Source: Thraustochytrium sp. TN22 (Eukaryota; Sar; Bigyra; Thraustochytrida; Thraustochytriidae). From it: a stretch of 64,000 nucleotides of DNA. Positions 1 to 64,000 of this stretch are shown here, in pieces. The DNA is taken from contig JABLUY010000002.1 of assembly GCA_013306675.1 (NCBI GenBank), positions 248,001 through 312,000 on the forward strand. The letters are read 5' to 3'. Numbering within the stretch: the stretch's first letter is position 1; each line of letters opens with the position of its first letter. The notes beneath the pieces are model-generated. The model did no database searches, was not told the origin of the DNA, and worked only from the letters and a program-made list of their open reading frames with translations. Both the position numbers and the translations under genes were made by a program.

Positions 1-529
1 CAGTGCAGTGCAGTGCAGGACAGGGCTGGCAGAGGAGCTTCTTCTTTTTACACGTGGACGCGGGAGTGGGTTCGTCCATGACGAGCAGGTCTGCGTCGGG
101 CTTCGGGCAGTCTACGGGGAGAAATCGTTTGGATCTCCCACAGACTTGATGAGCCAGACGAGCCAGGGAACACATGGGTCTGATCGATCTCAGTGAGGCT
201 CTGAGCTCGTTGTGATTGATGATGCCATTGGCGTGGAGCTAAATCTTCGAAAGATGCTATACGATGGTACGCAGCGCTGCTGTGAGGAGCCACGAGGCCA
301 GCTGCTGCAGCCTCGCTGGCCAGTCTGCCAGCCTCGCTGGTCTAGTACCAGTCTTGGTCTCAGCCGGAAAGGCCCTATCGACAGCGATGAACCTCTTGGT
401 GGTCTCGCCGGCGCCGATCGACGCCAGCCGGCCGCTCCAGCGCCGCAGATCGTTGAGGCCGTCGCGGGCGTGCGGCGCGGCGGCGGGCGCGGCGGGCGCG
501 GCGGGCGGGCGGGCGGGCGGGCGGGCAGG
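1..529. other. Upstream region of PCF11 gene, no gene seen
   Basis: The window opens with a CAGTG pentamer repeated three times (1-18). The rest is moderately GC-rich and then becomes strongly GC-rich, ending in a GGGC-type tetranucleotide run (about 500-527) just before the PCF11 ATG. Open frames here lack domain-like sequence. The PCF11 frame stays open upstream to 212, but without an ATG better placed than 530. Confidence 0.5.
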
Positions 530-2269
530 ATGGGGGACGCGAGCGGGCGCATCGCGGACTACACGAACCGCATCCGGCTGATGGGCCACCACCCGGACAA
601 AGTGACCATCAACGCGCTGACCATGGTGGCGGGGGACGTGAAGAAGGGCAGCGTGACCGGGGTGACGCCGGCGGACATCGTGGGCGCCGTGGAGGCAAGG
701 CTGCTGCGCGCGCCGCCACGGGAGAAGCTGCCGGCCATGTATCTGATGGATTCGATCATGTACAACGTGCGCGAACCGTACCCGGCGCTCTTCGGGAGGG
801 GCCTGCCGCACCTGTTCCAGGACACCTTCCGAGCGGTGGACGACTCGGGTAAGGCGAGCCTGCGCAAGCTGCTCAACGCGTGGCCCGCGCGGCGGCCGGA
901 CCAGGGCGCTCTGCCGCCGCGCGTCCTGGGCGAGATCTTCCGGCGCGTGGAGCGTAACTTCGATGTGGATGCCTTCGTACGAAAGCAGGAGCGCGCCTTT
1001 CCGGAGTGGGCGGCCGCAAACGCGCCGGCGTCGGGACGCGGCGGGCCGGATGCCGCGTCATCAGGAGGCCCAGGTCCGGGCGCGCCGCCGACCATGCAGC
1101 AGCAGCAGCAGCAGCAACATCAGCAACCGCACCAGCAGCAAGCGCCGCCACCCCTGCCCTTGAATACGAGCGTTTCTCAAGCGCAGTACGATCAGATGCT
1201 GCACGAACGCGCCTCCACCATCCTTGCCAACTTGCAAACCAGCCTTGAGGTGCCGGAGCACGAGCGCATCCAGCTGAGCGATCTGCCGGAGCGGCCCGAG
1301 CTCTGGCAGCAGGTCTACGACCGTGCGCGCGCCGAGCTCTCGGCCGGCGGCATTACAGTCAGGCAGGGCCCAGCAGCGGGGGCGCGCGCCGCGCCCACCT
1401 ACGTGGCCGCCTCGCAGCCCTCGGTCTTCCAGCCCCATGGCGAATTGCATTACGGCCAGGGCGCCTATGCCGCCCAGCACGCGCAAACACAGCACCCACA
1501 GCAGCAACAACAGCCGCCACCGCAAGCTGCGGGCCCGCCCGGTCCTGGCGCGGCGCACTACGGCGCTCCGGGCCGCGGCACGCCGCCGCTCGCGCCAGGG
1601 CCCAAGGCGCGCCAGCCGTGGGACCCGGACGCTATCCGGGACACCTCGAACGCCGCGCAGATCGCCTCCACGCTGTACAACATGTGCCTTCCCGACGGGC
1701 CCGAGGTCGACTCGACCTCCGGTTTGCACTTTCCGGACGCCGTTCACCTGCACGCTTACCAGACGGAGCGCTCGCAACTGGACCGCGCGCTAACCGAGGC
1801 GAAGCGCCCCCCCGCGGCCAACCGCATGCTGCGTCGCGCCTGGTTCAACGACCTCGACGCCTGGCGCGCCGGCAAACCACAGGAGATGCGCGTGGAGCAG
1901 TCCGACTTTGACGTCGACGACGACGATGCCGCCCCTGGCGCGGCCGCCGCCGGCATGGGCGCCGGCGCCGCCGACGACGACGCCTTCCGCCGCCAGACCA
2001 GCAGGCTCTCCCTCACGAGCGATGGGGGCAACACTGGCGTCCCCATTGATGACTCCCAGACGCACTGCGCCCTGACTGGCGAGGAGTTTGAGAAGACTCT
2101 CGACGAGGACACCGGTCAGTGGGTCTACAAGGGCACGATTCGCGACCCGCAGGGCCGCATCGTCATAGCCTCCGCCTATTTCGAGCAGCAGGCCAAAAAG
2201 CGCGCGCGCGACTCGGACCTCGGCGAGGCCGACGCGCCTCCCTCCTCCAAGCAGGCCAAGACTGTCTGA
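530..2269 (+). CDS. PCF11: Pre-mRNA cleavage complex factor PCF11-like
   Basis: A 579-residue protein whose first ~135 residues form a CTD-interacting domain of the PCF11 type; the run REKLPAMYLMDSIMYNV matches the family core. In the family this domain binds the phosphorylated RNA polymerase II tail and links transcription to 3'-end cleavage and termination in the nucleus. The middle is Gln/Pro/Ala-rich, with CAG runs near 1095-1150 and 1490-1520. The C-terminal part keeps the order of PCF11's two zinc-finger segments (a GLHF...H block followed by NRMLRRAWFNDLDAW, then EEFEK...GQWVYKGTIRD), but most zinc-binding cysteines are absent. The tail (KKRARDSD, SSKQAKTV) looks like a nuclear localisation signal. 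The start was set at the ATG directly before the CID because upstream sequence is low-complexity. Confidence 0.85.
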   Translation: MGDASGRIADYTNRIRLMGHHPDKVTINALTMVAGDVKKGSVTGVTPADIVGAVEARLLRAPPREKLPAMYLMDSIMYNVREPYPALFGRGLPHLFQDTFRAVDDSGKASLRKLLNAWPARRPDQGALPPRVLGEIFRRVERNFDVDAFVRKQERAFPEWAAANAPASGRGGPDAASSGGPGPGAPPTMQQQQQQQHQQPHQQQAPPPLPLNTSVSQAQYDQMLHERASTILANLQTSLEVPEHERIQLSDLPERPELWQQVYDRARAELSAGGITVRQGPAAGARAAPTYVAASQPSVFQPHGELHYGQGAYAAQHAQTQHPQQQQQPPPQAAGPPGPGAAHYGAPGRGTPPLAPGPKARQPWDPDAIRDTSNAAQIASTLYNMCLPDGPEVDSTSGLHFPDAVHLHAYQTERSQLDRALTEAKRPPAANRMLRRAWFNDLDAWRAGKPQEMRVEQSDFDVDDDDAAPGAAAAGMGAGAADDDAFRRQTSRLSLTSDGGNTGVPIDDSQTHCALTGEEFEKTLDEDTGQWVYKGTIRDPQGRIVIASAYFEQQAKKRARDSDLGEADAPPSSKQAKTV

Positions 2270-2835
2270 TGGATGACGGATGGATGGGTGGAACGGTAGG
2301 CGGCGCCATGGAACCTCGCGTTCGATATACTAAAAAGTTAGCATTCTCTTCACCGCGAGCGGCACGTCACGTCAAGATGCCTCAGGACATCCTTGATTCT
2401 CTCCCCTTGTCCATTGCAAGCGGCCCGCCGGGGCCTTACCTCCCCATTTCCGAGCCGACCCACGCGCGACCAAACGAGCCGTTGATGGTGACTTCTCCAC
2501 CACGCGGTGATGCGGCTTGACCGTCGCCCTCGGGCACATCACCGCACCTACGGAAATTAATGCATGCGCGGCGCGCGTTTGACGCTGATTCTTTCCTTGC
2601 CTTGCTTGATTGCCTGCCTGTCTGCACAGAAGACTTTCCGAACCACGTGGCATGCCGTGGCCACATCGGCCACGGCTGCCGTGGCCAGTGCTCTAACGGT
2701 GTGTACTCTTTTACAAACAGCAACTAATGAATCAGTCACTGGCACTGCAACGCGGCGCCGCCGCGACCGTGCGGTGCCGCGCAACGTCCACAGGACTCGG
2801 TAGAGACTGGCAGACAGACCTAGCGACCGTGCGCG
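2270..2835. other. Intergenic, nothing recognised
   Basis: 566 bp between same-strand genes. It begins with GGATG-type short repeats just after the PCF11 stop and is otherwise unremarkable. Open frames here are short and lack domain-like composition. It probably holds the PCF11 3' UTR and the promoter/5' UTR of the next gene. Confidence 0.5.
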
Positions 2836-4113
2836 ATGCGGGCGGCACGCGAGCTGCTCTTCGCGGCCACGGCGTGGTTCCTGGCCGCGCTCTCGCGCGC
2901 CGTCTGGGTGGTGGTCACAGCGGGCGACCGCGACTGGAGCGGCGACGGGGCGCACTTCGCCAGCCAGGTGGACGCGGCTTGGGCCGTGCAGACCGTCCTA
3001 AAGAACCTGGCCTGCACGGCTTTGCTTGTGGTGCAGGGCGTCCTACTGCTCCGCGTCTGCAGGCTGCACGATGACCAGACCGAACGAAGGCTGGCTGCGA
3101 ACCTGAGCTCTGGCATTCTCGTCTGCTTCGGCACAGTGAGCGTGCCGCTCTTTTGCGCAGCGGTGGACGTCTTTAGAGCGACCGGCGCGGTCCTGCTCAT
3201 GACGCTAGCGGACTGGGCATGGATCTACGGCAGCTTCCTGCTCTCGCGGGCTGTCGTCTTCGCGCTCCTGCACAGCACGCCGGCGTGGAGCATGCGCCAA
3301 AAGGACGACGCGCACGATATGCAGGTCGCCGCAGCGGACCTCGGCTTCGCGCGGGAGTATGAGCCTGCGTATGAGACGCGCAGTCCCGTCTCTGCCGCTC
3401 AAAGCACTGCTCCCTCCGCACGGGCACCCGTCTCCTCAAGAAACCCGCTCGCGGAGATGTCGCCGCCGTCAAGCGCCACCACCAAGAGCGTTTCACGAGC
3501 GCATGCCGCCGCGCCTCGGACGCAGTCTTCTGTCATCGTCGCCGCGGCCGGGTTGCGTGACATGGCGTGGGACGCCTCGCCGACGAAGCGACGCGCGGCG
3601 CCGTCGGAGGACGCACCAAACGCTGACGCGCGCTCAAGCGCCAGCAGCCTCCACACAAGCCTGGGCTCAACCGTAGCGCCCAGAGAGATCGCCTTTTGCC
3701 TGTCCACGCCGCAGGAGTTCGACGAGATGATGGCGCAGGGCTACTGCCTGACAGAGGTAGCCCCGAACGACAGAGACCCGGACGCGGTGCTGGTCGAGGC
3801 GGACTCGCGTGTGCAGCTGGAGCTAACCACCTATCTGTGGGACGCGACCACGGCCACTGCCCGGCTCCGCAAGTCGAGCTCGAGCATGGCGGTGGACCTC
3901 AAGGCGCCCGAGCGGCGCGATCTGCCGCCCTTTTTCGGCCGCGCTCTGCACGGGCTACCTTCGGGGTCCGCTTGCACCGTGGTGGCGGCACGCGTCCGCG
4001 ACAAGACCAAGGTTCGCCGCGGCGGCTCGCTCGCCGCTTCCGACGTGGACTGGTACATTTACAAGGTCCTCGTGCAGAGCGTCATTGCCGCGCACCCTAG
4101 TCTGGCGCCCTGA
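2836..4113 (+). CDS. Unrecognised four-helix membrane protein with cytosolic domain
   Basis: A 425-residue protein I cannot assign. It has about four hydrophobic helices at residues 8-28, 55-77, 92-115 and 117-145, so it is probably an integral membrane protein. Residues ~160-275 are Ser/Ala/Pro-rich and look disordered. The last ~150 residues (from REIAFCLSTPQEFDEMM) have mixed hydrophobic/charged patterning typical of a folded domain and include a conserved-looking VDWYIYKVLVQ stretch near the end. The start is the first ATG of the frame and leads straight into the first helix. Third-position GC resembles that of neighbours, supporting a real gene. Confidence 0.65.
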   Translation: MRAARELLFAATAWFLAALSRAVWVVVTAGDRDWSGDGAHFASQVDAAWAVQTVLKNLACTALLVVQGVLLLRVCRLHDDQTERRLAANLSSGILVCFGTVSVPLFCAAVDVFRATGAVLLMTLADWAWIYGSFLLSRAVVFALLHSTPAWSMRQKDDAHDMQVAAADLGFAREYEPAYETRSPVSAAQSTAPSARAPVSSRNPLAEMSPPSSATTKSVSRAHAAAPRTQSSVIVAAAGLRDMAWDASPTKRRAAPSEDAPNADARSSASSLHTSLGSTVAPREIAFCLSTPQEFDEMMAQGYCLTEVAPNDRDPDAVLVEADSRVQLELTTYLWDATTATARLRKSSSSMAVDLKAPERRDLPPFFGRALHGLPSGSACTVVAARVRDKTKVRRGGSLAASDVDWYIYKVLVQSVIAAHPSLAP

Positions 4114-4629
4114 CGGCGAGCCTCTTCGATTCCACTGGCAGGATGGGGGTGTTCTTCGACCGACGCGGCCTCGGACTCGTGCCGGGCCCCTGGTCGCCAG
4201 CGGTCAGAGGCGAGCTGTTGCAGCAAGCTGGGGCCTTCGCGCGCGTCACCCGCGTCGCCCTGACGGTCGCCGGCCGCCTCGAAGCTGTGTCAAGAGCCTC
4301 GGCTTCACCTGCCCCGCGCATGGCGCAGTCCGCAACAGCTTGGAGGCGGGCAAGGCCTCACGGCCGGCCGGCCGGCGACGGCGCCAGCTTGCACGTCGGC
4401 CGCCGCACGCAGACCCCAGCCGCGCGCGCGCCTCGCTCGCTCGCTCGTGCGTGGTCGCGCTCTGCGCGAGTCTGGGGCTGCGCGTCGTGCGCGAGACCGT
4501 GGTGGGGGCCACGTGCCGCGACTAGGTGCGGCGGCAGGCAAGGCAGCAGCGGCGGGCAAGTCCGTCGCGCTCGCGCGGCTCGGTCGCGCAAGTCGCGGGC
4601 GGCGCGGCGTGCGACGGCAGCAGGGCTCC
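4114..4629. other. Intergenic / 5' region of TLC gene
   Basis: 516 bp of very GC-rich sequence. Several long frames cross it, but their predicted proteins are Arg/Ala/Ser-rich and look like composition artefacts. Nothing specific seen. Confidence 0.45.
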
Positions 4630-5385
4630 ATGCAGCACGCGCAGCAGGTGGCGGGGCTGTCGCTGGGCGCGACGGCGGCGCTGTGCGGGTCGTGGTTCGT
4701 GCGGTGGCTGGGCCTCTACTCGGCGACCCGGTCGGTGGTGGCGCCGCTGGTCGGGCTCAAGGACAAGCAAGATGCCACCATCTTCGCGAACCGCGTCACG
4801 AGCATGGCGCACTCGTCGCTGGCCACCGTGCTGGCGGCGAGGGCCTGCTTCGCGCTAGATGGCCAGGGCTTTCTGACGTACAATTTGCACGGCGCGAATC
4901 AGCCGTGGCACGTGGTCCTGCTGGGCGCGGTGTCGGGCTACATGGTGTACGACATGATGTATGAGATCTTCCTGAGTCCGCGCCGCTCTGGCCTGCTGGT
5001 GTGGGCGCACCACTCGCTTGTCACGGTAACGAGCTGGTGGTCTCTGACACACGGCTTGTACGCGCCCATCTTGGCGCTTACGTCCTTCATCAGCGAGGCG
5101 ACCACGCCGTTCCTGAGCGCGAAGTGGATCTTGCGCAGGTACGGCGAGGGCGACACGCGGCTCGGACTCACCAACGACGCCGTCTTCGCCTTTGGCTTCC
5201 TCGGGATGCGCGTCGTCTGGGGCACGGCGCTTGCGTACGCGGTGCTCACGAGCGACGTGCACTGGTGCATCCACCTCGCTGGTGTCTGCATGCAGGCTGT
5301 CAACTACAGCTGGGCGTACAGTATCGTACGCAAGCTCTGGAGCTACTACCGCGGCGACACGGCGGAACGGCACAAGCACCCTTGA
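4630..5385 (+). CDS. TLC-domain membrane protein (TLCD4/TMEM56-like)
   Basis: A 251-residue multi-pass protein. The segment GYMVYDMMYEIF, the double histidine of LLVWAHHSLVTV and the stretch TSFISEATTPFLSAKWILRR follow the TLC (TRAM-LAG1-CLN8) layout, closest by eye to the TLCD4/TMEM56 subgroup rather than to ceramide synthases. Family members sit in ER or plasma membranes and influence lipid composition; no enzymatic reaction can be assigned. About six hydrophobic segments are visible. The ATG at 4630 was chosen because it directly precedes the first helix and the open upstream frame is Arg-rich low-complexity. The gene converges on the CDK8 gene with a 115-bp spacer. Confidence 0.8.
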   Translation: MQHAQQVAGLSLGATAALCGSWFVRWLGLYSATRSVVAPLVGLKDKQDATIFANRVTSMAHSSLATVLAARACFALDGQGFLTYNLHGANQPWHVVLLGAVSGYMVYDMMYEIFLSPRRSGLLVWAHHSLVTVTSWWSLTHGLYAPILALTSFISEATTPFLSAKWILRRYGEGDTRLGLTNDAVFAFGFLGMRVVWGTALAYAVLTSDVHWCIHLAGVCMQAVNYSWAYSIVRKLWSYYRGDTAERHKHP

Positions 5386-5500
5386 TGCTCTCGATGACCT
5401 CGGACGCGGACTCGGACTCGGACTCGAACGAGTCGTTCTTGACACAGGGCAGATTTTTTTCGTAAAAGTACTTACTGGTAGGGTAACATGTTCGAGTCAA

Positions 5501-6774
5501 TCAGTAGTTGTAGGCCGAGCGTGGGCGCTTGAGGCCATGGTTCTTGGCGCGGGCGTCGGCCTGTGCCTGGCGCACCGCGTCCGGGAGCGGCTTGGGGTCC
5601 GTGCGCGGGTAGGGCGCCTTGCGCGCGTAAGAGCTGCTCGGGTCGTCGAGCGCGTTGCGGCGCGTCGGCTCGGTGTACTTGTTGCGGAAGTCACCAAAGC
5701 AGCCGTGGTCTAGCGCGCCCTGAGCGGAGATGCGCTTGGCCGGGTCGAGCTCGAGCATCTTGACCAGGAGGTCCAGCAGGCCGCGGTCGGGCTGCGAGTT
5801 GGCGTACTTGGCCATGCGCGCCATGAGCGTCGTCGTCTGCGAGCCGAGCGCGTTGGAGTGCTTGAGCTTGAGCAGCGCCTTGTAGTGCGGCAGATCCTCG
5901 ACGTTGGTCCAATTCTCGTTGGACGGCACGCCGAGGACGCCGAAAACCTGCTTGCACTGGTCCGCCTCGAACGGGGAGCCCTTCTCCTCGTTCTGCCGGC
6001 CCGCAAAGAGCGCTGGCGGGGCCGTACGCTGCGAGTGCGCGAAGAGCAGCTCTGCAAAGATGCACCCGAGCGACCAGACGTCCACCGCCGTCGTGTAGTG
6101 CTTGGCGCCCAGAAGCAGCTCCGGCGCACGGTACCAGAGCGTGACGACTGTCTTGTCCACCGTGCCCAGAGAGAGCGCCGGCCCGCGGAAGATGCGCGCC
6201 AGGCCCAGGTCGGCGAGCTGCAGCGTGCCGCGCTTCGGGCCGTCGCCGATGATGAGGATGTTCTGCGGCTTGAGGTCGCGGTGCAGCACCCAGTTGCGGT
6301 GCATGTACTCGAGGCCCTTGAGCATCTGATGCATCATGGCCTTGCACATGTAGTCCGAGATCTTCTCCTGCATCTTGCGATGGTGCCGCAGGACGCTGTC
6401 CAGCGTCCACGCCGCGAAGTCCATCACCAGCGCCACGTCGCGCTCCTTCGGGTCGATCACCACGTCCGTCAGCTGAACGATGTTCTCGTGTTGCAGCTCG
6501 CGCAGCAGCTTGATCTCGCGCAGCGTGCTGATGGATGTCACCGACGGCCGTTCCATCTCGTCGTGGCTACGCTTGATCATCTTGATCGCATACACTGCAT
6601 CCTCCTGGCCCGGCAGGCTGTTGATCTTTTTCGCCTTGTACCTGCGCCGGCGCCGCCGTCAGCCGCGCTGCTTGCTACGCGCGCAAGGCAAACAAAACAA
6701 ACGTACACGCGCCCGTAGGTGCCCTCGCCGATCTCGCCCTCCAGCTCGTAGCGCAGCAGCAGCTCCGGGCTCAT
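5501..6774 (-). CDS. CDK8: Cyclin-dependent kinase 8 (Mediator kinase), two exons
   Basis: Two exons, 6774-6707 and 6641-5501, encode 402 residues. Exon 1 carries the start and the glycine-rich loop (GEGTYG at 16-21). Splicing across the 65-bp intron gives GRVYKAKKINSLPGQ, which continues into the ATP-binding Lys43 and a SxSTLREIKLLREL C-helix. The catalytic HRDLKPQN has Asp145, followed by the CDK8-typical GDGPKRGTLQLADLG with Asp167, and WYRAPELLLGAKHY. CDK8/19 normally pairs with cyclin C in the Mediator kinase module and phosphorylates RNA polymerase II and transcription factors. The tail is shorter than in animals. Upstream of the ATG are long CAG/CCG repeats. The reading frame is certain downstream; the exact start rests on the loop-proximal ATG. 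Confidence 0.88.
6642..6706 (-). other. Spliceosomal intron of CDK8 gene (65 bp)
   Basis: On the minus strand the intron begins GTACGTTTG and ends GGCGCAG. Removing it restores the kinase frame with the expected GxVYKAK after the glycine loop. It interrupts a codon after its second base. The donor is the same octamer as in the other coding intron of this window. Confidence 0.85.
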
Positions 6775-7218
6775 GTTCTCCCGCCACGCGGCCGCTCTTG
6801 CTCGCGCTGCTGCCGCTGCCGCCGCCGCCGGCGCTGCTGTTCTACAGCAGCAGCAGCAGCTGCCGCCGCCGCCGCCGCAGCCGCCGCCGCAGCCGCCGCC
6901 GCAGCCCGCGCGCCAGGCGCTTCGCGCGGCCGAAGAGTGGTTGCCGGCTTGCCGCTGCTGCGCTGCTGCGCTGCTGCTGCTACTGCTCTGCTGCTGCGGC
7001 AAGCCGCCACGACGGGCGTCTCGCGTGCGGCCGCCAACGACCACTGCACCGTGACGAGCGTAGGTCACGGTAGAGCGGGCGACCAAGTTGAACTTGAACT
7101 TGAAGGGAGACCACGATGCGGCAGCGCCAAGCGCAGTGCCGTCCGAGCCATCGCCACGTCTTGATTTCTGTGATGATGTCATCCGCTCACAAGGCATCCT
7201 CGTTCATCTTCTCGCCTG
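6775..7218. repeat. Upstream region of CDK8 with CAG/CCG microsatellites
   Basis: Contains imperfect GCTGCC/CAG runs (about 6805-6860), a 12-bp unit CCGCCGCCGCAG repeated about three times (about 6863-6906) and further CTG-rich runs (6950-7000). Frames through it read as poly-Ala, poly-Gly or poly-Cys and are taken as artefacts. A dyad of GAACTTGAACTTGAA appears near 7090. Confidence 0.6.
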
Positions 7219-7614
7219 TTACGCCAACAAGACCTCGGAGCGCGTCTTGGCCAGGACCAACACGTCCTTGCTCGGAGACGCCAAGTCGTCCGCGAGCTCG
7301 ACTCCAAATCCGAGCGAGAGATTCTTGTTTGTCCGTCCGATGCCTAACTTCAGCCGAGCCGCAGCCAGCCAAAGCACCACGAACGCCTCGAGGCTTTCAA
7401 TGGCGTCCGCTCGGAGAAGGGTAGATTCAGCCAACGCTCCAAGCTCTTGCAATGAGGGCCAAAGAGCGATGACGCCCTCGTTCCGGTCCGCGGTCATCTC
7501 AGCTCTCAGCTTGCTCAGCAACTGGTCCGCCCTCCCTGGATGCCCACGTCTGACTCTCATCTCATCATCACTGACAGTGAGAGTGATGAGCTCGTCGACG
7601 AAAGCACGCATCAT
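7219..7614 (-). CDS. Possible small helical protein, unassigned
   Basis: A 131-codon frame from the first in-frame ATG (MMRAFVDELITLT) to a stop at 7219. The composition is balanced and amphipathic (for example ESLEAFVVLWLAAARLKLG) and unlike the Arg/Ala shadows common in this window, so it may be real. The same frame stays open upstream without an ATG, past 7614 and into the antisense of the carrier gene, so the true 5' end could be spliced. No family recognised. It lies head-to-head with the carrier gene about 170 bp away. It could also be a chance antisense frame. Confidence 0.35.
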   Translation of the reverse strand: MMRAFVDELITLTVSDDEMRVRRGHPGRADQLLSKLRAEMTADRNEGVIALWPSLQELGALAESTLLRADAIESLEAFVVLWLAAARLKLGIGRTNKNLSLGFGVELADDLASPSKDVLVLAKTRSEVLLA

Positions 7615-7783
7615 GAGCCGGTGAAGACTCGACTCGGGTGCGGCAGAACCATTGCCCACCCATTCACTCAATCGCGGAGCCCGCTCAAGGTTGCCGAAGC
7701 CCGTGCAAGTGCAGTCGTAGGCCGCCCAGGCCCGCGCGCAAGCTCGCTCGGCCGCTGCAGCTAGCTGGCAGGTGTTCAGGAAG

Positions 7784-8707
7784 ATGGAGAGCGTGGGCGA
7801 GGCGTCGGCCGGAGGCATGGCGGGGGTCTTCTCCACGGCGGCCATGTACCCGCTCGTGGTGGTCAAGACGCGGCTGCAGGCGCAGCGCAAGCAGGCGGAG
7901 AAAGGCGAGCAGGCCGCGGCCGCGGACGGCAAGCAAGTGCCGGAGCATTACGATGGGCCGCTGGACTGCCTGCTCAAGGTGGCCTCGCACGAGGGTCTGC
8001 GCGGGCTGTACGCAGGGCTGGCGAGCTCGCTGCCGCGCGCGTTCCTGACAAACTTCATCTTCTACTTCTTCTACGCGTACCTTAAGCCGTTCTTCCAAAA
8101 GACGCAGACATTTGCGGGCAACATGCTGCATGGCATTTTGGCGGGCATCGGCGTGCAGCTCGTCATGGTGCCGTACGAGATGGTCAACGTGCGCGTCATC
8201 GCGGACAAGACGGGCAAGACCACCTTCAGAGCCACGTGCCAGCGCCTGCTGCGGGAGCAGGGCCCGCTCGGGTTCTACAAGGGTATCGCGCCGGCGCTTG
8301 TGCTCACGCTCAACCCGGGCATCACCAACGTGGTGCGCCATTACATCACGCCCTCTGGGGCACAGGCCAGCGCCACAAAGAACTTCTGGTCGGGCGCCGT
8401 CAGCAAGTGCGTCGCCTCGCTCACTACCTACCCATACGTGGTGGCCAAGGTGCAGATGTTCACGCACGATCACAAGGCCAAGCCGGACGAGGCCGGCGCG
8501 GCTCACGGCCCAGAGGAGGAGCACGACGAGAGTACCATTGCGGGCGTGCTGGGCCGCATCATCAAGCACGAGGGTTTGCGCGGCATCTACAAGGGTTGCG
8601 AGATGCAGGTGGGCACGGCCATCCTCAAGGAAGCCATTCTCAACATGACGCGCCACCAGATCGAGCGCACCATCATGGGCCTCTTCGTGACCGAGGCGGT
8701 GCGCTAA
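7784..8707 (+). CDS. SLC25A17: Mitochondrial-carrier-family protein, peroxisomal PMP34 type
   Basis: 307 residues with the three-fold carrier layout. The carrier signatures are degenerate: YPLVVVKTRLQ, VPYEMVNVRV and YPYVVAKVQM. The segments KGIAPALVLTLNPGI and GAVSKCVASLTTYP resemble PMP34 (SLC25A17) and its plant and yeast relatives, which exchange CoA, NAD or ATP-type cofactors across the peroxisomal membrane. The substrate here is inferred from the subfamily and not proven. The initiator is the ATG at 7784 rather than upstream GTG codons. A decayed partial copy of its own 3' coding region lies just past the stop. Confidence 0.8.
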   Translation: MESVGEASAGGMAGVFSTAAMYPLVVVKTRLQAQRKQAEKGEQAAAADGKQVPEHYDGPLDCLLKVASHEGLRGLYAGLASSLPRAFLTNFIFYFFYAYLKPFFQKTQTFAGNMLHGILAGIGVQLVMVPYEMVNVRVIADKTGKTTFRATCQRLLREQGPLGFYKGIAPALVLTLNPGITNVVRHYITPSGAQASATKNFWSGAVSKCVASLTTYPYVVAKVQMFTHDHKAKPDEAGAAHGPEEEHDESTIAGVLGRIIKHEGLRGIYKGCEMQVGTAILKEAILNMTRHQIERTIMGLFVTEAVR

Positions 8708-8712
8708 GACTG

Positions 8713-8800
8713 AGCGCGGGTGTGTAGGCCGCATCATAATAAAGCACGAGGGCGTACGCGGCGCCTTTTCCCCGTGAGCTGCGAGGTGGGCATGGCGAGA
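8713..8800 (+). pseudogene. Decayed duplicate of the carrier gene's 3' coding segment
   Basis: This stretch aligns with the carrier's own coding bases 8539-8622. Shared blocks include GCGGGyGTG, GGCCGCATCAT, AAGCACGAGGG, GCGCGGC/ACGCGGC, TGCGAG and AGGTGGGCA. It starts about 5 bp after the stop codon and is no longer an open copy of the carrier frame. Similarity was judged by eye; small indels separate the blocks. Confidence 0.6.
8738..8743 (+). terminator. Putative poly(A) signal AATAAA of the carrier gene
   Basis: AATAAA lies 31 bp after the carrier stop codon, inside the decayed duplicate, where a small insertion relative to the coding copy created it. Position suits 3'-end formation, but this genome's poly(A) signal is not known. 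Confidence 0.3.
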
Positions 8801-8870
8801 TCCTCACAGTCAGTCAGGCGCGCTCGAAGTAGCCGGGCGCTGGCCGGAGACCTTTTCCGCGCAGAGCGAG

Positions 8871-8916
8871 GCGAGCGCGAGCGCGAGCGCGAGCGCGAGC
8901 GCGAGCGCGAGCGCGG
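8871..8916. repeat. GCGAGC hexanucleotide repeat
   Basis: About seven tandem GCGAGC/GAGCGC units between the convergent carrier and RidA genes. The remainder of 8801-9099 shows nothing specific. Confidence 0.85.
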
Positions 8917-9099
8917 GCGCAGCAGGCAGGATCTGAACGTCATGGACGCCATGCATGCCGAGGCGGCTTTGAGGTCATTTTATCCTTCTTTGCACGCACG
9001 TAACCTTGGTTCTTCCGTTTGTTGCTAGCAAGGCCTGCTTTCTTTGGTGGGACGGGACGCCTCGGCGGAAGGACTCAGAAAATCTTTCTTCTTGCTTTG

Positions 9100-9585
9100 T
9101 TACTCCAGAGCGATGGCCTCAATCTCCACAAGGGCGCCCGCCGGGAGACCCTTGACGGCGTAGGCGGCGCGCGCCGGCTTGTGATCACCAAAGGCCTCGG
9201 CGTAGACCTCGTTGACCTTGGCGTAGTCCGAGATGTCGGCGAGCAGCACGGTGGTCTTGAGCACGCGGTTCATGGAGGAGCCCGCGGACTCGAGGATGGC
9301 GCGCACGTTAGCGAGCGCACGGCGCGCCTGGGTGGCCGCGTCATCGCCGTCGAGGTTCTTGGTGCCGGGCACAAAGCCGACCTGGCCCGACACGAAGATG
9401 GTGCCCTTGCCGTCGCGCGTGGCCTGCACGTACGGCCCAATCGCGGCCGGTGCCTTCTCCGTAGCCACGACGCGCACCGAGCTCGCCGCGGTCCGCGCCT
9501 GCGCCACGGCCAGCCCGGCCACGGCCAGCGCCGCGGCGGACACGCACAGCGCCACCACCGCGTACGAGTCCGAGGAGCTGGACAT
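9100..9585 (-). CDS. RIDA: RidA/YjgF/UK114 family imine deaminase with N-terminal membrane anchor
   Basis: 161 residues. Residues ~36-161 are a full RidA domain: APAAIGPYVQA, FVSGQVGFVPG, ANVRAILESAGSSMNRVLKTTVLLAD and KPARAAYAV..LPAGALVEIEAIA, including the conserved Arg of the PAR motif. RidA hydrolyses reactive 2-aminoacrylate and other enamine/imine by-products of PLP enzymes. Unlike classic RidA it starts with MSSSSDSYAV and a hydrophobic stretch (residues ~9-30), which looks like a signal anchor or targeting peptide. The gene converges with the carrier and diverges from the PUB-domain gene. Confidence 0.88.
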   Translation of the reverse strand: MSSSSDSYAVVALCVSAAALAVAGLAVAQARTAASSVRVVATEKAPAAIGPYVQATRDGKGTIFVSGQVGFVPGTKNLDGDDAATQARRALANVRAILESAGSSMNRVLKTTVLLADISDYAKVNEVYAEAFGDHKPARAAYAVKGLPAGALVEIEAIALE

Positions 9586-9902
9586 CTTGCTCTGCTGCCG
9601 CTCGCTGCTGCTGCTGTGCTGCTGTTGTGCTGCTGCCGCTGCCGCTGCCGCTGCCGCTGCTGCTGCCGCTGCTGGCCTTGAGGAGGCTTCTTCTCACGGT
9701 TCGAGATTGGGTTCTGCGCGCTCGCGGTGGTCGCCGCCAAGAAGATCTGCGCGGCCTATCGGGGCCTTTAGGCCGGCTCGGGCGAGGTCGCGGCTCGTGC
9801 CGCGCAGCGCGGCGGCTCCGCGCGCAGAGCCCGAGGTGCGGGCGGAGTGGTACGGGCGGCGCTGGGCGCGGCGCCGGGCGCGGCGCCGGGCCGGCTCGGA
9901 CG
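9586..9902. repeat. Divergent upstream region with CTG/GCC repeats
   Basis: 317 bp shared by the RidA and PUB-domain genes. Imperfect CTG and GCCGCT runs fill about 9605-9674. Open frames across it (poly-Ala, poly-Cys, poly-Gln) are repeat artefacts. Confidence 0.6.
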
Positions 9903-10886
9903 ATGACGGAGCTCTCCCGCACGGAGAAGGCGCTGGCCGCGCTGGCCGCCGACCTGGGCGCCGTGGAGGCGCACGACGGCGGCGAGCTGGCGCACCGCGC
10001 CGCGGACGAGCGCACGGTGCGCGCGGCGCACGAGCAGCTGTCGGGCGAGCTGGCGGACGTGGTGGCCAAGTTCGCGAAGCGCGCCGCGGAGAAAGACCCC
10101 GAGTCGGGCGAGTTCACCAAGGGCGAGAGGTACAGGCAGCGCGCAGGCCAGGTCGCGGCGCTGCGGGAGGAGCTGCTGGAACGCACGATTGAGCAGCTGG
10201 ACAGGCTGAGCGGCGCCGAGGCAGCGCTTGAGGCGCGCGAGCGCGAGGCGGAGCGCAAACGCCAGCTCGAGCTGGAGGCCGAGGCCGAGGCCGAGGCCGC
10301 GCGCGACGCAGAGGAGGCCGAGGAGCGCGCGCGCCAGGCCGAGGAGCAGGCGCGCGAGGAGGCCGCCGCGCGCCAGCGCCGCCTCGAGCAGGCCGCCGAC
10401 CGCGTCGTGGCGGCGCAGCGCACGGAGGAGGACGTGGTTTACGCGCGCGACAGCGAGATTGTCCGGGACTTTATGGCCGGCCGCGCCGTTGGCGTTGACG
10501 CCGCCGAGGCCGCGCTCGAAGTGCTCACGGACTACTCGGGTGCCGATGCCACCTCGCGCCGCCGCGCGCAGGCCGCGCTGCGCCATCTCTCGGCGCTCTT
10601 CCAGCGCGTCGTCGCCCACCCCGAGAGCGAGGCCGTGCGCACCATCAACGCCATGAACGCGCAGTTCCGCGCCGACATGGCCGACGTCCCGGGCTGCCGC
10701 GAGTTCCTCGCCGCCTCCGGCTTCGCGCTGCACCTCCGCGTCGACCAGGACGACCAAGGCGTCGAGACGCGCTCCGTCTTTTACCGCTCCGACGAGCCCG
10801 ACCTCGCGTCCCAGATGGACGCCTGGACCGCCTGGTTCGAGCTGCAAAAGGAGATCGCCGACCTCCTCGCCAGCGCCTCGCTCTGA
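9903..10886 (+). CDS. PUB-domain protein with central coiled coil
   Basis: 327 residues. Residues ~1-110 are helical, ~110-185 form a highly charged Glu/Arg/Ala coiled coil, and ~190-300 form a C-terminal PUB (PUG) domain seen in LEVLTDYSG..., VRTINAMNAQFRADMADVPGCREFLAASGF. PUB domains bind the C-terminal tail of the AAA ATPase p97/Cdc48, so a role as a p97 adaptor in ubiquitin-dependent protein handling is likely by inference. No UBA, UBX or PNGase catalytic domain is visible. The start is the first ATG of the frame, followed by a compact MTELSRTEKAL; upstream sequence is Arg/Ala low-complexity. Confidence 0.75.
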   Translation: MTELSRTEKALAALAADLGAVEAHDGGELAHRAADERTVRAAHEQLSGELADVVAKFAKRAAEKDPESGEFTKGERYRQRAGQVAALREELLERTIEQLDRLSGAEAALEAREREAERKRQLELEAEAEAEAARDAEEAEERARQAEEQAREEAAARQRRLEQAADRVVAAQRTEEDVVYARDSEIVRDFMAGRAVGVDAAEAALEVLTDYSGADATSRRRAQAALRHLSALFQRVVAHPESEAVRTINAMNAQFRADMADVPGCREFLAASGFALHLRVDQDDQGVETRSVFYRSDEPDLASQMDAWTAWFELQKEIADLLASASL

Positions 10887-11224
10887 CCAGCAGGAGGCGA
10901 GGAGCTTTTTTCTTTGCCCGGCCACTGGCACCCGATTGCGTCTGCGGTGAAGAGAGGAGAAGAACCTCAGCTCCTGCACCAGCACGAGCAGCAGGACGAG
11001 CGGCGGCAGCGGCGTCTAACGTCTCGCCGCGGCGCGCCCGCGTCAAAGACCGAAGCCAACAAATCGGGGCGGCACCGCGCAGCGCAGCGCAGCGTAGGGC
11101 GCGGCGCGGCGGCAGCGCGGCGGCAGCGCGGCGCGCGGCGCGGCGCGCGGCGCGCGGGCCGCCGGCCTCCCAGGGCGGCGGGCAACCTGGAGTCGGAGGG
11201 GCGCATCGATTCGATTGAAACAGC
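10887..11224. other. Intergenic, GC-rich short repeats
   Basis: 338 bp between same-strand genes. A GCAGC-type run (about 11078-11096) is followed by GCGGC/GCGCGGC repeats to about 11165, immediately 5' of the TTLL9 gene. Nothing else seen. Confidence 0.5.
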
Positions 11225-12469
11225 ATGCCGCGGCGCAGCAGCAGCACGGCGAGCCTGGGCCGGCGCGCGAGCGACGGCGAGGCGGAGACGCAGGTGCAGG
11301 CGCCGGCCGACAGCGGCGAGCCCGCGGTGCTCTTCCGCACGAGCTTCCACAACGTCGTGCTGGACGTGCTGCGCAACCGGCCGGGGTGGGAGCAGACCGA
11401 CAGCGACACGGACTGGGACCTGAACTGGTGCGACATCGGCTGGGTGCGCGACTTCTACGACCACATCCAGTTCGACGACCGTCAGCGCGTGAACCACTTC
11501 CGCAATCACTACGAACTGACGCGCAAGGACCTGCTCATCAAGAACCTCAAGCGCACCAAGCGGCAGCTGGAGCGTAGCGAGCAGCATGCCGAGGCTGCCA
11601 AGTATAACTTTTTCCCCAGCACCTATGTGCTGCCGCAGGAGTACAGCCTTTTTCTCGAGGAGTTCAAGCGCAGCTCCGGCGCAACCTGGATTATGAAGCC
11701 CATCGGCAAGGCCCAGGGTAAAGGCATCTTCCTCTTCAACAAACTGTCGCAGGTGAGCGACTGGAAGAAGGACCACAAGTGGAAGGCCGACGCGCCGCAG
11801 GCCGAGACGTACGTCGCGCAGCGCTACGTAGAGCGGCCCTTCACGGTCGGCGGAAAAAAGTTCGACCTGCGCCTTTACTGCCTCGTCACCTCCTACTCGC
11901 CGCTGCAGGCCTGGATGCACCGCGCCGGCTTCGCGCGCTTCTCCGCCACGCGCTACTCCACCGCCGTCGGCGACCTCACCAACTCCTTCATGCACCTCAC
12001 CAACCACTCCATCCAAAAGACCGCCGAGAACTACGACGCCGAGCAGGGCATGAAGTGGAGCGTGCACGACCTCCGCGTCCACCTCACCATCACCTTCGGT
12101 GCCGACAAGGCCGACCGCCTCTTCGCCGACATCCAGGACATGATCGTGCGCTCGCTCATCGCCGTGCAGCAGACCATCATCCAGGACAAGCACAGCTTCG
12201 AGCTCTACGGCTTCGACGTGCTCTTCGATCAGGACTTCAAGCCCTGGCTCATCGAGGTCAACGCATCGCCCAGCCTCACCAAATCCAACCGCGAGGATCA
12301 CGCTCTCAAGTACGACGTCCTCAACGACCTCGTCGACGTCGTCGACGTCGAGGGCCGCCTGCGCGGCGACGAGACCAACATTCGCGGCTTCGACAAGGTC
12401 TACGACGGCCGCTTCCTCACCCACGCCTCGCACATCGGGTGCCGCTACGCGTCCAGCTTCCCCGGATAA
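11225..12469 (+). CDS. TTLL9: Tubulin polyglutamylase TTLL9-like
   Basis: 414 residues, close to the ~440 of animal TTLL9. The tubulin-tyrosine-ligase-like core is complete: VNHFRNHYELTRKDLLIKNL, WIMKPIGKAQGKGIFLF (nucleotide-binding), YVAQRYVERPFTVGGKKFDLR, FMHLTNHSIQK, and HSFELYGFDVLFDQDFKPWLIEVNASPS, whose Glu-x-Asn binds metal-ATP. TTLL9 adds glutamate chains to axonemal tubulin, so it implies a flagellated stage. Order and spacing of motifs match TTLL9 better than other TTLLs. The start is the first ATG; the first 35 residues are disordered. Third-position GC is near 95% in the stretch I counted by hand. Confidence 0.92.
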   Translation: MPRRSSSTASLGRRASDGEAETQVQAPADSGEPAVLFRTSFHNVVLDVLRNRPGWEQTDSDTDWDLNWCDIGWVRDFYDHIQFDDRQRVNHFRNHYELTRKDLLIKNLKRTKRQLERSEQHAEAAKYNFFPSTYVLPQEYSLFLEEFKRSSGATWIMKPIGKAQGKGIFLFNKLSQVSDWKKDHKWKADAPQAETYVAQRYVERPFTVGGKKFDLRLYCLVTSYSPLQAWMHRAGFARFSATRYSTAVGDLTNSFMHLTNHSIQKTAENYDAEQGMKWSVHDLRVHLTITFGADKADRLFADIQDMIVRSLIAVQQTIIQDKHSFELYGFDVLFDQDFKPWLIEVNASPSLTKSNREDHALKYDVLNDLVDVVDVEGRLRGDETNIRGFDKVYDGRFLTHASHIGCRYASSFPG

Positions 12470-13242
12470 GAGCGGCTCTTCCGCGGCGCGGCGCTTAGAG
12501 CAACAGCGCTTACGGAGCGAAGTTCGCGGCGGAGCATTTGTATGTAAGAAGATTGGAAACCGTATGATACCGCGCATGCGGCGTCCGCCCGCAAAAATTG
12601 CACCGCGTCAGAAACATCCGCACTCCCACGGAGTTCACCTGAACTAGGCCTAACCAACAGTAAAGGCCGAAGAAGCCGAGCGAGGGAATGATACCACAGT
12701 ACCCACCCACGCCTGACGACGTCTGCGGACCTACCGCCGTCCGCCGCCGTACTGCCGATGACGTCTGTAGTCTGCTGCACGTGACGTGCTCTGACTGCCC
12801 GGGCCAGCCGCAGCCAACCAGTCACCAGCGTATGAGGCGTCATCATCCGAGTCAGGCTGCAGCAGCCTGCTGATGCGAGGCGTCATCAGGCTGCGGCAGC
12901 CTGCAGCCTGCTCAGTCAGCACCGCAACTCGGCACGTGCAAATGAATGAGGAAGCGCCTTAAGGCCAAGTCGCGAAACGCCTTCTCTGTTTGGTGCAGTA
13001 AGGCGAGCTCGGACGCCAGTCTCGCGAGACTCGGACCGACGGACTCCCGCGTCCGAGTCTGTTGGTGACAGTAGGTCCGTCCTGGACTCGGAGTCCGGGT
13101 CTGCCAGTGGGCGCTCCTCAGGCTCACCCTTGGCAGACTCTAAACATTGCGGGCAAACCCCTTTCGAGCAGGCGACAAGGCCGCTGCGAGGCGGCGCAGC
13201 GGCGCCCGCGGCGCGCCGCGGATCAGCGCAAAAGCGGGATCA
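12470..13242. other. Intergenic between TTLL9 and the NLR-type gene
   Basis: 773 bp of clearly lower GC than the flanking genes. It holds two copies of a GAGGCGTCATCA...GGCTGC-GCAGCCTG block (about 12834-12909) and a 9-bp inverted repeat GACTCGGAC/GTCCGAGTC (13028-13059) about 185 bp before the NLR start. No gene recognised; short frames lack domain character. Confidence 0.5.
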
Positions 13243-16200
13243 ATGGCGGGTGGCCCCTTAGCGAGGCTGAAAAGATGGTGGAACTCGGCCAACTCGGCCA
13301 AACGCGAGCAGACGACGGAGCTGGAGGCCGAGGATGAGCGGACGACGGAGCGGGAGGCCGAGGGCGAGCAGACGACGGAGCTGGAGGCCGAAGCAAGGAA
13401 CATGACGACTGAGGCGGGTAGCGCGCGGGACAGCGTCGCCCTCGAGTCTGCCATGCCTGCGGACCCGCAGCCGGACCTCATAAATGTTGCTGTGCTCATC
13501 GTGCATGCGCCAGAGGACGAGGCCAAGGCGGGAGAGCTCATAGATGCAGTCCAGCCACGCCTGAGCGAGACTATCCAGCTCGCGACTTCTGCTGAAGCTG
13601 TGGAGGCGCTGGCAAGCAGGATCGAGGTTGCCATCGTGTTGGTGACCGAGGCACTCCATGACCCGGAGTGCAGGCCTCTCCTTGCAAAAACTGGCGACCT
13701 GCTGCCAAATAAGCTTGTGCCTGTCGTGGCGGACGATAGCATGCTTTTGCAAAAGGCGTGGCAAGGTGCAGTGAGCTTCTTGATGGCAAACGTACTGTAC
13801 TTCAACTTCTGCAAGCCGGAAATGGCCAGAATCCCCCGCCTCATCAGGATGATCGAGTCCACTCATCACGGGGCGGAGCCATATCGCGATTGGGATGTCT
13901 TTCTCTCGCATGAATGGGACGCGCACGAGGACGCTCGAAGCATCGCCCAGGCCCTAGAAGCCGACCATGGCCTCAAGGTGTGGCTTGATGAGAAGGACCT
14001 CGAAGGCACCATCGACAACGCGGAGGCTAGCGGCATCGAGGGCTCCAAGGTGTTTTTGGTGCTCGCGACCGAAAGGTACATGACGAAGATCAACAGCGGA
14101 GATCGCTCGGACAACTGCCTGAAGGAGTTTCGCCACGCCTGCACCCATCGCTTCGATCGAATCGTCGTGGCAGCCTTGGAACCAAGTATGATGGAATTCA
14201 GGTCCGGAATGCATGGGGAGTTCCAGCTCGCCCTGGCGTACCAGAAGCCGGTAGACGTGTACAGTAGCACCCTGGGCAGTACCGCAATTAGCCGACTTGC
14301 ATCTCTTATCAAGGACCGCATCCGCATTCCCACGGCCTCGGCAGCTCCACAGCTGTCGCCACTGTTGCGCGAGTGGTACGCGTCACTGGACCCACATAGC
14401 TCGGAGACAAGAGCCCGTGACTTTGCGAAGAAGTTTACGAGCGGAACTCGTGGCTGGATCTTCGAGAAGCTCCATAAGTGGTATGCGGAGGCCAACGAGC
14501 CCATCTTCGTGCTGCTCGGCGAAGGTGGTGTCGGTAAGAGCGTCATCATGGGCGAGATCTGTAACCGAGGGGGTGCATTTAGTGTGCCCTCCCAGGAGGT
14601 TGGTGCCAGACCGTCTTCCCGGCGGAATAGGCTCGGTTCGGAGCCAGCGGTCCTCGTCGCTGCCTATCATTTCTTCCGCCACGACGAGGCCATTGCGAAA
14701 TCCCCCACGGAGGCCCTCATCAGCATCGCATGGCAGCTTTCTCTCAATGTGCCCGGCTTCAAGGAGGGCCTGCCGCAGTCCAGAAGTGATGACCTTCGCA
14801 AGGGCACGCTCCCCGACATCTTCAACAGTCACTTGCGTGAACCGGCGAGCAAGCTTCAGAGTGATGCGGTCTCGCGCCAGGTAGTCGTCTTGGATGCTCT
14901 GGACGAGTGTGGCGCAGCGAAGCTACTCCTGGACAAGGTCATTTGTCTCTGGAAGGAGTACATGCCTGCGTGGCTTGGGCTCATCGTCAGCTCGCGACGG
15001 GAGGGCGTGGTCCTCGACCTCCTGGAACAGGTTGACCAGGAACGTGACCTCATTGAACTCAAGGATGAGCGGAACATGAGGGACGTCGGACTCCACATAA
15101 GCCATATCCTGCGCGATATGAGCGAGTTCGTCGATCCAGCAGCTGTGGACGAGTGCACGGAGTTGCTCACTTCACGGTCTGAAGGTTTGTTCCTGTGGGC
15201 GAGCTTCCTGCCTGAAACGATCAGACTGGCGGCTAAGCGCAAGCGCAATGGCAGGAAAGGATCCAGAGAATTGCTCACGTTCGAAGACATGCGGCGTGCG
15301 ACCCTCACCCTGGTGGGCTTATCTGGCATGTTCAGGGTTTATTTTGGGCGACTGAGGCGAAAGCTGCGTCGGAAAGTTCGGGGCGGCCAGCGCGTGTACA
15401 ATGTTCTGCTCGAAGCGATCATCGCTGCACGCGAGCCGCTCGGTCCCCAGCAACTCCGGCATGTCCTAGACATTCAGGACGAAGGGGACGAAGGCAACCT
15501 GGACGAGATCATGGGCAAGGCACAGAATCTTCTTTACAAGTCTGGCGACGGGAAGTACGCTCTTATCCACAAGAGCATGGCGGATTGGCTAATCCACCGG
15601 GTCCCGACCTGGAAGAAGCTGCACATCAATCGCGAAGCCGGCGACAAGCGCCTCGCCGAGTACTGCATGAAAAATGGCGACGGCCCCGGCGATGCATTTG
15701 CGTTTAGGCACGCGGTCTACCACCTCGCAAGGAGCAAGCAATCCGAGCAAGCCTTTGACCTCCTCAACTACTTCACATGGGTGCAAGACGCCGTTGAGGC
15801 TGATGGCGCCCAGGCTCAGCGGAGCGCGGACGCTCTGGTGCGCGACTGTGATGAGCTCGGCATCTTCATGTCCATGGAAAGCTCCACGCCTCGCCTGCTT
15901 CACAGGGCCAGAAGAGCGCTGATGTGGAGCCCGCGTGAGCTTCCATCGCAGGTCCTCGCTCGCTATGGATCGAGAAGTGCTGATGTCATGCTGCAAAACT
16001 TGGATTCGCCCAGAGGATTGTGGCTCAGGCCGGTGATGCCGAACCCCTCACTTCGCCACCCGCGAGACCGGGCTGGACATGTGCTGGAGGGCCACTCGGC
16101 GGATGTGAAGAGCGTGGCACTGCAAGGGTACCGGGTCGTCTCTGTATCCTCGGACCGCACCGTTCGGTTTTGGAACGCGTTGACTGGTGAAATGCAGCGA

Positions 16201-18015
16201 ACAATTGAGGAGCGGACTTCTGAATTCGTTTCTGCTGCTGTTGCCCTGGACGTGGACTGGTGTGTTGTCGGAGGGATGCGGACAGTGAAAGTCTTGGATG
16301 CTGTGACGGGCGAGCAGCGCCATGCGCTGGATGGCCACTCTGACGATGTCACGTGCGTGGCGGTGCGAGGGGACCTGGTGACGTCTGGGTCCAAGGACAA
16401 GACAGTGCGAGTCTGGGATGCGATGACGGGCAACGAGCTGCATATGCTAGAGGGCCATTCTGGCAAGGTAACTGGCGTGGCGGTGCACAACAACCGGATT
16501 GTGTCCGGATCTGTCGACATGACCGTGCGAGTGTGGAGCGCCGAGAGCGGCGGCGAGCTGTACGTGTTGGAGGGCCACTCTGCGGCAGTAAACGGCGTGG
16601 CGGTGCACAACGAACGGATTGTGTCAGGGTCCGACGACAAGTCGGTGCGGTTGTGGAGTGCGGTAAACGGCGAGATGCTGCATGTGCTGAGTGGTCACGA
16701 TGGAAGGGTGACCAGTGTGGCGCTGGAAGAAGACCGGATCGTATCCGGTTCTAACGACAGTTCGGTGCGGGTATGGGATGCGGACGGCGAGCTGCAGTAT
16801 GTGTTGAATGGCCACTTCAGCTACGTGACCTGCGTCGCGATGCACGGGGACCGGGTCGTGTCCGGATCTCTGGACAAGTCGGTGCGGGTCTGGGACTTGA
16901 TGCCAATCATTGTGCAGGAAGGACTGGAGGATTCTTCGGTCGACACAACGACGTGCGGGGACAGGACGGCCAACGCATCTGATTCCCGCTTCAGTCTGGA
17001 GAATTTCCCTCGTCACGAATCGCGGGTGACCGCACTTGTGTTCGGGCCTTCTTTGGTAGTGTCCGGATCTTTTGACGGGACCATCTGTGCATGGAATGCG
17101 CAAACTGGCGAGCTGCAACACAAGATCGACGCCCACTCCAAAAGCGTGACCTGTCTCGCGTTGCGAGGAAATGTTCTAGTGTCTGGCTCCAACGACGCGT
17201 CTGCGAAGATCTGGGACGCGAGGTCTGGCAACCAACTGCACAAGCTGCATGGCTGTGTCTGGAGGAAGGAGAACGAAACAAGGGATATACAGATGGGCTT
17301 CGCGCAGTTTGAGAGGAACGTTATTCGCACCACGCGCACATTCTATCACACCCAGGGGGTCACCTGTGCGGCGCTCTTCGACGAGAAGGTGGTGTCAGGG
17401 TCAAACGACAACTCGGTGGTGATCTGGAGCGCCACTAACGGGGAGCTAGAGGGTGTGCTTACGGGCCATAGAAGAAGTGTGACCAGCGTGGCGATGACTG
17501 GGGAGATCGTCGCGTCTGGATCCGAAGACAAAACGGTGATCGTCTGGAGTGCAACGTCCCACACCCAACTGCATCGCCTCGAGGAGCATCAAAAGGCAGT
17601 CACGAGCGTTTCAATCTCGGAAGGCTTCATCCTGTCAGGGTCCGCCGACAAGACGGTCCGTTTGTGGAGCGCGGAAACTGGCGACTTCTTGCGTTCGATG
17701 GAAGGCGATGCTGGATCGGTTGTGTGCTTGGAAGCTGGACACGATCGAGTCGTGGCAAAGTCGAAAGACGGTAGAGTTCGTTGCTGGAAGCTGGATACAG
17801 GTAAAGAGGCCTCCTACGTGGACGAGGCCTCCGATGTGGACGATTGCGATGAGACTTTCCCCGTAGCGGTGGAGGCTTCGACCCACGTTGGCCTCCGTAA
17901 CGGTGAGGGATTCACGACAGATACAGAAATTACCTGTGCTGTTCGAAGAGGGAAGGTCTACGTCGTTGGCGACAAGAGTGGCGGTGTCCACATTCTCCAT
18001 GTCACCGATAGCTGA
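13243..18015 (+). CDS. TIR-NACHT-WD40 (NLR/STAND-type) signalling protein
   Basis: One uninterrupted 1,590-residue frame. After a charged head with three 10-residue repeats (22-51), residues ~80-170 look like a degenerate TIR fold and ~214-340 a full TIR: WDVFLSHEWDAHEDA, KVWLDEKDL, SKVFLVLATERY and NCLKEF, whose Glu295 aligns with the catalytic Glu of NADase-type TIRs. A NACHT/STAND ATPase follows with Walker A GEGGVGKS (426-433, Lys432) and Walker B VVVLDALDEC (547-556). A helical linker leads to 14 WD40 blades (~950-1590), enough for two seven-bladed propellers; blades 3-7 are 117-120 bp apart. Architecture suggests a ligand-sensing, oligomerising immune or death switch, by analogy with plant, animal and fungal NLRs. 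Third-position GC is lower than in neighbours. Confidence 0.9.
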   Translation: MAGGPLARLKRWWNSANSAKREQTTELEAEDERTTEREAEGEQTTELEAEARNMTTEAGSARDSVALESAMPADPQPDLINVAVLIVHAPEDEAKAGELIDAVQPRLSETIQLATSAEAVEALASRIEVAIVLVTEALHDPECRPLLAKTGDLLPNKLVPVVADDSMLLQKAWQGAVSFLMANVLYFNFCKPEMARIPRLIRMIESTHHGAEPYRDWDVFLSHEWDAHEDARSIAQALEADHGLKVWLDEKDLEGTIDNAEASGIEGSKVFLVLATERYMTKINSGDRSDNCLKEFRHACTHRFDRIVVAALEPSMMEFRSGMHGEFQLALAYQKPVDVYSSTLGSTAISRLASLIKDRIRIPTASAAPQLSPLLREWYASLDPHSSETRARDFAKKFTSGTRGWIFEKLHKWYAEANEPIFVLLGEGGVGKSVIMGEICNRGGAFSVPSQEVGARPSSRRNRLGSEPAVLVAAYHFFRHDEAIAKSPTEALISIAWQLSLNVPGFKEGLPQSRSDDLRKGTLPDIFNSHLREPASKLQSDAVSRQVVVLDALDECGAAKLLLDKVICLWKEYMPAWLGLIVSSRREGVVLDLLEQVDQERDLIELKDERNMRDVGLHISHILRDMSEFVDPAAVDECTELLTSRSEGLFLWASFLPETIRLAAKRKRNGRKGSRELLTFEDMRRATLTLVGLSGMFRVYFGRLRRKLRRKVRGGQRVYNVLLEAIIAAREPLGPQQLRHVLDIQDEGDEGNLDEIMGKAQNLLYKSGDGKYALIHKSMADWLIHRVPTWKKLHINREAGDKRLAEYCMKNGDGPGDAFAFRHAVYHLARSKQSEQAFDLLNYFTWVQDAVEADGAQAQRSADALVRDCDELGIFMSMESSTPRLLHRARRALMWSPRELPSQVLARYGSRSADVMLQNLDSPRGLWLRPVMPNPSLRHPRDRAGHVLEGHSADVKSVALQGYRVVSVSSDRTVRFWNALTGEMQRTIEERTSEFVSAAVALDVDWCVVGGMRTVKVLDAVTGEQRHALDGHSDDVTCVAVRGDLVTSGSKDKTVRVWDAMTGNELHMLEGHSGKVTGVAVHNNRIVSGSVDMTVRVWSAESGGELYVLEGHSAAVNGVAVHNERIVSGSDDKSVRLWSAVNGEMLHVLSGHDGRVTSVALEEDRIVSGSNDSSVRVWDADGELQYVLNGHFSYVTCVAMHGDRVVSGSLDKSVRVWDLMPIIVQEGLEDSSVDTTTCGDRTANASDSRFSLENFPRHESRVTALVFGPSLVVSGSFDGTICAWNAQTGELQHKIDAHSKSVTCLALRGNVLVSGSNDASAKIWDARSGNQLHKLHGCVWRKENETRDIQMGFAQFERNVIRTTRTFYHTQGVTCAALFDEKVVSGSNDNSVVIWSATNGELEGVLTGHRRSVTSVAMTGEIVASGSEDKTVIVWSATSHTQLHRLEEHQKAVTSVSISEGFILSGSADKTVRLWSAETGDFLRSMEGDAGSVVCLEAGHDRVVAKSKDGRVRCWKLDTGKEASYVDEASDVDDCDETFPVAVEASTHVGLRNGEGFTTDTEITCAVRRGKVYVVGDKSGGVHILHVTDS
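13306..13395 (+). repeat. Three 30-bp in-frame repeats in NLR N-terminus
   Basis: Three adjacent 30-bp units encode EQTTELEAED, ERTTEREAEG and EQTTELEAEA. They are still close at DNA level, so recent slippage is likely. Confidence 0.85.
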
Positions 18016-18354
18016 TTGTGAAAAAGAGAAAATGCGAGATACCTTGGTCCCATGGGACCGGTACTTTGAAGAAGACAAAAGAGTCCGCTGTACAAGCGCG
18101 CGTTGCCGCATCCTGTGCTTCGACCTTTTTAGAAGGTGCAGCGCCATCGGCCGAGCCCTGCTCGGTAGTTGTGTGTTGCGTCAAGTTGACTTTGAGAGCA
18201 TCACGCTAGCTCTTAGCTAGCTAGCTAGCTTAGCTTGCCTGCGTCAGTGCGTCGCCGTTAGGTTGGCGCTGTCGTAAACCGCGCAAACCACTTGGCCACT
18301 TCTCTCTCGCGCGCGGGCCGGGCCAGCGCAAGCGAGGGGCGCGGTGGCGCGAGG
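18016..18354. other. Intergenic with AGCT repeat
   Basis: 339 bp. The first part is relatively AT-rich (probable 3' UTR of the NLR gene). An AGCT/CTAG tetranucleotide run occupies about 18205-18238. Nothing else recognised. Confidence 0.5.
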
Positions 18355-20814
18355 ATGAGCGGCGCGGCAGCCGCGCTGACGGCCGCGCAGCCACCCCTGC
18401 CGGCGAACGTGGCAGTTGCGCCGTGTGGCGTAGATGGGCGTCATGTGAGCGCGGCGGGCCTGCACGGCGAGGTCTGGCTCGCGGAGGCGCTCGACGCCGG
18501 CGGCGAGAGCGCGTACAGGCGGCAGCTGCTGGGCGACTTTGAGCTGGCAAGCGCCAACATCCCTATGCACGTGGAGCTCCTGGACGCGGACGGCGAATCG
18601 CTCGTGGTGACCGGCGTGCTCAAGCAGACCTCGCGCGCGGTTCGGTTGTGGCACCTTCGTCGGGGCGGCGCGGGCGCGCGCGCGGGCCAGGAGACGCAGG
18701 TGCAGGCGCAAGCAGGCTGCGAAGCGCGCGAGCTGGAGCTCGTCAAACCCCGGGACGGCAAGCTGCGTGGGCTCGGCAGCGTGCAGGCGCGGGGTCGCGA
18801 CGAACAGGGTCGGGTGCGGCTGCGACTCGCGTGCGGCCTGGGCATCGGCAAGGCGCACCTCTGGGACCTGAGCATTGACCTGTCCACGGGCGCGGTGCAA
18901 CAGATCCACATCGGCTCGGTCATGTGCCGGCGCAATTCCATCAGCGCCATGGCGCTGCATGGCGAAACGCTCGTGACCGTGGCCGCGCTCGATGAGCTGG
19001 TGCAGGTCTGGGACTTGGCCGCGCTCGTGCGCGAGGCGGCTGCGGGCGGCGAGCCCTTTAATGCGTCGTCCAAGCTCGGTGTAGTATGCGCGGCCGAGGC
19101 GCTTGCCGCGGAGACCAGTCTGGACCCCGCGGCCGTGGCTCGACTTCGTGCGATCCACGGCGCCTTCAACCTCTCGCAGGCCAAGGTGATCCGCGAGCTG
19201 CGCGCCGCGGCTCAGGACAGGTTCGAGCTCTGGCACGTGGCGCTCGTGGACGATGACAAGGACGAAGAAGAGCACCACCGCAATCCGGCCGAGACGAGGA
19301 CGACGACCGCGGCGACCTTTCCGCTTGGGGACTATGAGGGCGACCTCGACGCGCGAAGGCGGCCGCACGGCCACGGCTGGCAGACGCTTGAGGGCGGCGA
19401 CGGCGTGCCGGACGATGCGCGCGTCTCTTACCGGGGCTCGTGGCGGCGTGGCAAGCGCCACGGCACCGGGACGCTGCGCGACGAGGCGACGGGCCAGATT
19501 CTGTACGAGGGCGAGTGGGCGGACAACTGCAGGCACGGCCGAGGCGAGGAGCGCCTGCGCGGCGAGGTGTACCAGGGCGGCTTTCGCCGAGGCGAGCGGC
19601 ACGGGTACGGCATCCTGCGCTACCTCCGCACGCACAGGGCCAAGTCTGGCGCGAGCAGCGGCAGCGAGCGGCGGCGCGTCGCCATGCTTGTTCAACGCGA
19701 GGCGGGCGAGTCGTATATGGGCTTTTGGGCATCTGGCCTGATGCACGGCGTCGGGCGCTGGTCCTTCCCCGCCCGCTGCCAGGCGCTCAATGCCTCTAAC
19801 CCCGGCGCGCTGCTCCCCCTGGGCAGGGTGGGCTGCACCGTGGTGCACCAAAAGGGCGACCTCTTGCGCGAGCTACTCTTCTGCCGTCTAGACGGTGAGC
19901 CCATGAGTCCGGAGGACAAGGCGCTCGTGCAATGCGGGACTTCAGCAGCGCGCAACGCTGCCTTCACGCGGCCTGCAGCCTTTGCCGAGGACGCGCGCGG
20001 CCGCTGGTCCGACTGCGACGTGTGCTGGCTCTGCACCAAGGCGCTCATGCCGCAGGACCTGCACTGCACGCAGTGCGAGCTGCGCCTGCATCGCGAATGC
20101 GCGAGCCTGGCGTGCGCCACGGACGCCACGCACCTAGACACGGAGAATCTGGGCCTGTGTCCCGCGTGCGGGCCCCGGGCGCCGCGATTGAGCGCGCCTG
20201 CCTACGTGCACGGCTCGCTCAGCGAGAACCGCAGCTACCACGCCCTTGTCAAGGCCCCTCTGGGGGGGGACGCGCGAGGCAAGGCACGCCCCGGCCGCGC
20301 ACAGGCTGCAAAGGACGAGGCCGAAGCCGTGTCGGGCGCCAAGTCGGGCGCCAAGCGGTCGCGGTCCGTCGCTGTCGCTGGGCAAAAGCGGCCCTGCCCT
20401 GGCGACGACGGCGACAAAGCCGGGCAGGCGGCCCAGACCGAGGCGGAGGTCGATCCGGAGCGGCATAACGGGGCCAACCTGGCGCGCAAGCTCGCGCGCA
20501 GACTCAAGAAGGAGCGCATGCGTTTGCACACGGACTTTGTGCAGTCGCGCCTGGGCGAGCACCGCCAGCGCGAGGTGCACCAGCGAAAGCAGTGGAGCGC
20601 GCAACTGCGCGAGCGGCAGGGCGAGCTCGCGGACCTGGAGCAGCTTCTGAATCAGGAGCAGAGCGCCCAGGTCGCCAAGCAGCTCAAGCTGAACCGCTTC
20701 AACGGGCGCGACCTCAAGGCGATGCGCCTCAGCGAACTTACCAGCCTGCAGGACGCCGTGGAGGAGGCTCTGCAGAGCTGCCGGCTCGCCATGGAGGGCG
20801 CCTCCGCGGAGTGA
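18355..20814 (+). CDS. MORN-repeat protein with PHD-like zinc finger and coiled coil
   Basis: 819 residues. The first ~250 residues have propeller-like patches (MALHGETLVTVAALDELVQVWDL) but no complete WD40 set. Residues ~327-470 carry four or five MORN-type repeats (YRGSWRRGKRHGTGTL, YEGEWADNCRHGRGE, YQGGFRRGERHGYGIL, YMGFWASGLMHGVGRW). Residues 554-605 hold a cysteine/histidine cluster spaced like a PHD finger (CDVCWLC..., HCTQC, HRECA..., CPAC). Basic stretches near KRSRSVAVAGQKR suggest nuclear entry, and the last ~130 residues form a charged coiled coil. MORN repeats usually bind lipids or scaffold proteins and PHD fingers read histone tails; joining both is unusual and the function is unknown. 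The start is the first ATG of the frame. Confidence 0.72.
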   Translation: MSGAAAALTAAQPPLPANVAVAPCGVDGRHVSAAGLHGEVWLAEALDAGGESAYRRQLLGDFELASANIPMHVELLDADGESLVVTGVLKQTSRAVRLWHLRRGGAGARAGQETQVQAQAGCEARELELVKPRDGKLRGLGSVQARGRDEQGRVRLRLACGLGIGKAHLWDLSIDLSTGAVQQIHIGSVMCRRNSISAMALHGETLVTVAALDELVQVWDLAALVREAAAGGEPFNASSKLGVVCAAEALAAETSLDPAAVARLRAIHGAFNLSQAKVIRELRAAAQDRFELWHVALVDDDKDEEEHHRNPAETRTTTAATFPLGDYEGDLDARRRPHGHGWQTLEGGDGVPDDARVSYRGSWRRGKRHGTGTLRDEATGQILYEGEWADNCRHGRGEERLRGEVYQGGFRRGERHGYGILRYLRTHRAKSGASSGSERRRVAMLVQREAGESYMGFWASGLMHGVGRWSFPARCQALNASNPGALLPLGRVGCTVVHQKGDLLRELLFCRLDGEPMSPEDKALVQCGTSAARNAAFTRPAAFAEDARGRWSDCDVCWLCTKALMPQDLHCTQCELRLHRECASLACATDATHLDTENLGLCPACGPRAPRLSAPAYVHGSLSENRSYHALVKAPLGGDARGKARPGRAQAAKDEAEAVSGAKSGAKRSRSVAVAGQKRPCPGDDGDKAGQAAQTEAEVDPERHNGANLARKLARRLKKERMRLHTDFVQSRLGEHRQREVHQRKQWSAQLRERQGELADLEQLLNQEQSAQVAKQLKLNRFNGRDLKAMRLSELTSLQDAVEEALQSCRLAMEGASAE

Positions 20815-20910
20815 TTCGCGTACTGAAAGAGAGCTTGAACCCTGCCTGTCTGACGAGGTTGTCGTGAATCGGGTACCAGTTTTCAGACGAACAATTGCTT
20901 GAGTTTACTG

Positions 20911-21819
20911 TTAGACATGGTATCCCTTGCGGATCTCGTTGCCCGCAAAGTAGTTGGCGTTCTCCAAGGCCACGGCGCGCGCATGGCGCTCAGGCGAGGG
21001 CTTTGGGTCGGCCTCTAACGCGAGGTCAAAGGCGTCGTAGTCGTCAGGTACAACGCCGCGCACAAGAAGCGCGGACTCCCGCACGGCGCCCCCCTGCACC
21101 CGCACGTCGGCGGCCACGTAGCGAATGGCGAGGCCGACGCGGTCGTGCGCGGCGCAGTTCGGGCCCGAGGCGTGCAGAGACAAAAAGGAGTGCAGGGTAA
21201 ACTGACCGGGGCGCAGCGGCACGGCGACGGACCGCTGCTCCTCCGGCGTCACCGCGGCCGCATCGAGGACCGCGAAGCGCGCCAGATCCTCGTCGCGTAC
21301 GCGCTGGCCGCGGGAGAGCATGTTGGTCTCCTGGACAGACTCCACGTGGAACAGGAGACGGGCTTGTGCGAGCGGCGCGGGCACGAAGCGCAGGCAGCCG
21401 GCCGCACGCGGGACGTCCGAGACCGCGACCCAGGCGGTGACCGCGCGCTCCGGCTTGTCCAGGCCGGCGTAGCGGCCGTCCTGGTGCATGGAAAAGTAGC
21501 CCGGCGAGGCCGCAGGCTTGACGTTCCAATCGGACGACCTGCACAGCAGGGTCTCTGTGCCGAGCGCCGCGCAGGCCGCCTGCACAATTGCCGGGTTCTC
21601 CACGACGGCGCGCACGGCGCGCGAGAGCAGGTGCGTCTTGAAGCGCGCATCGCCGCGCAGCAGGGTTCCGCCGCCGTAGCGCGCCGCCAGCGTCCTGTAC
21701 TCGCGCAGGAGCGCGGCCGCGTCAAGGCCGACCGCCTCGAGCGGCCCCACGACGGCCTGCGAGGCGAAGGCCTGCGCCACGAGCTGCGCCCCAGCGCCGC
21801 TCAGGTGGCCGCCGCTCAT
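20911..21819 (-). CDS. PhyH-family Fe(II)/2-oxoglutarate dioxygenase
   Basis: 302 residues of the phytanoyl-CoA dioxygenase superfamily. The iron ligands are visible as His112-x-Asp114 (in SMHQDGRY) and distal His216 (in LSLHASGPN), with Arg227 (DRVGLAIRY) placed to bind 2-oxoglutarate. VTAWVAVSDV..AAGCLRFVP and NMLSRGQRV resemble the subgroup that includes ectoine and syringomycin-type hydroxylases and halogenases. The Asp in HxD argues for hydroxylation rather than chlorination. The substrate is unknown. It converges on the MORN gene with a 96-bp gap and diverges from the J-domain gene. Confidence 0.82.
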   Translation of the reverse strand: MSGGHLSGAGAQLVAQAFASQAVVGPLEAVGLDAAALLREYRTLAARYGGGTLLRGDARFKTHLLSRAVRAVVENPAIVQAACAALGTETLLCRSSDWNVKPAASPGYFSMHQDGRYAGLDKPERAVTAWVAVSDVPRAAGCLRFVPAPLAQARLLFHVESVQETNMLSRGQRVRDEDLARFAVLDAAAVTPEEQRSVAVPLRPGQFTLHSFLSLHASGPNCAAHDRVGLAIRYVAADVRVQGGAVRESALLVRGVVPDDYDAFDLALEADPKPSPERHARAVALENANYFAGNEIRKGYHV

Positions 21820-22158
21820 GGCATGAGTCGCGCTGTAGGCCTAAACGACGTGAGCGTGAGCACGCGACGCGGGTCGGCGCGGGCGTCCAGCGACGCTGAG
21901 CCGCACCGCCGCGTCGCCGCGCGAGGCGTTGCAGGTTTGCCATCGTCGCGCGGCGCGACGCAGGTCCTGACTGTGAGCAAGGCGGCAGGCAGCAGAGCGG
22001 CAGACCCCGAAGCGCGCCGGTCGCCACCGCCGCCCTGGGCAGGCGGGCGGGCGGGCGGGCGCGAGAGACGCGCCGGCGGCGCGGGCTGCATCCGACGCCC
22101 TCCCGCGCGCGTGGCCGCGGCCTTCTGCTGCCGGCAAAGACTCGCCGCGCAGGCCATC
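21820..22158. other. Divergent promoter region, PhyH / J-domain genes
   Basis: 339 bp between two divergent ATGs. It contains a GGGC tetranucleotide run near 22042-22060 and otherwise GC-rich sequence with no recognisable element. Confidence 0.45.
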
Positions 22159-22779
22159 ATGGCGGAGGACACGGCGTGGGTGGACCACTACGAGGTGCTG
22201 GGCCTGGCCGAAGCTGCGGCGGCGGCGGCGGAGAGCGGCGCGGAGCTGCCGGGCCGGCGGGACGTGAGCCGCGCATTCCGCCGGCTGGCGCTGGCGCTGC
22301 ACCCGGACAAGCAGCCGGCGAGTTTGGGCGAGGCGGAGCGCAGGGCTGTGGCGGCGCGCTTCGAGGCGGTCTCGCTGGCGAACGAGGTCCTGCAGAACGA
22401 TGAGCTGCGCGAAGCGTACGACGCGCAGTACAAGGCGCGCATGCGCGAGGTAATCCGCAAAAAGGCGATGGACGCCCGCGCACGAGCCATGGAGGCGGAC
22501 CTTGACAGCCGCGAGCGCCTGGCACAGGTCCGTGCGCGGCAGACGCACCAAGACGCCGAGGCCGCCGTGCGGACGGCACAGTTCATCCAGGAGCAAGACG
22601 CCCGCTTCAAGCGCAAGGTCATGGCCGAGCTCGATGCACAGCAGGCTGCCGCGAACACGCCTGCCCCCGGCGACAAAGCCGGCAAGGACGCCGCCGAGCG
22701 CGACGTCGCGCACTATGCGCATCTCTTCCGCACACGGGAGGCCGCCATTCTAGCGGAGCTCGAAGCGCGCGGCATGTGA
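22159..22779 (+). CDS. DNAJC17: DNAJC17-like J-domain protein lacking the RRM
   Basis: 206 residues. A J domain occupies ~9-95, with HPD in ALALHPDKQP and a small Ala/Glu-rich insertion after the first helix. It is followed by YKARMREVIRKKAMDARAR.MEADLDSRERLAQ, which matches the charged helix after the J domain in DNAJC17 and yeast Cwc23, cochaperones of spliceosome assembly. The RNA-recognition motif of animal DNAJC17 is missing, as in Cwc23. The nuclear splicing role is inferred from this resemblance. The ATG was chosen because the preceding open frame is antisense to PhyH and Arg-rich. Confidence 0.7.
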   Translation: MAEDTAWVDHYEVLGLAEAAAAAAESGAELPGRRDVSRAFRRLALALHPDKQPASLGEAERRAVAARFEAVSLANEVLQNDELREAYDAQYKARMREVIRKKAMDARARAMEADLDSRERLAQVRARQTHQDAEAAVRTAQFIQEQDARFKRKVMAELDAQQAAANTPAPGDKAGKDAAERDVAHYAHLFRTREAAILAELEARGM

Positions 22780-22886
22780 GGAAGGACGCTTCGTCCGTTC
22801 GAGGATGAAGGGGTGGAGTGGGTGAGCGGAGGCTTGAGCTGGGCCGGGGCGGCCCGGCACACCTGTGTTAGACGATTATGATTGCA

Positions 22887-22892
22887 AATAAA
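22887..22892 (+). terminator. Putative poly(A) signal AATAAA
   Basis: AATAAA in an AT-rich island 108 bp after the J-domain gene's stop, in the convergent spacer with RPP30. Confidence 0.3.
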
Positions 22893-22915
22893 TTACACTG
22901 GCAGAGGAAGTCTTT

Positions 22916-22968
22916 GCTTTAGAGGCCCGGCGCTGGCGAGCACGCTCTAACTTAGCAATGCCTCGCCT
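22916..22968 (-). pseudogene. Decayed duplicate of the RPP30 3' end
   Basis: On the minus strand this block repeats RPP30's last ~16 codons and stop region (22992-23038). Shared blocks include GGCGAGGC, TTGCT, AGCGTGCTCGCC and GCCGGG. A 4-5 bp insertion and several substitutions separate the copies, leaving roughly 85% identity by eye. It begins 25 bp downstream of the RPP30 stop codon. Confidence 0.7.
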
Positions 22969-22993
22969 TTTTTTGGCGGTGGGACTCCTCGCT

Positions 22994-23854
22994 TCAAAGG
23001 CCCCGGCGTCGGCGAGCACGCTCCAGCAACGCCTCGCCATTGGTGGTCACGGCTCGATGCGCTTGCACCGAGCTGAGCCCGAGAGCCTGGGCAATGGCCA
23101 CGACTTGGTCTGGTGCGCGCAGCTGCAGGAGGTCGACCCGCGCGGCGCCGCTACTCAGCACCACGTTCGAGTTGGCCTTGGAGCTGCCGCCACTGACGTG
23201 CTCCAGCAGACTGCGGCCGTTGTAGAGTGCGCGGTGGCGCAGCTCCGTGCGCGCGCCGGTGAGAGGGAGTGCGTCCAGATAGTTGACCTCCACGAAGACG
23301 TCGGCGCGCCGCAGCGCGAGCATCTCGGGTGGGCCCAAACGGAACGGCAGCTTGTCCTCGAGCGTAAGCGGGACCTGGATGGCGTCAAAGGGCACCATGG
23401 CCTTGGCGTTCGCCGCGCGGATCATCTGCATCGCCGCGTCCAGCGCGCGCGCCGAGTCCACGCGCAGCACCACCACGTCAAAGAGGGCCGCCAGCGGGTG
23501 GCGTAGCACGTAGTTGGCGCCCGGCAGGCTCGAGAAGGACACCGTCAGCCGTGCGTACCGCTCGATGCCCTCGGGCGGCGGCGCGTCCGCGGTCCGCTTG
23601 CGCGCGAAGTAGCTCTGCGCCGGCAGCTCCCTGCCCACGAGCGTCTCGACCCGCTCCTTGGGCGGCAGCTGCTCCGCCAGCGACCTGAGCCGGCCCTGCT
23701 CCCGTGCCGCCTGCATCTCGCCGCGCTGGCCGGCCGCGCGCAGCGCCTCCTCGGCGTCCACGCGCCAGCTCAGGCCCGCCACCGCCCAGCCCAGCGCGGC
23801 CAGCGCGGCTAGCGTCGCCTCCGCGGCCGCATCGCACGGCACGTCCAGGTCCAT
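22994..23854 (-). CDS. RPP30: Ribonuclease P/MRP subunit p30 (RPP30)
   Basis: 286 residues. After an N-terminal MDLDVPCD, the TIM-barrel-like RNase P p30 core is seen in NYVLRHPLAALFDVVVLRVD, AMVPFDAIQVPL, FVEVNYLDALP and NVVLSSGAARVDLLQLRAPDQVVAIAQALGLSS, ending VTTNGEALLERARRRR. These match the family blocks, including the SSGA..LRAP..V region. The protein is a scaffold subunit of nuclear RNase P and MRP, which mature tRNA 5' ends and rRNA. Length is near the human 268. Its 3' end is duplicated just downstream. Confidence 0.88.
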   Translation of the reverse strand: MDLDVPCDAAAEATLAALAALGWAVAGLSWRVDAEEALRAAGQRGEMQAAREQGRLRSLAEQLPPKERVETLVGRELPAQSYFARKRTADAPPPEGIERYARLTVSFSSLPGANYVLRHPLAALFDVVVLRVDSARALDAAMQMIRAANAKAMVPFDAIQVPLTLEDKLPFRLGPPEMLALRRADVFVEVNYLDALPLTGARTELRHRALYNGRSLLEHVSGGSSKANSNVVLSSGAARVDLLQLRAPDQVVAIAQALGLSSVQAHRAVTTNGEALLERARRRRGL

Positions 23855-24890
23855 GGTGGCCGCTCGCGCAGACTTCGCCCACGCGAGCCGGCCCTCCCGG
23901 GCGGCCGCGCGGCCCTGCGCCGGCGCCGCGCCGCGCTGCCCTGCGCCGCTCGAGCTCGAGTTCTGCCTCTGCGACGAGCTTGTCAGGCGTGGTTGGTGGT
24001 TGAGCCTGCTCGCTCGCAGGCTTCGGGCGAGGTCACGGTGGTCACGCGCGTCGGGGCGAGGAGCGTCGCCATCGCCTGGGAGGCGCGGCAGGCGCCTCGG
24101 CTCGGCTTACCAGGCGCGTCGAGGAGGCCGTGTCGTCATGCACGAGACGCAGAAATGGGGTCGAGCGAAGCCGTGCTTGCGCAGAACTCGTAAGAGCTTC
24201 GCACGCATGCCACGGAGTGGCGTTGACGCGGGGATCCGGCAAATGGCTAGTTAGTTACTGCGAAGCGTCTGCGAAGGATGCGGTAGGAGAGGCTTGGCAT
24301 GTTTGACGAGCAAGCATGGCAACAACCCAGATGCAAGCAAGGTAGGGCGAGGGATGTCACGATCATGACAGTGCCGTCGTCACGGTGCCACGCCTTGGAG
24401 AGTCGATTTCCTCGAGCAACGGTCCGAGCGAGCCACTTCTACCGCCACTTCGTCTCCACATCCTCCGCACGTCGTGCTCGCCCTGTCACAGCTCGCTTTG
24501 GTAGCTAGACCAGGCCCAGCCTTGCATTGCCAAGATCACCACGGCCACCATCATCATCGTCATCATCATCATCACTTTCATCATCGTCATCATCATCATC
24601 ATCATCGCTTTCATCATCATCATCATCGTCGTCGTCGTCACCTGCCCGTGGCACCACCGCCATCATGATGCTCAGCTACGTCTTCTCCACCATGGCGCCC
24701 GTCGCCGCCGGCGGGTAGTAGTAGCAGTAGACCCCGATCGCCTTGTCGCCGTCCTCCATCCAGCGTGGAGGGCAAGGCAGCGCAGGCGCGGGGCGCGGGC
24801 GGCAGGGGGAGCGGCGCGGCGCGGCGCGCGGGCGCAGGCCCGCCCCGCGGCGTAGCGGCAGCGACAGGGCAGGCAGGCGCGCAGACGGGC
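23855..24890. other. Divergent upstream region, RPP30 / P58IPK genes
   Basis: 1,036 bp. It includes an imperfect CAT/ATC trinucleotide repeat (about 24546-24640) and an Arg/Ala-coding GC-rich stretch next to the P58IPK start. The middle (24200-24520) has lower GC. No gene recognised; the Ser- and His-run frames are products of the repeat. Confidence 0.5.
24546..24640. repeat. Imperfect CAT (ATC) trinucleotide repeat
   Basis: About 95 bp of CAT units broken by CGT and CTTT interruptions, upstream of the P58IPK gene. Confidence 0.85.
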
Positions 24891-26474
24891 ATGGCGGCAG
24901 CCATGGCGGCGCCCGATGCGAGCCCCGGCCAACGGCGCGGCGGAGCGAGGCGCGGCGGCGCGCGGCGCGCGGCGGCGGTGCTGGCGGCGGTGCTGGCGGC
25001 GGTGGCCGTGGTGCTGGCGGCGGAGGTGCCAGGCGCGCTGGGCCAGGAGGCCCAGGAATGCGAAGAGGCGCCGGACCCGGCGGTCGTGCGCAAGAAGGCC
25101 GGCAAGCTGAGGTCCGACGCGGACACGGCGCTGATGAAGAAGGAGTACGCGCGCGCGATCGAGCTGTACACGGAGGCGATCGCGCTGGAGCCAGAGAGCG
25201 AGAAGAACTACTTCAAGCGGTACAAAGCGTACGACAAGACGGGCAAGTACCAGGCGGCGCTGGAGGACCTTGACAAGGCGCTGGAGCTGAAGCCGGACTA
25301 CCTGAGCGCCGTGGCGTTCCGCGCGCGGACACTCATGTCGCTGGGGCGGTGCCAAGAGGCGGTCCAGGACTATGAGCGCGTGCTGCGCGAGAAGCCGACG
25401 CACGGCGACGCCAAGAAGCTGCTGCCCAAAGCCAAGGAGTGCGCGCGCGAGGTGGCGCAGGGCGAGCGCTTCCTTGCACAGAAGCGATACGACATGGCTG
25501 AGGAGAAGCTGACGGCGGCCATGGAGGTCACGGGCAAGGCTCCTCGCGTGAAGCAGCTGCGCGCTGAGGCGCGCTTCGCCATGGGCAAGTACTACGAAAG
25601 CATCGCGGACCTGGGCGAGGTGCTCAAGGTCGAACCCAACAACCAGGAGGCGCTGCTGCTGCGCGGCCTGGGCTACTACTATGTGAATGAGAACGAGATG
25701 GCGCTGCGGCACTTTCGCCAGTCTCTCCAACGCGACCCTGAGCACGAGGGAACCAAGGAGGCGATGCGCAAGGCGCAGCGTCTGGAGCGCCTGGTCAAGG
25801 ACGGCGAGGCCGCCATGGCGCGCGGCACGCCCGACGCCCTGCGCGAGGCGGCTACGGCCTACGCGGGCGCGCTTGAGGTGGACCCTAGGCACACGGAGTT
25901 CGCCAAGACCGCCTACGCCAAGCTCTGTACGCTTCACGCGCGCCTGCGCGACGTGCCGGCGGCAAAGCGCGACTGCGAGCGCGCCATGCAGGCCGACTCG
26001 GGCACTATCGACGCCTACATCACACTGGCCGACCTGCTTCTGGCCACGGCCGAGGATGCGCCCGACTTTGAGGAGGCGCGTCGCGCCTGGCACCGCGCCG
26101 CCGAGGTGGACCGCAACAACCCCAAGGTGCGCGACGGCATGCACCGCGCGGAGGTGGCTCTCAAGCAAGCCAAGCAAAAGAACTACTACAAGATCCTGGG
26201 CGTGCCGCGCAACGCGGACTCGAGCGAGATCAAGAAGGCCTTCCGCAAGCTCGCCAAGGAGGTACACCCGGACCGCCACCCGGACAAGTCTGAGGAGGAG
26301 CGCGCGGCCATGCAGGCCAAGTTCGAGCTTGTAGGCGAGGCCTACGAGGTGCTTAGCGACGACGAACTGCGCGCCAAGTACGATCGCGGCGAGGACGTCT
26401 TCGAGAATCAGGGCAACAGCCGCCCGCAGCACCGCGGCGGCTTTCCAGGCTTTCGCTACCAGCGACGGCCCTGA
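24891..26474 (+). CDS. DNAJC3: ER co-chaperone P58IPK (DNAJC3)
   Basis: 527 residues (human 504). A short basic head is followed by a hydrophobic core (residues ~26-45), a likely ER signal peptide. Roughly nine TPR motifs span ~55-420 (for example [22 protein letters not shown]), then a C-terminal J domain from ~431 with [21 protein letters not shown] and a VHPDRHPDK tripeptide site, ending in the family's [13 protein letters not shown]58IPK binds unfolded clients through its TPRs and stimulates BiP ATPase in the ER lumen during stress. No KDEL-type signal is present. Two in-frame ATGs (24891, 24903) are possible; the first is used. Confidence 0.92.
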
Positions 26475-26614
26475 TCACGCGCGGGCAGCGGGGGGGCAGC
26501 TTGCGGCACACGAGGCGCTGTGGCGTGGGGCCGCTCGCCTTTTGTGCACGCAAGTTTGCATGCGCGAATTATAGCATACCAGACAGAGACAGACGTGATG
26601 GAGTGTGGAAAATT

Positions 26615-26627
26615 GCGCGCGCGCGCG

Positions 26628-26662
<35 letters not shown>
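26615..26662. repeat. CG and GA dinucleotide repeats
   Basis: A CG run (26615-26628) adjoins a GA run (26631-26662) in the 255-bp spacer between the convergent P58IPK and PEHE-domain genes. Confidence 0.9.
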
Positions 26663-26665
<3 letters not shown>

Positions 26666-26729
26666 GGAGGGAGCGAGCGAGCGGGCGAGATCGTATTGCG
26701 CTTCATCCACCCATCTATTTGTATGCGTT

Positions 26730-29240
26730 CTACCGCTTGCGCTGCCGCTTTGAAGACCGCCTTGTCTCAGCAGGCGTTGCCTCGAGATCCTCCTCCTGGT
26801 CTTGCTTTCGAGTCTTCGTACGCGTCATGGGTGTGCTTGCCGCCGTGGGACTACTACCGGCCGCGCGCTGCGAGCGGCGCCGCTTGTCATCTGGTGCGGG
26901 CGTTTTGGCGGCTGCCGCGGCCGAGCGGCGCGTCGTTCTAGTCGGCGCGCTGCTCGTGGGCTGGGAGGGTGGCGTGCTCGCAGCAGAGGCGCTCCTGGTC
27001 GAGCTCCGGGTTGCGCTGCGAGGGTGCTCTGCGGCGGCCTTGGCGGCCTTTGCAATTCGGCTCGCCGAGGCCCGCGTGCCCGCGTGCCGGTTGTTGTTGT
27101 TGTTGTTGTTGTTGCTTTTAGCAGCACTGCTACTCTTGCTGCTGACACTGCTGCTGCTGCTGCCGGGCGGCGTCGATCGGACCGTCCCATTGCCCGCGCT
27201 AGCCTGCGTGCGGCTGGACGGCGTCCTGTTTAGAGGCGGGGACGGGGTCAGCCCGCCCGCCTCAGCGGTGGCCAGGGAGTCGACCGTAGGAATCTCCTCA
27301 AGAACGGGCGGCACGACAAGGCCCTGATCCGCCACCATGGCGGCGCTGCCGTTGTTGGTGCTGCTACTGCTCGCCCGAGCGCGCGCAGACAGCGCAGCGA
27401 GACGTCGAACGGCCTCGGCGCTGTCGCCGGTACTACTGCGCGGTGAGGAGGACACTGTCGACCGGCGGCGGTCGCGGGGCGAGCGAGCGCGCTGCGAAAG
27501 AGACTGACGGCGCACGCGCTCTTCGTCCTTGAGGCGCTTCTTCTCCTCCATGTGCGCCTCGTACTCGGCCTTGGCGGCCTCGAGTGCCACAACATGCCGC
27601 GCGCGGTAGGCCTCGTCGCGCCAGTCGTCCTTGGGAGCGTTCGGCCCGGGCTCCGCCGGGTCCTCGCGCCAATCGTGCACGCGCCACGACGGCAGGTCGA
27701 CGTCAGTCTCCTGCGTCACAGCGGCGGCGGTGGCTGCGCCGGCAGTCTCCGCAGCCGGCGCCGGCGCCGGCGCCGGGTCGGCACCGACATCCACTTCGCT
27801 GGCGCTCTTGACGCGCGCAAGCGGAGACACCGTGCTGGGCCGCGAGGGATCGTCGTTCTCGCTGACGCGGAACTGCACGACAATCTCGTCGAAGTTGAAG
27901 GGCTCGGTCTCCACCTCGTCGTTAAGCACGGCGCCCATGGACGGGCCAACGAAAGGGCCAACCGGGGGCAGAAACTTTGGCGCGCGCACCTTGGGCCCGT
28001 CGCAGCCGCTGTCGGTGCGGACAGCATCCAGGCTCTCCTCGAGGCTGTCGCTGCGGACGCGGTCCGCGCGCCGCGACCCGCCACGCGTGGGCTTCTTACG
28101 ACGGCGCTCCTCAAGGTCCGCCAGCGCCTGCGGGCCGTTCTGAAAGACCACCTCGCGCACGCGGCTCAAGTGAGCGCGCGCGCGCGCCAGGCGCGCCGCC
28201 ACCTCGGTATCGGAAAGCTCCAGTTCGGTGCTGTACTGCACGGACGAGGCTGGGTTCATGGCCAGTCCCAGGGCGGCATTGGAAGCGTTCGCGTTGCGCG
28301 AAGACACGCTGGCGTTTGCCTCCAGCTCCTTCTCCAGGTGGAGCGGCATAAGGCTCGCACTGGAGGGCAGGAAAAATCGCGTGCGGCGGCTCTCGCTCTC
28401 GGTGACTTTGGGCAGGCTTGCCGGGTCGGGACCGTGCTTGCCGGCCGGCGGCGGGCTCGGGTTGCGGTGCGCCGGCACCGCGTGCAAGCGCTCGTCGTAG
28501 GCGCCGAAGGTGGCGCCCGGACCCAGCCCCTCCTGCAGGTCCGAGACCGCGGCAGCCGCCGCCGCCACCTCGGCCGCCTCCGGCGCGGACCGCGCGAGCG
28601 GCGCATCGTCGGGAGAGACGGAGTCATCGGCAGTGGCAGCAACACCGGCCAGGGCGTCCGGGAAGGCCTTCCGAAGAGCCTCCTCCTCTTCGCGCAAGAG
28701 CGCCTGCTGCTCGGCGCGCAGCTCGAGCGCGCGCGCGATGGCGGCGTCGATGCGCGAGAGCAGGTCGTCTTGGTCGCGCCGCACCACGAGCCCAAGCGGC
28801 GGTCGTGGCCGGGGCTCTCCCTCCGGCGCATCCGCGACGCTCGTGAGCGAGACGCCTTCCGCCTTTTCCTCCTTGCCGGCAGCCTGCAGCGGCCCGCCGG
28901 CAGCCGGCTCAAGCAGGCCGATGGCCAGGAAGACGTTGAGGCAGGTGCGCGCCCACGCCGGCGAGAAGCCCTCGTCCACCGCGAGCTCCTGGCAGGCGTC
29001 GCGCACCATGTCCACGAGGTCATCGAAGCAGCCGTCAAAGGGCTCCTTGTACTGGCCCAGCAGGTGCAGCACCGACGAGGTGAGCACCTCCTGCAGCGTC
29101 AGCGGCTCGCGGCCCGCCGTCGCCAGCGCCTCGCGCGCGCTCGCCTGCGCGGCGGCGGCCGCCGCCGCCAGCCCGCCCGCGCCGCGCTTGCGCCCCGGGC
29201 ACAGCGCCGCCAGCGCGGCCGGCGCGCGCGCGCGCTTCAT
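26730..29240 (-). CDS. PEHE-domain chromatin protein (KANSL1/MSL1-like)
   Basis: 836 residues. The region ~447-580 matches a PEHE domain: FNFDEIVVQF, then LPSWRVHDW (516-524) and DDWRDEAYRARHVVALEAAKAEYEAHMEEKKR, paralleling KANSL1's 'FDINNIVIP', 'TPSWR' and 'LSDAAFAALH...E' blocks. In animals this domain recruits the MYST acetyltransferase MOF in the NSL and MSL complexes, so a histone acetyltransferase scaffold is the best inference. The N-terminus (50-125) has an ordered helical segment (LTSSVLHLLGQYKEPFDGCFDDLVDMV). The rest is low-complexity, with an Asn run encoded by GTT repeats (27091-27114) and a basic Ser-rich tail ending RRSSKRQRKR, which looks nuclear. Confidence 0.68.
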   Translation of the reverse strand: MKRARAPAALAALCPGRKRGAGGLAAAAAAAQASAREALATAGREPLTLQEVLTSSVLHLLGQYKEPFDGCFDDLVDMVRDACQELAVDEGFSPAWARTCLNVFLAIGLLEPAAGGPLQAAGKEEKAEGVSLTSVADAPEGEPRPRPPLGLVVRRDQDDLLSRIDAAIARALELRAEQQALLREEEEALRKAFPDALAGVAATADDSVSPDDAPLARSAPEAAEVAAAAAAVSDLQEGLGPGATFGAYDERLHAVPAHRNPSPPPAGKHGPDPASLPKVTESESRRTRFFLPSSASLMPLHLEKELEANASVSSRNANASNAALGLAMNPASSVQYSTELELSDTEVAARLARARAHLSRVREVVFQNGPQALADLEERRRKKPTRGGSRRADRVRSDSLEESLDAVRTDSGCDGPKVRAPKFLPPVGPFVGPSMGAVLNDEVETEPFNFDEIVVQFRVSENDDPSRPSTVSPLARVKSASEVDVGADPAPAPAPAAETAGAATAAAVTQETDVDLPSWRVHDWREDPAEPGPNAPKDDWRDEAYRARHVVALEAAKAEYEAHMEEKKRLKDEERVRRQSLSQRARSPRDRRRSTVSSSPRSSTGDSAEAVRRLAALSARARASSSSTNNGSAAMVADQGLVVPPVLEEIPTVDSLATAEAGGLTPSPPLNRTPSSRTQASAGNGTVRSTPPGSSSSSVSSKSSSAAKSNNNNNNNNRHAGTRASASRIAKAAKAAAEHPRSATRSSTRSASAASTPPSQPTSSAPTRTTRRSAAAAAKTPAPDDKRRRSQRAAGSSPTAASTPMTRTKTRKQDQEEDLEATPAETRRSSKRQRKR

Positions 29241-30361
29241 CGCGCCGCCGCCGCCGCGCCGCCGCCGCCGCCGCTGCCGTCGCCGCGTCCCGCCGCGCGC
29301 CGCCGCGCCGCGCCGCGCCGCGCCGCGCCCGCGCGCGCCTATCTTTGTCTGGTCAGACAGCGAGCTCCCTCTGCGCGTCCACCACGGCACGGCATCCCAC
29401 TGCGCTCATCCCGCTGCGGCTCGGCTCGGCTCGGCTCGAGTCCGGGCCCGGCGCGGCCTTCGCTGCACTGCGCGGGCCGCGCGGCTGCCGCGCGCGCGCG
29501 CTCGCCGCGCCGGCGGCCGAGCGCGGCGCGGGACCCGCCTGCGGTCCTCGGTTTTTTCAAAATCCGCGTACCAGCACCAGCCAGCATGCCAGAAAGCAGG
29601 CAGGCAGGCAGGCAGACCCGCAACGCTAACTTACCTGGCGACCGACCGGGCGGGCGGCCTCTCGCGGCGGCGCGACGCCGGCGGAGCGCGCGGCCTGCCT
29701 GCAGCCCCCGCGCAGCGCGGCGCGGCGCGGGCGCGCGGGCGCGAGCGAGCCTCGACGCGCGCGGATCCGATCCCTTCTCCTTCTCTTCGCGTCCCAGACG
29801 AGAGAGACTCCGCCGGCGGCGCCGCCTCCGGTCCGCCTCTCCCGGCAGGCGGGCAGGGAGGCCGACGGCGGCGCTGCGAGCGAGCACCTGCCGCTGCTCC
29901 CCGGCGCGCGCGGCGTCCGCGTCGCGTCGCGGTGCGGAGCGGCAGGCAGGCAGGCGGCGGCTTTCGGCAAGTCCCTGGATCGCGCCGCGCAGGCGCAGCC
30001 AGCCGGCCCGGTTCGCGGCTGCTCGCGCGGCGCAGAGCGCGCAGAGGGCGAACGTCTCGCGCGGGCGCGCCCGTGCGAGCCTGAGCGGGCCTGCGCAAGC
30101 TGAGCGAACTGCGTGAGACTGTGCGAGCCTGCGCGAGCCTGCGCGAGAGCGCTGCCTCCGGTGGCGGCCCGCGCCGTCGCCTCCAAGTCCGAGTCCGGCG
30201 CCAAGCGATAGTCGCGCCGGCACGCACACCGTTGGCGCGAGCAGGTCCGCGGGGCGCTTGCGCAAGCAGGGCGAGCAGCGCGAGCTGACCAAGCAGCAAA
30301 CCCACGCGGAGAACCACGAGCGACGCGCGAGGAGGGCCAAGGCGAGGCGCGGCGGGCCGTC
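29241..30361. other. Divergent upstream region with a strong minus-strand splice donor
   Basis: 1,121 bp between divergent ATGs, very GC-rich. On the minus strand a near-perfect donor CAG|GTAAGTTAG begins at 29632 and an acceptor TGACCAG ends at 29349, so the PEHE gene may have a 284-bp intron in its 5' UTR. A CAGGCAGG run lies at 29595-29613 and a GCGAGCCTGC repeat near 30120-30150. Long Arg/Ala-rich frames are treated as artefacts. Confidence 0.4.
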
Positions 30362-31921
30362 ATGGCGGGTGAGCCGGCGGTGCCGGCGGTGCCGGCGTCG
30401 ACGGTGTCGTGGCTGGAGCAGCGCGCGGCGCTGGCGGCGCTGCTGGCGGCCAGGCCCGGGCTGGAAGCGGCGCTGGCGGCGGCGCGCGGTGAGGAGACCG
30501 AGGCGAGCTTCTTGGGTAGGTTCGTCGTGGCGACGAACGGCGACGCGGAAGCCGCGGCGAGGCAGATCGAGGAGTACGTCGGCTGGCACGCGAGGCTCGG
30601 GCTGCGCGCGGCGTGGAGGACGCCGGCCGAGGCCGTTCTGGGCTGCGATTCGCGGTTCGTGGACGAGCGGTACCCGCTCTACATCCGCGGCACGGATCGC
30701 TTCGGGCACCCAGTGCTGTACGCGCGCACCGGCGGCGTGCGCATCAACCAGATCCTGGAGCGCGTGGACGAGGAGTCCTTTCTCAGGTACCACGCGTGGC
30801 TGCGCGAGCGCATGATGCGCATGCGAGACATGCAGCTGGCAGCCGCCAAGAAGCCGTACCACCCGCTGGCGGCGCAGTACACGGTGGTGATGGATTTCGA
30901 GGGTGCCTCCACGAGCCAGCTCAAGAAGCCCTTCTACGGCATCGTCAAGCAGACCATGCACATTGACCAGACGTACTACCCGGAGCGCATGTTCCGGTCG
31001 ATCCTGGTCAACGTGCCCATTCTCTTCTCGGCGGTCTGGGCCGTCGTGAAGAACTTCCTCGACAAGGACACAGCGGCCAAGCTGCGCATCGTGCGCTCCG
31101 ACTACTTCAAGCACCTCGAGGCGGTCATTGACCCGGCACAGATCCCAAGCGACTTTGGCGGCCACGCGCCACCCCTCACCTACGAGGACCACGTGAGTCA
31201 GGTCACGAAGCGCTTCCTCGCCGAACAGAACCTGAGGGAGGCAGACGAACAGGACGAGGGGATTCCGGCGGAAGAGGAGGAAAAGCGACCGTCGCAGACG
31301 CCGCCCCCCGCGCGGCAAAGCATGGGCCGTGCCATTCCGGGGGCGCTTTCGCTGGACGGGGACGAATGCGTCACGGCGCCCAAGGCCGCAGAGGCCGCCA
31401 AGGCCGCAGAGGCCGCCAAGGCCGCAGAGGCCGCCAAGGCCGTGGAGGCGCCGGCGGAGGTCGAGCCCGCGGGGCCCTCGTCGTCGGTCCGCGAGCTGCA
31501 GGTGGCCCTGCTGCGCGCTCACCTCGAATTTGAACTCGTGGAGCGCGAGACGCTCGAAGAGAATGCGTATCTGCGGCGGCAGATTGAGGAGCGCAAGAGC
31601 GAGCTGGCCGCCGGCGCGCGGTCGCCCTCCGCGGCGCTGCGCTCCCGCCAGGCGTCCGCAACGCTCGGCGACGAAAGCGTGGCAGCGCTCGAAGCGCAGG
31701 TGATCAGCTTGCGGCGCGAGTTGGAGGAGGTTCTGGAGGAGACGAGCGCGCACCAGCGCGCCATCAGCTTCGCGCGCGCCTATATCGACGAAAGCGCCAA
31801 GTCTGAGGCGCACCAGGACGCGCGCCTGTGCGCCCAGGATTCCCAGCTGGCCGATCTGCGCGCCGAGGAGGAGCGCCTGCGCGCCGAGGCGATGGCATTG
31901 CGCCGGTCGCTGCGGTCATGA
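30362..31921 (+). CDS. Sec14-like CRAL-TRIO protein with C-terminal coiled coil
   Basis: 519 residues. The N-terminal helical CRAL-TRIO-N part (SFLGRFVVATNGDAEAAARQIEEYVGW) is followed by a lipid-binding CRAL-TRIO domain to ~275: RYPLYIRGTDRFGHPVLYAR, YTVVMDFEGAS, YYPERMFRSILVNVPILFSAVWAVVKNFLDKDTAAKLRIV and IPSDFGG. Such proteins exchange phosphatidylinositol or other hydrophobic ligands between membranes. Residues ~340-360 contain three exact 18-bp repeats encoding AAEAAK, and ~375-519 a long coiled coil with heptad leucines, suggesting a dimer or a membrane-tethering partner. It converges on the first trypsin gene with a 120-bp gap. Confidence 0.85.
   Translation: MAGEPAVPAVPASTVSWLEQRAALAALLAARPGLEAALAAARGEETEASFLGRFVVATNGDAEAAARQIEEYVGWHARLGLRAAWRTPAEAVLGCDSRFVDERYPLYIRGTDRFGHPVLYARTGGVRINQILERVDEESFLRYHAWLRERMMRMRDMQLAAAKKPYHPLAAQYTVVMDFEGASTSQLKKPFYGIVKQTMHIDQTYYPERMFRSILVNVPILFSAVWAVVKNFLDKDTAAKLRIVRSDYFKHLEAVIDPAQIPSDFGGHAPPLTYEDHVSQVTKRFLAEQNLREADEQDEGIPAEEEEKRPSQTPPPARQSMGRAIPGALSLDGDECVTAPKAAEAAKAAEAAKAAEAAKAVEAPAEVEPAGPSSSVRELQVALLRAHLEFELVERETLEENAYLRRQIEERKSELAAGARSPSAALRSRQASATLGDESVAALEAQVISLRRELEEVLEETSAHQRAISFARAYIDESAKSEAHQDARLCAQDSQLADLRAEEERLRAEAMALRRSLRS
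31385..31438 (+). repeat. Three exact 18-bp repeats in the CRAL-TRIO gene
   Basis: The unit GCCGCAGAGGCCGCCAAG occurs three times without change and encodes AAEAAK, a helical spacer between the lipid domain and the coiled coil. Confidence 0.9.
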
Positions 31922-32041
31922 CTTGTATGAGCACGTACGATCCCGTTGAGGCTAAGTTTATGTATCTAAGAACCTAATCTATCTCTATGAAGTGTATGCC
32001 ACGTTGGTTTGCACACAAGAAGGGAATGGCGCGGCGGCTCG

Positions 32042-33346
32042 TCAAGAAAAGAGCTCCAAAAAGACGTTCGGGAGGCACCGATTCCGCAGGTACCCAACGT
32101 CGAGAACGGGCGCGCTCTTCGGGTTCCAAAAGCACCGCCCCTCTCGCTCGCCCGAGGTGCATTTGGACTGCTTCCCCGTGTCGCAAAGCAGGAACTCCTC
32201 CACGAGCGCTGTTCGCGTCTCCGGCACGTACACGGTGGGCGCCGCGGTGGGCGCCGGCGTCTCGCGCGCCACCACTGGCAGACATGTCTTCTCCGGCCAC
32301 CCCTCGAGGAGTTCATCGTTGGCGTTCCAGAAACAGCGCTGCTTGCGCTTGCCCTTGAGGCACTTGGACTTGGTCGCATACTCCTGGCAAAACTCGTACT
32401 CAGCCTCGTCGCTGGCGTCCGCAAAGGTCGTGGGCGCCTCCGTGGCCTCCCTTTGCACCTTCTTGGTGAGCGACTCGCCCCAGTTCGTCACCTTCTTCTC
32501 TATCCATGCAGCGTATGAGGACACACGCGTGTACACACCCGGATAATTTGCCAGCGCGCAGCCTTCGCCGAAGGAGACGATGCCGATCTGCACCGGCTCG
32601 CCGTCGTCGTCCGTATAGATGAGCGGCGACCCGGAGTCGCCGGTGCATGAGTCATAGCCACCATCATCGAAACCGGCGCAAATGTGCGAGTCCTTGATCA
32701 TGCCCTCGTACGCTTTGTTGCATTTGGCCTGGCCCACCACAGGTACGTCCACCTGGCGCAACTTGTCCTCCACCGTCGTAGCGAATTGTGACGTGTAGCC
32801 CCAGCCTAGCGCCGTGAGCATTTGACCCTTGTCCTCCTGCGGCGAGGCATTCTCGACTTGGTTGATGGGCAGCGGATCGATGCCCTCCACCGCTTCCGAC
32901 AGGTACAGAAGCGCCAGGTCATATCGCGCATACGACTTGAAGGATGGGTGCTCCGCGACGTCCTCGACCGTGGTGACGAAGCCACCCTCGCTGCTGAGAT
33001 CCCGGTTGCCCACAACGACACGGTGCGGAGTCATGAAGGCCGTGCAGTGCGCCGCAGTCAGCACTACGCGCGGCGCGATGAGCGCGCCGCCGCAGAAATG
33101 ATAGTACTCGCCGTACCACAGCCGCTGCAAGGACACCATGTACGTCGCCTGGCCCGCGGCCACCACGCTGCCTCCCACGATGCGCGCGTCAGCCCCGGCG
33201 CCGCTTCCGTCGCCGCGCAGGCCGGAGCCCGAGTCGCCGCCCTCGCTTGAAGACCCACCCAGCGCCACCACGACGAGCGCCACGGCTGTGGCGGCCACTG
33301 CCACCACGCCCAGCGCCGCCAGCGCTCGTACTACACCGCGTCGCAT
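32042..33346 (-). CDS. Trypsin-like serine protease A with two C-terminal Cys modules
   Basis: 434 residues. A basic start and long hydrophobic stretch (~8-30) look like a signal anchor. A Gly/Ser linker precedes the activation site R-IVGG. The S1 chymotrypsin-fold domain shows His100 (TAAHC), Asp143 (YDLALLYL) and Ser238 (CTGDSGSPL); the Asp before SC at the base of the S1 pocket predicts cleavage after Lys/Arg. The usual GDSGGP is GDSGSP. After residue ~300 two four-cysteine modules (YEFC...CFWN...CLP and FLLC...CFWN...RCLP) flank a PAPTAAPT linker. It is the last gene of a three-gene head-to-tail protease array; likely secreted or surface-anchored. Confidence 0.85.
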   Translation of the reverse strand: MRRGVVRALAALGVVAVAATAVALVVVALGGSSSEGGDSGSGLRGDGSGAGADARIVGGSVVAAGQATYMVSLQRLWYGEYYHFCGGALIAPRVVLTAAHCTAFMTPHRVVVGNRDLSSEGGFVTTVEDVAEHPSFKSYARYDLALLYLSEAVEGIDPLPINQVENASPQEDKGQMLTALGWGYTSQFATTVEDKLRQVDVPVVGQAKCNKAYEGMIKDSHICAGFDDGGYDSCTGDSGSPLIYTDDDGEPVQIGIVSFGEGCALANYPGVYTRVSSYAAWIEKKVTNWGESLTKKVQREATEAPTTFADASDEAEYEFCQEYATKSKCLKGKRKQRCFWNANDELLEGWPEKTCLPVVARETPAPTAAPTVYVPETRTALVEEFLLCDTGKQSKCTSGEREGRCFWNPKSAPVLDVGYLRNRCLPNVFLELFS

Positions 33347-33404
33347 CGTGGTCGCTGCCAGCGGCTTGCTCCGTTCAAGCCGCTGCGAATGCTACAACCT
33401 CCTC

Positions 33405-33409
33405 TGCTG

Positions 33410-33443
<34 letters not shown>
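33405..33443. repeat. CTG trinucleotide repeat
   Basis: About 12 CTG units with one CTC interruption, 60 bp upstream of protease A's start codon. Confidence 0.9.
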
Positions 33444-34843
33444 GCCGCCAGCAGCACCGCCGCTATGGCTGTCGCGCGAGTGCTCGTTCGCCAGCTCGTG
33501 CGCTTGGTCGCTCGCTCGCACTCCGAGCCGGAGAGAGAGCGAGCGGGGTCTGCCGCCAGCGCGGCTCCGCGGTCCGGACTCCTGCGCCCGCCGACGCGCG
33601 CTGGTATGCACGCCAAGTCCCGCCGGACGGGCGCCGGGCTGCAGGTCTGGGCGCGCGCCGGGATGGCGATGTAGTGCAGAACAAGGAGCGAGCTGAGGCG
33701 GCTCCGCAGACCTCGCCGGCAGCCAGCCCGCCGCGCGCGGGCGCGGGCGCGGGCGCGGCACGGGCCCGGCCCTCGGCTCGCGTCCGGCCTGCCTGCCCGG
33801 CTGCAGGCCGGCGCTGCGCAGCGCGGAGACGCGCGAGGGGCGTGCAATGATGGAGCGAGCGGGCGAGCCGCCTGGCCCTCGGCACGGAAGGAAGCAACCG
33901 GCCGACTGCCCGCGACAGCGGCAGCGAGCCGAGGCCGGCGAGGCCCGACGCGCGCCGCGCGGCGTCCGGCGCGGGCCGCCGGCCTGACAGTGAGCGCTCC
34001 GACGCGGAGAGGCACGCCGCGGGCGGCGGAGTCGGGCTGGGACGCGGGAGCCAAGCCAAGCGCGGGGAGGCGGGACGCGTCTGTCCTGTCCCGCTTAACG
34101 GAAGTCCGCGGACTTGCAAGTGGCACAGTGCACGCCGAGCAATGCGAAGCAAGGGCGTTCAAGTGCTAATCAAGCTTGGGCAGCCATTTGAAGGTGGGCC
34201 GCGCGCTTGCCAGCACTCCGAATCGGCCGTGCAGTGGCGGCTTTTGTCGAGGATGAAGGATTTTCAATGGCCGCCCCCGGGCGGAATGTAAGTCCCGGAT
34301 GCCATGCGCACGGCGCGCGCTAGGCCGGCTCCTGGTGAGCGAGGGCGAGCAGGTCTGGATTGGCCGGCTCCAAGGGCTCGCTCGCTCGCTTGGTCGCTCG
34401 ATTTGCTTGCTTCAAGTGATTGCTGGGGTAATGTCCACTTCGAGCTCGGGTGAAGAGAGAGAAAGACAAGCCTCTTGTCTCTGGCCTCTTGTTCTCTGGC
34501 TGGCAGCGATGCCTTGACGACCACTGGGCAAGAGCGCGTGTGCCAATGGAAGGAGCCCAAGCGCAAGCTTGATCTTGTGCGCATTTTCTGGCAGGGGCTC
34601 ACGTCCTTGCGCGTGAGAGAGATCCCATGCTGCTTGTGGCATGCTCAGAGCGAGCCAAAGCTTGTCGTTTGTCGGACTGGACTGGGGTCGCGGCTCACCG
34701 CGGCTCTCGTCAGGGGCCGCAAGTTGGCCAAAAAAAGAGGAAAACGAGACAAGGTGCAAGGTGCGGAGAAAACACTGCAGAAGGACGGCAACTTGATCGT
34801 CAGGATACAATCAGACCGGCTTGAAAAGCACACGGTCCACAAC

Positions 34844-34939
34844 CAGCACGCGCGTGGCATTCGGCAGCAGCACGCGCGGGGCGTTCGACACGAGAGCGCG
34901 CGTAGCATTTGGCACGAGCATGCGCGTAACCAACAGGAC
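34844..34939. repeat. 24-bp minisatellite, four units
   Basis: Four adjacent 24-bp units share the core GCACGCGCG-TGGCATTCGGCA with substitutions in each. The period keeps all frames open, explaining the repetitive short ORFs here. Confidence 0.75.
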
Positions 34940-35062
34940 GAGCCTGGCAGCGTTTGAGTGAGCACGCGTGCCCCGGCCTGTACGAGCACGCATTTCAGCA
35001 TGGCTCGCCCCTTCAGTCGGGCCTGGCGAGCGCTCGTAGATCCCTCACTTCGTCTCCGCATG

Positions 35063-36409
35063 TCAGGCGTCGTCAGGAAAGAGCGTGCGAAATGCCACGG
35101 GTAAGCAGCGCTTGCGCAGAAAGCTAACGTCCAGATACAGGTCGCTCTTGTAATTCCAAAAGCATCGAGTCTCGCCGCGGTCTGCGCAAATGCTGGCACT
35201 GCTCGCCGAGCAATAGTTGAGGTCGTCCTCCAAGTCGCTGCGCGTCTCGGGTAGCGCCCAGGTGGGTTCAGGCGTGGGCTGCGAGGTGGGCTCGGGAGTT
35301 GGCACAGAGACTGTTTTGCTGCTAGTCTGCGCGATGCTGGGCAGACAGGTGTCTTCGATCCAGGTTTCGAGGCCAACATCGGCATTCCAGAAGCACAAGA
35401 CGGACTGTGAGCGGCAGGTGGAAGCCGTGGTGAAGGTCGCGCAGTAGTCGTAGTTGGCCTGCTCTGAGATAGGAATGGCTTCGTTTGGCTGGACGAGCGC
35501 CTCGCCGTACATGGCGAGCGTCTCTTCGATCCAGTCAAGGTAATGAGAGACGCGCGTGTAGATGCCCGGGATACCCTGGCGCGCACACCCGCTGCCCGAG
35601 GAGACGATGCCGACCTGCAGCATGTAGTCTTCGCCGTCGATGGCGGTGTCAAAGAGCGGACCGCCAGAGTCGCCCTGACATGAATCGACACCTCCGGAGC
35701 TGTAGCCAGCACAAAGCATGCCCTCGACGATCGCCTTCTTACCGTAGACCTTTTTGCAGGTCTTTTGCGAGACGAGCGGCAGGGTCGCTTCGCGTAGGTT
35801 GGCAACCGCCTCGGTTGAGCCCTCCTCCGTGACGCCCCAGCCAATCACGGTTTCGATCCGACCTGGTGTCTCGTGCGGGGGTGCAAAGGCGTCGCGGCTG
35901 AGGCGCACCGGCTCAATGTCCGTGACTTCCTTGTCGAGCATGATGAGCTTGATGTCGTTCTTGACCTTCTTGGCGTTGTACTTGGGATGCGTAAAGGTGC
36001 GCACCGCCTTGCGCTCGATGCCATCCGAGCTCTCCCAGGCCCACGCGCCAACCTTGATGAGGTCCGGCGTGTAGCAGTGCGCCGCGGTCATGACAAATCG
36101 TTTTGAGATGAGCGTGCCTCCGCAGTAGTGCTTGAGCGAGCCCGATCTGGACGACTGCAGTGACGCGATGAAGCGATAAGGGTGCTCGTCCTCGCTCACC
36201 TCGGTGCCACCTACGACGCGCACAGAGATGCCGAGGAGGCTGCGCACGTCCTCCACCGCCAGTCCTGCGTCCTCCTCGTCCGCGTCGAAAAGGTTGCCCT
36301 TCGCAGCGCCGCGGAAGGCCGCGGTCTGCGCCTTGGCTTGAGCAGCCGTGCCACTCGCGGCCGCAGTCGCGGCCACAAGCACCAGCGCCGCCAGCGTAGA
36401 GGTCCTCAT
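35063..36409 (-). CDS. Trypsin-like serine protease B with two C-terminal Cys modules
   Basis: 448 residues. A classical signal peptide (MRTSTLAALVLVAATAAASG) leads to an acidic propeptide and the activation site R-VVGG. The catalytic triad is visible in MTAAHC, NDIKLIML and CQGDSGGPL, with Asp at the S1 pocket base (VDSCQGDSGG), so trypsin specificity is expected. The C-terminus has two four-cysteine modules (YDYC...CFWN...CLP; LNYC...CFWN...RCLP) joined by a Thr/Pro linker (PTPEPTSQPTPEPT). The ATG at 36409 is preferred because it gives the signal peptide. A probable 5' UTR intron lies just upstream. Secreted; physiological substrate unknown. Confidence 0.9.
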   Translation of the reverse strand: MRTSTLAALVLVAATAAASGTAAQAKAQTAAFRGAAKGNLFDADEEDAGLAVEDVRSLLGISVRVVGGTEVSEDEHPYRFIASLQSSRSGSLKHYCGGTLISKRFVMTAAHCYTPDLIKVGAWAWESSDGIERKAVRTFTHPKYNAKKVKNDIKLIMLDKEVTDIEPVRLSRDAFAPPHETPGRIETVIGWGVTEEGSTEAVANLREATLPLVSQKTCKKVYGKKAIVEGMLCAGYSSGGVDSCQGDSGGPLFDTAIDGEDYMLQVGIVSSGSGCARQGIPGIYTRVSHYLDWIEETLAMYGEALVQPNEAIPISEQANYDYCATFTTASTCRSQSVLCFWNADVGLETWIEDTCLPSIAQTSSKTVSVPTPEPTSQPTPEPTWALPETRSDLEDDLNYCSASSASICADRGETRCFWNYKSDLYLDVSFLRKRCLPVAFRTLFPDDA

Positions 36410-37479
36410 GGTCAACCCTCTCTCCTCGCGCGCGCGTCTCGTTTTTGCTGGTATGGCGCTGCTGCACCTGAGACAGCCGAGTCCCAATGCCGACCCTCAC
36501 GGGGACTCGGCGCGGGGCCCGGCACCGGGGCGGGCGACTTGGCGGCCACCGAACGCTCCACTTGCTGGCTCGTTGTGCTGCTTGTGCGGCAAGTTGTAAC
36601 TTACCTGGCAGTGGCGTCAGCCAGAAGGAAGAGCACGGGCAGTCCCGCGTCGCCGCCCTTTCCAACCCCACTCCAAGTTGAAACTTCCCATCCAGTCCCG
36701 TCCTCCGACTCGTCCCCAGCTCATTCTCCAGGTCGGCCAGGCGGGGCGGCCAGGGGCGGCCAGGGGTCTCCGCGTTGGTTCGGAAACACACACCCCACAC
36801 ATGCCCCGCAACGATGCCAGTGGTTGCGTGATGGAACGATGAAGCATGGCGCAGTGACCGCAGTGACCGCAGTGACCGCTCCCACCCGAAGAAGGATCCA
36901 TGCGCGGATCCGACCTGCGCAGCCCGCGGCGACGAGACAGCGCGGACCACCGGGCTGATGTGAGTTGGAAAAGAAAAGGCTGGTCGTAGGGCGAGCAGGA
37001 AAGATGGATTTTCAGCGTTCATTGCGAGGCGTGCGAGAGTGGCAGCATTGTTAGTCCAGCCTTAGGTGGTTGCCAACCAGTGGGAAGATCACCAAATGGT
37101 GGTAGCTGCCTGTGCGCTAACCTGGCGCGGAGGGGTGCGAGTGGACGTGCAAGGGGGGCTCGACGAACGCACGGGGAATGCGCGACGAACACAGACCTAG
37201 CTTAAGCTGCAAAGGCACAGAAAGTACTTCGTCAGGAATCGTGGTCACCTGCCCCAATCGTGGTCACTCGCCCCAGGAGTCGTGGTCACTCGCCCCAGGT
37301 CACTCGCCCCAGGAGTCGGGTCCTTGTCTTCGAGGTGGTGGTAGATTGTCACTGCCGGTCGCATTTCATTCATTCTGGTTATTTCCGAGTATCACGGCTA
37401 AACACATTTAGGATACAGAGCGCAGACACTCGAGGTCAGCAGCAGCAGCAGCAGCAGCAGCACGCGTTGGTGCGGGCAC
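36410..37479. other. Spacer between trypsin genes B and C, probable UTR intron and short repeats
   Basis: 1,070 bp. On the minus strand a donor CAG|GTAAGTT begins at 36604 and an acceptor GTCTCAG ends at 36468, giving a likely 137-bp intron in protease B's 5' UTR. A 9-bp unit GCAGTGACC repeats three times (36850-36879), a ~20-bp unit around GTCACTCGCCCCAG repeats about four times (37239-37318), and an AGC run lies at 37438-37462. No gene seen. Confidence 0.45.
37239..37318. repeat. Short tandem repeat around GTGGTCACTCGCCCCAG
   Basis: About four imperfect copies with unit lengths of 13-22 bp, 160 bp beyond the 3' end of protease C. Confidence 0.7.
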
Positions 37480-39135
37480 TTAGATGGAATCAAAGGCGGT
37501 TTGCATGGAGAGGGGCAAGCACTTATTGCGCAGGTAGCTGACGCCGAAGTAGCCATCTGTCTTGGAGTTCCAAAAGCAGACAGCGGAGCGCGAGGCAGAC
37601 TCACACTGCTTGGCGTTGTTGCTGTTGCAGAAGTCAAGCTCGCTCTGGAACTCCTCGTTGGACTTGGGCAGCTCGACGGTCGGCGCCGCCGTGGGGGCAA
37701 GGGAAGGGGTTGGCGCCTCGGTGGGCAACATGAACATGGGCACGCAGGAGGCAGCCGGCATGCTCTGGACCTTCTTGGCCGAGTTCCAGAGGCAGCGGTC
37801 CTTGGTCTTCTTCGCGGTGCACTTCTTCGACTTGGTGATCGCAATGCAGTACTCGTACTCTGCCTGCTCGAACTCATCGGCGGAGATCGTAGGAGCGGCG
37901 GTGGTCGGCGAGGCGGTGGGCGGCGGGACGTTTTCGGCAACGTAGAGCTCCTCGTCATAGGAGGCAAGAGTGTCTTCGATCCACTCGATGAAGGCTGAGG
38001 GACGCGCGTAGACGCCGTAGTATTTGGCGCGGGCGCAGCCCGTGCCGTAGCTCACGATGCCGACCTGCGTGATCTCGCCCGAGGTCTCGTCCTCGTAGAA
38101 GAGCGGGCCGCCGGAGTCGCCGGAGCAGCTGTCCATGCCGGCCTCGTCATAGCCGGCGCAAAGCTTGGTCTCGTCAATGCCCGAGTAGCTCTTGGAGCAG
38201 CGCGCTTGGCTGACGACGGGGACATCGACCTGGCGCAGCTGGCTCTGCACCGCGCCGGCCCCCTCGCTCGTGTAGCCCCAGCCGATGACAGTGAGCATCT
38301 GATCGTCCTCCTCCTGCGGCGCCACGAACGGCTCGCGGCTGACCTGCACAAACGGGAGACCTTCGACGTCTTCGTCGAGGTAGAGCAGCGCGATGTCGTT
38401 GGTGACGCCGCTGTATGAAGGGTGCGTGATGACCTTGCTCACCTTGCGCACGGTGCCGTCCTTCTGACTCAGATCAAACTGGCCGATCTCGACGCGCGTC
38501 GGGGCTCCGCTCTTCACGCAGTGCCCGGCCGTCATGACGAAGCGCTTCGAGATGAGGCTGCCGCCGCAAAAGGGGAAGTTGGACGTGCCACGCTGCAGAG
38601 ACACAACAAACTTGTACTCGCTCTTCTTGCTCGGAACGGTCGTGCCGCCGACGATGCGTGTCGACCTCAGGTTGAGGCTGCGCAGGTCCACCACCTCGTG
38701 GTCATCATCTGCATCGTCGTCATCTGCGGCGGTCGGAGCGGAGGTCGGATCAATGTCGATGCTAACATCACCGGCCTGCTCTTCGTTGCCGTAGTAGACC
38801 TCGTTGTCGTCCTCAGCGTCATCGTCGTCGTCCACGTCGTCGTCATCGTCGCTGCTGTAGGTGTCCTCATCCTCGTCCTCATCGCTGCTGTAGTCGTCCG
38901 GGCCAGGAAGGTTGCGTGTCACCTCATCGCCGGAGATGGTGAGAACGCGCTCACGCGGGTCGATCGGGAGCTCGATATCCAGCTCGTCATCGTCCTCGTG
39001 CAGCGCGCGCGCCCTGAGCGTGCGGCCTGAGGCGGTGTCAGCGCCACGGATCGAGCCGCCACTGCCCTTGGACTCGACAAAGGTCAGCAGGCAGAGGCAG
39101 ACCGTGAGGAAAAGCTCGAGCTTCACACGACGCAT
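37480..39135 (-). CDS. Trypsin-like serine protease C with acidic prodomain and two Cys modules
   Basis: 551 residues. A signal peptide (VKLELFLTVCLCLLTFVES) is followed by a ~110-residue prodomain that is exceptionally Asp/Glu-rich, including a run of nine or more Asp. Activation at R-IVGG releases the S1 domain with MTAGHC, NDIALLYL and CSGDSGGPL; Asp in MDSCSGDSGG predicts trypsin specificity. Two C-terminal modules (YEYC...CLWN...CVP; LDFC...CFWN...KCLP) are separated by PTEAPTPSLAPTAAPT. The acidic prodomain could keep the zymogen inactive or bind calcium; this is inference. First gene of the array, with the highest-quality catalytic motifs. Confidence 0.9.
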   Translation of the reverse strand: MRRVKLELFLTVCLCLLTFVESKGSGGSIRGADTASGRTLRARALHEDDDELDIELPIDPRERVLTISGDEVTRNLPGPDDYSSDEDEDEDTYSSDDDDDVDDDDDAEDDNEVYYGNEEQAGDVSIDIDPTSAPTAADDDDADDDHEVVDLRSLNLRSTRIVGGTTVPSKKSEYKFVVSLQRGTSNFPFCGGSLISKRFVMTAGHCVKSGAPTRVEIGQFDLSQKDGTVRKVSKVITHPSYSGVTNDIALLYLDEDVEGLPFVQVSREPFVAPQEEDDQMLTVIGWGYTSEGAGAVQSQLRQVDVPVVSQARCSKSYSGIDETKLCAGYDEAGMDSCSGDSGGPLFYEDETSGEITQVGIVSYGTGCARAKYYGVYARPSAFIEWIEDTLASYDEELYVAENVPPPTASPTTAAPTISADEFEQAEYEYCIAITKSKKCTAKKTKDRCLWNSAKKVQSMPAASCVPMFMLPTEAPTPSLAPTAAPTVELPKSNEEFQSELDFCNSNNAKQCESASRSAVCFWNSKTDGYFGVSYLRNKCLPLSMQTAFDSI

Positions 39136-39721
39136 TGTGTGTTCTCTGACGCTGTGCGGCGCCTTGGGCTGTTTCCTTCGGCTGTGTTGATTGCGATCTG
39201 GAGCCAACCTGAGCGCGGCGCCCTGCAGCGCGGTGCGCGGACCGAGTCTGGTCCGCCTCGCTTTCTGCCTTGCGTCCTTTGGCCAGGCTACGGGGGTCTA
39301 ATCGGTAGTCTATGGGCATGCGGGCCGGCCAGGCATTCCAGGCTTGCGCGCCGCGCCGAAGCAGCGCCGTCCGCGCCCGCGGCGCAGATCCCCCGCCGCG
39401 GGATCGCCGCGCTGAGGTCGCCACGGATCCCACTAGCAACGCCTAGGTAGTCCTACGCGCACACCCCGCCCGAGCGCGTGCCGGGTCCGCGCATGGAGAA
39501 CGAACCAGCAGCGCGGCCGCGCGCGAAAATCAATCACGAACGGCTCGGGCCGAGCCGCGCTGCGCCGCGGCCGCGCTTCCGCGCCGCGCCGCCAAGAAAG
39601 GACGCTTCCGCGCCGCTGGCTTTTGCCTCTCTGCCTGCCAGTGTGGCTGCGCGGACGCGTGGCGCGGAAGCGCCCTAGACCCTGCGGCGCGGCGGCTGGC
39701 GCGGCGGCGCCGCGCGAGTCC
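39136..39721. other. Divergent upstream region, protease C / coiled-coil gene
   Basis: 586 bp, GC-rich, with no recognised element. Long open frames here continue into the coiled-coil gene but lack an earlier ATG that adds domain-like sequence. Confidence 0.45.
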
Positions 39722-40513
39722 ATGGCGGCAACAGCGCCGAGATACAATGCAAGCGCCGGCGGGAGCGACCACCTGCGACCGCAGGTGCCGCGCACGCCCC
39801 AGGACGTGCGCCGCGCCGTGTACACCGCGCGCGCGCGCAAGCTGCAAGCTCCGCAGCGTGGCGCAGGGCAAGGAAGTGAGCCGCAGCAAGAGGACGAAGT
39901 CGAGGATGAGCGTCGATCTACGTTCGAGCCTGTACGAGTCGTGAAAGGCGTGCATCGGCGCAGTAGCTCGAGCGCTCTGACAGCAAAGACTGAAGCGCTC
40001 CGAGGGGCAGTGGCGGGCCTCCACGCGTTACAGACCAAGGTTCGCAACCTCGAGGGCGAGGCTGCAGACGCGGAGGCGCGCAAGAATGGCACGCTGGCCG
40101 AGCTCACGCGCGTGCGCAAGCAACTCGAGGCGGTGCTTCGCAATCTGCGAGAAACGAGCGAGGACGCCAAATCGCGCAAGGCGCGTATCACCCTGGAGGC
40201 GGAGCTCTTGAACAACCGTCAGTCGCTGCTCACGCAGCGCTTGTCCGTGGCCCGCAAGGAAGCGCTCGCGACCGGGTCACGCTTGCTCGCCGCACGTCGC
40301 GAGATGCAACACCTTGTGTGCCGCGAAAAGCAGCAGCACCTGGGCAAGCCTGCGGCGCGGCAGGCTCTGACTACCAGGCGCAGGGCGACGACCACCGACT
40401 TTTTGCAGCTCCGCGAAGCGTCCGTGCGCGAGGCCCGCGAGCTCGAACGCCAGCGCACGCTGGGCAAGCTGTTCAATACGTTGCAGTTCCACGGGCCTGC
40501 CCTGCTGCAGTGA
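39722..40513 (+). CDS. Unassigned coiled-coil protein
   Basis: 263 residues. The first ~85 are disordered and basic; residues ~88-250 form a long coiled coil rich in Leu, Arg, Glu and Ala (KTEALRGAVAGLHALQTKVRN, LAELTRVRKQLEAVLRNLRE). No catalytic motif, membrane segment or zinc finger is visible. The composition and short length would suit a cytoskeletal or ciliary structural protein, but I do not recognise the family. Upstream frame extension is low-complexity, so the first ATG near 39722 is used. Confidence 0.6.
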   Translation: MAATAPRYNASAGGSDHLRPQVPRTPQDVRRAVYTARARKLQAPQRGAGQGSEPQQEDEVEDERRSTFEPVRVVKGVHRRSSSSALTAKTEALRGAVAGLHALQTKVRNLEGEAADAEARKNGTLAELTRVRKQLEAVLRNLRETSEDAKSRKARITLEAELLNNRQSLLTQRLSVARKEALATGSRLLAARREMQHLVCREKQQHLGKPAARQALTTRRRATTTDFLQLREASVREARELERQRTLGKLFNTLQFHGPALLQ

Positions 40514-41201
40514 GCAAGTGAAAATTGTTGAGCATGATTGGATTTTTTTGCACAGAAGAAAAAGAAGGAAAAAGGAAAAAAAAGGAAGAGCCAAGAGCAC
40601 GAAGGGAGCCAATCGGTGAGCTCGGAAACGAAACCACGGCTGCTGCTCGTCAGATTAAAACAGGGGGTCGCTGTGATGCGATCAGGGAGGGCCACAGGGT
40701 TCATCGGCCGACCCAAAGAAACGCCTCGACCAGCTTGGTGAGGCAGTCAGTCCTGCCAGGACAGAAGACTACGCGATGCGACTCGGCACGAAGTGTCACG
40801 CGAGGCCGCGCGACGTGGCGTGATGCGACACAACGCGAGGGGATGGAGTACAAGGCTCCAGAGCGCGAGTCAGCTCAGCTAGCCAGCTCTAGCGACTAGC
40901 TAGCTAGCCAGCTCCAGCTCGCCAGCTCCAGCTCGCCAGCTCCAGCTCGCCAGCTCCACAGCTCGCCAGCTCCACAGCTCGCCAGCTCCAGCTCGCCAGC
41001 TCCAGCTCGCCAGCTCCAGCTCGCCAGCTCCAGCTCGCCAGCTCCAGCTCGCCAGCTCCGCAGCTCGCCAGCTCCAGCTCGCCAGCTCCAGCTCGCCAGC
41101 TCCACAGCTCGCCAGCTCCAGCTCGCCAGCTCCAGCTCGCCAGCTGAGCATGCGCTTGCCAGCTTGCGCTTGCCAGCTCGCGCTTGCCAGCTCGCAAAAA
41201 T
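40514..41201. other. Convergent spacer dominated by a minisatellite
   Basis: 688 bp between convergent genes. After a purine-rich A/G stretch (40555-40610), most of the second half is a 14-bp minisatellite (40907-41145) and a related GCGCTTGCCAGCT repeat (about 41150-41195). No gene. Confidence 0.6.
40907..41145. repeat. 14-bp minisatellite (CCAGCTCCAGCTCG)
   Basis: About 17 units of CCAGCTCCAGCTCG with several 16-bp variants containing CCACAG. Because 14 is not a multiple of three, the frame reads as a 14-residue repeat (ELASWSWRAGAGEL) on the minus strand. It lies within 60 bp of the nucleotidase gene's stop. Confidence 0.9.
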
Positions 41202-43004
41202 CTAGAGCTTCTTGCGAAGCCGGGCATACTCCTCGCGGCTAATATTGCCGTCGTTGTCGGCATCGAGCGCCTCGATGAGACCGTCAATGATGGCGTCCGA
41301 GGGCGCGCCGCCAATGACGCATGTGACGCGATTCTTGAGCTCGTCGCGCGAGACAAAGCCGTCGTGGTTGACGTCGATGAGGTCAAAGTCGCCGAGCTGC
41401 GCCCAGACGCGGCGCGCACATCGGCGCACAACAACGTCCTTGGCGGGGATGTAATTGTCGGAGTGCGGCATGCGCTCCGGGTGTGCCTTGGCAAATTCCA
41501 CGAGAGGCTCGATCTCACAAAAGCCTTGCAGCAGGTTGCGCGGCAGCGCGACGAGGTAGTCGCGGTCCGGGTCGAAGGCCTTACCGTCGATCTCGGTGAT
41601 TCGGTCGCGCAGCTCCGGAGGCGTGTCAGGCTCGTTGCCGTAGATGCCAGACACTGTGGCGTCGGCGACGACGACGTCCCTGTCAAGCTGCAAAAAGCCG
41701 CGTTTCTCGCTGGGCCATGGCCGGGACGACCGCGAATAGCGCACGGCGTCCTGCAGCACGGCGCCGGGGATCTTGACGCGAACGAGCTTAGTGGGGAAGG
41801 GCAGCAGGGTGTTGAGCGCGGCGAGCGAGACCCGACCGTCCCGATAGTCCATGGAGGCCTTGATGGTGGCGCCATTGATCATGGCGACCTCGGTCTCGAG
41901 CTCATCCTTGATGTAGGAGCCGAAGAGTGCTCCAAGGTCCGTAGGTCTGAAGCGCGTGCCCTTGGCGGTAAGTGCGCGGCCCGCGTCAATCATGATCTCG
42001 CGGCCGAGCTGCGTGACGGAGTCCATGCAGAGTTGCACGAGGCCTTGGATGGCGGCATCCTGATCGTAGTCGGCGACAGGCTCGGTGGCGTAGCTGACCG
42101 TGGTACGCGCCTTGATGGCGGCCAGACTCTCGGCCGCCGCGGCGTCGGCCGCCGCCGGGTCCTGGTTGGCGGCAGCGGCGGCGGCGAGCGCCGCTCTGTC
42201 GTCTTTTGCTTCGTGGAAATCGTCGTCGTGGTCGTCGTCGTCGCCGGAGTGCGGCGGCGCGTAATCGATGTCGAGGATGCCGCAGACCTCGGCATCCTTG
42301 CCGGTCTTGATGATGCGACAGTTGTTGACGATCTCGTCGAAGGGCGTGTGCTCGTGGCCCCCGATGATGGCGTCGAGCGTGGTGGCCGCGGCGAGCTCGC
42401 GATCGCGCGTGATGGCCTGGTGCGTGAGCGCGATGACGTGCGTGCAGCCGTGCTCTCGACGCAACGCCTGCTCCATGCGCACGCTGACCTCTAGCGGGTC
42501 CAGAATGTCGTAGCGCTTAAAGGTGCCGTTGGGGAACACGGTGCGCTCGTTGGTGACGAGCCCGAGCAGGCCGAGGCGCAGCGTGCCGGCCTGCACGATG
42601 TCGAAGGCAGGGAGCTCGGGCTGATCGAAGGAGGGCACGTTGGAATTGAGCACGCGGCCCTGACACTCGCGCAGGCGCTCGTTAAGCTGATCGATGTGAA
42701 TGTTGGCCTCGTGGTTGCCGAAACAGAGATGTGTGATGCCCACGCCGTTGAAGCAGCGCATGAAGGCGAAGCCACTATCAATGGGCGACAGCACGTTGGG
42801 GCTCAAGAAGTCGCCGGCCAGTGTGCGCAGCACTGCCGTCGCAGGTCCGCCTTTTCTGCGCGCCTGGGTGGCTTTGGCCTCGAAGAGCACCTTGAGGCGG
42901 CTCAGGTTCTCTAGCGTGTACACGTCGTTGATGGCCAGCACCCTCACCAGGCCGCCGCGCCGCTTTGCGCCGGCGGCCATGACGCTGCTCTGCCTCCGCA
43001 GCAT
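41202..43004 (-). CDS. 5'-nucleotidase-family metallophosphoesterase with C-terminal EF hands
   Basis: 600 residues. The metallophosphoesterase core (~20-280) shows AINDVYTLENLSRLK, AGDFLSPNVLS, CFGNHEANIHIDQL, ALTHQ and IIGGHEHTPF, the usual dimetal ligands. The 5'-nucleotidase C-terminal domain (~310-500) has AMINGATIKASMDYRDGRVS. Residues ~520-600 add two EF hands with complete loops (DVNHDGFVSRDE and DADNDGNISREE), suggesting calcium control of phosphate-ester hydrolysis. No signal peptide is obvious, so it may be cytosolic. An acidic/His insert (SGDDDDHDDDFHE) and an Ala-rich loop lie near 260-300. A later ATG at 42980 is also possible. Confidence 0.85.
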   Translation of the reverse strand: MLRRQSSVMAAGAKRRGGLVRVLAINDVYTLENLSRLKVLFEAKATQARRKGGPATAVLRTLAGDFLSPNVLSPIDSGFAFMRCFNGVGITHLCFGNHEANIHIDQLNERLRECQGRVLNSNVPSFDQPELPAFDIVQAGTLRLGLLGLVTNERTVFPNGTFKRYDILDPLEVSVRMEQALRREHGCTHVIALTHQAITRDRELAAATTLDAIIGGHEHTPFDEIVNNCRIIKTGKDAEVCGILDIDYAPPHSGDDDDHDDDFHEAKDDRAALAAAAAANQDPAAADAAAAESLAAIKARTTVSYATEPVADYDQDAAIQGLVQLCMDSVTQLGREIMIDAGRALTAKGTRFRPTDLGALFGSYIKDELETEVAMINGATIKASMDYRDGRVSLAALNTLLPFPTKLVRVKIPGAVLQDAVRYSRSSRPWPSEKRGFLQLDRDVVVADATVSGIYGNEPDTPPELRDRITEIDGKAFDPDRDYLVALPRNLLQGFCEIEPLVEFAKAHPERMPHSDNYIPAKDVVVRRCARRVWAQLGDFDLIDVNHDGFVSRDELKNRVTCVIGGAPSDAIIDGLIEALDADNDGNISREEYARLRKKL

Positions 43005-43447
43005 CCTTGTCCGCGGGCCTGCAGGCAAGCACGGTCCGGCGCGCGCGTGCGAGCTAGCGAGCGAGCTACTCCCGCGAGGTGGCTACTAACGCGAGCACGC
43101 TCGCGCGCCCCGCCGCATGCAAGCGCCGCCGCCGCGCCCGAAACGCGGCCGGCCTCGCGCCGCTGGGCCGCGAGGTGCCCTCCGCCTCGCCCTCGCCCTC
43201 GCCCTCGCCCTCGCCCTCGCCGCCGCCGCCCGCGGCCGCGCGCCGCGCCGCCGTCCGCGCCCGGGTCTGCCGCACCCGGCCGCGCCCGCCTCGCCTCGCC
43301 TGGGCTCGCCCGCACTGGCAGTGCAGCCTGTGCAGCAGCCTCTGATGATGAGGATGAGAGACAGGACAGTCACGAGAAGCGCGAGAAATGGCCGCTGCCG
43401 CGGGCAGAAAGGGAAGCCCGCCTCAGCTGGCTGTCGGACTCTGTCTC

Positions 43448-43498
<51 letters not shown>

Positions 43499-44152
43499 GA
43501 TCTCGCTGACTCGCTGACGCTGATCTCAGATGACAGCGATGTATGCCTAGGCCTAGGCTTTTACAGTTAGTAAGTTATCCAAGCCTGATCATGGCATCTG
43601 AGAAGTCAGGTAACCTCTACAATCGTGGTAGTTAGGAGGAGCGCGTCATGCCTCGACGCGGAGCGAGCTCCGGCAGGCGCAGGCGCGGGGCGCGCCCCGG
43701 CGAGCCGCTGCGAGGCGCCCAGGCCGCGGCGGCGGCGGCGCGGCGGCGCCTCGCGCTGGCGCGCCGGTCGCGGGCTCGCCGAGCCTCGACGCGGAGGCGG
43801 AGCGTCGTGAGGGACGGAGAGGTGGGGGTGAAGCAGCATTTCAAAAGAGCACCACCGCACTGCAAACCAAGCCTTGCTTTCTGTGCGCAGTCCGCCGCCA
43901 AGGCAAAGCAAACCCAGCGCGCGACGCGAGGCGAGGCGAGGCGAGGCGAGGCCGCGGCGAGGCGAGGCGGGAGGCGGAGCGGAGCATGGGACGCGCTGCA
44001 GGCGCCGCGCGGCAGCGCCGCGCTTGAAGCGCCGCGAGGAGGATCTTCAAGAGACCGACCCGAGTTACCCAGACAGGGCTTGGCATGTCGTCGAGCTCGG
44101 GCGTGTCCTTCCAGGCAGAGCTTAACGAACGACCGGCGGCGCGGCGGGCAGG
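43005..44152. other. Divergent upstream region with several microsatellites
   Basis: 1,148 bp between divergent ATGs. It holds a CCCTCG hexanucleotide repeat (43185-43222), a TCTG tetranucleotide repeat (43447-43499) and a GCGAG pentanucleotide run (43924-43974). The frames across these are repeat artefacts and no gene was recognised. Confidence 0.55.
43447..43499. repeat. TCTG tetranucleotide repeat
   Basis: About 12 near-perfect TCTG units. Confidence 0.92.
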
Positions 44153-46321
44153 ATGCGCGGCGCGGCGGCGGGCGTGGCGGAGGTGCAGCAGCGCGTGACG
44201 GAGGCGCGCGGCGCGCCGGTGGTGGGCGTGGTGGCGGTGGGCGTGGTGGTGGGCGTGGCCGCGCGGCGCAGGTCGCGCGGCTCAGACGAGTACACGACGC
44301 TGGAGGTGGTGGACGCGGGCGCCGCCAAGACTGGCGCGGCGGGCCACGCGCGCGCGCGCGTGCAGGTGTTCGGGTCGCCCGGCGCGGCCTTCCCGCGCGT
44401 GCACAGTGTGGGAGACCTCGTGGTCATCTACAATGCCAAGGCTATCCTCTTCTTCGACCGCCTGCAGCTGACGGTCAACCTGCGCAAGGCTGGCATGGTC
44501 AAGGTGTTCTCGCGCAGCTGGACTGCGCAGGGCGGCGCGTACTCGGTGGCCGGCACGCGGCCGCCGGGCGGCGCAGTGGAGCCGTCGCCGGCGCTGCTGG
44601 CAGACCTGCGCGCCGGCGCGGACGCGCTGCTGCCGCAGCAGTGGCTGTTGTCCGGCTCCACCTGGCGCGACGAGACACTGCCGGGCGTGGACGCCAAGGC
44701 GCTCTTTGGCAATGACACGCACTGCGTGGCGGTCAAGATTCTGAGCCGTGCGCAGTCCAACCCGCTGGTCATCGAGGTCTCGGATGCCGATCTCGCGCCG
44801 CGCACCGCGGAGCTGCGCATCGACTCGCACGAGACGCTCGAGCAGTGCGGGCTCAACGACTGTCCTGACGGCGCCTGGGTCAGCGTGCAGGGCGTACACG
44901 TCATCTCGCGCTCCTCCGCGGACCATTGCTTGGTGCTGGGCACCACGCGCGGCCGCACCTCTGCGCTGCGCATGAGCCGCCTGCCGCCCTTGCGCGATGG
45001 TTCTACGCCTGTTCTGCACGAGATCGAGGTTGCGGAGAGCTCGCTGGCGCTGGCCTACGACATGGCGGCCGTCGCCACCGCGGCTCCGGGGGAACTTGAG
45101 GCTGCGGGCCACCACGTTGCAGCCCTGCAGCGCGCCACCTCCTTTGAGCCTGCATTGCCCGCCACCAACGCGGCAGCGGGGTCCTCGACGGCGGCAGCGG
45201 CAGCAGCAGTAGCAGCAGAGGCGGGGCCAGCAGTAGCTGCAGCGGATGCAGCAGCAGCATCAGCGCCAGCGGCAGCGGTTGCTGCTGCCGCTTCAGCCAC
45301 GAAGGCCGTTGCAGGCATTTACGACGAAGACGACGAAGCGGACCACCATCACGACCTCGCTCACGATGATGAGGAGGAGGACGAAGAGGATGAGACGCGA
45401 GACGATGGCGGCGACGGCCGTGGCGGTCGTGGCGCTTGGGCTTCGCAAATGGCGTCGCCGCCCAGACAGCTTCGCACGTCCGCGCGGCTAGCCAAAGCGG
45501 CGCGCACGACCAAGTCAGCCACGCTGCCGCCGCCGCCGCCGCCGCTGCCCACCTCGCCGTCTTCGTCCGTCTCGGGCTCTCTGTCGCGCGGGACCTCGGT
45601 GCTGGGCGGCCTGCTGGAGCTTTCGCGCGTTGTCCTGGAAATCGATGGAGCAGACATCGGCGAGACGCAGCACTCGATGATGGCGGGGCATGACACGAGC
45701 ATGCAACGTAGCGGCGGGGCCGCCCGCGGGCAGGGCGGCGAAAGCGGCGACAGCGGCGACAGCGGCGAAAGCGGCACCGGCGAAAGCGGCACCTGCAGCG
45801 AGCGCGCCGCGTCGACGGGCGTGCCGAGCGAGGAGGAGCGAGACGCGGAGGCTTGCCGGCCCGTGCAGCTCTTCGCGCCCAGCGTCCGGCTGCACGAGGT
45901 CATGACGGCGTCCTCGGCCGAGCGCCTCTTGCGCACCTTCGGCGCAGATGCGGTGCTGCGGGTGCTCGTGCAGCCGGTCGAGCCCAGCTCGCACTTCCCG
46001 GACCTTGAGCTGCTCACAGCGCGCGTTACAGCCATCTACCCACCCATGGCGGAGGCCGCGCGCATGCTGGCCGCTTGGCCCTCGCAACCGGAGCCCGCCA
46101 GCTTCTTCCTTCGCGCCGAGGACCGCACCGGTGTACTGGAGCTGCGCCTCGGCTTGCACGCCCTGGCGCACCTTCATGACGCCCTGCGCTCCGACGCGCC
46201 CTTTGCCGCCTGGACGCTCGAGGTCCTCGCCCATATCCTCGCCCCCTCCGTCTGGACCACCTTTTGCGTGTACGCCGACGATGCCATGTTGGACACCGAC
46301 GTGGTCGCCGCTGCGCCTTGA
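44153..46321 (+). CDS. POT1-like telomere end-binding protein (probable)
   Basis: 722 residues. The first OB fold (~20-150) matches the telomere-end-binding pattern of POT1: GAPVVGVVAVGVVVGV strand, SDEYTTLEVVDAG, RVQVFGSPGAAFP, SVGDLVVIYNAK, FDRLQLTVN. Residues ~300-560 are low-complexity (Ala runs, an acidic block, Pro run, GES repeats). A second OB-like domain occupies ~565-710 (VLRVLVQPVEP, LLTARVTAIYP, FFLRAEDRTGVLELRLG). POT1 binds the single-stranded telomeric overhang and limits DNA-damage signalling and telomerase access. The very long linker is unusual. Another OB-fold ssDNA protein is possible; the GD-hydrophobic-R/N strand favours POT1. Confidence 0.62.
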   Translation: MRGAAAGVAEVQQRVTEARGAPVVGVVAVGVVVGVAARRRSRGSDEYTTLEVVDAGAAKTGAAGHARARVQVFGSPGAAFPRVHSVGDLVVIYNAKAILFFDRLQLTVNLRKAGMVKVFSRSWTAQGGAYSVAGTRPPGGAVEPSPALLADLRAGADALLPQQWLLSGSTWRDETLPGVDAKALFGNDTHCVAVKILSRAQSNPLVIEVSDADLAPRTAELRIDSHETLEQCGLNDCPDGAWVSVQGVHVISRSSADHCLVLGTTRGRTSALRMSRLPPLRDGSTPVLHEIEVAESSLALAYDMAAVATAAPGELEAAGHHVAALQRATSFEPALPATNAAAGSSTAAAAAAVAAEAGPAVAAADAAAASAPAAAVAAAASATKAVAGIYDEDDEADHHHDLAHDDEEEDEEDETRDDGGDGRGGRGAWASQMASPPRQLRTSARLAKAARTTKSATLPPPPPPLPTSPSSSVSGSLSRGTSVLGGLLELSRVVLEIDGADIGETQHSMMAGHDTSMQRSGGAARGQGGESGDSGDSGESGTGESGTCSERAASTGVPSEEERDAEACRPVQLFAPSVRLHEVMTASSAERLLRTFGADAVLRVLVQPVEPSSHFPDLELLTARVTAIYPPMAEAARMLAAWPSQPEPASFFLRAEDRTGVLELRLGLHALAHLHDALRSDAPFAAWTLEVLAHILAPSVWTTFCVYADDAMLDTDVVAAAP
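45737..45793 (+). repeat. GGCGA(A/C)AGC-type coding repeat in POT1-like gene
   Basis: Short 9-bp units encode Gly-Glu-Ser / Gly-Asp-Ser repeats within the disordered linker. Confidence 0.8.
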
Positions 46322-46571
46322 CGTCCGCCTTGAACACGAGAATGTCCATGTCCATGTAAGATACTAAGACTCATTCACTGCCACCCGCAAGACAAGCAAC
46401 ACGTTGAACAAGCAACAAGCCAGGAGGGGGACTCGGAGTCCGATTCGGACTCGAAGTCGGCGGCATTAGCGAGGTGTCCCCGGACCAGCACTGGCAAAAA
46501 GCGAACCTCCAAAAGCAACGCTCCAAGATCGTGCCGAGAAGCTTCGCGGCGTCTTCCACGGTGCCACCACA

Positions 46572-46626
46572 GCGCCTTCGCGGCGCCTTCGCGGCGCCTT
46601 CGCGGCGCCTTCGCGGCGCCTTCGCG
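46572..46626. repeat. 11-bp tandem repeat GCGCCTTCGCG
   Basis: Five nearly exact copies 250 bp downstream of the POT1-like gene. Confidence 0.85.
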
Positions 46627-48007
46627 GCACGAGGCTGCACGCGCTCGGCGGTGCGGCGCACAAGGCCCAAGCAAACCCCTTCGCGATGGCCGATTCACCT
46701 GCAGGCCGCCGGCGGCCCCTGCTTCGTGGCGGCTAGACCAGGACACCACGCCTGCCGGTGCCACCACGTCAGCCATCATCAGCAGCTGAGCCCGGGCCGT
46801 GACAAGGCTTCCTCAACGCATTCGCCGCACGCGACCACGTCAGTCATGGCGGGCGGCCACACTTGCTTGCTAAAAGTCTTGCTTGCTTGCAAGGCTTCGT
46901 TGGCTTGCATTCGCTCGCTCGCTCAAGGCTTGGCCGGTCCAGCGCGGCCGTCTTGCGACGAGAGGGAACGCGACGAGCCCGCCAGCGTCGTAGAGCCAAA
47001 TTTCCACGCACTGCAGCGGCAACGGCGTGGCAGGCTCGAGCCAGCGGCAGCCAGCCAGCCAGCCAGCTGCCACCGCTCCATCGGCGCCGGGCCGAACGTT
47101 GATTTGATTGCGCTGCGCCGCGCCGCCAAGCACTGGCGTGTCAGAAAGAGCAGCGCTGCGCAGTGGCCGCGCCACTGGCCAGATAGATGGCACAGTGGCA
47201 GCGCTGGGCCAGCCAGAGAGCGCTGACGTGGCCGGGACAGCCGCGGGCGGTCGCGCCCCGCAGCGGCCAGTGGCGCGCCTCCCGCGCGGCGAGAGCCAGC
47301 GCCCCTGCGCGCCTCTGGCCCCGCAGCGGCGTCGCCGCGGAGGCGCAGGCGCAGGGCGCGCGCAGTGAGAAGGGGGGCAGGTCTCCCGCAGCCGGGCAGC
47401 CGCATCGTTCCCAGAACGGTCTGCGCGGGTGCGGCGCCGCGCGCAAGTCCGTCTGGTCGTTTTCGAAAATCTTGCGACGCCCCTGCGTGCCCGCGCTGAC
47501 AGTGAGGCCGGCCTGCTCTCAGCCCCCTGCACGCCCGTGCTCGGCTGCCGCGCGGGCGCTGCGCCGCGCCGCCTCCGCCCCGCTTGCCCCGCCCCCTTCC
47601 GCGCCCTGCCTGCGTCCAGCGGGCGCCGGCGCGCAGGTTGGAACGATGAAGGCCGTACATGTGATCGCGAACCTTTGCCAGACTCCTGCCTGCCTGCCTG
47701 CCTGCCGCCGCCGTCGCGCGTCGCCGCCGCGCGCGGGAGAGCGCCCGGCGGCGCGGCAGCGCGACAGCGGCGCGTCTGCCCCCGCGCCGCGCCGCCGCCC
47801 CGCCGCGCCGCCGCCCGCCGCGCGCTGGACGACCCGGCAGGGAGGGGAGAGTTAACTTGGCGCACAAGTAAGATAAGGCGGGAGAGTTACCTTGTTAGGC
47901 CAGACTCGGAGTTCGTTCGCCTTCAAGTTGGCCCTTGCCAGTGGGGCTTGCAGGCGGTTCCTCGGTTCCGTGGCCACCCAGCCTGTTGCCTCTAGGCTTG
48001 CCGCCCA

Positions 48008-48056
48008 GACAAACAACCAAACAAACAACCAAACAAACAACCAACAAACAAACAAA
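48008..48056. repeat. 12-bp AACAAACAACCA repeat
   Basis: An A/C-only repeat of about four units, strikingly AT-rich for this region. Confidence 0.88.
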
Positions 48057-48433
48057 GGTCGCCTCGCTCGCCATCGCCCGCAGACGCAGCGCATGCTCTG
48101 GCGCCCGCGGCAGAGCGCAAACCTCGAGGCGCAGCAGCGCAGGACGCAAGGCAAGGCGAGGCGAGGCAGCGAGCCGGAGCCCGGCGGCGGCGCGTGCCGA
48201 GCGCAGCGGCAGCCAGCGCGGGGTCGTTCGGCCTGGCCTCGGGGGCGGCTCCGAGGGCGGTGGACACAGCACGGGGCTGGGACCTCGGCCCCGGCGGCGG
48301 CGCAGGCGCAGCTGGCCGCGGACGAGGAGAGGAGCGCGGGCGAGCAGAAACGAATCGAAGTGACGGAGCGAGGGCGAGCGCGAAGCGAAGCAAGAAGCGA
48401 AGCGAGACGAAGGAGATCTCGGGGAGCGGGAAG

Positions 48434-48466
<33 letters not shown>

Positions 48467-48490
48467 GGAGGAGGAGGAGGAGGAGGGACA

Positions 48491-49903
48491 ATGGTGGCGC
48501 CGGCGCGCCTCGAGGTGACGCTGGAGCCCGCCACTTCCATCTTCAGAGATGAGGGCGGCAAGTTCAATTACCTGTGCGCTTTCGTGGTGCTGCGGTGCGG
48601 GCCGGAGGGCCTCCCCGCGGACGTGGAGGCCGCCGCGTGCCGCGGCGAGGGCAGCCTGCCGCTCAAGTGCGAGCTGCTGTACGAGGACGGCGCCGTGGTG
48701 CCGGTGCGCCAGGGCAAGCCGGCGCTGCAGATCTTCGGCTGCGCGGGCACGGAGAAGCTCGAGGAGGCCCAGGCGCTGTGCGACTGCCGCGCCCGCCACG
48801 GCTCGGTGCGCTACCGCATCCTCAAGCTCTCGCGCAACCATGACGGCAAGGAGTTCCGCCTGCGCCTGAGTCTGGACGGCGTGCCGGCCGAGGTGGTGGC
48901 GCCCGCCGTGACGCGACCCACGCACGTCTACTCGAAGCGCAAGTGGCTGCGCGCCAATGAGCGCGCCCCGGAGAGCGAGCAGCGCAAGCGCGTCGAGGAG
49001 CTCGCCACCGAGGAGAACCTGCGCCTGGCCAGCGACGCCGCGCTGCCGCGCGCCGCCGAGCAGCTTGCCACGCCAATTCGCGTCATCTCCGGCCTTGAGC
49101 CGCTCGAGCACCACTACCCGCTGCCCGTCAGCATCAATGCGCACCATGCCGCCGCGCACGACGCCCTCAGCGTCTCGCACCAGTCCTCCCACGAGTCCGA
49201 CGACGAGGACCCCGAGTACGTGCCGCCGCGCGCCACATCCAGCGGTCGTCGCGTTCTTTCGCGCCTGCGCAAGCCCTCTGCGATCGCTCGCGAAGCTGCC
49301 GCGCCCCCGCGCCCGGCCTGGCCCATGGCCCGCAGCGTCAGTGCCGCCAGCACCGCTAGCTTTGCCAGCGTCTCCTCCGCGGGTCTGCCGCCGCTGCCGC
49401 CCCCGCCGCAGCTGCTCGCGCCTTCCGACGCCGCGCCGCACGCGCGTGACGGCGCTTCGCTCCTCAAGGTCGACGAGGCTAGCTCTACGCCCATCGAGGG
49501 CGCCGCGGAGTCGCAGCCTGCGATGGCTACTGCCACGCCGCCCCCCACCATCGCTGCCACCACAAGCACGACCACGACCCCGTCCACCACACGGAGCGAT
49601 GCGGCCATCTTCCGCAAGGTTCTGGTCCAGCTTCAGGTCCTGCAGACGCAGATGAAGCGCTTCAATGACACCGTGCAGGACTCGCAGCAGCGCATTGAGG
49701 CGCTCGAGGCTGAGAACAATCAGCTCAAGCGCCGCCTCGACGAGCTCGGCGACGACTCGCGCATGTACAAGCGCGCCAAGCCCAGTCCCGTGCCTGGCCT
49801 CGGCGGCCCGCTCACCCTGCCGCGCTCCCATTCGCTCGGTATGGTGGGCGACGACGACGGTCTCGGACTCGTCGACTTTGAGAACGTCTTCGGCGCCTGG
49901 TGA
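48491..49903 (+). CDS. Unassigned protein with beta-rich head and C-terminal leucine zipper
   Basis: 470 residues. The first ~130 residues look like a beta-sandwich: PLKCELLYEDGAVVPV, then VRYRILKLSRNHDGKEFRLRLSLDG, with a basic KRKWLRANERAP after it. The pattern recalls Rel-type or immunoglobulin-like DNA-binding domains, but I cannot establish homology. The centre is Ser/Pro/Ala/Thr-rich. Residues ~375-420 form a leucine-zipper coiled coil (VLVQLQVLQTQMKRFNDTV, RIEALEAENNQLKRRLDEL), followed by an acidic tail (LGLVDFENVFGAW). The whole suggests a dimeric nuclear regulator. Start set at the ATG after the GAG/AGC repeats. Confidence 0.62.
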   Translation: MVAPARLEVTLEPATSIFRDEGGKFNYLCAFVVLRCGPEGLPADVEAAACRGEGSLPLKCELLYEDGAVVPVRQGKPALQIFGCAGTEKLEEAQALCDCRARHGSVRYRILKLSRNHDGKEFRLRLSLDGVPAEVVAPAVTRPTHVYSKRKWLRANERAPESEQRKRVEELATEENLRLASDAALPRAAEQLATPIRVISGLEPLEHHYPLPVSINAHHAAAHDALSVSHQSSHESDDEDPEYVPPRATSSGRRVLSRLRKPSAIAREAAAPPRPAWPMARSVSAASTASFASVSSAGLPPLPPPPQLLAPSDAAPHARDGASLLKVDEASSTPIEGAAESQPAMATATPPPTIAATTSTTTTPSTTRSDAAIFRKVLVQLQVLQTQMKRFNDTVQDSQQRIEALEAENNQLKRRLDELGDDSRMYKRAKPSPVPGLGGPLTLPRSHSLGMVGDDDGLGLVDFENVFGAW

Positions 49904-50466
49904 ATTTCTGCCATTCGCCACGGCAGGGCCTCCTTCTTCTCTCCTTGTATACATACATGCCTTGTCATGAGCGTGGACGAAGTCTCCAGCCCATGACCGA
50001 GGACTAAGCCTGATTTTCTATTTGCCTGACGCCTTCTTGCGAGTGCAGTGCTGGGTGAGAGGTATGCGTGTGATTCATGCGAGGTTGATTCGTGCGTGAG
50101 ATCGGCGCGTGGGATCGATGCGCGTGTGATTGGTTGATGCGTCACCCGGCGCGTTCCTCATGCAGCCAGTGACTCGCGCGAGCTCAAACTCGTAGCGGAA
50201 TCCTTGTTCAAGTCCAGTCCCAGTTGGCCCTCGTTCACTTGATCACAAGCAGTGCTTGCAATGCGGCAGCCCCGGAACCGTAGTCGTGACTTGGCCACTT
50301 CAACTTGGCCATGAAGCGCACTCACATGTCATCATGAGCCACTGACAGACTTGGCCCTACTAATTTGACGTTAACGCCAGTGCACACATCAACGGACACT
50401 GCATCAATCAAGGCTTCGACGAAAGTCTCGTCCTTCCCCGCCACGCCACGGCCAAAGCAGGCAGCC
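49904..50466. other. Intergenic, nothing recognised
   Basis: 563 bp between same-strand genes, with lower GC than the flanks. Short GTGATTCATGCG-like repeats appear near 50070-50120. No gene or known element. Confidence 0.5.
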
Positions 50467-51393
50467 ATGGGCCAGACCAAGCGGCCGCGGGGCGGCGTCG
50501 CGGGCGGCGCGGCGCGAGGGCCAGCATGGTCGCCGCTCTCGCTCAAGACGCTGCCCCTCTTGCAGGAGGAGACGCGCTTCATGTGCGGCGTGTACCGCAA
50601 GGCGCCAAGTGAGGCGCTCTACCGCCACCTGAGCTTCCGTGCGGACGAACTCCAAGAGTTCGCGCTCGCAAATGAGGGCGACGCTCGCGGCGTGTTGCTG
50701 GAAGGCATGCGTCTGCAGCTGCTCGAGGCGCTCCAGGGTGGCGAACAACAGACCAAGATCGACTCCGCGTCGCCTTCGGACGCGGGGCAGACGCAAGATG
50801 AGACCAAAGACGAGGAGCTCTTGGAGGACTTTGCGCATGAGTACGCCGCCAGCACCACGCCTGTGCGCGCCAAGACCCCTTCGGCAGACGTCATGCCGCT
50901 GTATCCGTGGGAGTGCCGCCGTCGCGCTGCGGAACCCCGACCGCGCTCCGTGCACCAAGCACCAGCTCAGCAGGCTGCAATCATGGCCGCCTTATCCTAT
51001 GCCGCGGCGCATGGCAGCGCGGACAGCGGTGCGGTCCCCTACACCTCCCCCTTTGCCAAGGAGATTGCGGCCCCGGCGATCCGCGAGGCCAAGGAGGAGA
51101 AACAGAGCGAGGAACCGCCTGTCGAGACGGACGCGCGCGTTGTCGCGCGCTTCCAGATCAAGCTGACGCAGGACGAGTACATGGAGGTGGTACGCCGGCG
51201 CGAGGTGCGTAAAGCGCGTCAGCGAGCGCAGGTGTTGGTGGCGGCGCATGAGGCGGCCTCCGAGGAGCGCCGTAAGAACCTATATCGTTTGGAGGACCCA
51301 TACGAGGCCCCGTGGCGGCGAGAGCTGGGTGCCAGGCTGCGACAAGCAGACCCTGCGGCCTGGGTTGCGCCACACAAGGACTTTAAAGTGTAG
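50467..51393 (+). CDS. Unassigned 308-residue protein
   Basis: I do not recognise the family. The N-terminal half has an ordered helical part (KTLPLLQEETRFMCGVYRK..., ELQEFALANEG, GMRLQLLEALQ). The centre is acidic and disordered. The last ~95 residues (FQIKLTQDEYMEVVRRREVRKARQRAQVLVAAH, then DPYEAPWRRELGARLR and WVAPHKDFKV) form a charged helix with a conserved-looking aromatic tail, as in some ciliary and centrosomal proteins; that is only an impression. It converges on the CEP164 gene with a 158-bp spacer. The start is the first ATG; upstream frame begins without one. Confidence 0.6.
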   Translation: MGQTKRPRGGVAGGAARGPAWSPLSLKTLPLLQEETRFMCGVYRKAPSEALYRHLSFRADELQEFALANEGDARGVLLEGMRLQLLEALQGGEQQTKIDSASPSDAGQTQDETKDEELLEDFAHEYAASTTPVRAKTPSADVMPLYPWECRRRAAEPRPRSVHQAPAQQAAIMAALSYAAAHGSADSGAVPYTSPFAKEIAAPAIREAKEEKQSEEPPVETDARVVARFQIKLTQDEYMEVVRRREVRKARQRAQVLVAAHEAASEERRKNLYRLEDPYEAPWRRELGARLRQADPAAWVAPHKDFKV

Positions 51394-51435
51394 CATGATA
51401 CCCTGGTACCTGACCCAGGCAGCACTACCGATAAA

Positions 51436-51438
<3 letters not shown>

Positions 51439-51484
<46 letters not shown>
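51439..51484. repeat. AG dinucleotide repeat
   Basis: About 23 uninterrupted AG units in the spacer between convergent genes. Confidence 0.95.
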
Positions 51485-51491
<7 letters not shown>

Positions 51492-51551
51492 AAGTTTCTG
51501 GCAGATCAATACATGGTACACGCACATGTGTCTACTCCTCGCCTATTTAAC

Positions 51552-54500
51552 CTAGATCTTGGTCTCGAGGTCCCTATCGTGAGGACGGAGTCGAGAGTGC
51601 GATCGTCGTGACGAGTGGTGCGCGTGCCTGCCGACGTAGCGCGAGGACTTGGAACGAGGCTTGAGGCGATTGCGCCGAGGGTTCGAGGACGACCCGGCCA
51701 CGCTGCTGGTGGACATGAGCGAAGGTACCGAGGAGACGCGCTCCAAGTCGCGCCGAAAGTTGAGCAGCCACTGCGAGTGCTCCTGAGCCAGCGCCTGGTG
51801 CTCACTCCAACGCGTCTCCATGAGCCGCATCTCCTCCGGCAGGACGGACACCTCGCGAAGGACCGGCGCCGGGGATGCTGACCTAGAGTCCGCAGCGGCG
51901 TACGCGCTCGCTGCCGCAATCGAAGTGTCTAGCCGCTGGTACCCGTTCTCCACATGCGAATTGCTGCTCGGCGGTCGGAAAGGGCGCGGCCGAGGCACTG
52001 GGACGACGGGCGGCGCGCTTGCTTCGTGCAGAATCTGGCCATGTTCATCCACAAGGACATACTGTCGCGGAGGCGCGGCCGGAAGGTAGTAGGGCAACGG
52101 CGCCGAGGCCGACTGCGGGTAGACCGGGTAGGCGAAGGCGGCGGCGCTCGAGACGCCAGGCGCCAGCGGCACCCGCGGCGGCGGCGCGGCCGATGCGCTC
52201 GCCGCATGCCGCATCTCCGGTACACTGGATGGATGGTAGTGGTGTTGGTGGTGCTGGTGGTGCAAGTAGCGGCTTTGCGCCGTCCCATTGCCTAAAAACG
52301 AGGCGTTCTCGTCGCCGCCGGGCCCCATCGTAAAACCATCCATGCCGTCATCGGCATCATCGTCAACGTCGTCGTTCTCGGCGCGGCCGGCATCGCCGAG
52401 CAAGAAGTGATCCGCGCGGTAGGCGTCGAGCGCACGCACAAAGGCGGCCCGCGCCTGCGCATCCTCCGGATCGGCTGCGCAGCGCGCAGCGTGGTCGGCC
52501 ACGGCGTCGCGCATCTCGGCGAGGCCGTGAAGCCACTCGAGCTTTTGCTCCAGGTCGCGTAGTGCGTCCGAAATCTCGTCAACCTGAAGCTCCAGCACGT
52601 TGCCGACCTTACCAATGGCGGCCGACTGTTCGCCCTCACCCAGGTCGCGCCACGCCGCCTGCTGCCGAGTGAGCCGTTCGCGCTGCTCTTCGAGCTCGCG
52701 CTGCTGGTTTTGCAGCAAGTCCTGCGCGGACGCGATGGCCTCGCGCTCCGCGTCTGCTTCACGCTTCCACACGACCAACAGCTGCGCCTGGTCAGCCTCA
52801 GACATGCTGCCGCGACCGGCGTAGCCACTCCGCCGCTCTGGTACCGGAGTGGACGCGCCCTCATGCTGGTCGCGGAGACGCTGCTCGAGGCGTAGCAGCT
52901 TGCGCTTGACCTCCTTGGCGTGGTCCTCCACCTTGCGTCGCTCGCGCTCCAGCGCACGCCGCTCCTCGTCCAGGCGTTGGCGCTCCGCCTCGCGCGCACG
53001 CTGCATGCTCGCGAGCTGCTGCTGCAGGTCGCGCACGCGCTGCTGGAGGTCCAGGGTCTCCTGCGTCGCCTGCGCCATCTGGTCCTCGGTGCGCGGACGT
53101 TTCGCCACGGCAGTTGCCAAGGCCGCAACGGCCGCCGCCTTGGCGTCCTCCAGGTCCGCCATCTGCTGATGCAGGCCGTCCACCTCCTGAATGGCGTCCT
53201 GACGCTCCTTGTCGGCCTTGCGAGCTTGCTCTCGGAGGGAACGTACGGTTTGCATTTGAGCGGCGAGGCCATTCCGCGCCTCGTCAAGCTCTTGGCGCAG
53301 GGAGGAGGCTTCCTCTTCCAGGTCGGCCTTGCGAAGCGCGTGCTGGCGGTTGGCGGACTCCAACGCGTGAAGGCGACGCTTCTCCTCGCCAGCGGCGGCC
53401 CGCTGGCTCGCCAGCTCCTCGCTCAGCTCCTCCACCTGCTGGAGTGCATGCGACTCGGCCTCGCGCGCATGCGACACTTCGGCCTCGACCTTGCGGAGGC
53501 GCGTCCGCAGCGCGTGGGCGTCGCGCTGCAGAGAGACGACCTCCTGCGCCTGCAACGCGTGTGAAGAGGAGCGCTCCGCCTCCTCGGCGCGCGCCCCGAT
53601 CTCGGCCTGGCGCGCCGCGTCGAGATCGCTCCGCAGCGCGTCGACCTCGGCGTGCGCGCCGCGTAGCTCCGCGTGCAGCTTCTCCGCCTTGGCGCGTGCG
53701 CCGTCGGCGCTGTCCCGGGCGGTCTCTAGGTCGCGCTGCAGGGCGGCTCGCTCGTCGCGGAGCGCCGCGGCCTCCTCGCGCGCCCGCGCAAGGTCCGCGC
53801 CGGCATCGCTCTCGTCGGCGCGGCCCGCGAGCGCCGCGCGCGCCGCCTGCACTTCCGCGTGGAGGTGGGCTTGGTCACTGCGCGCCTCGTGCATGTCAGC
53901 GCCCAGTTGCTCGTTCAGCTCGGCCAGTTCTGCGTTGGCCTCGCGCAGCGTCTTGATCTCGCGCAAGAGGCGGCCCGCCGTGTCCTCGTCGTTGCTGGAG
54001 GCTGTGGCACGCACGGTCTCGGCCTCCTCGCGGGCCGCGCGCAAGTCGTTGCGCAGCCGCGCGATCTCCTCGTCGCGGCCTGCGCGCTCCGTCATGTGCA
54101 CTCGCTCGGCCTCGCGGAGCGCCTCTTGCAGGCCCTCGCGCTCCGCAATGGCGCGCTGCTGGCCGGCGCGCGCCTCTTCGTGCTTGCGCTCGAGATCGTT
54201 GACTTCGCGCGCCAGGGCGGCGCTGCGCGCGCGAGCCTCCTCGAGCGCGGCATTGGACTCGGCCTCTCTAGAGCGGGCCTCGCGGCGCGCCGTGCCCTCC
54301 GAGGTTTCTGCTCTCGCGAGGTGCGCCTTGAGGGTATCCACCTCGTTCAGGAGGGCGACGCGCTCGTCGCGCGCCTGAGCGCGCGCCTCAGTCAGCTCGG
54401 AACGAGCCGCGTGCAGCTGTCGGCCAAGCTCGTGCAGGTTGCGCTCGGTTTCCTCTTCGCTCTGCGCGGCCCTCCGCGCCTCGCTCGTCTCCAACTCGGT

Positions 54501-56930
54501 GCAGCGCGCCGTGGCCACGGCCTCGCGCTGCTGGCTCGTCTGCAAGCTGGCCTCCGAGGCGCGAAGGTCTTCAAGCGCCGTTTGCGCGCGGACCCGCTCC
54601 TCGTCCAGCTCGCTCTGGGTCGCCTCGCTCAGTGCCTGCGCCTGCTTGGCCTCGGCGCGGGCGGCCTCGAGCAGCCGCTGCAGCCGCTGTTGCTCCTCGC
54701 GGTGCCTCGCGGCGTCCGCGCTCTGCTTCTCTTCGGCTGCGCGGGCGCGCTCCATGGCGCTCGCGACGGCCTCCTCGGAGGCGTGGTCGTCATTCTCGTC
54801 CTGCTCCGCAAGTTGCCGACGGGCGCTTGCCAGATCGTCAGCCGCGGCGGCGCGCGCGTCCTCTGCAACGCGCAGACGCTCCTCCAGGGTCTCATTCTCG
54901 CCCGCCAATGCGGTCGCCTCGGCCTCCTGCTCCTGCAGGTGCGCGCGCATCTCCTCGCCCTGGTCGCGCGCCTCCTGCAGCTGCTCGCGCAAGCTGGTAA
55001 GTTCGTCCTCGAGCTCCGCGGCGCGCGCCACGGCCGCGCGCCTCTCAGCGACGAGGGCCTCGTCCTGCGCCGCCGTGGCGTGGTCACTGGCGGCGGCGCG
55101 CATCTCGTCGCGTCGTCTCAGGTCGGCGGCCTCCTGTGCCATGTCGCGGGCGTGCTGCTCGGCGCGCTGGCGCGCAGCTCGCTCCTCCTCGAGCTGGTCG
55201 TCCCGGTCTGCAAGAACCGAGTCGAACTTGGCTTGCACGTCGGCGGCGTCTTCGAGGCCGGAAAGCTGCGCGCGGTAGGCGTCAATGTCGTGCTGCAGGC
55301 CGCGCAGCTGCTCTTGCCTCGTCCGCTGCTCCTGTTCCATCCGATTTGTTTCCTGCTGGTGTCTGGCACGGAAGTCGTCGCTGGCATTTTGCAGGCGCGT
55401 GCGTTCTTCGAGAAGCTGGGTGTCGAGATCGCGCAAGGCATTCTGGAAGGCAAGCTCCTTCTGCTCCTTCCGTCGCTCCATCTCGCGGCGACGCTCTTCG
55501 AAGTTCTCGTTCATCTGGTTCAGCATATGCGAGTGATCCTCCTCCTGTCGATCGCGCTCATCTTTGTGTTCGCGTCGCAGACTCTGGAGATTCTCGTTCA
55601 GCTGTGACTCGAGCTGTTGCCTCTTGCGTTCGTGCTCCTTGCGCAGCTCCGCGAGCTCGTTAGCGTGCGCCTCCTTCTCCTCGCGCAGAGCGTCCACGTC
55701 GCCGCCGCCGCTGCTGCTGCCGCTGCCGCCCGAATGGTGCTGCAGCGCGCGCCTGGTGGGCAATTCGCGCTGGGCGCCAGAAGTGCCGAACGGGTGGGGC
55801 ACGACGTCAGGAGCCGGCTCGCTGCGCATGCTCCTACGCCGCCTGCGGTCGTCCTCGGTCTTGGCCTCGTGGCCCCTAAAGTGTCCCGCGCGGGCACCGT
55901 CGGATGTCGGGTCCGGGGAGGAGAAAGCATCTTTGGCGTGGCCGCCGCCGCCGCGGCGGCGGCGGCCGTGGACATGGTCGTCGTAGCTTTCGTCATCGTG
56001 CCCAGACCCATCGTCGTAATCGCCGTCGCCTTCATGGTCGGCCTCCTCGTCGTACTCCACGTGGTGGTGGTCGTGACTGCCGCGACCCCGGCCGGATCGC
56101 ACGAGCCGTTGCTGGCTCGCGTTGCTCGGGCCGAGGAAAGAGGGCTCCCTCCCGGACAGCGCGCTGGCACCGTTGCCCAGGTTTGGGGACGGCGCGCCGC
56201 CGGCATCATCCAGGGAATTCGATGCTGACGGCGTCGCGACATTGTTGTCGCCTATGCCACCGCCGCCACTGCCACTGCCGCGTGCCCTGATATGTGGAAG
56301 AACGGGCTTGGCGTTGAGCGGCTGCAGGCCGCCCCCGGAGGCGCCATTCAAGCTGCCGTCGAGACCGCCATGCGAACCTGCCGCCGCCATGGACCCGGCC
56401 CTCTGGAGGTCGCGTTGGCCGAGGTTGGTGCCGCGGAATTGGCGCAGCGAGTCAGACAGAGGCTCGCTCGCCGCTGCCTTTTGCAAAGACACAATGCGGC
56501 GCACCTCGTCGCTCTCCTTGTTGTGCCTCTCATGATCGTCCTGCGAGATGAAGTTCTGGCGCGACGCGTTGCGCCGGCGCTTCTCCTCCTCGTATAAAGT
56601 GCGGTAGTACGAGTCGCACGGATGGTCCCAGCTCGATTGGCCGTCCGCGAACGAGAAGTAGTAGATCTCGCCAGTATCCAGGGTGCGGCACGGCTTCCAG
56701 TGCTCCGGCAGCGGCGCCTTGAGCCCTTCCCGCGCGATCCAGAGAAACTCGTCGTCCTCCGGAAAGCTCATGCCCAGCCACTTGCCGTAGTCGACGCACT
56801 CCTCGTGCGACGGCATGTAGTTCGGGTCAATCTCCTCCTCCAGCACCACGCTGTCTGAGTTGTTCTGCTGCGGCTGCGGCTGCTGCGCCGCCCCGACGGC
56901 CGCCGCCGCCGCCCCAGGGTTCGCCGCCAT
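51552..56930 (-). CDS. CEP164: CEP164 homologue (basal-body distal-appendage protein)
   Basis: 1,792 residues in one exon (human 1,460). Residues 28-120 match the CEP164 head: VVLEEEIDPNYMPSHEE, FLWIAREGLKAPLPEHWKPC, a WW core GEIYYFSFADGQSSWDHPCD and YYRTLYEEEKRR. About 430 residues of Gly/Ser/His-rich linker follow, then ~1,000 residues of nearly continuous coiled coil and a disordered Pro/His-rich tail with basic end. CEP164 sits on distal appendages of the mother centriole and its WW head recruits TTBK2 to start cilium assembly. The ATG at 56930 is chosen because it precedes the head; an in-frame ATG at 57389 would add 153 Arg/Gly-rich residues. It heads a cluster of WW-only paralogues. 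Confidence 0.92.
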   Translation of the reverse strand: MAANPGAAAAAVGAAQQPQPQQNNSDSVVLEEEIDPNYMPSHEECVDYGKWLGMSFPEDDEFLWIAREGLKAPLPEHWKPCRTLDTGEIYYFSFADGQSSWDHPCDSYYRTLYEEEKRRRNASRQNFISQDDHERHNKESDEVRRIVSLQKAAASEPLSDSLRQFRGTNLGQRDLQRAGSMAAAGSHGGLDGSLNGASGGGLQPLNAKPVLPHIRARGSGSGGGGIGDNNVATPSASNSLDDAGGAPSPNLGNGASALSGREPSFLGPSNASQQRLVRSGRGRGSHDHHHVEYDEEADHEGDGDYDDGSGHDDESYDDHVHGRRRRGGGGHAKDAFSSPDPTSDGARAGHFRGHEAKTEDDRRRRRSMRSEPAPDVVPHPFGTSGAQRELPTRRALQHHSGGSGSSSGGGDVDALREEKEAHANELAELRKEHERKRQQLESQLNENLQSLRREHKDERDRQEEDHSHMLNQMNENFEERRREMERRKEQKELAFQNALRDLDTQLLEERTRLQNASDDFRARHQQETNRMEQEQRTRQEQLRGLQHDIDAYRAQLSGLEDAADVQAKFDSVLADRDDQLEEERAARQRAEQHARDMAQEAADLRRRDEMRAAASDHATAAQDEALVAERRAAVARAAELEDELTSLREQLQEARDQGEEMRAHLQEQEAEATALAGENETLEERLRVAEDARAAAADDLASARRQLAEQDENDDHASEEAVASAMERARAAEEKQSADAARHREEQQRLQRLLEAARAEAKQAQALSEATQSELDEERVRAQTALEDLRASEASLQTSQQREAVATARCTELETSEARRAAQSEEETERNLHELGRQLHAARSELTEARAQARDERVALLNEVDTLKAHLARAETSEGTARREARSREAESNAALEEARARSAALAREVNDLERKHEEARAGQQRAIAEREGLQEALREAERVHMTERAGRDEEIARLRNDLRAAREEAETVRATASSNDEDTAGRLLREIKTLREANAELAELNEQLGADMHEARSDQAHLHAEVQAARAALAGRADESDAGADLARAREEAAALRDERAALQRDLETARDSADGARAKAEKLHAELRGAHAEVDALRSDLDAARQAEIGARAEEAERSSSHALQAQEVVSLQRDAHALRTRLRKVEAEVSHAREAESHALQQVEELSEELASQRAAAGEEKRRLHALESANRQHALRKADLEEEASSLRQELDEARNGLAAQMQTVRSLREQARKADKERQDAIQEVDGLHQQMADLEDAKAAAVAALATAVAKRPRTEDQMAQATQETLDLQQRVRDLQQQLASMQRAREAERQRLDEERRALERERRKVEDHAKEVKRKLLRLEQRLRDQHEGASTPVPERRSGYAGRGSMSEADQAQLLVVWKREADAEREAIASAQDLLQNQQRELEEQRERLTRQQAAWRDLGEGEQSAAIGKVGNVLELQVDEISDALRDLEQKLEWLHGLAEMRDAVADHAARCAADPEDAQARAAFVRALDAYRADHFLLGDAGRAENDDVDDDADDGMDGFTMGPGGDENASFLGNGTAQSRYLHHQHHQHHYHPSSVPEMRHAASASAAPPPRVPLAPGVSSAAAFAYPVYPQSASAPLPYYLPAAPPRQYVLVDEHGQILHEASAPPVVPVPRPRPFRPPSSNSHVENGYQRLDTSIAAASAYAAADSRSASPAPVLREVSVLPEEMRLMETRWSEHQALAQEHSQWLLNFRRDLERVSSVPSLMSTSSVAGSSSNPRRNRLKPRSKSSRYVGRHAHHSSRRSHSRLRPHDRDLETKI

Positions 56931-57508
56931 CTTGTGTCCACGCGGGACGCGTCGCGCCGCCGCTGCTCGCCCGCGCCGCCCGGCCGAGCCCGGCCCCGGC
57001 CGCCCGCCCGCGCCCGCCGCCGCGCCGCCGGCCCTGCCAGCGCCGCCGCGCCCGCTCGCGCCCGCCGCTCGCGCGCCCGCCGCGCCCGCGCCGCGCCGCG
57101 CCGCGCCGCGCCGCCGCCGCCGCCGCGCGCCGTTTCGGGCTCTGCCACTGCACTGGCCGGGCGGGCTCGGGCCGAGTCCGAGTCCGAGCCCGCGCCCGAG
57201 CCCGAGCCAGGGCTCCGTTGCAGCTTGTTGGAGACCCGAGTCAAGAACCCGAACCCCGCCGCTGTGCAGCAGCAGCAAGTCCTTTGCAGGCTGCTCAGGC
57301 TCGGAGCGGGCTCGCTGCCGCCGAGTGGACTGCACGCTCTCGATTCGTATTCTCTTCTTGATTTTGGGTTGCTTTTTTATGCGTGACATGTCACGGTGCA
57401 GCCTGGGGCCTGCGGATAACTATGCAGGATGAGATGCGTCATTGCGTCATCGATGCGAACCCACTGTCAGCTTGGCTTGCTTGCAGAGGTCCGACGCTCG
57501 CTTGGAGC
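56931..57508. other. Spacer between CEP164 and first short paralogue
   Basis: 578 bp, the proximal part extremely GC-rich (GCCGCC/CGCGCC runs, 56960-57140) with GAGCCC/GAGTCC hexamers near 57172-57215. The CEP164 frame stays open through most of it but codes for Arg/Gly/Ala low-complexity. Confidence 0.5.
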
Positions 57509-57907
57509 TCAAAGGCTGGAGGTGGGCTTGGCCTTGGCGAGAGAAGCGTTCTTGGTCTCGAGCCTGCACTTCTTCAGCTTCTCGTACAAGGTGCGAAAGT
57601 GCGTGTCGCACGGGTGGTCCCAGCTCGATTGGCCGTCCGAGAACGAGAAGTAGTAGATCTCGCCAGTATCCAGGGTGCGGCACGGCTTCCAGTGCTCCGG
57701 CAGCGGCGCCTTGAGCCCTTCCCGCGCGATCCAGAGAAAGTCGTCGTCCTCCGGGAAGCTCATTCCCAGCCATTCACCATAGTCGATGCATTCCTCATGC
57801 GTGGGGGTGTAGTTCGGGTCAAACTCCTCCTCGAGCACGACGCTGTCTGCGCCAGCGTCCTCCTGCGAGTGCGCTGTCGTTGCCGTGGACTGCGCTTCCG
57901 AGGCCAT
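57509..57907 (-). CDS. Short CEP164-type WW protein 1
   Basis: 132 residues made almost only of one CEP164 head: SVVLEEEFDPNYTPTHEECIDYGEWLGMSF..., FLWIAREGLKAPLPEHWKPC, GEIYYFSFSDGQSSWDHPC and FRTLYEKLKKCRLE, then a 20-residue tail (NASLAKAKPTSSL). A 99-bp block (57641-57739) is identical to the CEP164 gene (56649-56747), so duplication or gene conversion is recent. Without coiled coils it could compete with or modulate CEP164's WW partner; this is inference. A CTGCG repeat lies 50 bp upstream of its ATG. Confidence 0.82.
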   Translation of the reverse strand: MASEAQSTATTAHSQEDAGADSVVLEEEFDPNYTPTHEECIDYGEWLGMSFPEDDDFLWIAREGLKAPLPEHWKPCRTLDTGEIYYFSFSDGQSSWDHPCDTHFRTLYEKLKKCRLETKNASLAKAKPTSSL

Positions 57908-58319
57908 GCTCGCTGTGCGCCCCCACCGCCGCAACCGCTGCCCCTGTCGATGCCGCTGCGCTGCGCTGCGCTGCGCTGCGCTGCGCTGCGCTGCCGCCAC
58001 CCTCACTGCGCAGCGTTGCGCGCCGCGCCGTGCTGCGCCGTGCTGTGCCGCGCCGCTCTGCCTTCACCCGCCAATTGCAGAATTGCGCGCGCGGCCGCGC
58101 GGCGCCGCAGAGAATGATTGCCGAGCCGCGCTGGTGTGAGTCAGGCCAGACTCGGGTCACGCCGCGGCTCCCGGGTGGGCCAGGCCCGGCTGGCCGGTGA
58201 GGGGTTGGTAGGCTGCGACGGGTTCGAGCGAGTTCGAACTCGAAAGAAAGGCAAGGAGAAGATCATTTGACCGGTAGTTCTCGCCCAGCGGCGATGGTAA
58301 AAGTTAGTTGCCACTCACG
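57908..58319. repeat. Spacer with CTGCG pentanucleotide repeat
   Basis: 412 bp. About eight CTGCG units occupy 57956-57993 immediately upstream of WW protein 1. Nothing else recognised. Confidence 0.7.
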
Positions 58320-59702
58320 TCAGGACCATGAGCGTCCCATGAGCTCAGAAAGCTTGATTCCTCCGCCCCGATCGGAACCGGAGGTCTGTTTGCCGTCGAC
58401 GTCAAGGTCGGGTTTCTGTAGGTCTGGCTCGCCGGCGAGCTCCAAGAGTTTCATCTCGCCGTCGAGCTCTACGAGCTCAAAGGAGAACTCGGAGTCGATG
58501 CTAGGGGAGGTCGGTGCATCCGCTTCGCTGGAGACCAGCACAAAGGGGCCATCGAATGCGCTGCTGGCCTCGTCAGGGCCCGTCTCACTGTCAGGGTGAG
58601 CAAGGTTGCTGCCGGAAGGCAGACCCTCAAGCTCGCTGCGCGGCTGCTCGCAGCCCTCCGCGACACGGGCGGCCGGCCTGGCACCGCGGGCGTCCTCTTT
58701 GGGCATCTCGTCGCCGACAGCGTCCATCTCAGCGGTGTCAACCAGAGGTTCCTTGGCTGCGATAGACGGGCTTAGAACAGTGCGAGACGTCTCGTCAGCG
58801 GTTTGGTTGGTCTTGTCGCGCCGGACCTGCGCGTCGGAGTCGCGGCGAGAAGCGACGAGCCTGCGCTTCTCCTCTTTGTACAGCTCGCGGTAGTACGAGT
58901 CGCATGGGTGGTCCCAGCTCGGCAGATTGACCGCGAAAGAAAAGTAGTAAGTCTCCCCCGTTTTCAGCAAGCGGCACCGCTTCCAATGCTCCGGAAGCGG
59001 CGCCACAGAGCCTTCCCGTGCAATCCAGAGAAGATCTTCGTCGTCCGGAAAGCTCATTCCCAGACGTTTGCCGTACTTTATGCACTCCTCGTATGAAGGA
59101 TGGTAGCTCGGGTTGACCGTGTCTTCAAGTACGATGCTGTCGGTGTCGGCTGCCAAGTTTCGAGGCGCGGTTGCCTCCGGACGGGGAGTCCTTTTCGTCT
59201 CCGGGGGGAATGGGATCTTGCTGGTGCAGGGCTGGGCCAGCGCGCCCGCTCGAGTCTGGCTGTCGGTGGCCGCGGACGCTGCGACGCTGCGCGCCCCCTC
59301 GCTCTCGCCAGCGTCCGAGTCGTCACGCTCGTCGTTGTCGACTTCGACCCGCAAGACAGGTTTCCGGCGAGAGAGGTCCCGCCGGCGCTTCTCCTCCTCG
59401 AACAGCGTGCGGTAGTAAGAGTCGCAAGGGTGATCCCAGCTTGACTGGCCGTCGGAGAAGCAAAAGTAGAAGATCTCGCCCGAATCGAGCGTGCGGCACG
59501 GCTTCCAGTGCTCGGGTAGGGGCGCCTTGAGACTCTCGCGCGCGATCCAGAGGAAGTCCTCGTCCTCCGGAAACCGCATGCCCAGCCACGTGCCGTAGTC
59601 GATGCACTCCGCGTGCGAGGGGCAATAATTCGGGTCGATTTCCTCCTCCAGCACGACGCAGTCCGGCTGCGAGGGCGCCCTCGGGCCCTCCGAGTCCTCC
59701 AT
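58320..59702 (-). CDS. Double CEP164-type WW protein 2
   Basis: 460 residues with two CEP164 heads, at ~14-110 (VVLEEEIDPNYCPSH..., PLPEHWKPCRTLDSGEIFYF, SSWDHPCD) and ~188-285 (IVLEDTVNPSYHPSYEE..., PLPEHWKRCRLLKTGETYYF, NLPSWDHPCD). The second is more diverged. An acidic Ser-rich disordered part follows. Near the C-terminus AFDGPFVLV and, 15 residues on, SEFSFELVELDGE form a motif shared with WW protein 3. Two heads on one chain could crosslink partners. The start is the ATG next to the first head; a GTAAGT donor-like site lies 27 bp upstream. Confidence 0.82.
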   Translation of the reverse strand: MEDSEGPRAPSQPDCVVLEEEIDPNYCPSHAECIDYGTWLGMRFPEDEDFLWIARESLKAPLPEHWKPCRTLDSGEIFYFCFSDGQSSWDHPCDSYYRTLFEEEKRRRDLSRRKPVLRVEVDNDERDDSDAGESEGARSVAASAATDSQTRAGALAQPCTSKIPFPPETKRTPRPEATAPRNLAADTDSIVLEDTVNPSYHPSYEECIKYGKRLGMSFPDDEDLLWIAREGSVAPLPEHWKRCRLLKTGETYYFSFAVNLPSWDHPCDSYYRELYKEEKRRLVASRRDSDAQVRRDKTNQTADETSRTVLSPSIAAKEPLVDTAEMDAVGDEMPKEDARGARPAARVAEGCEQPRSELEGLPSGSNLAHPDSETGPDEASSAFDGPFVLVSSEADAPTSPSIDSEFSFELVELDGEMKLLELAGEPDLQKPDLDVDGKQTSGSDRGGGIKLSELMGRSWS

Positions 59703-60353
59703 CTCGTGCGCCCGCTGCCAGTACTTACTTTGTCGGGGTCGTCTTGTGCGGCCGCGCCGGCGCACCGCCGCCGCCGCTACTGCCGCCGCTGCCGCCGGTC
59801 GCGCGCTGCAACGCACCACGCAGCGCAGCGCAGCGCAGCGCAGTGCAGCGCAGCGCAGCCCGGCCGAAACCAGGATTGCGCGTTGCCAGGGCCGCGCCGC
59901 GGGCGGGCGAGAATTTGGCTCTCGCGCGAGATCCGCGCGAAGAAAACGAAGAGGCCGGTCGCCGTTCTCCGGCCGCGGAGCCGAAGAAAAAGATGATGAT
60001 CCGCCGAGGATCTTTCGCGCGTCCTGGAAACGCAACGGCCGGCAGCCAAGACGTCGGCCCACTGACACTGTGCACGGTCAGTAGCCCGGCACGAAAGAGA
60101 ATGTCGGCTGACCAACGGTGTCTCTGGAGGCCTACTACACTACCTGGGAGCGCGAGGCCCTGACGGCAGTGGGAAATGAGGCGGTATCGGCGCGCAAAAA
60201 TAGTTACATAAAGAGTAAGTAAGGAGTAGAGAAGCCTGCAGTGCAAGCCTTGAGCTTGGCAGTGCACCGGTCACTGCAAGCATTGCAAGCACTGCAAGGG
60301 CAGGGCAGTGTGCGTGCGCACATGCGTCTGGGTCGTACTCAGCGTACTCAACG
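59703..60353. repeat. Spacer with CGCAG pentanucleotide repeat
   Basis: 651 bp. A CGCAG run (59819-59859) lies about 120 bp upstream of WW protein 2, mirroring the CTGCG run at WW protein 1 but in the opposite orientation. Lower-GC sequence follows toward the 3' end of WW protein 3. No gene recognised. Confidence 0.6.
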
Positions 60354-61180
60354 TCAAGCCGCGTCGGCGTCAGCGAGTTGCTTGGTTGGGGAGCCTTGGT
60401 CGGCGCGATCGGAGCTCGCGTCCGCGGCCTCATCGCCGTCGAGCTCCAGGAGCTCAAAGGAGGACTCGGACCCGGCGCTCGACGAGACGGCCTTGCCTGT
60501 GTCGCCGCGCCGGAGCAGCACGAAGGAGCCATCGAAGGCGCCCGAGGCCTCGGAGGCGTCGTCCAGGCCGGTCAGGTCATCGGCGGACTCGCCGTCCACC
60601 TCGTCGTCGGCCGCGTCGTCATGCTGGGCGACTTCGGCGGCTGGCGAGCTCTCGTTGCGGGCAGGACTCGCCTTGCTACGTTCCTGCTGCTGGCGGCTGC
60701 CGTCGGCCCGCGCGTCATTTGCCTGCGCACGCGGGGACGCGCTGGGGGAGATGGCTCCCTGGGCCTGCGCAGACGTCGTGGATCCCTGCTTGAGCTCCTC
60801 GTACAGCGTGCGGAAGTACTCATCGCAAGGGTGCTCCCAGCTGGAGCTGCCGTCCGTGAAGCAAAAGTAATACTGCTCGAGGGGCGCAAGGCAATGGCGT
60901 CAGCGTCAGCAACCTCCTGCAGGCGGCGTTGGCGTCGCGCGGAGAGCGCGTGGAAACGTACAATCTCGCCGGTATCCAGCGTGCGGCAGGGCTTCCAGGC
61001 CTCGGGCAGTGGCGCCTGGAGGCCCTCGCGCGCGATCCAGAGCAGCGACTCGTCCTCAGGGAAGCGCATGCCGAGCCAGCGGCCGTAGTCGATGCATTCG
61101 TCCCGCGTCGGCGTGTAGTTCGGGTCCAACTCCTCGTCGAGCACGATGCTGTCCTCGGGCTCCAACCCGCGAACCGCCAT
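60354..61180 (-). CDS. CEP164-type WW protein 3, two exons
   Basis: Exons 61180-60962 and 60872-60354 encode 245 residues. Exon 1 gives MAVRGLEPEDSIVLDEELDP and the head through RTLDTGEI; after an 89-bp phase-0 intron exon 2 continues YYFCFTDGSSSWEHPCDEYFRTLYEEL, completing the WW core. The rest is acidic and disordered. It ends with AFDGSFVLL and SSFELLELDGDE, the same tail motif as WW protein 2. The intron splits the WW core exactly between the Gly-Glu-Ile and the Tyr-Tyr-Phe. No such intron exists in the other three family members of this cluster. Confidence 0.85.
60873..60961 (-). other. Spliceosomal intron of WW protein 3 (89 bp)
   Basis: Minus-strand donor GTACGTTTC and acceptor TCGAGCAG. 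Removing it joins GEI to YYFCF, as expected from the paralogues; unspliced, the frame reads into unrelated Arg-rich sequence. Confidence 0.9.
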
Positions 61181-61458
61181 GGCAGCTGCCGGTCCTCGCC
61201 TCGCTTCGCTCCGCTGCGCCGGGCCGCGCGGGGCCGCGCTGGAGCGCGCTGCCGCTCTCTGCGTGCCTGCCGCCGCTGGCCCTCGCCGCCGCCGCCGCCG
61301 CGAGCCCGCTGCTGCCCTCGCCGCCGCCGCCGCTGCCTCGCTCGCGCGTGCCGAGTTCGCGGTCTGCGACGCGGCCGCGGAAAAGTAGCCGTGGATGACG
61401 TCGTCAATGCTTCCTCCTGGCCCGTCTCACTGTCAGTGCGGCCAAGAAAGTTGAAGAA

Positions 61459-61494
<36 letters not shown>

Positions 61495-61674
61495 GGACGC
61501 AAGCGCAAGTCACCCATTGAGCTTTTTCGTTCTTTGCAGAGAAGATGTATCTTCGTCCCGTCTGGCTGGGCACGGGGACTCTCAGCTGGCTGGCCGCTGG
61601 CTGGCTGGCCGCTGGCACAGGCAGGCTGGCCGGAGCGAAGAACTTGAATAGTTAGTTACCACGTTGAAAGCAAG
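61181..61674. repeat. Spacer with GA microsatellite
   Basis: 494 bp upstream of WW protein 3. It holds GCC-rich runs (61270-61340), a GA dinucleotide repeat (61462-61492) and a GGCTGGC-type repeat (61575-61630). No gene. Confidence 0.6.
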
Positions 61675-62049
61675 TCAGTCGAAGAGATCCTTTGTCTCCT
61701 CGCGGACGCGGTCCTGAGCGCGGATCTCGTCGCGAAGGATCTTTGCGAAGACGGCCATGTCCGAGGTGGCCTCGAGGATCGCAAGGTGCTCGTGCAGCTC
61801 GTAGGCGCGCAGCGCGGCGAGGAAGCGCTGGTGCGTCCAGCCCACGGCGTCCAGCTCTGTCTTGAGGCGCGACTCCACGAGGTGGCGAAAGTCCTCAAAG
61901 ACGTCCAGCGCGTTGTGTGCCAGCTCGCCGCCCTCGTCGCGGTCCAGGGCGCTGAGCTCCTCCCAGCGCTCGCGTACGAGGCCCTCCAGGACGCGCGCCA
62001 CGTCCACCTCCTCGAGCACCGCGTCCACGCGCGCCTCCTCGGCCTCCAT
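61675..62049 (-). CDS. Small helical protein, possibly BART-like (ARL2-binding)
   Basis: 124 residues, all predicted helix. The stretch from GELAHNALDVFEDFRHLVESRLKTEL through FLAALRAYELHEHLAIL to MAVFAKILRDEIRAQDR aligns by eye with the C-terminal half of the BART domain of ARL2BP and CFAP36, which bind ARL2/ARL3 GTPases in ciliary trafficking. The N-terminal part of the domain is shorter than in those proteins, so the assignment is tentative. Setting next to CEP164-type genes and TTLL9 nearby makes a ciliary role attractive but unproven. The ATG is the first one that leaves a compact, non-repetitive protein. Confidence 0.55.
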   Translation of the reverse strand: MEAEEARVDAVLEEVDVARVLEGLVRERWEELSALDRDEGGELAHNALDVFEDFRHLVESRLKTELDAVGWTHQRFLAALRAYELHEHLAILEATSDMAVFAKILRDEIRAQDRVREETKDLFD

Positions 62050-63188
62050 CCTGCAGTGCGGCCGCGGCGGCGGCTTGCAGTGCAGTGGTCTGACAAGCGG
62101 GCAGTGATGATGAAGCCAAGCAAGCAAGCCTCTGAGCCCGGTGCCGGCTGAGCCCGGCTGCCCCCGAGCGAGCCATGGCCGCGTATCCGTTGGCCCATCA
62201 CGCGGCAGCCCACGGCTCGCTCGCGCGCGCCTAGCCTAGTAAGGCACTCTGACACTCTCAGTGCCACGAGCCCGGCACGCTCCGAGCCCGCCGGGCTCAA
62301 GCTGCCCGGGTCGCAACGCCGTCCGACGGCCGAGCGGCCTGCCAGAGGCTCGCTCTGAGGCTGTCCAGAGTTTGCTCGCTCGATGACGCGCGGGCTGCTC
62401 GTAGCGCGGCGCGGCGCCTCGAGTCGACTCGGACAACTGACTGACTGAGCAGCAGCTGACCGCCGCCGCGGTCACGCAGGCGGCACGGGCCCGGGGGGGC
62501 GGTCAGCTTTCAGCCCGCTGTGGCGCCGCGCTCCCTTGCAGAGGCTGTCACGGTGCCTTCGTCGATCGATCGATGGATCGATCGATCGATGGATCGATCG
62601 ATCGATCGATGCTTGCGCTCGATCGAGCGTGGGGGCGGCGGGGGCGAGACCGGGCCGATCGAGCCCGCGGCGTAATCACAGGCCGGGCTTGACCGTGCCT
62701 TGCGCAGCTTCCAACGAAGCAGGGCTGCGCCGCTGCGGCTGCCCGCTCAGTGGCGGATCAGCTCGCTTTCGAGACAGTCGAGTCGAAGGCGCGCTACCAG
62801 CTAACTAACGTTAGCTCGCACGTCTCGTCTCGTCTCGCTCGTCCTGATCAGAGTCGTCTGTCGCTCGTAAGTAAACCTCGTCGCGTGGCGTACGCCAGTT
62901 GACGCTTGTCGTTGATGTGATGTGTGATGTGACGGACACTGGCAGGAAAAGAGAGAGAGGAGAGGGGAGAGACGCGCGGCGGCGGCGTGCAGAACCAATA
63001 CGCGGCGGCGCGCGGCGGCGGCGCGCGGCGGCGGCGGCGCGCGGCGGCGGCCGCGGCGGGCGCGCGGCGGCGGCGGCGCGCGCATAAGCGAGAGCGCGAG
63101 CGCGAGCGCGCGCGCCTGCGAGCGGCCGCGCAGGCCGGCCGGCCGGGCGGGAGCGGGCGCGGCGAAAGCGGCCAAGGCGGCCGAAGCG
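62050..63188. repeat. Divergent upstream region with GATC and GCG repeats
   Basis: 1,139 bp between divergent ATGs. A GATC/ATCG tetranucleotide run fills 62562-62610; a GCG/GGC trinucleotide-rich block fills about 62974-63084, followed by GCGAGC units. Two GTTAG/CTAAC copies sit at 62801-62815. No gene recognised; minus-strand frames across 62801-63940 are antisense of the AMFR-like gene. Confidence 0.6.
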
Positions 63189-64000
63189 ATGGTAGGCATG
63201 GCGAGCGGGCTGGCGACGGGCGGCAGCGCGGCGGCGCAGGTGCTGGTGCGCATGGCGTCGTGCTGGGTGGTGCGCGAGAGCCTGTCGCTGTCGGGCGCGG
63301 CCTCGAACGATACTGGTCTCTCGCAGGCGGCGGCCGGCACGGTGCGGCGGAGCCTGGTCATGGGCGGCGGCGGCGCGGCACGCGAGACGCCCGCGCGCGA
63401 GGATGGCAGGCAGCCCGGCGAGCCGCGCGCGCCGCAGACGGCCTCGCTGTGGGCCCTGGATGTCTGGCGCACGGAGGCGCGCAGGCTGGTGAGCTTCGTG
63501 TGCTTCAACGTGCTGCTCGTGGTGAGCGTGCTGGAGCCCTCGCGCGAGGTGGCCGCCTGGTGGACCGCCTGGTTCGCCGTGCTGGGACTCATGCGCGCCG
63601 TTGCCTGCCTGGGGCCAGGGCTCGCGGAGCGCGCCATGGGCGTCCGTGTGCGGGTCGACCACGGCAAGTCGGTGCGGCGCGGCCTGCGCTGCGGCGCCTC
63701 GCTCGTGCTGGTGCTCTTGTGCAATGTGCACGTGTACCGGTGCGTCTTGCGGCGCGTGCGCGCGCAGCTCATGGACGTGGTGCTTCGCGAGGCGCGCGAG
63801 GCCGAGGCCATGGCGGAGGCCACCTCGGGCTCGCTGGACCGCCAGCTCTTCGCGCTCGGCGTGCTCTTCCGCCTGCAGGCCGCCAACATCTTCATCGAGA
63901 CTGCGGAGCAGCTCGGACACTTTTTGCTGCGCCACCCCAACGTGCAGCTCGACTACAAGTGGGAGACCTCCGGCTCGCGCGTCTTTTTGCTGGACAACCT
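63189..64000 (+). CDS. AMFR: AMFR/gp78-type ER ubiquitin ligase, N-terminal part (runs off window)
   Basis: An open frame of 270 codons from the ATG to the window edge. After a low-complexity head (~80 residues) come helices FVCFNVLLVVSVLE and WWTAWFAVLGLMRAVACL, then SLVLVLLCNVHVYR, and a segment HPNVQLDYKWETSGSRVFLLDNL that matches gp78's family block before its later helices. AMFR/gp78 is a multi-pass ER E3 ligase of ER-associated degradation; the RING and CUE domains expected downstream lie outside the window, so the related HRD1 is not fully excluded. A second in-frame ATG lies nine bases downstream. Confidence 0.72.
   Translation, partial: MVGMASGLATGGSAAAQVLVRMASCWVVRESLSLSGAASNDTGLSQAAAGTVRRSLVMGGGGAARETPAREDGRQPGEPRAPQTASLWALDVWRTEARRLVSFVCFNVLLVVSVLEPSREVAAWWTAWFAVLGLMRAVACLGPGLAERAMGVRVRVDHGKSVRRGLRCGASLVLVLLCNVHVYRCVLRRVRAQLMDVVLREAREAEAMAEATSGSLDRQLFALGVLFRLQAANIFIETAEQLGHFLLRHPNVQLDYKWETSGSRVFLLDN

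Follow-up and report, generated by a model that had tools for sequence, protein, structure and literature searches.

The window analysed here, a whole stretch of 64,000 nucleotides from Thraustochytrium sp. TN22, holds on its forward strand one uninterrupted reading frame at 13243-18015, which runs from an ATG at 13243 to a stop at 18015 and encodes 1590 residues in the order TIR-TIR-NACHT-WD40. A first-pass annotation of this DNA had proposed a single frame with these domains and key residues, and its length, the Pfam matches and the motif positions bear this out. The same annotation had made a point of the single exon; the single frame stands, but the view that it is notable was rejected, as the fetched paralogs are likewise long single frames. 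A chance origin of the predicted domain assignments is excluded by their E-values and by their conservation across 20 fetched paralog regions. The flanking genes are tubulin-tyrosine-ligase, MORN-repeat and phytanoyl-CoA dioxygenase-like, and these neighbours make the setting a eukaryotic one. The gene has a GC content of 0.589 and a GC3 of 0.705. Four neighbours (GC3 0.82-0.93) and the 13 family genes measured (0.71-0.88) all exceed this GC3, the paralog L028 coming nearest to it (0.713). Elsewhere in the window, on the reverse strand at 51552-57389, lies a frame of 1945 residues with a WW-domain match slightly below cut-off (24.3 vs 26.9 bits).

The second TIR domain, TIR2 (residues 214-361; 13882-14325), is a complete TIR. 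When the head fragment was searched, Pfam TIR_2 scored 47.9 bits over residues 219-313 (E 2.4e-12; cut-off 28). It is the sole Pfam family to match the head above cut-off, leaving no HET domain there, and even at E values as high as 10 Pfam reported neither DUF4062 nor CARD in it. The motif CLKEF at residues 292-296 places the glutamate of the CLxEF-type motif at residue 295 (codon 14125-14127), as had been claimed, and this is the predicted catalytic residue. Its column is invariant in all 17 rows of a chosen TIR alignment (six NACHT proteins including that of the window, seven other TIR genes of the same genome and four bacterial proteins), and by eye 18 of the 21 NACHT proteins, a total that includes the one from the window, have an equivalent glutamate; the exceptions are L015 with a glutamine, L013 with a deletion and L026, which is without the region. 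The 17-row profile matched 54 distinct solved sequences at E ≤ 0.01, headed by the NAD(+) hydrolase tir-1 (E 1.5e-14), SARM1 (chains from 1.8e-13, a tir-1 chimera, to 2.7e-9) and the CRISPR-associated Cat1, with plant resistance TIRs, bacterial TIRs, SEFIR domains and receptor TIRs among the weaker matches. In these alignments the glutamate column falls on the glutamate of WVHKEIV in SARM1 and of WCWDELE in Cat1, and the KE of tir-1 is aligned too; the glutamate of SARM1 and tir-1 that aligns with Glu295 we take to be the catalytic residue in those proteins. Two PADLOC bacterial defence TIR models also match the head (ThsB, E 2.1e-7; PDC-S66, E 1.9e-7). TIR2 is the probable NADase output of the receptor.

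The first TIR domain, TIR1 (residues 80-207; 13480-13863), is of a different character. No Pfam TIR model matches it and no TIR is among the matches of its profile to solved structures, and the notion of TIR1 as a TIR recognisable in Pfam or the PDB was rejected; it was recovered only by profile comparison within the family. There, a profile of seven sequences (the window gene, L009 and L011-L015) aligns over 116 columns to a 15-sequence TIR2 profile (hhalign probability 98.3, E 2.4e-14), and the CxxE motif is absent from the alignment. Because of this match and the loss of the motif we read TIR1 as a diverged TIR copy without the CxxE helix motif, so that the "degenerate TIR" placed first in the protein gains support from this within-family comparison. 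TIR1 occurs in the window gene and in L009-L015, partly in L026, and was not seen in the other fetched paralogs.

Downstream of the head, Pfam NPHP3_N, which we take to be a NACHT-type model, matches residues 401-585 (14443-14997; E 8.8e-16), and both the Walker A motif GEGGVGKS (residues 426-433; 14518-14541) and the Walker B motif VVLDALDE (residues 548-555; 14884-14907) are intact, in agreement with the NACHT ATPase first proposed. NB-ARC remains below cut-off in the window protein (E 0.053, 13.2 bits vs 23.5). A TANC1-like winged helix of the STAND module (HTH_TANC1, PF25521, E 2.9e-9; 15403-15738) comes next, followed by the WD40 models, and the features of a STAND/NLR protein, a NACHT with Walker A and B, a winged helix and C-terminal repeats, are all present. 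An NPHP3_N-type NACHT was found in all 21 paralogs and the P-loop pattern in 20 of the 21. The NPHP3_N model alone is not specific, because it also matches 9 of 14 control prokaryote genomes, five of them above cut-off.

The C-terminal sensor (residues 950-1522; 16090-17808) comprises 13 WD40 units recognised by the family model. A further segment at the C-terminus, GFTTD...GDKSGGVHIL (17908-18003), would complete a 14th unit and close the last blade, and inspection by eye showed similar segments in 14 paralog tails, that of L028 being visible only partly. The "exactly 14" repeats reported previously are reasonable on this count, although not exact, and 14 blades as a rule for the family was rejected: elsewhere in the family, in arrays uncut by a gap, contig end or stop, the recognised units number 7 to 20.

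The gene is one of many in its own genome of 37.9 Mb. Using the TIR2-NACHT part as a tblastn query we found at least 63 places, at least 24 of which, window gene included, span TIR and NACHT (query start ≤ 65 and end ≥ 600, counted from the table with 60 of 110 candidates scored), and paralogs reach 51-52% identity to the window gene. All family counts are lower bounds, while haplotypes may be among the places counted: L009 and L010 are 98.3% identical over 3.6 kb. TIR_2 was matched by at least 123 stretches, 114 above the curated cut-off, and NPHP3_N and COR-A by at least 46 stretches each, while among the 14 control prokaryote genomes TIR_2 had matches in four and COR-A in one. Twenty-four TIR stretches lie no more than 1.5 kb upstream of NPHP3_N on the same strand, and two of these in addition follow COR-A by no more than 2.5 kb; a further 35 lie within 2.5 kb downstream of COR-A (37 with the two ambiguous ones), and 64 of the 123 fit neither class. 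Roc-COR GTPases with a C-terminal TIR, for example L030, L032, L033 and L034, constitute a second large class. Among eight fetched TIR genes without a NACHT, four carried Roc and COR-A and then a C-terminal TIR (one with N-terminal LRRs), one carried Mind-bomb and ZZ, one LRRs, and two no other Pfam family.

Several single loci deserve mention in their own right. L012 (C242) is a single frame of 2048 residues with a second TIR-NACHT-like stretch ahead of the main one, and L044 and L045 (C121 and C166) are NACHT-WD40 frames in which, by eye, no TIR is recognisable ahead within the frame. In L031 (C391) a Mind-bomb SH3 repeat and ZZ finger slightly below cut-off are joined to a C-terminal TIR. 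Tandem TIR stretches spaced by about 1,043 bases occupy C160:192-5666, four of them with one in-frame TGA. A different, tandem-repeat C-terminus for L010 was considered and rejected, the apparent openness of several frames being a run of N. Likewise, inspection by eye had suggested an ARM-TIR protein for L029, which found no support in Pfam; against solved chains at E ≤ 1 the part before the TIR matched sperm-associated antigen 6 (E 1), presumably an ARM protein, a designed-looking tandem-repeat protein (E 0.029) and two unrelated chains. At C124:26703-35603 there is a frame of 3044 residues strongly matching a PfaA-type PUFA synthase, with one middle part of the model matching repeatedly, and the search of the genome found no match to a light-harvesting family; together the two results are in keeping with a labyrinthulomycete.

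Homogenised WD40 repeats were found among the paralogs, with a mean within-gene DNA identity between units of 0.84-0.96 in four of 19 arrays (L016, L023, L024 and L025). The units of the window gene are not internally homogenised, with DNA identity averaging 0.52 and none of the pairs exceeding 0.85, and because they are too diverged the evidence of diversification comes from the paralogs; the case for a recognition system rests there, not on the window gene alone. The comparison of interest is with the fungal receptors het-E, het-D and het-R, in whose WD40 units codons 7, 9, 25 and 27 are described as under strong positive selection around the conserved codons 8 and 26 (Paoletti 2007, PMC1805685). 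Aligned by motif, these codons correspond to positions 5, 7, 21 and 23 of the units studied here, a mapping that is fixed because a conserved Val and a conserved Asp stand between the members of each pair. Three of the four are the R1-2, R1 and D-1 top-face contacts of PMC3419727, the assignment to these units being our own.

In eight paralog arrays, 47% of the non-synonymous and 12% of the synonymous differences fall on these four of the 40 positions, and the fungal set ranks second of 91,390 possible sets of four. pN exceeds pS at the four positions in seven of the eight arrays, the exception being L020 (pN below pS); at the other 36 positions pN is below pS in all eight, and pN at the four is above pS at the other 36 in all eight. 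Amino-acid change in the paralog sensors is therefore concentrated at the four top-face positions of the fungal het-E, het-D and het-R receptors. Across 174 units we counted 146 residue combinations at these positions. The counts are of distinct units, in pairs of at least 0.80 DNA identity, with His at position 2 and Trp at position 28, by which 174 of 201 units were kept over all genes. The eight arrays were chosen from the 19 for the similarity of their units, with a mean identity of only 0.74 in L012 and 0.71 in L020, and the test was not blind: the entropy profile was seen first, then positions known from the fungal literature were tried, and then the four codons of the paper. The sets tried earlier, of six and eight positions, held 57% and 60% of the non-synonymous change, respectively. 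It should also be considered that hypermutation or conversion may contribute, because pS at the four codons is itself raised in several arrays, and that homogenised arrays are prone to misassembly (PMC12222747).

In trees of 17 of the 21 proteins, L012 groups with the window gene for both NACHT and TIR2, with support of 100/100 in each, and its NACHT has an identity of 0.29-0.32 to the 11 compared members of the other clade. All 12 usable WD40 units of L012 nevertheless have their closest counterparts in that other clade, at a mean best identity of 0.79 against 0.63 to its own clade and of up to 0.93 at the DNA level. A nearest-unit search is biased towards the other clade, because that clade holds more units; as a baseline, units nearest to it number 5 of 10 in the window gene, 11 of 17 in L009, 3 of 6 in L014 and 2 of 2 in L015, at almost equal identity. 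One identical 120-base unit is common to L019 and L024. It appears that NACHT lineages with a deep split between them have passed sensor repeats to one another, exchange being the best explanation of the cross-clade similarity. Exchange of the TIR head, suggested by L024 and L025 (identity 0.81 in NACHT and 0.41 in TIR2), is supported only in part: the TIR data reject the pairing of the two (p-AU 9e-7), and the NACHT tree itself does not join them with support, while the NACHT data reject a group of L018, L019, L022 and L025 (p 0.0009) but not one of L018, L019 and L025 (p 0.072). These tests used the same 17 proteins, and the groups were defined with the identities already known.

The window gene is real and was correctly described, and its architecture has precedents. 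The first-pass annotation had held the architecture to be unusual in itself, a claim that is not supported, as bacteria have TIR-NACHT-WD40 proteins, Chondrus crispus has TIR-NB-WD40 and humans have DUF4062-NACHT. A scan of a collection of 84,980 prokaryote species with two peptide patterns found at least five loci. In Oligosphaera ethanolica (L037), TIR, NACHT and some 14 WD40 units lie in one frame of 1476 residues, the TIR and NACHT being assigned from tblastn, family alignment and a profile match, with only the propeller families appearing in Pfam. A Burkholderiales MAG (L038) has TIR_2, NPHP3_N, HTH_TANC1 and a weak WD40 match in a frame that leaves its contig; L039 has TIR_2 and NPHP3_N without WD40, and the L040 frame was aligned in its TIR part. 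The Oligosphaera and Burkholderiales proteins share with the window gene the domain order and the CxxE motif, but differ in having 24% identity and only one TIR in the frames read. In the 12 distinct units of the Oligosphaera protein 51% of the non-synonymous change and 33% of the synonymous fall on the same four positions, the repeats varying most at top-face positions, yet its genome has a single matching gene, in contrast to the expanded family here; within its phylum 12 of 288 genomes have any match at E 0.001, three of them strong, Oligosphaera included. Phage, plasmid and viral contig collections yielded no relative, and viral, phage or plasmid relatives were rejected on that ground.

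Fungal HNWD receptors (PMC1805685, PMC2873952, PMC4986451, PMC12222747), among them het-E, het-D and het-R of Podospora anserina, likewise join an N-terminal effector, a NACHT and a WD40 sensor, and resemble the paralogs in their homogenised units and in change at the same four top-face positions (PMC1805685); they differ in that the head here is TIR_2 rather than HET, that there is an extra pseudo-TIR, and that the repeats of the window gene are not homogenised. In the red alga Chondrus crispus a TIR-NB-WD40 family has been reported (PMC7145615, PMC9806590), with a TIR in 23 of 58 NB-WD40 genes, and it too has a TIR head, an NB ATPase and WD40 repeats and is expanded (PMC7145615); the comparison is by description, the Chondrus ATPase being called NB or NBARC in those papers whereas NPHP3_N, and not NB-ARC, is above cut-off here. 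TIR-NBD-WD40 is also stated for plants and bacteria (PMC9153377). Plant TNPs and TNLs combine TIR, a STAND ATPase and repeats, but with NB-ARC and TPR or LRR in place of NACHT and WD40 (PMC9806590), and in APAF1, in which WD40 propellers follow a STAND ATPase, a CARD replaces the TIR and an NB-ARC the NACHT (PMC13174449). For labyrinthulomycetes, a keyword search of the literature gave no report of such a family among the matches listed, which is weak evidence of absence as subscription papers are mostly uncovered, and the available part of PMC10732462 holds nothing on TIR-NACHT in protists.

We consider it probable that the window gene is a member of an expanded STAND receptor family, intracellular and borne by a single-celled eukaryote that is non-photosynthetic, with a NADase-type TIR2 and with WD40 sensors that are diversifying across the family. 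For its enzyme activity, oligomerisation, ligand class, outcome and the role of TIR1 we infer the following course. The WD40 propellers would bind a specific protein, which may come from a pathogen or from a conspecific that is non-self; this would free the NACHT module for nucleotide exchange and oligomerisation, and the resulting ring would bring copies of TIR2 together, which would then cleave NAD+ or make a signalling nucleotide from it, leading to cell death or defence. TIR1, with a TIR fold but without the glutamate, may have no enzymatic part and serve in packing or autoinhibition. In the family as a whole, sensors would be homogenised, exchanged between loci and diversified at the four top-face positions, in the manner of fungal het-E, het-D and het-R. 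The earlier proposal of a TIR effector on a WD40 sensor, acting as an innate immune or death NADase, holds in so far as the receptor architecture, the conserved NADase-type glutamate and the matches to tir-1 and SARM1 are all there; the expansion of the family and the diversification of paralog sensors favour a role in recognition or immunity, and more strongly than that annotation could.

The same machinery could instead serve conspecific ligands, in a family for allorecognition, that is, self/non-self fusion, rather than of antimicrobial receptors. The evolution of the paralog sensors does match the fungal het genes position for position, but the one genome examined gave no sign of cell fusion or allelic polymorphism, and we regard this as unlikely. 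Somewhat less likely again is a STAND protein with a housekeeping role, comparable to TEP1, NPHP3 or TANC, that would be the scaffold of a vault, ciliary or cytoskeletal complex and have its TIR as a protein-interaction or low-level enzyme module. The ATPase and winged helix match NPHP3_N and TANC1 models and TEP1 propeller models match the WD40 part of the window protein; moreover, human TEP1, NWD1, NWD2 and NPHP3 have a TIR-like domain beside the NACHT, adjoining it in TEP1, NWD1 and NWD2, several with WD40, and the TEP1 of vaults combines a TIR-like NADase with a NACHT and WD40 (PMC13174449). That TIR-like domain is DUF4062, however, which is not among the Pfam matches of the head here, and about two dozen divergent paralogs, some with homogenised sensors, are not what would be expected of a structural component.

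At much the same low level, if a shade lower, we place a dead or scaffolding TIR2 in a protein whose signalling would depend on the recruitment of further TIR or ROC-COR-TIR proteins from the same genome. Some 100 other TIR stretches could supply such partners and TIR1 offers the example of a pseudo-TIR; against this, the glutamate of TIR2 is strongly conserved and its best solved relatives are NAD hydrolases, although receptor TIRs and SEFIR domains are among the weaker ones. Bacterial contamination or a recent bacterial import is very improbable, for although bacteria have the same domain order and the GC3 of the gene is lower than that of its neighbours and of the family genes measured, it sits between tubulin-ligase and MORN-repeat genes and its closest paralogs far exceed the 24-25% identity of long bacterial matches; an ancient bacterial import is possible.

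Returning to the reading of an expanded receptor family, its broadest form is a unicellular, heterotrophic protist with a large and actively diversifying TIR-NACHT repertoire, accompanied by dozens of ROC-COR-TIR genes, in which pooled WD40 repeats are homogenised, traded between distant receptor lineages and selected at the fungal contact positions, an independent evolution outside the fungi and wired to a NADase. This we advance tentatively, the weight for and against it being close to even. What stands out is the repertoire around the window gene; the domain order was already known from bacteria and a red alga. If true, intracellular recognition of the repertoire type, its sensor repeats evolving in concert, would extend to a microbial eukaryote that is neither fungus, animal nor plant, and would there be linked with a TIR head predicted to consume NAD. 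The four sensor positions predict both the site of ligand specificity and the sites that should be polymorphic among strains, and direct tests are thereby possible. Labyrinthulomycetes include cultured members, and the function of these receptors is therefore open to experiment. The family suggests that microbes may have evolved recognition repertoires more widely than has been thought.
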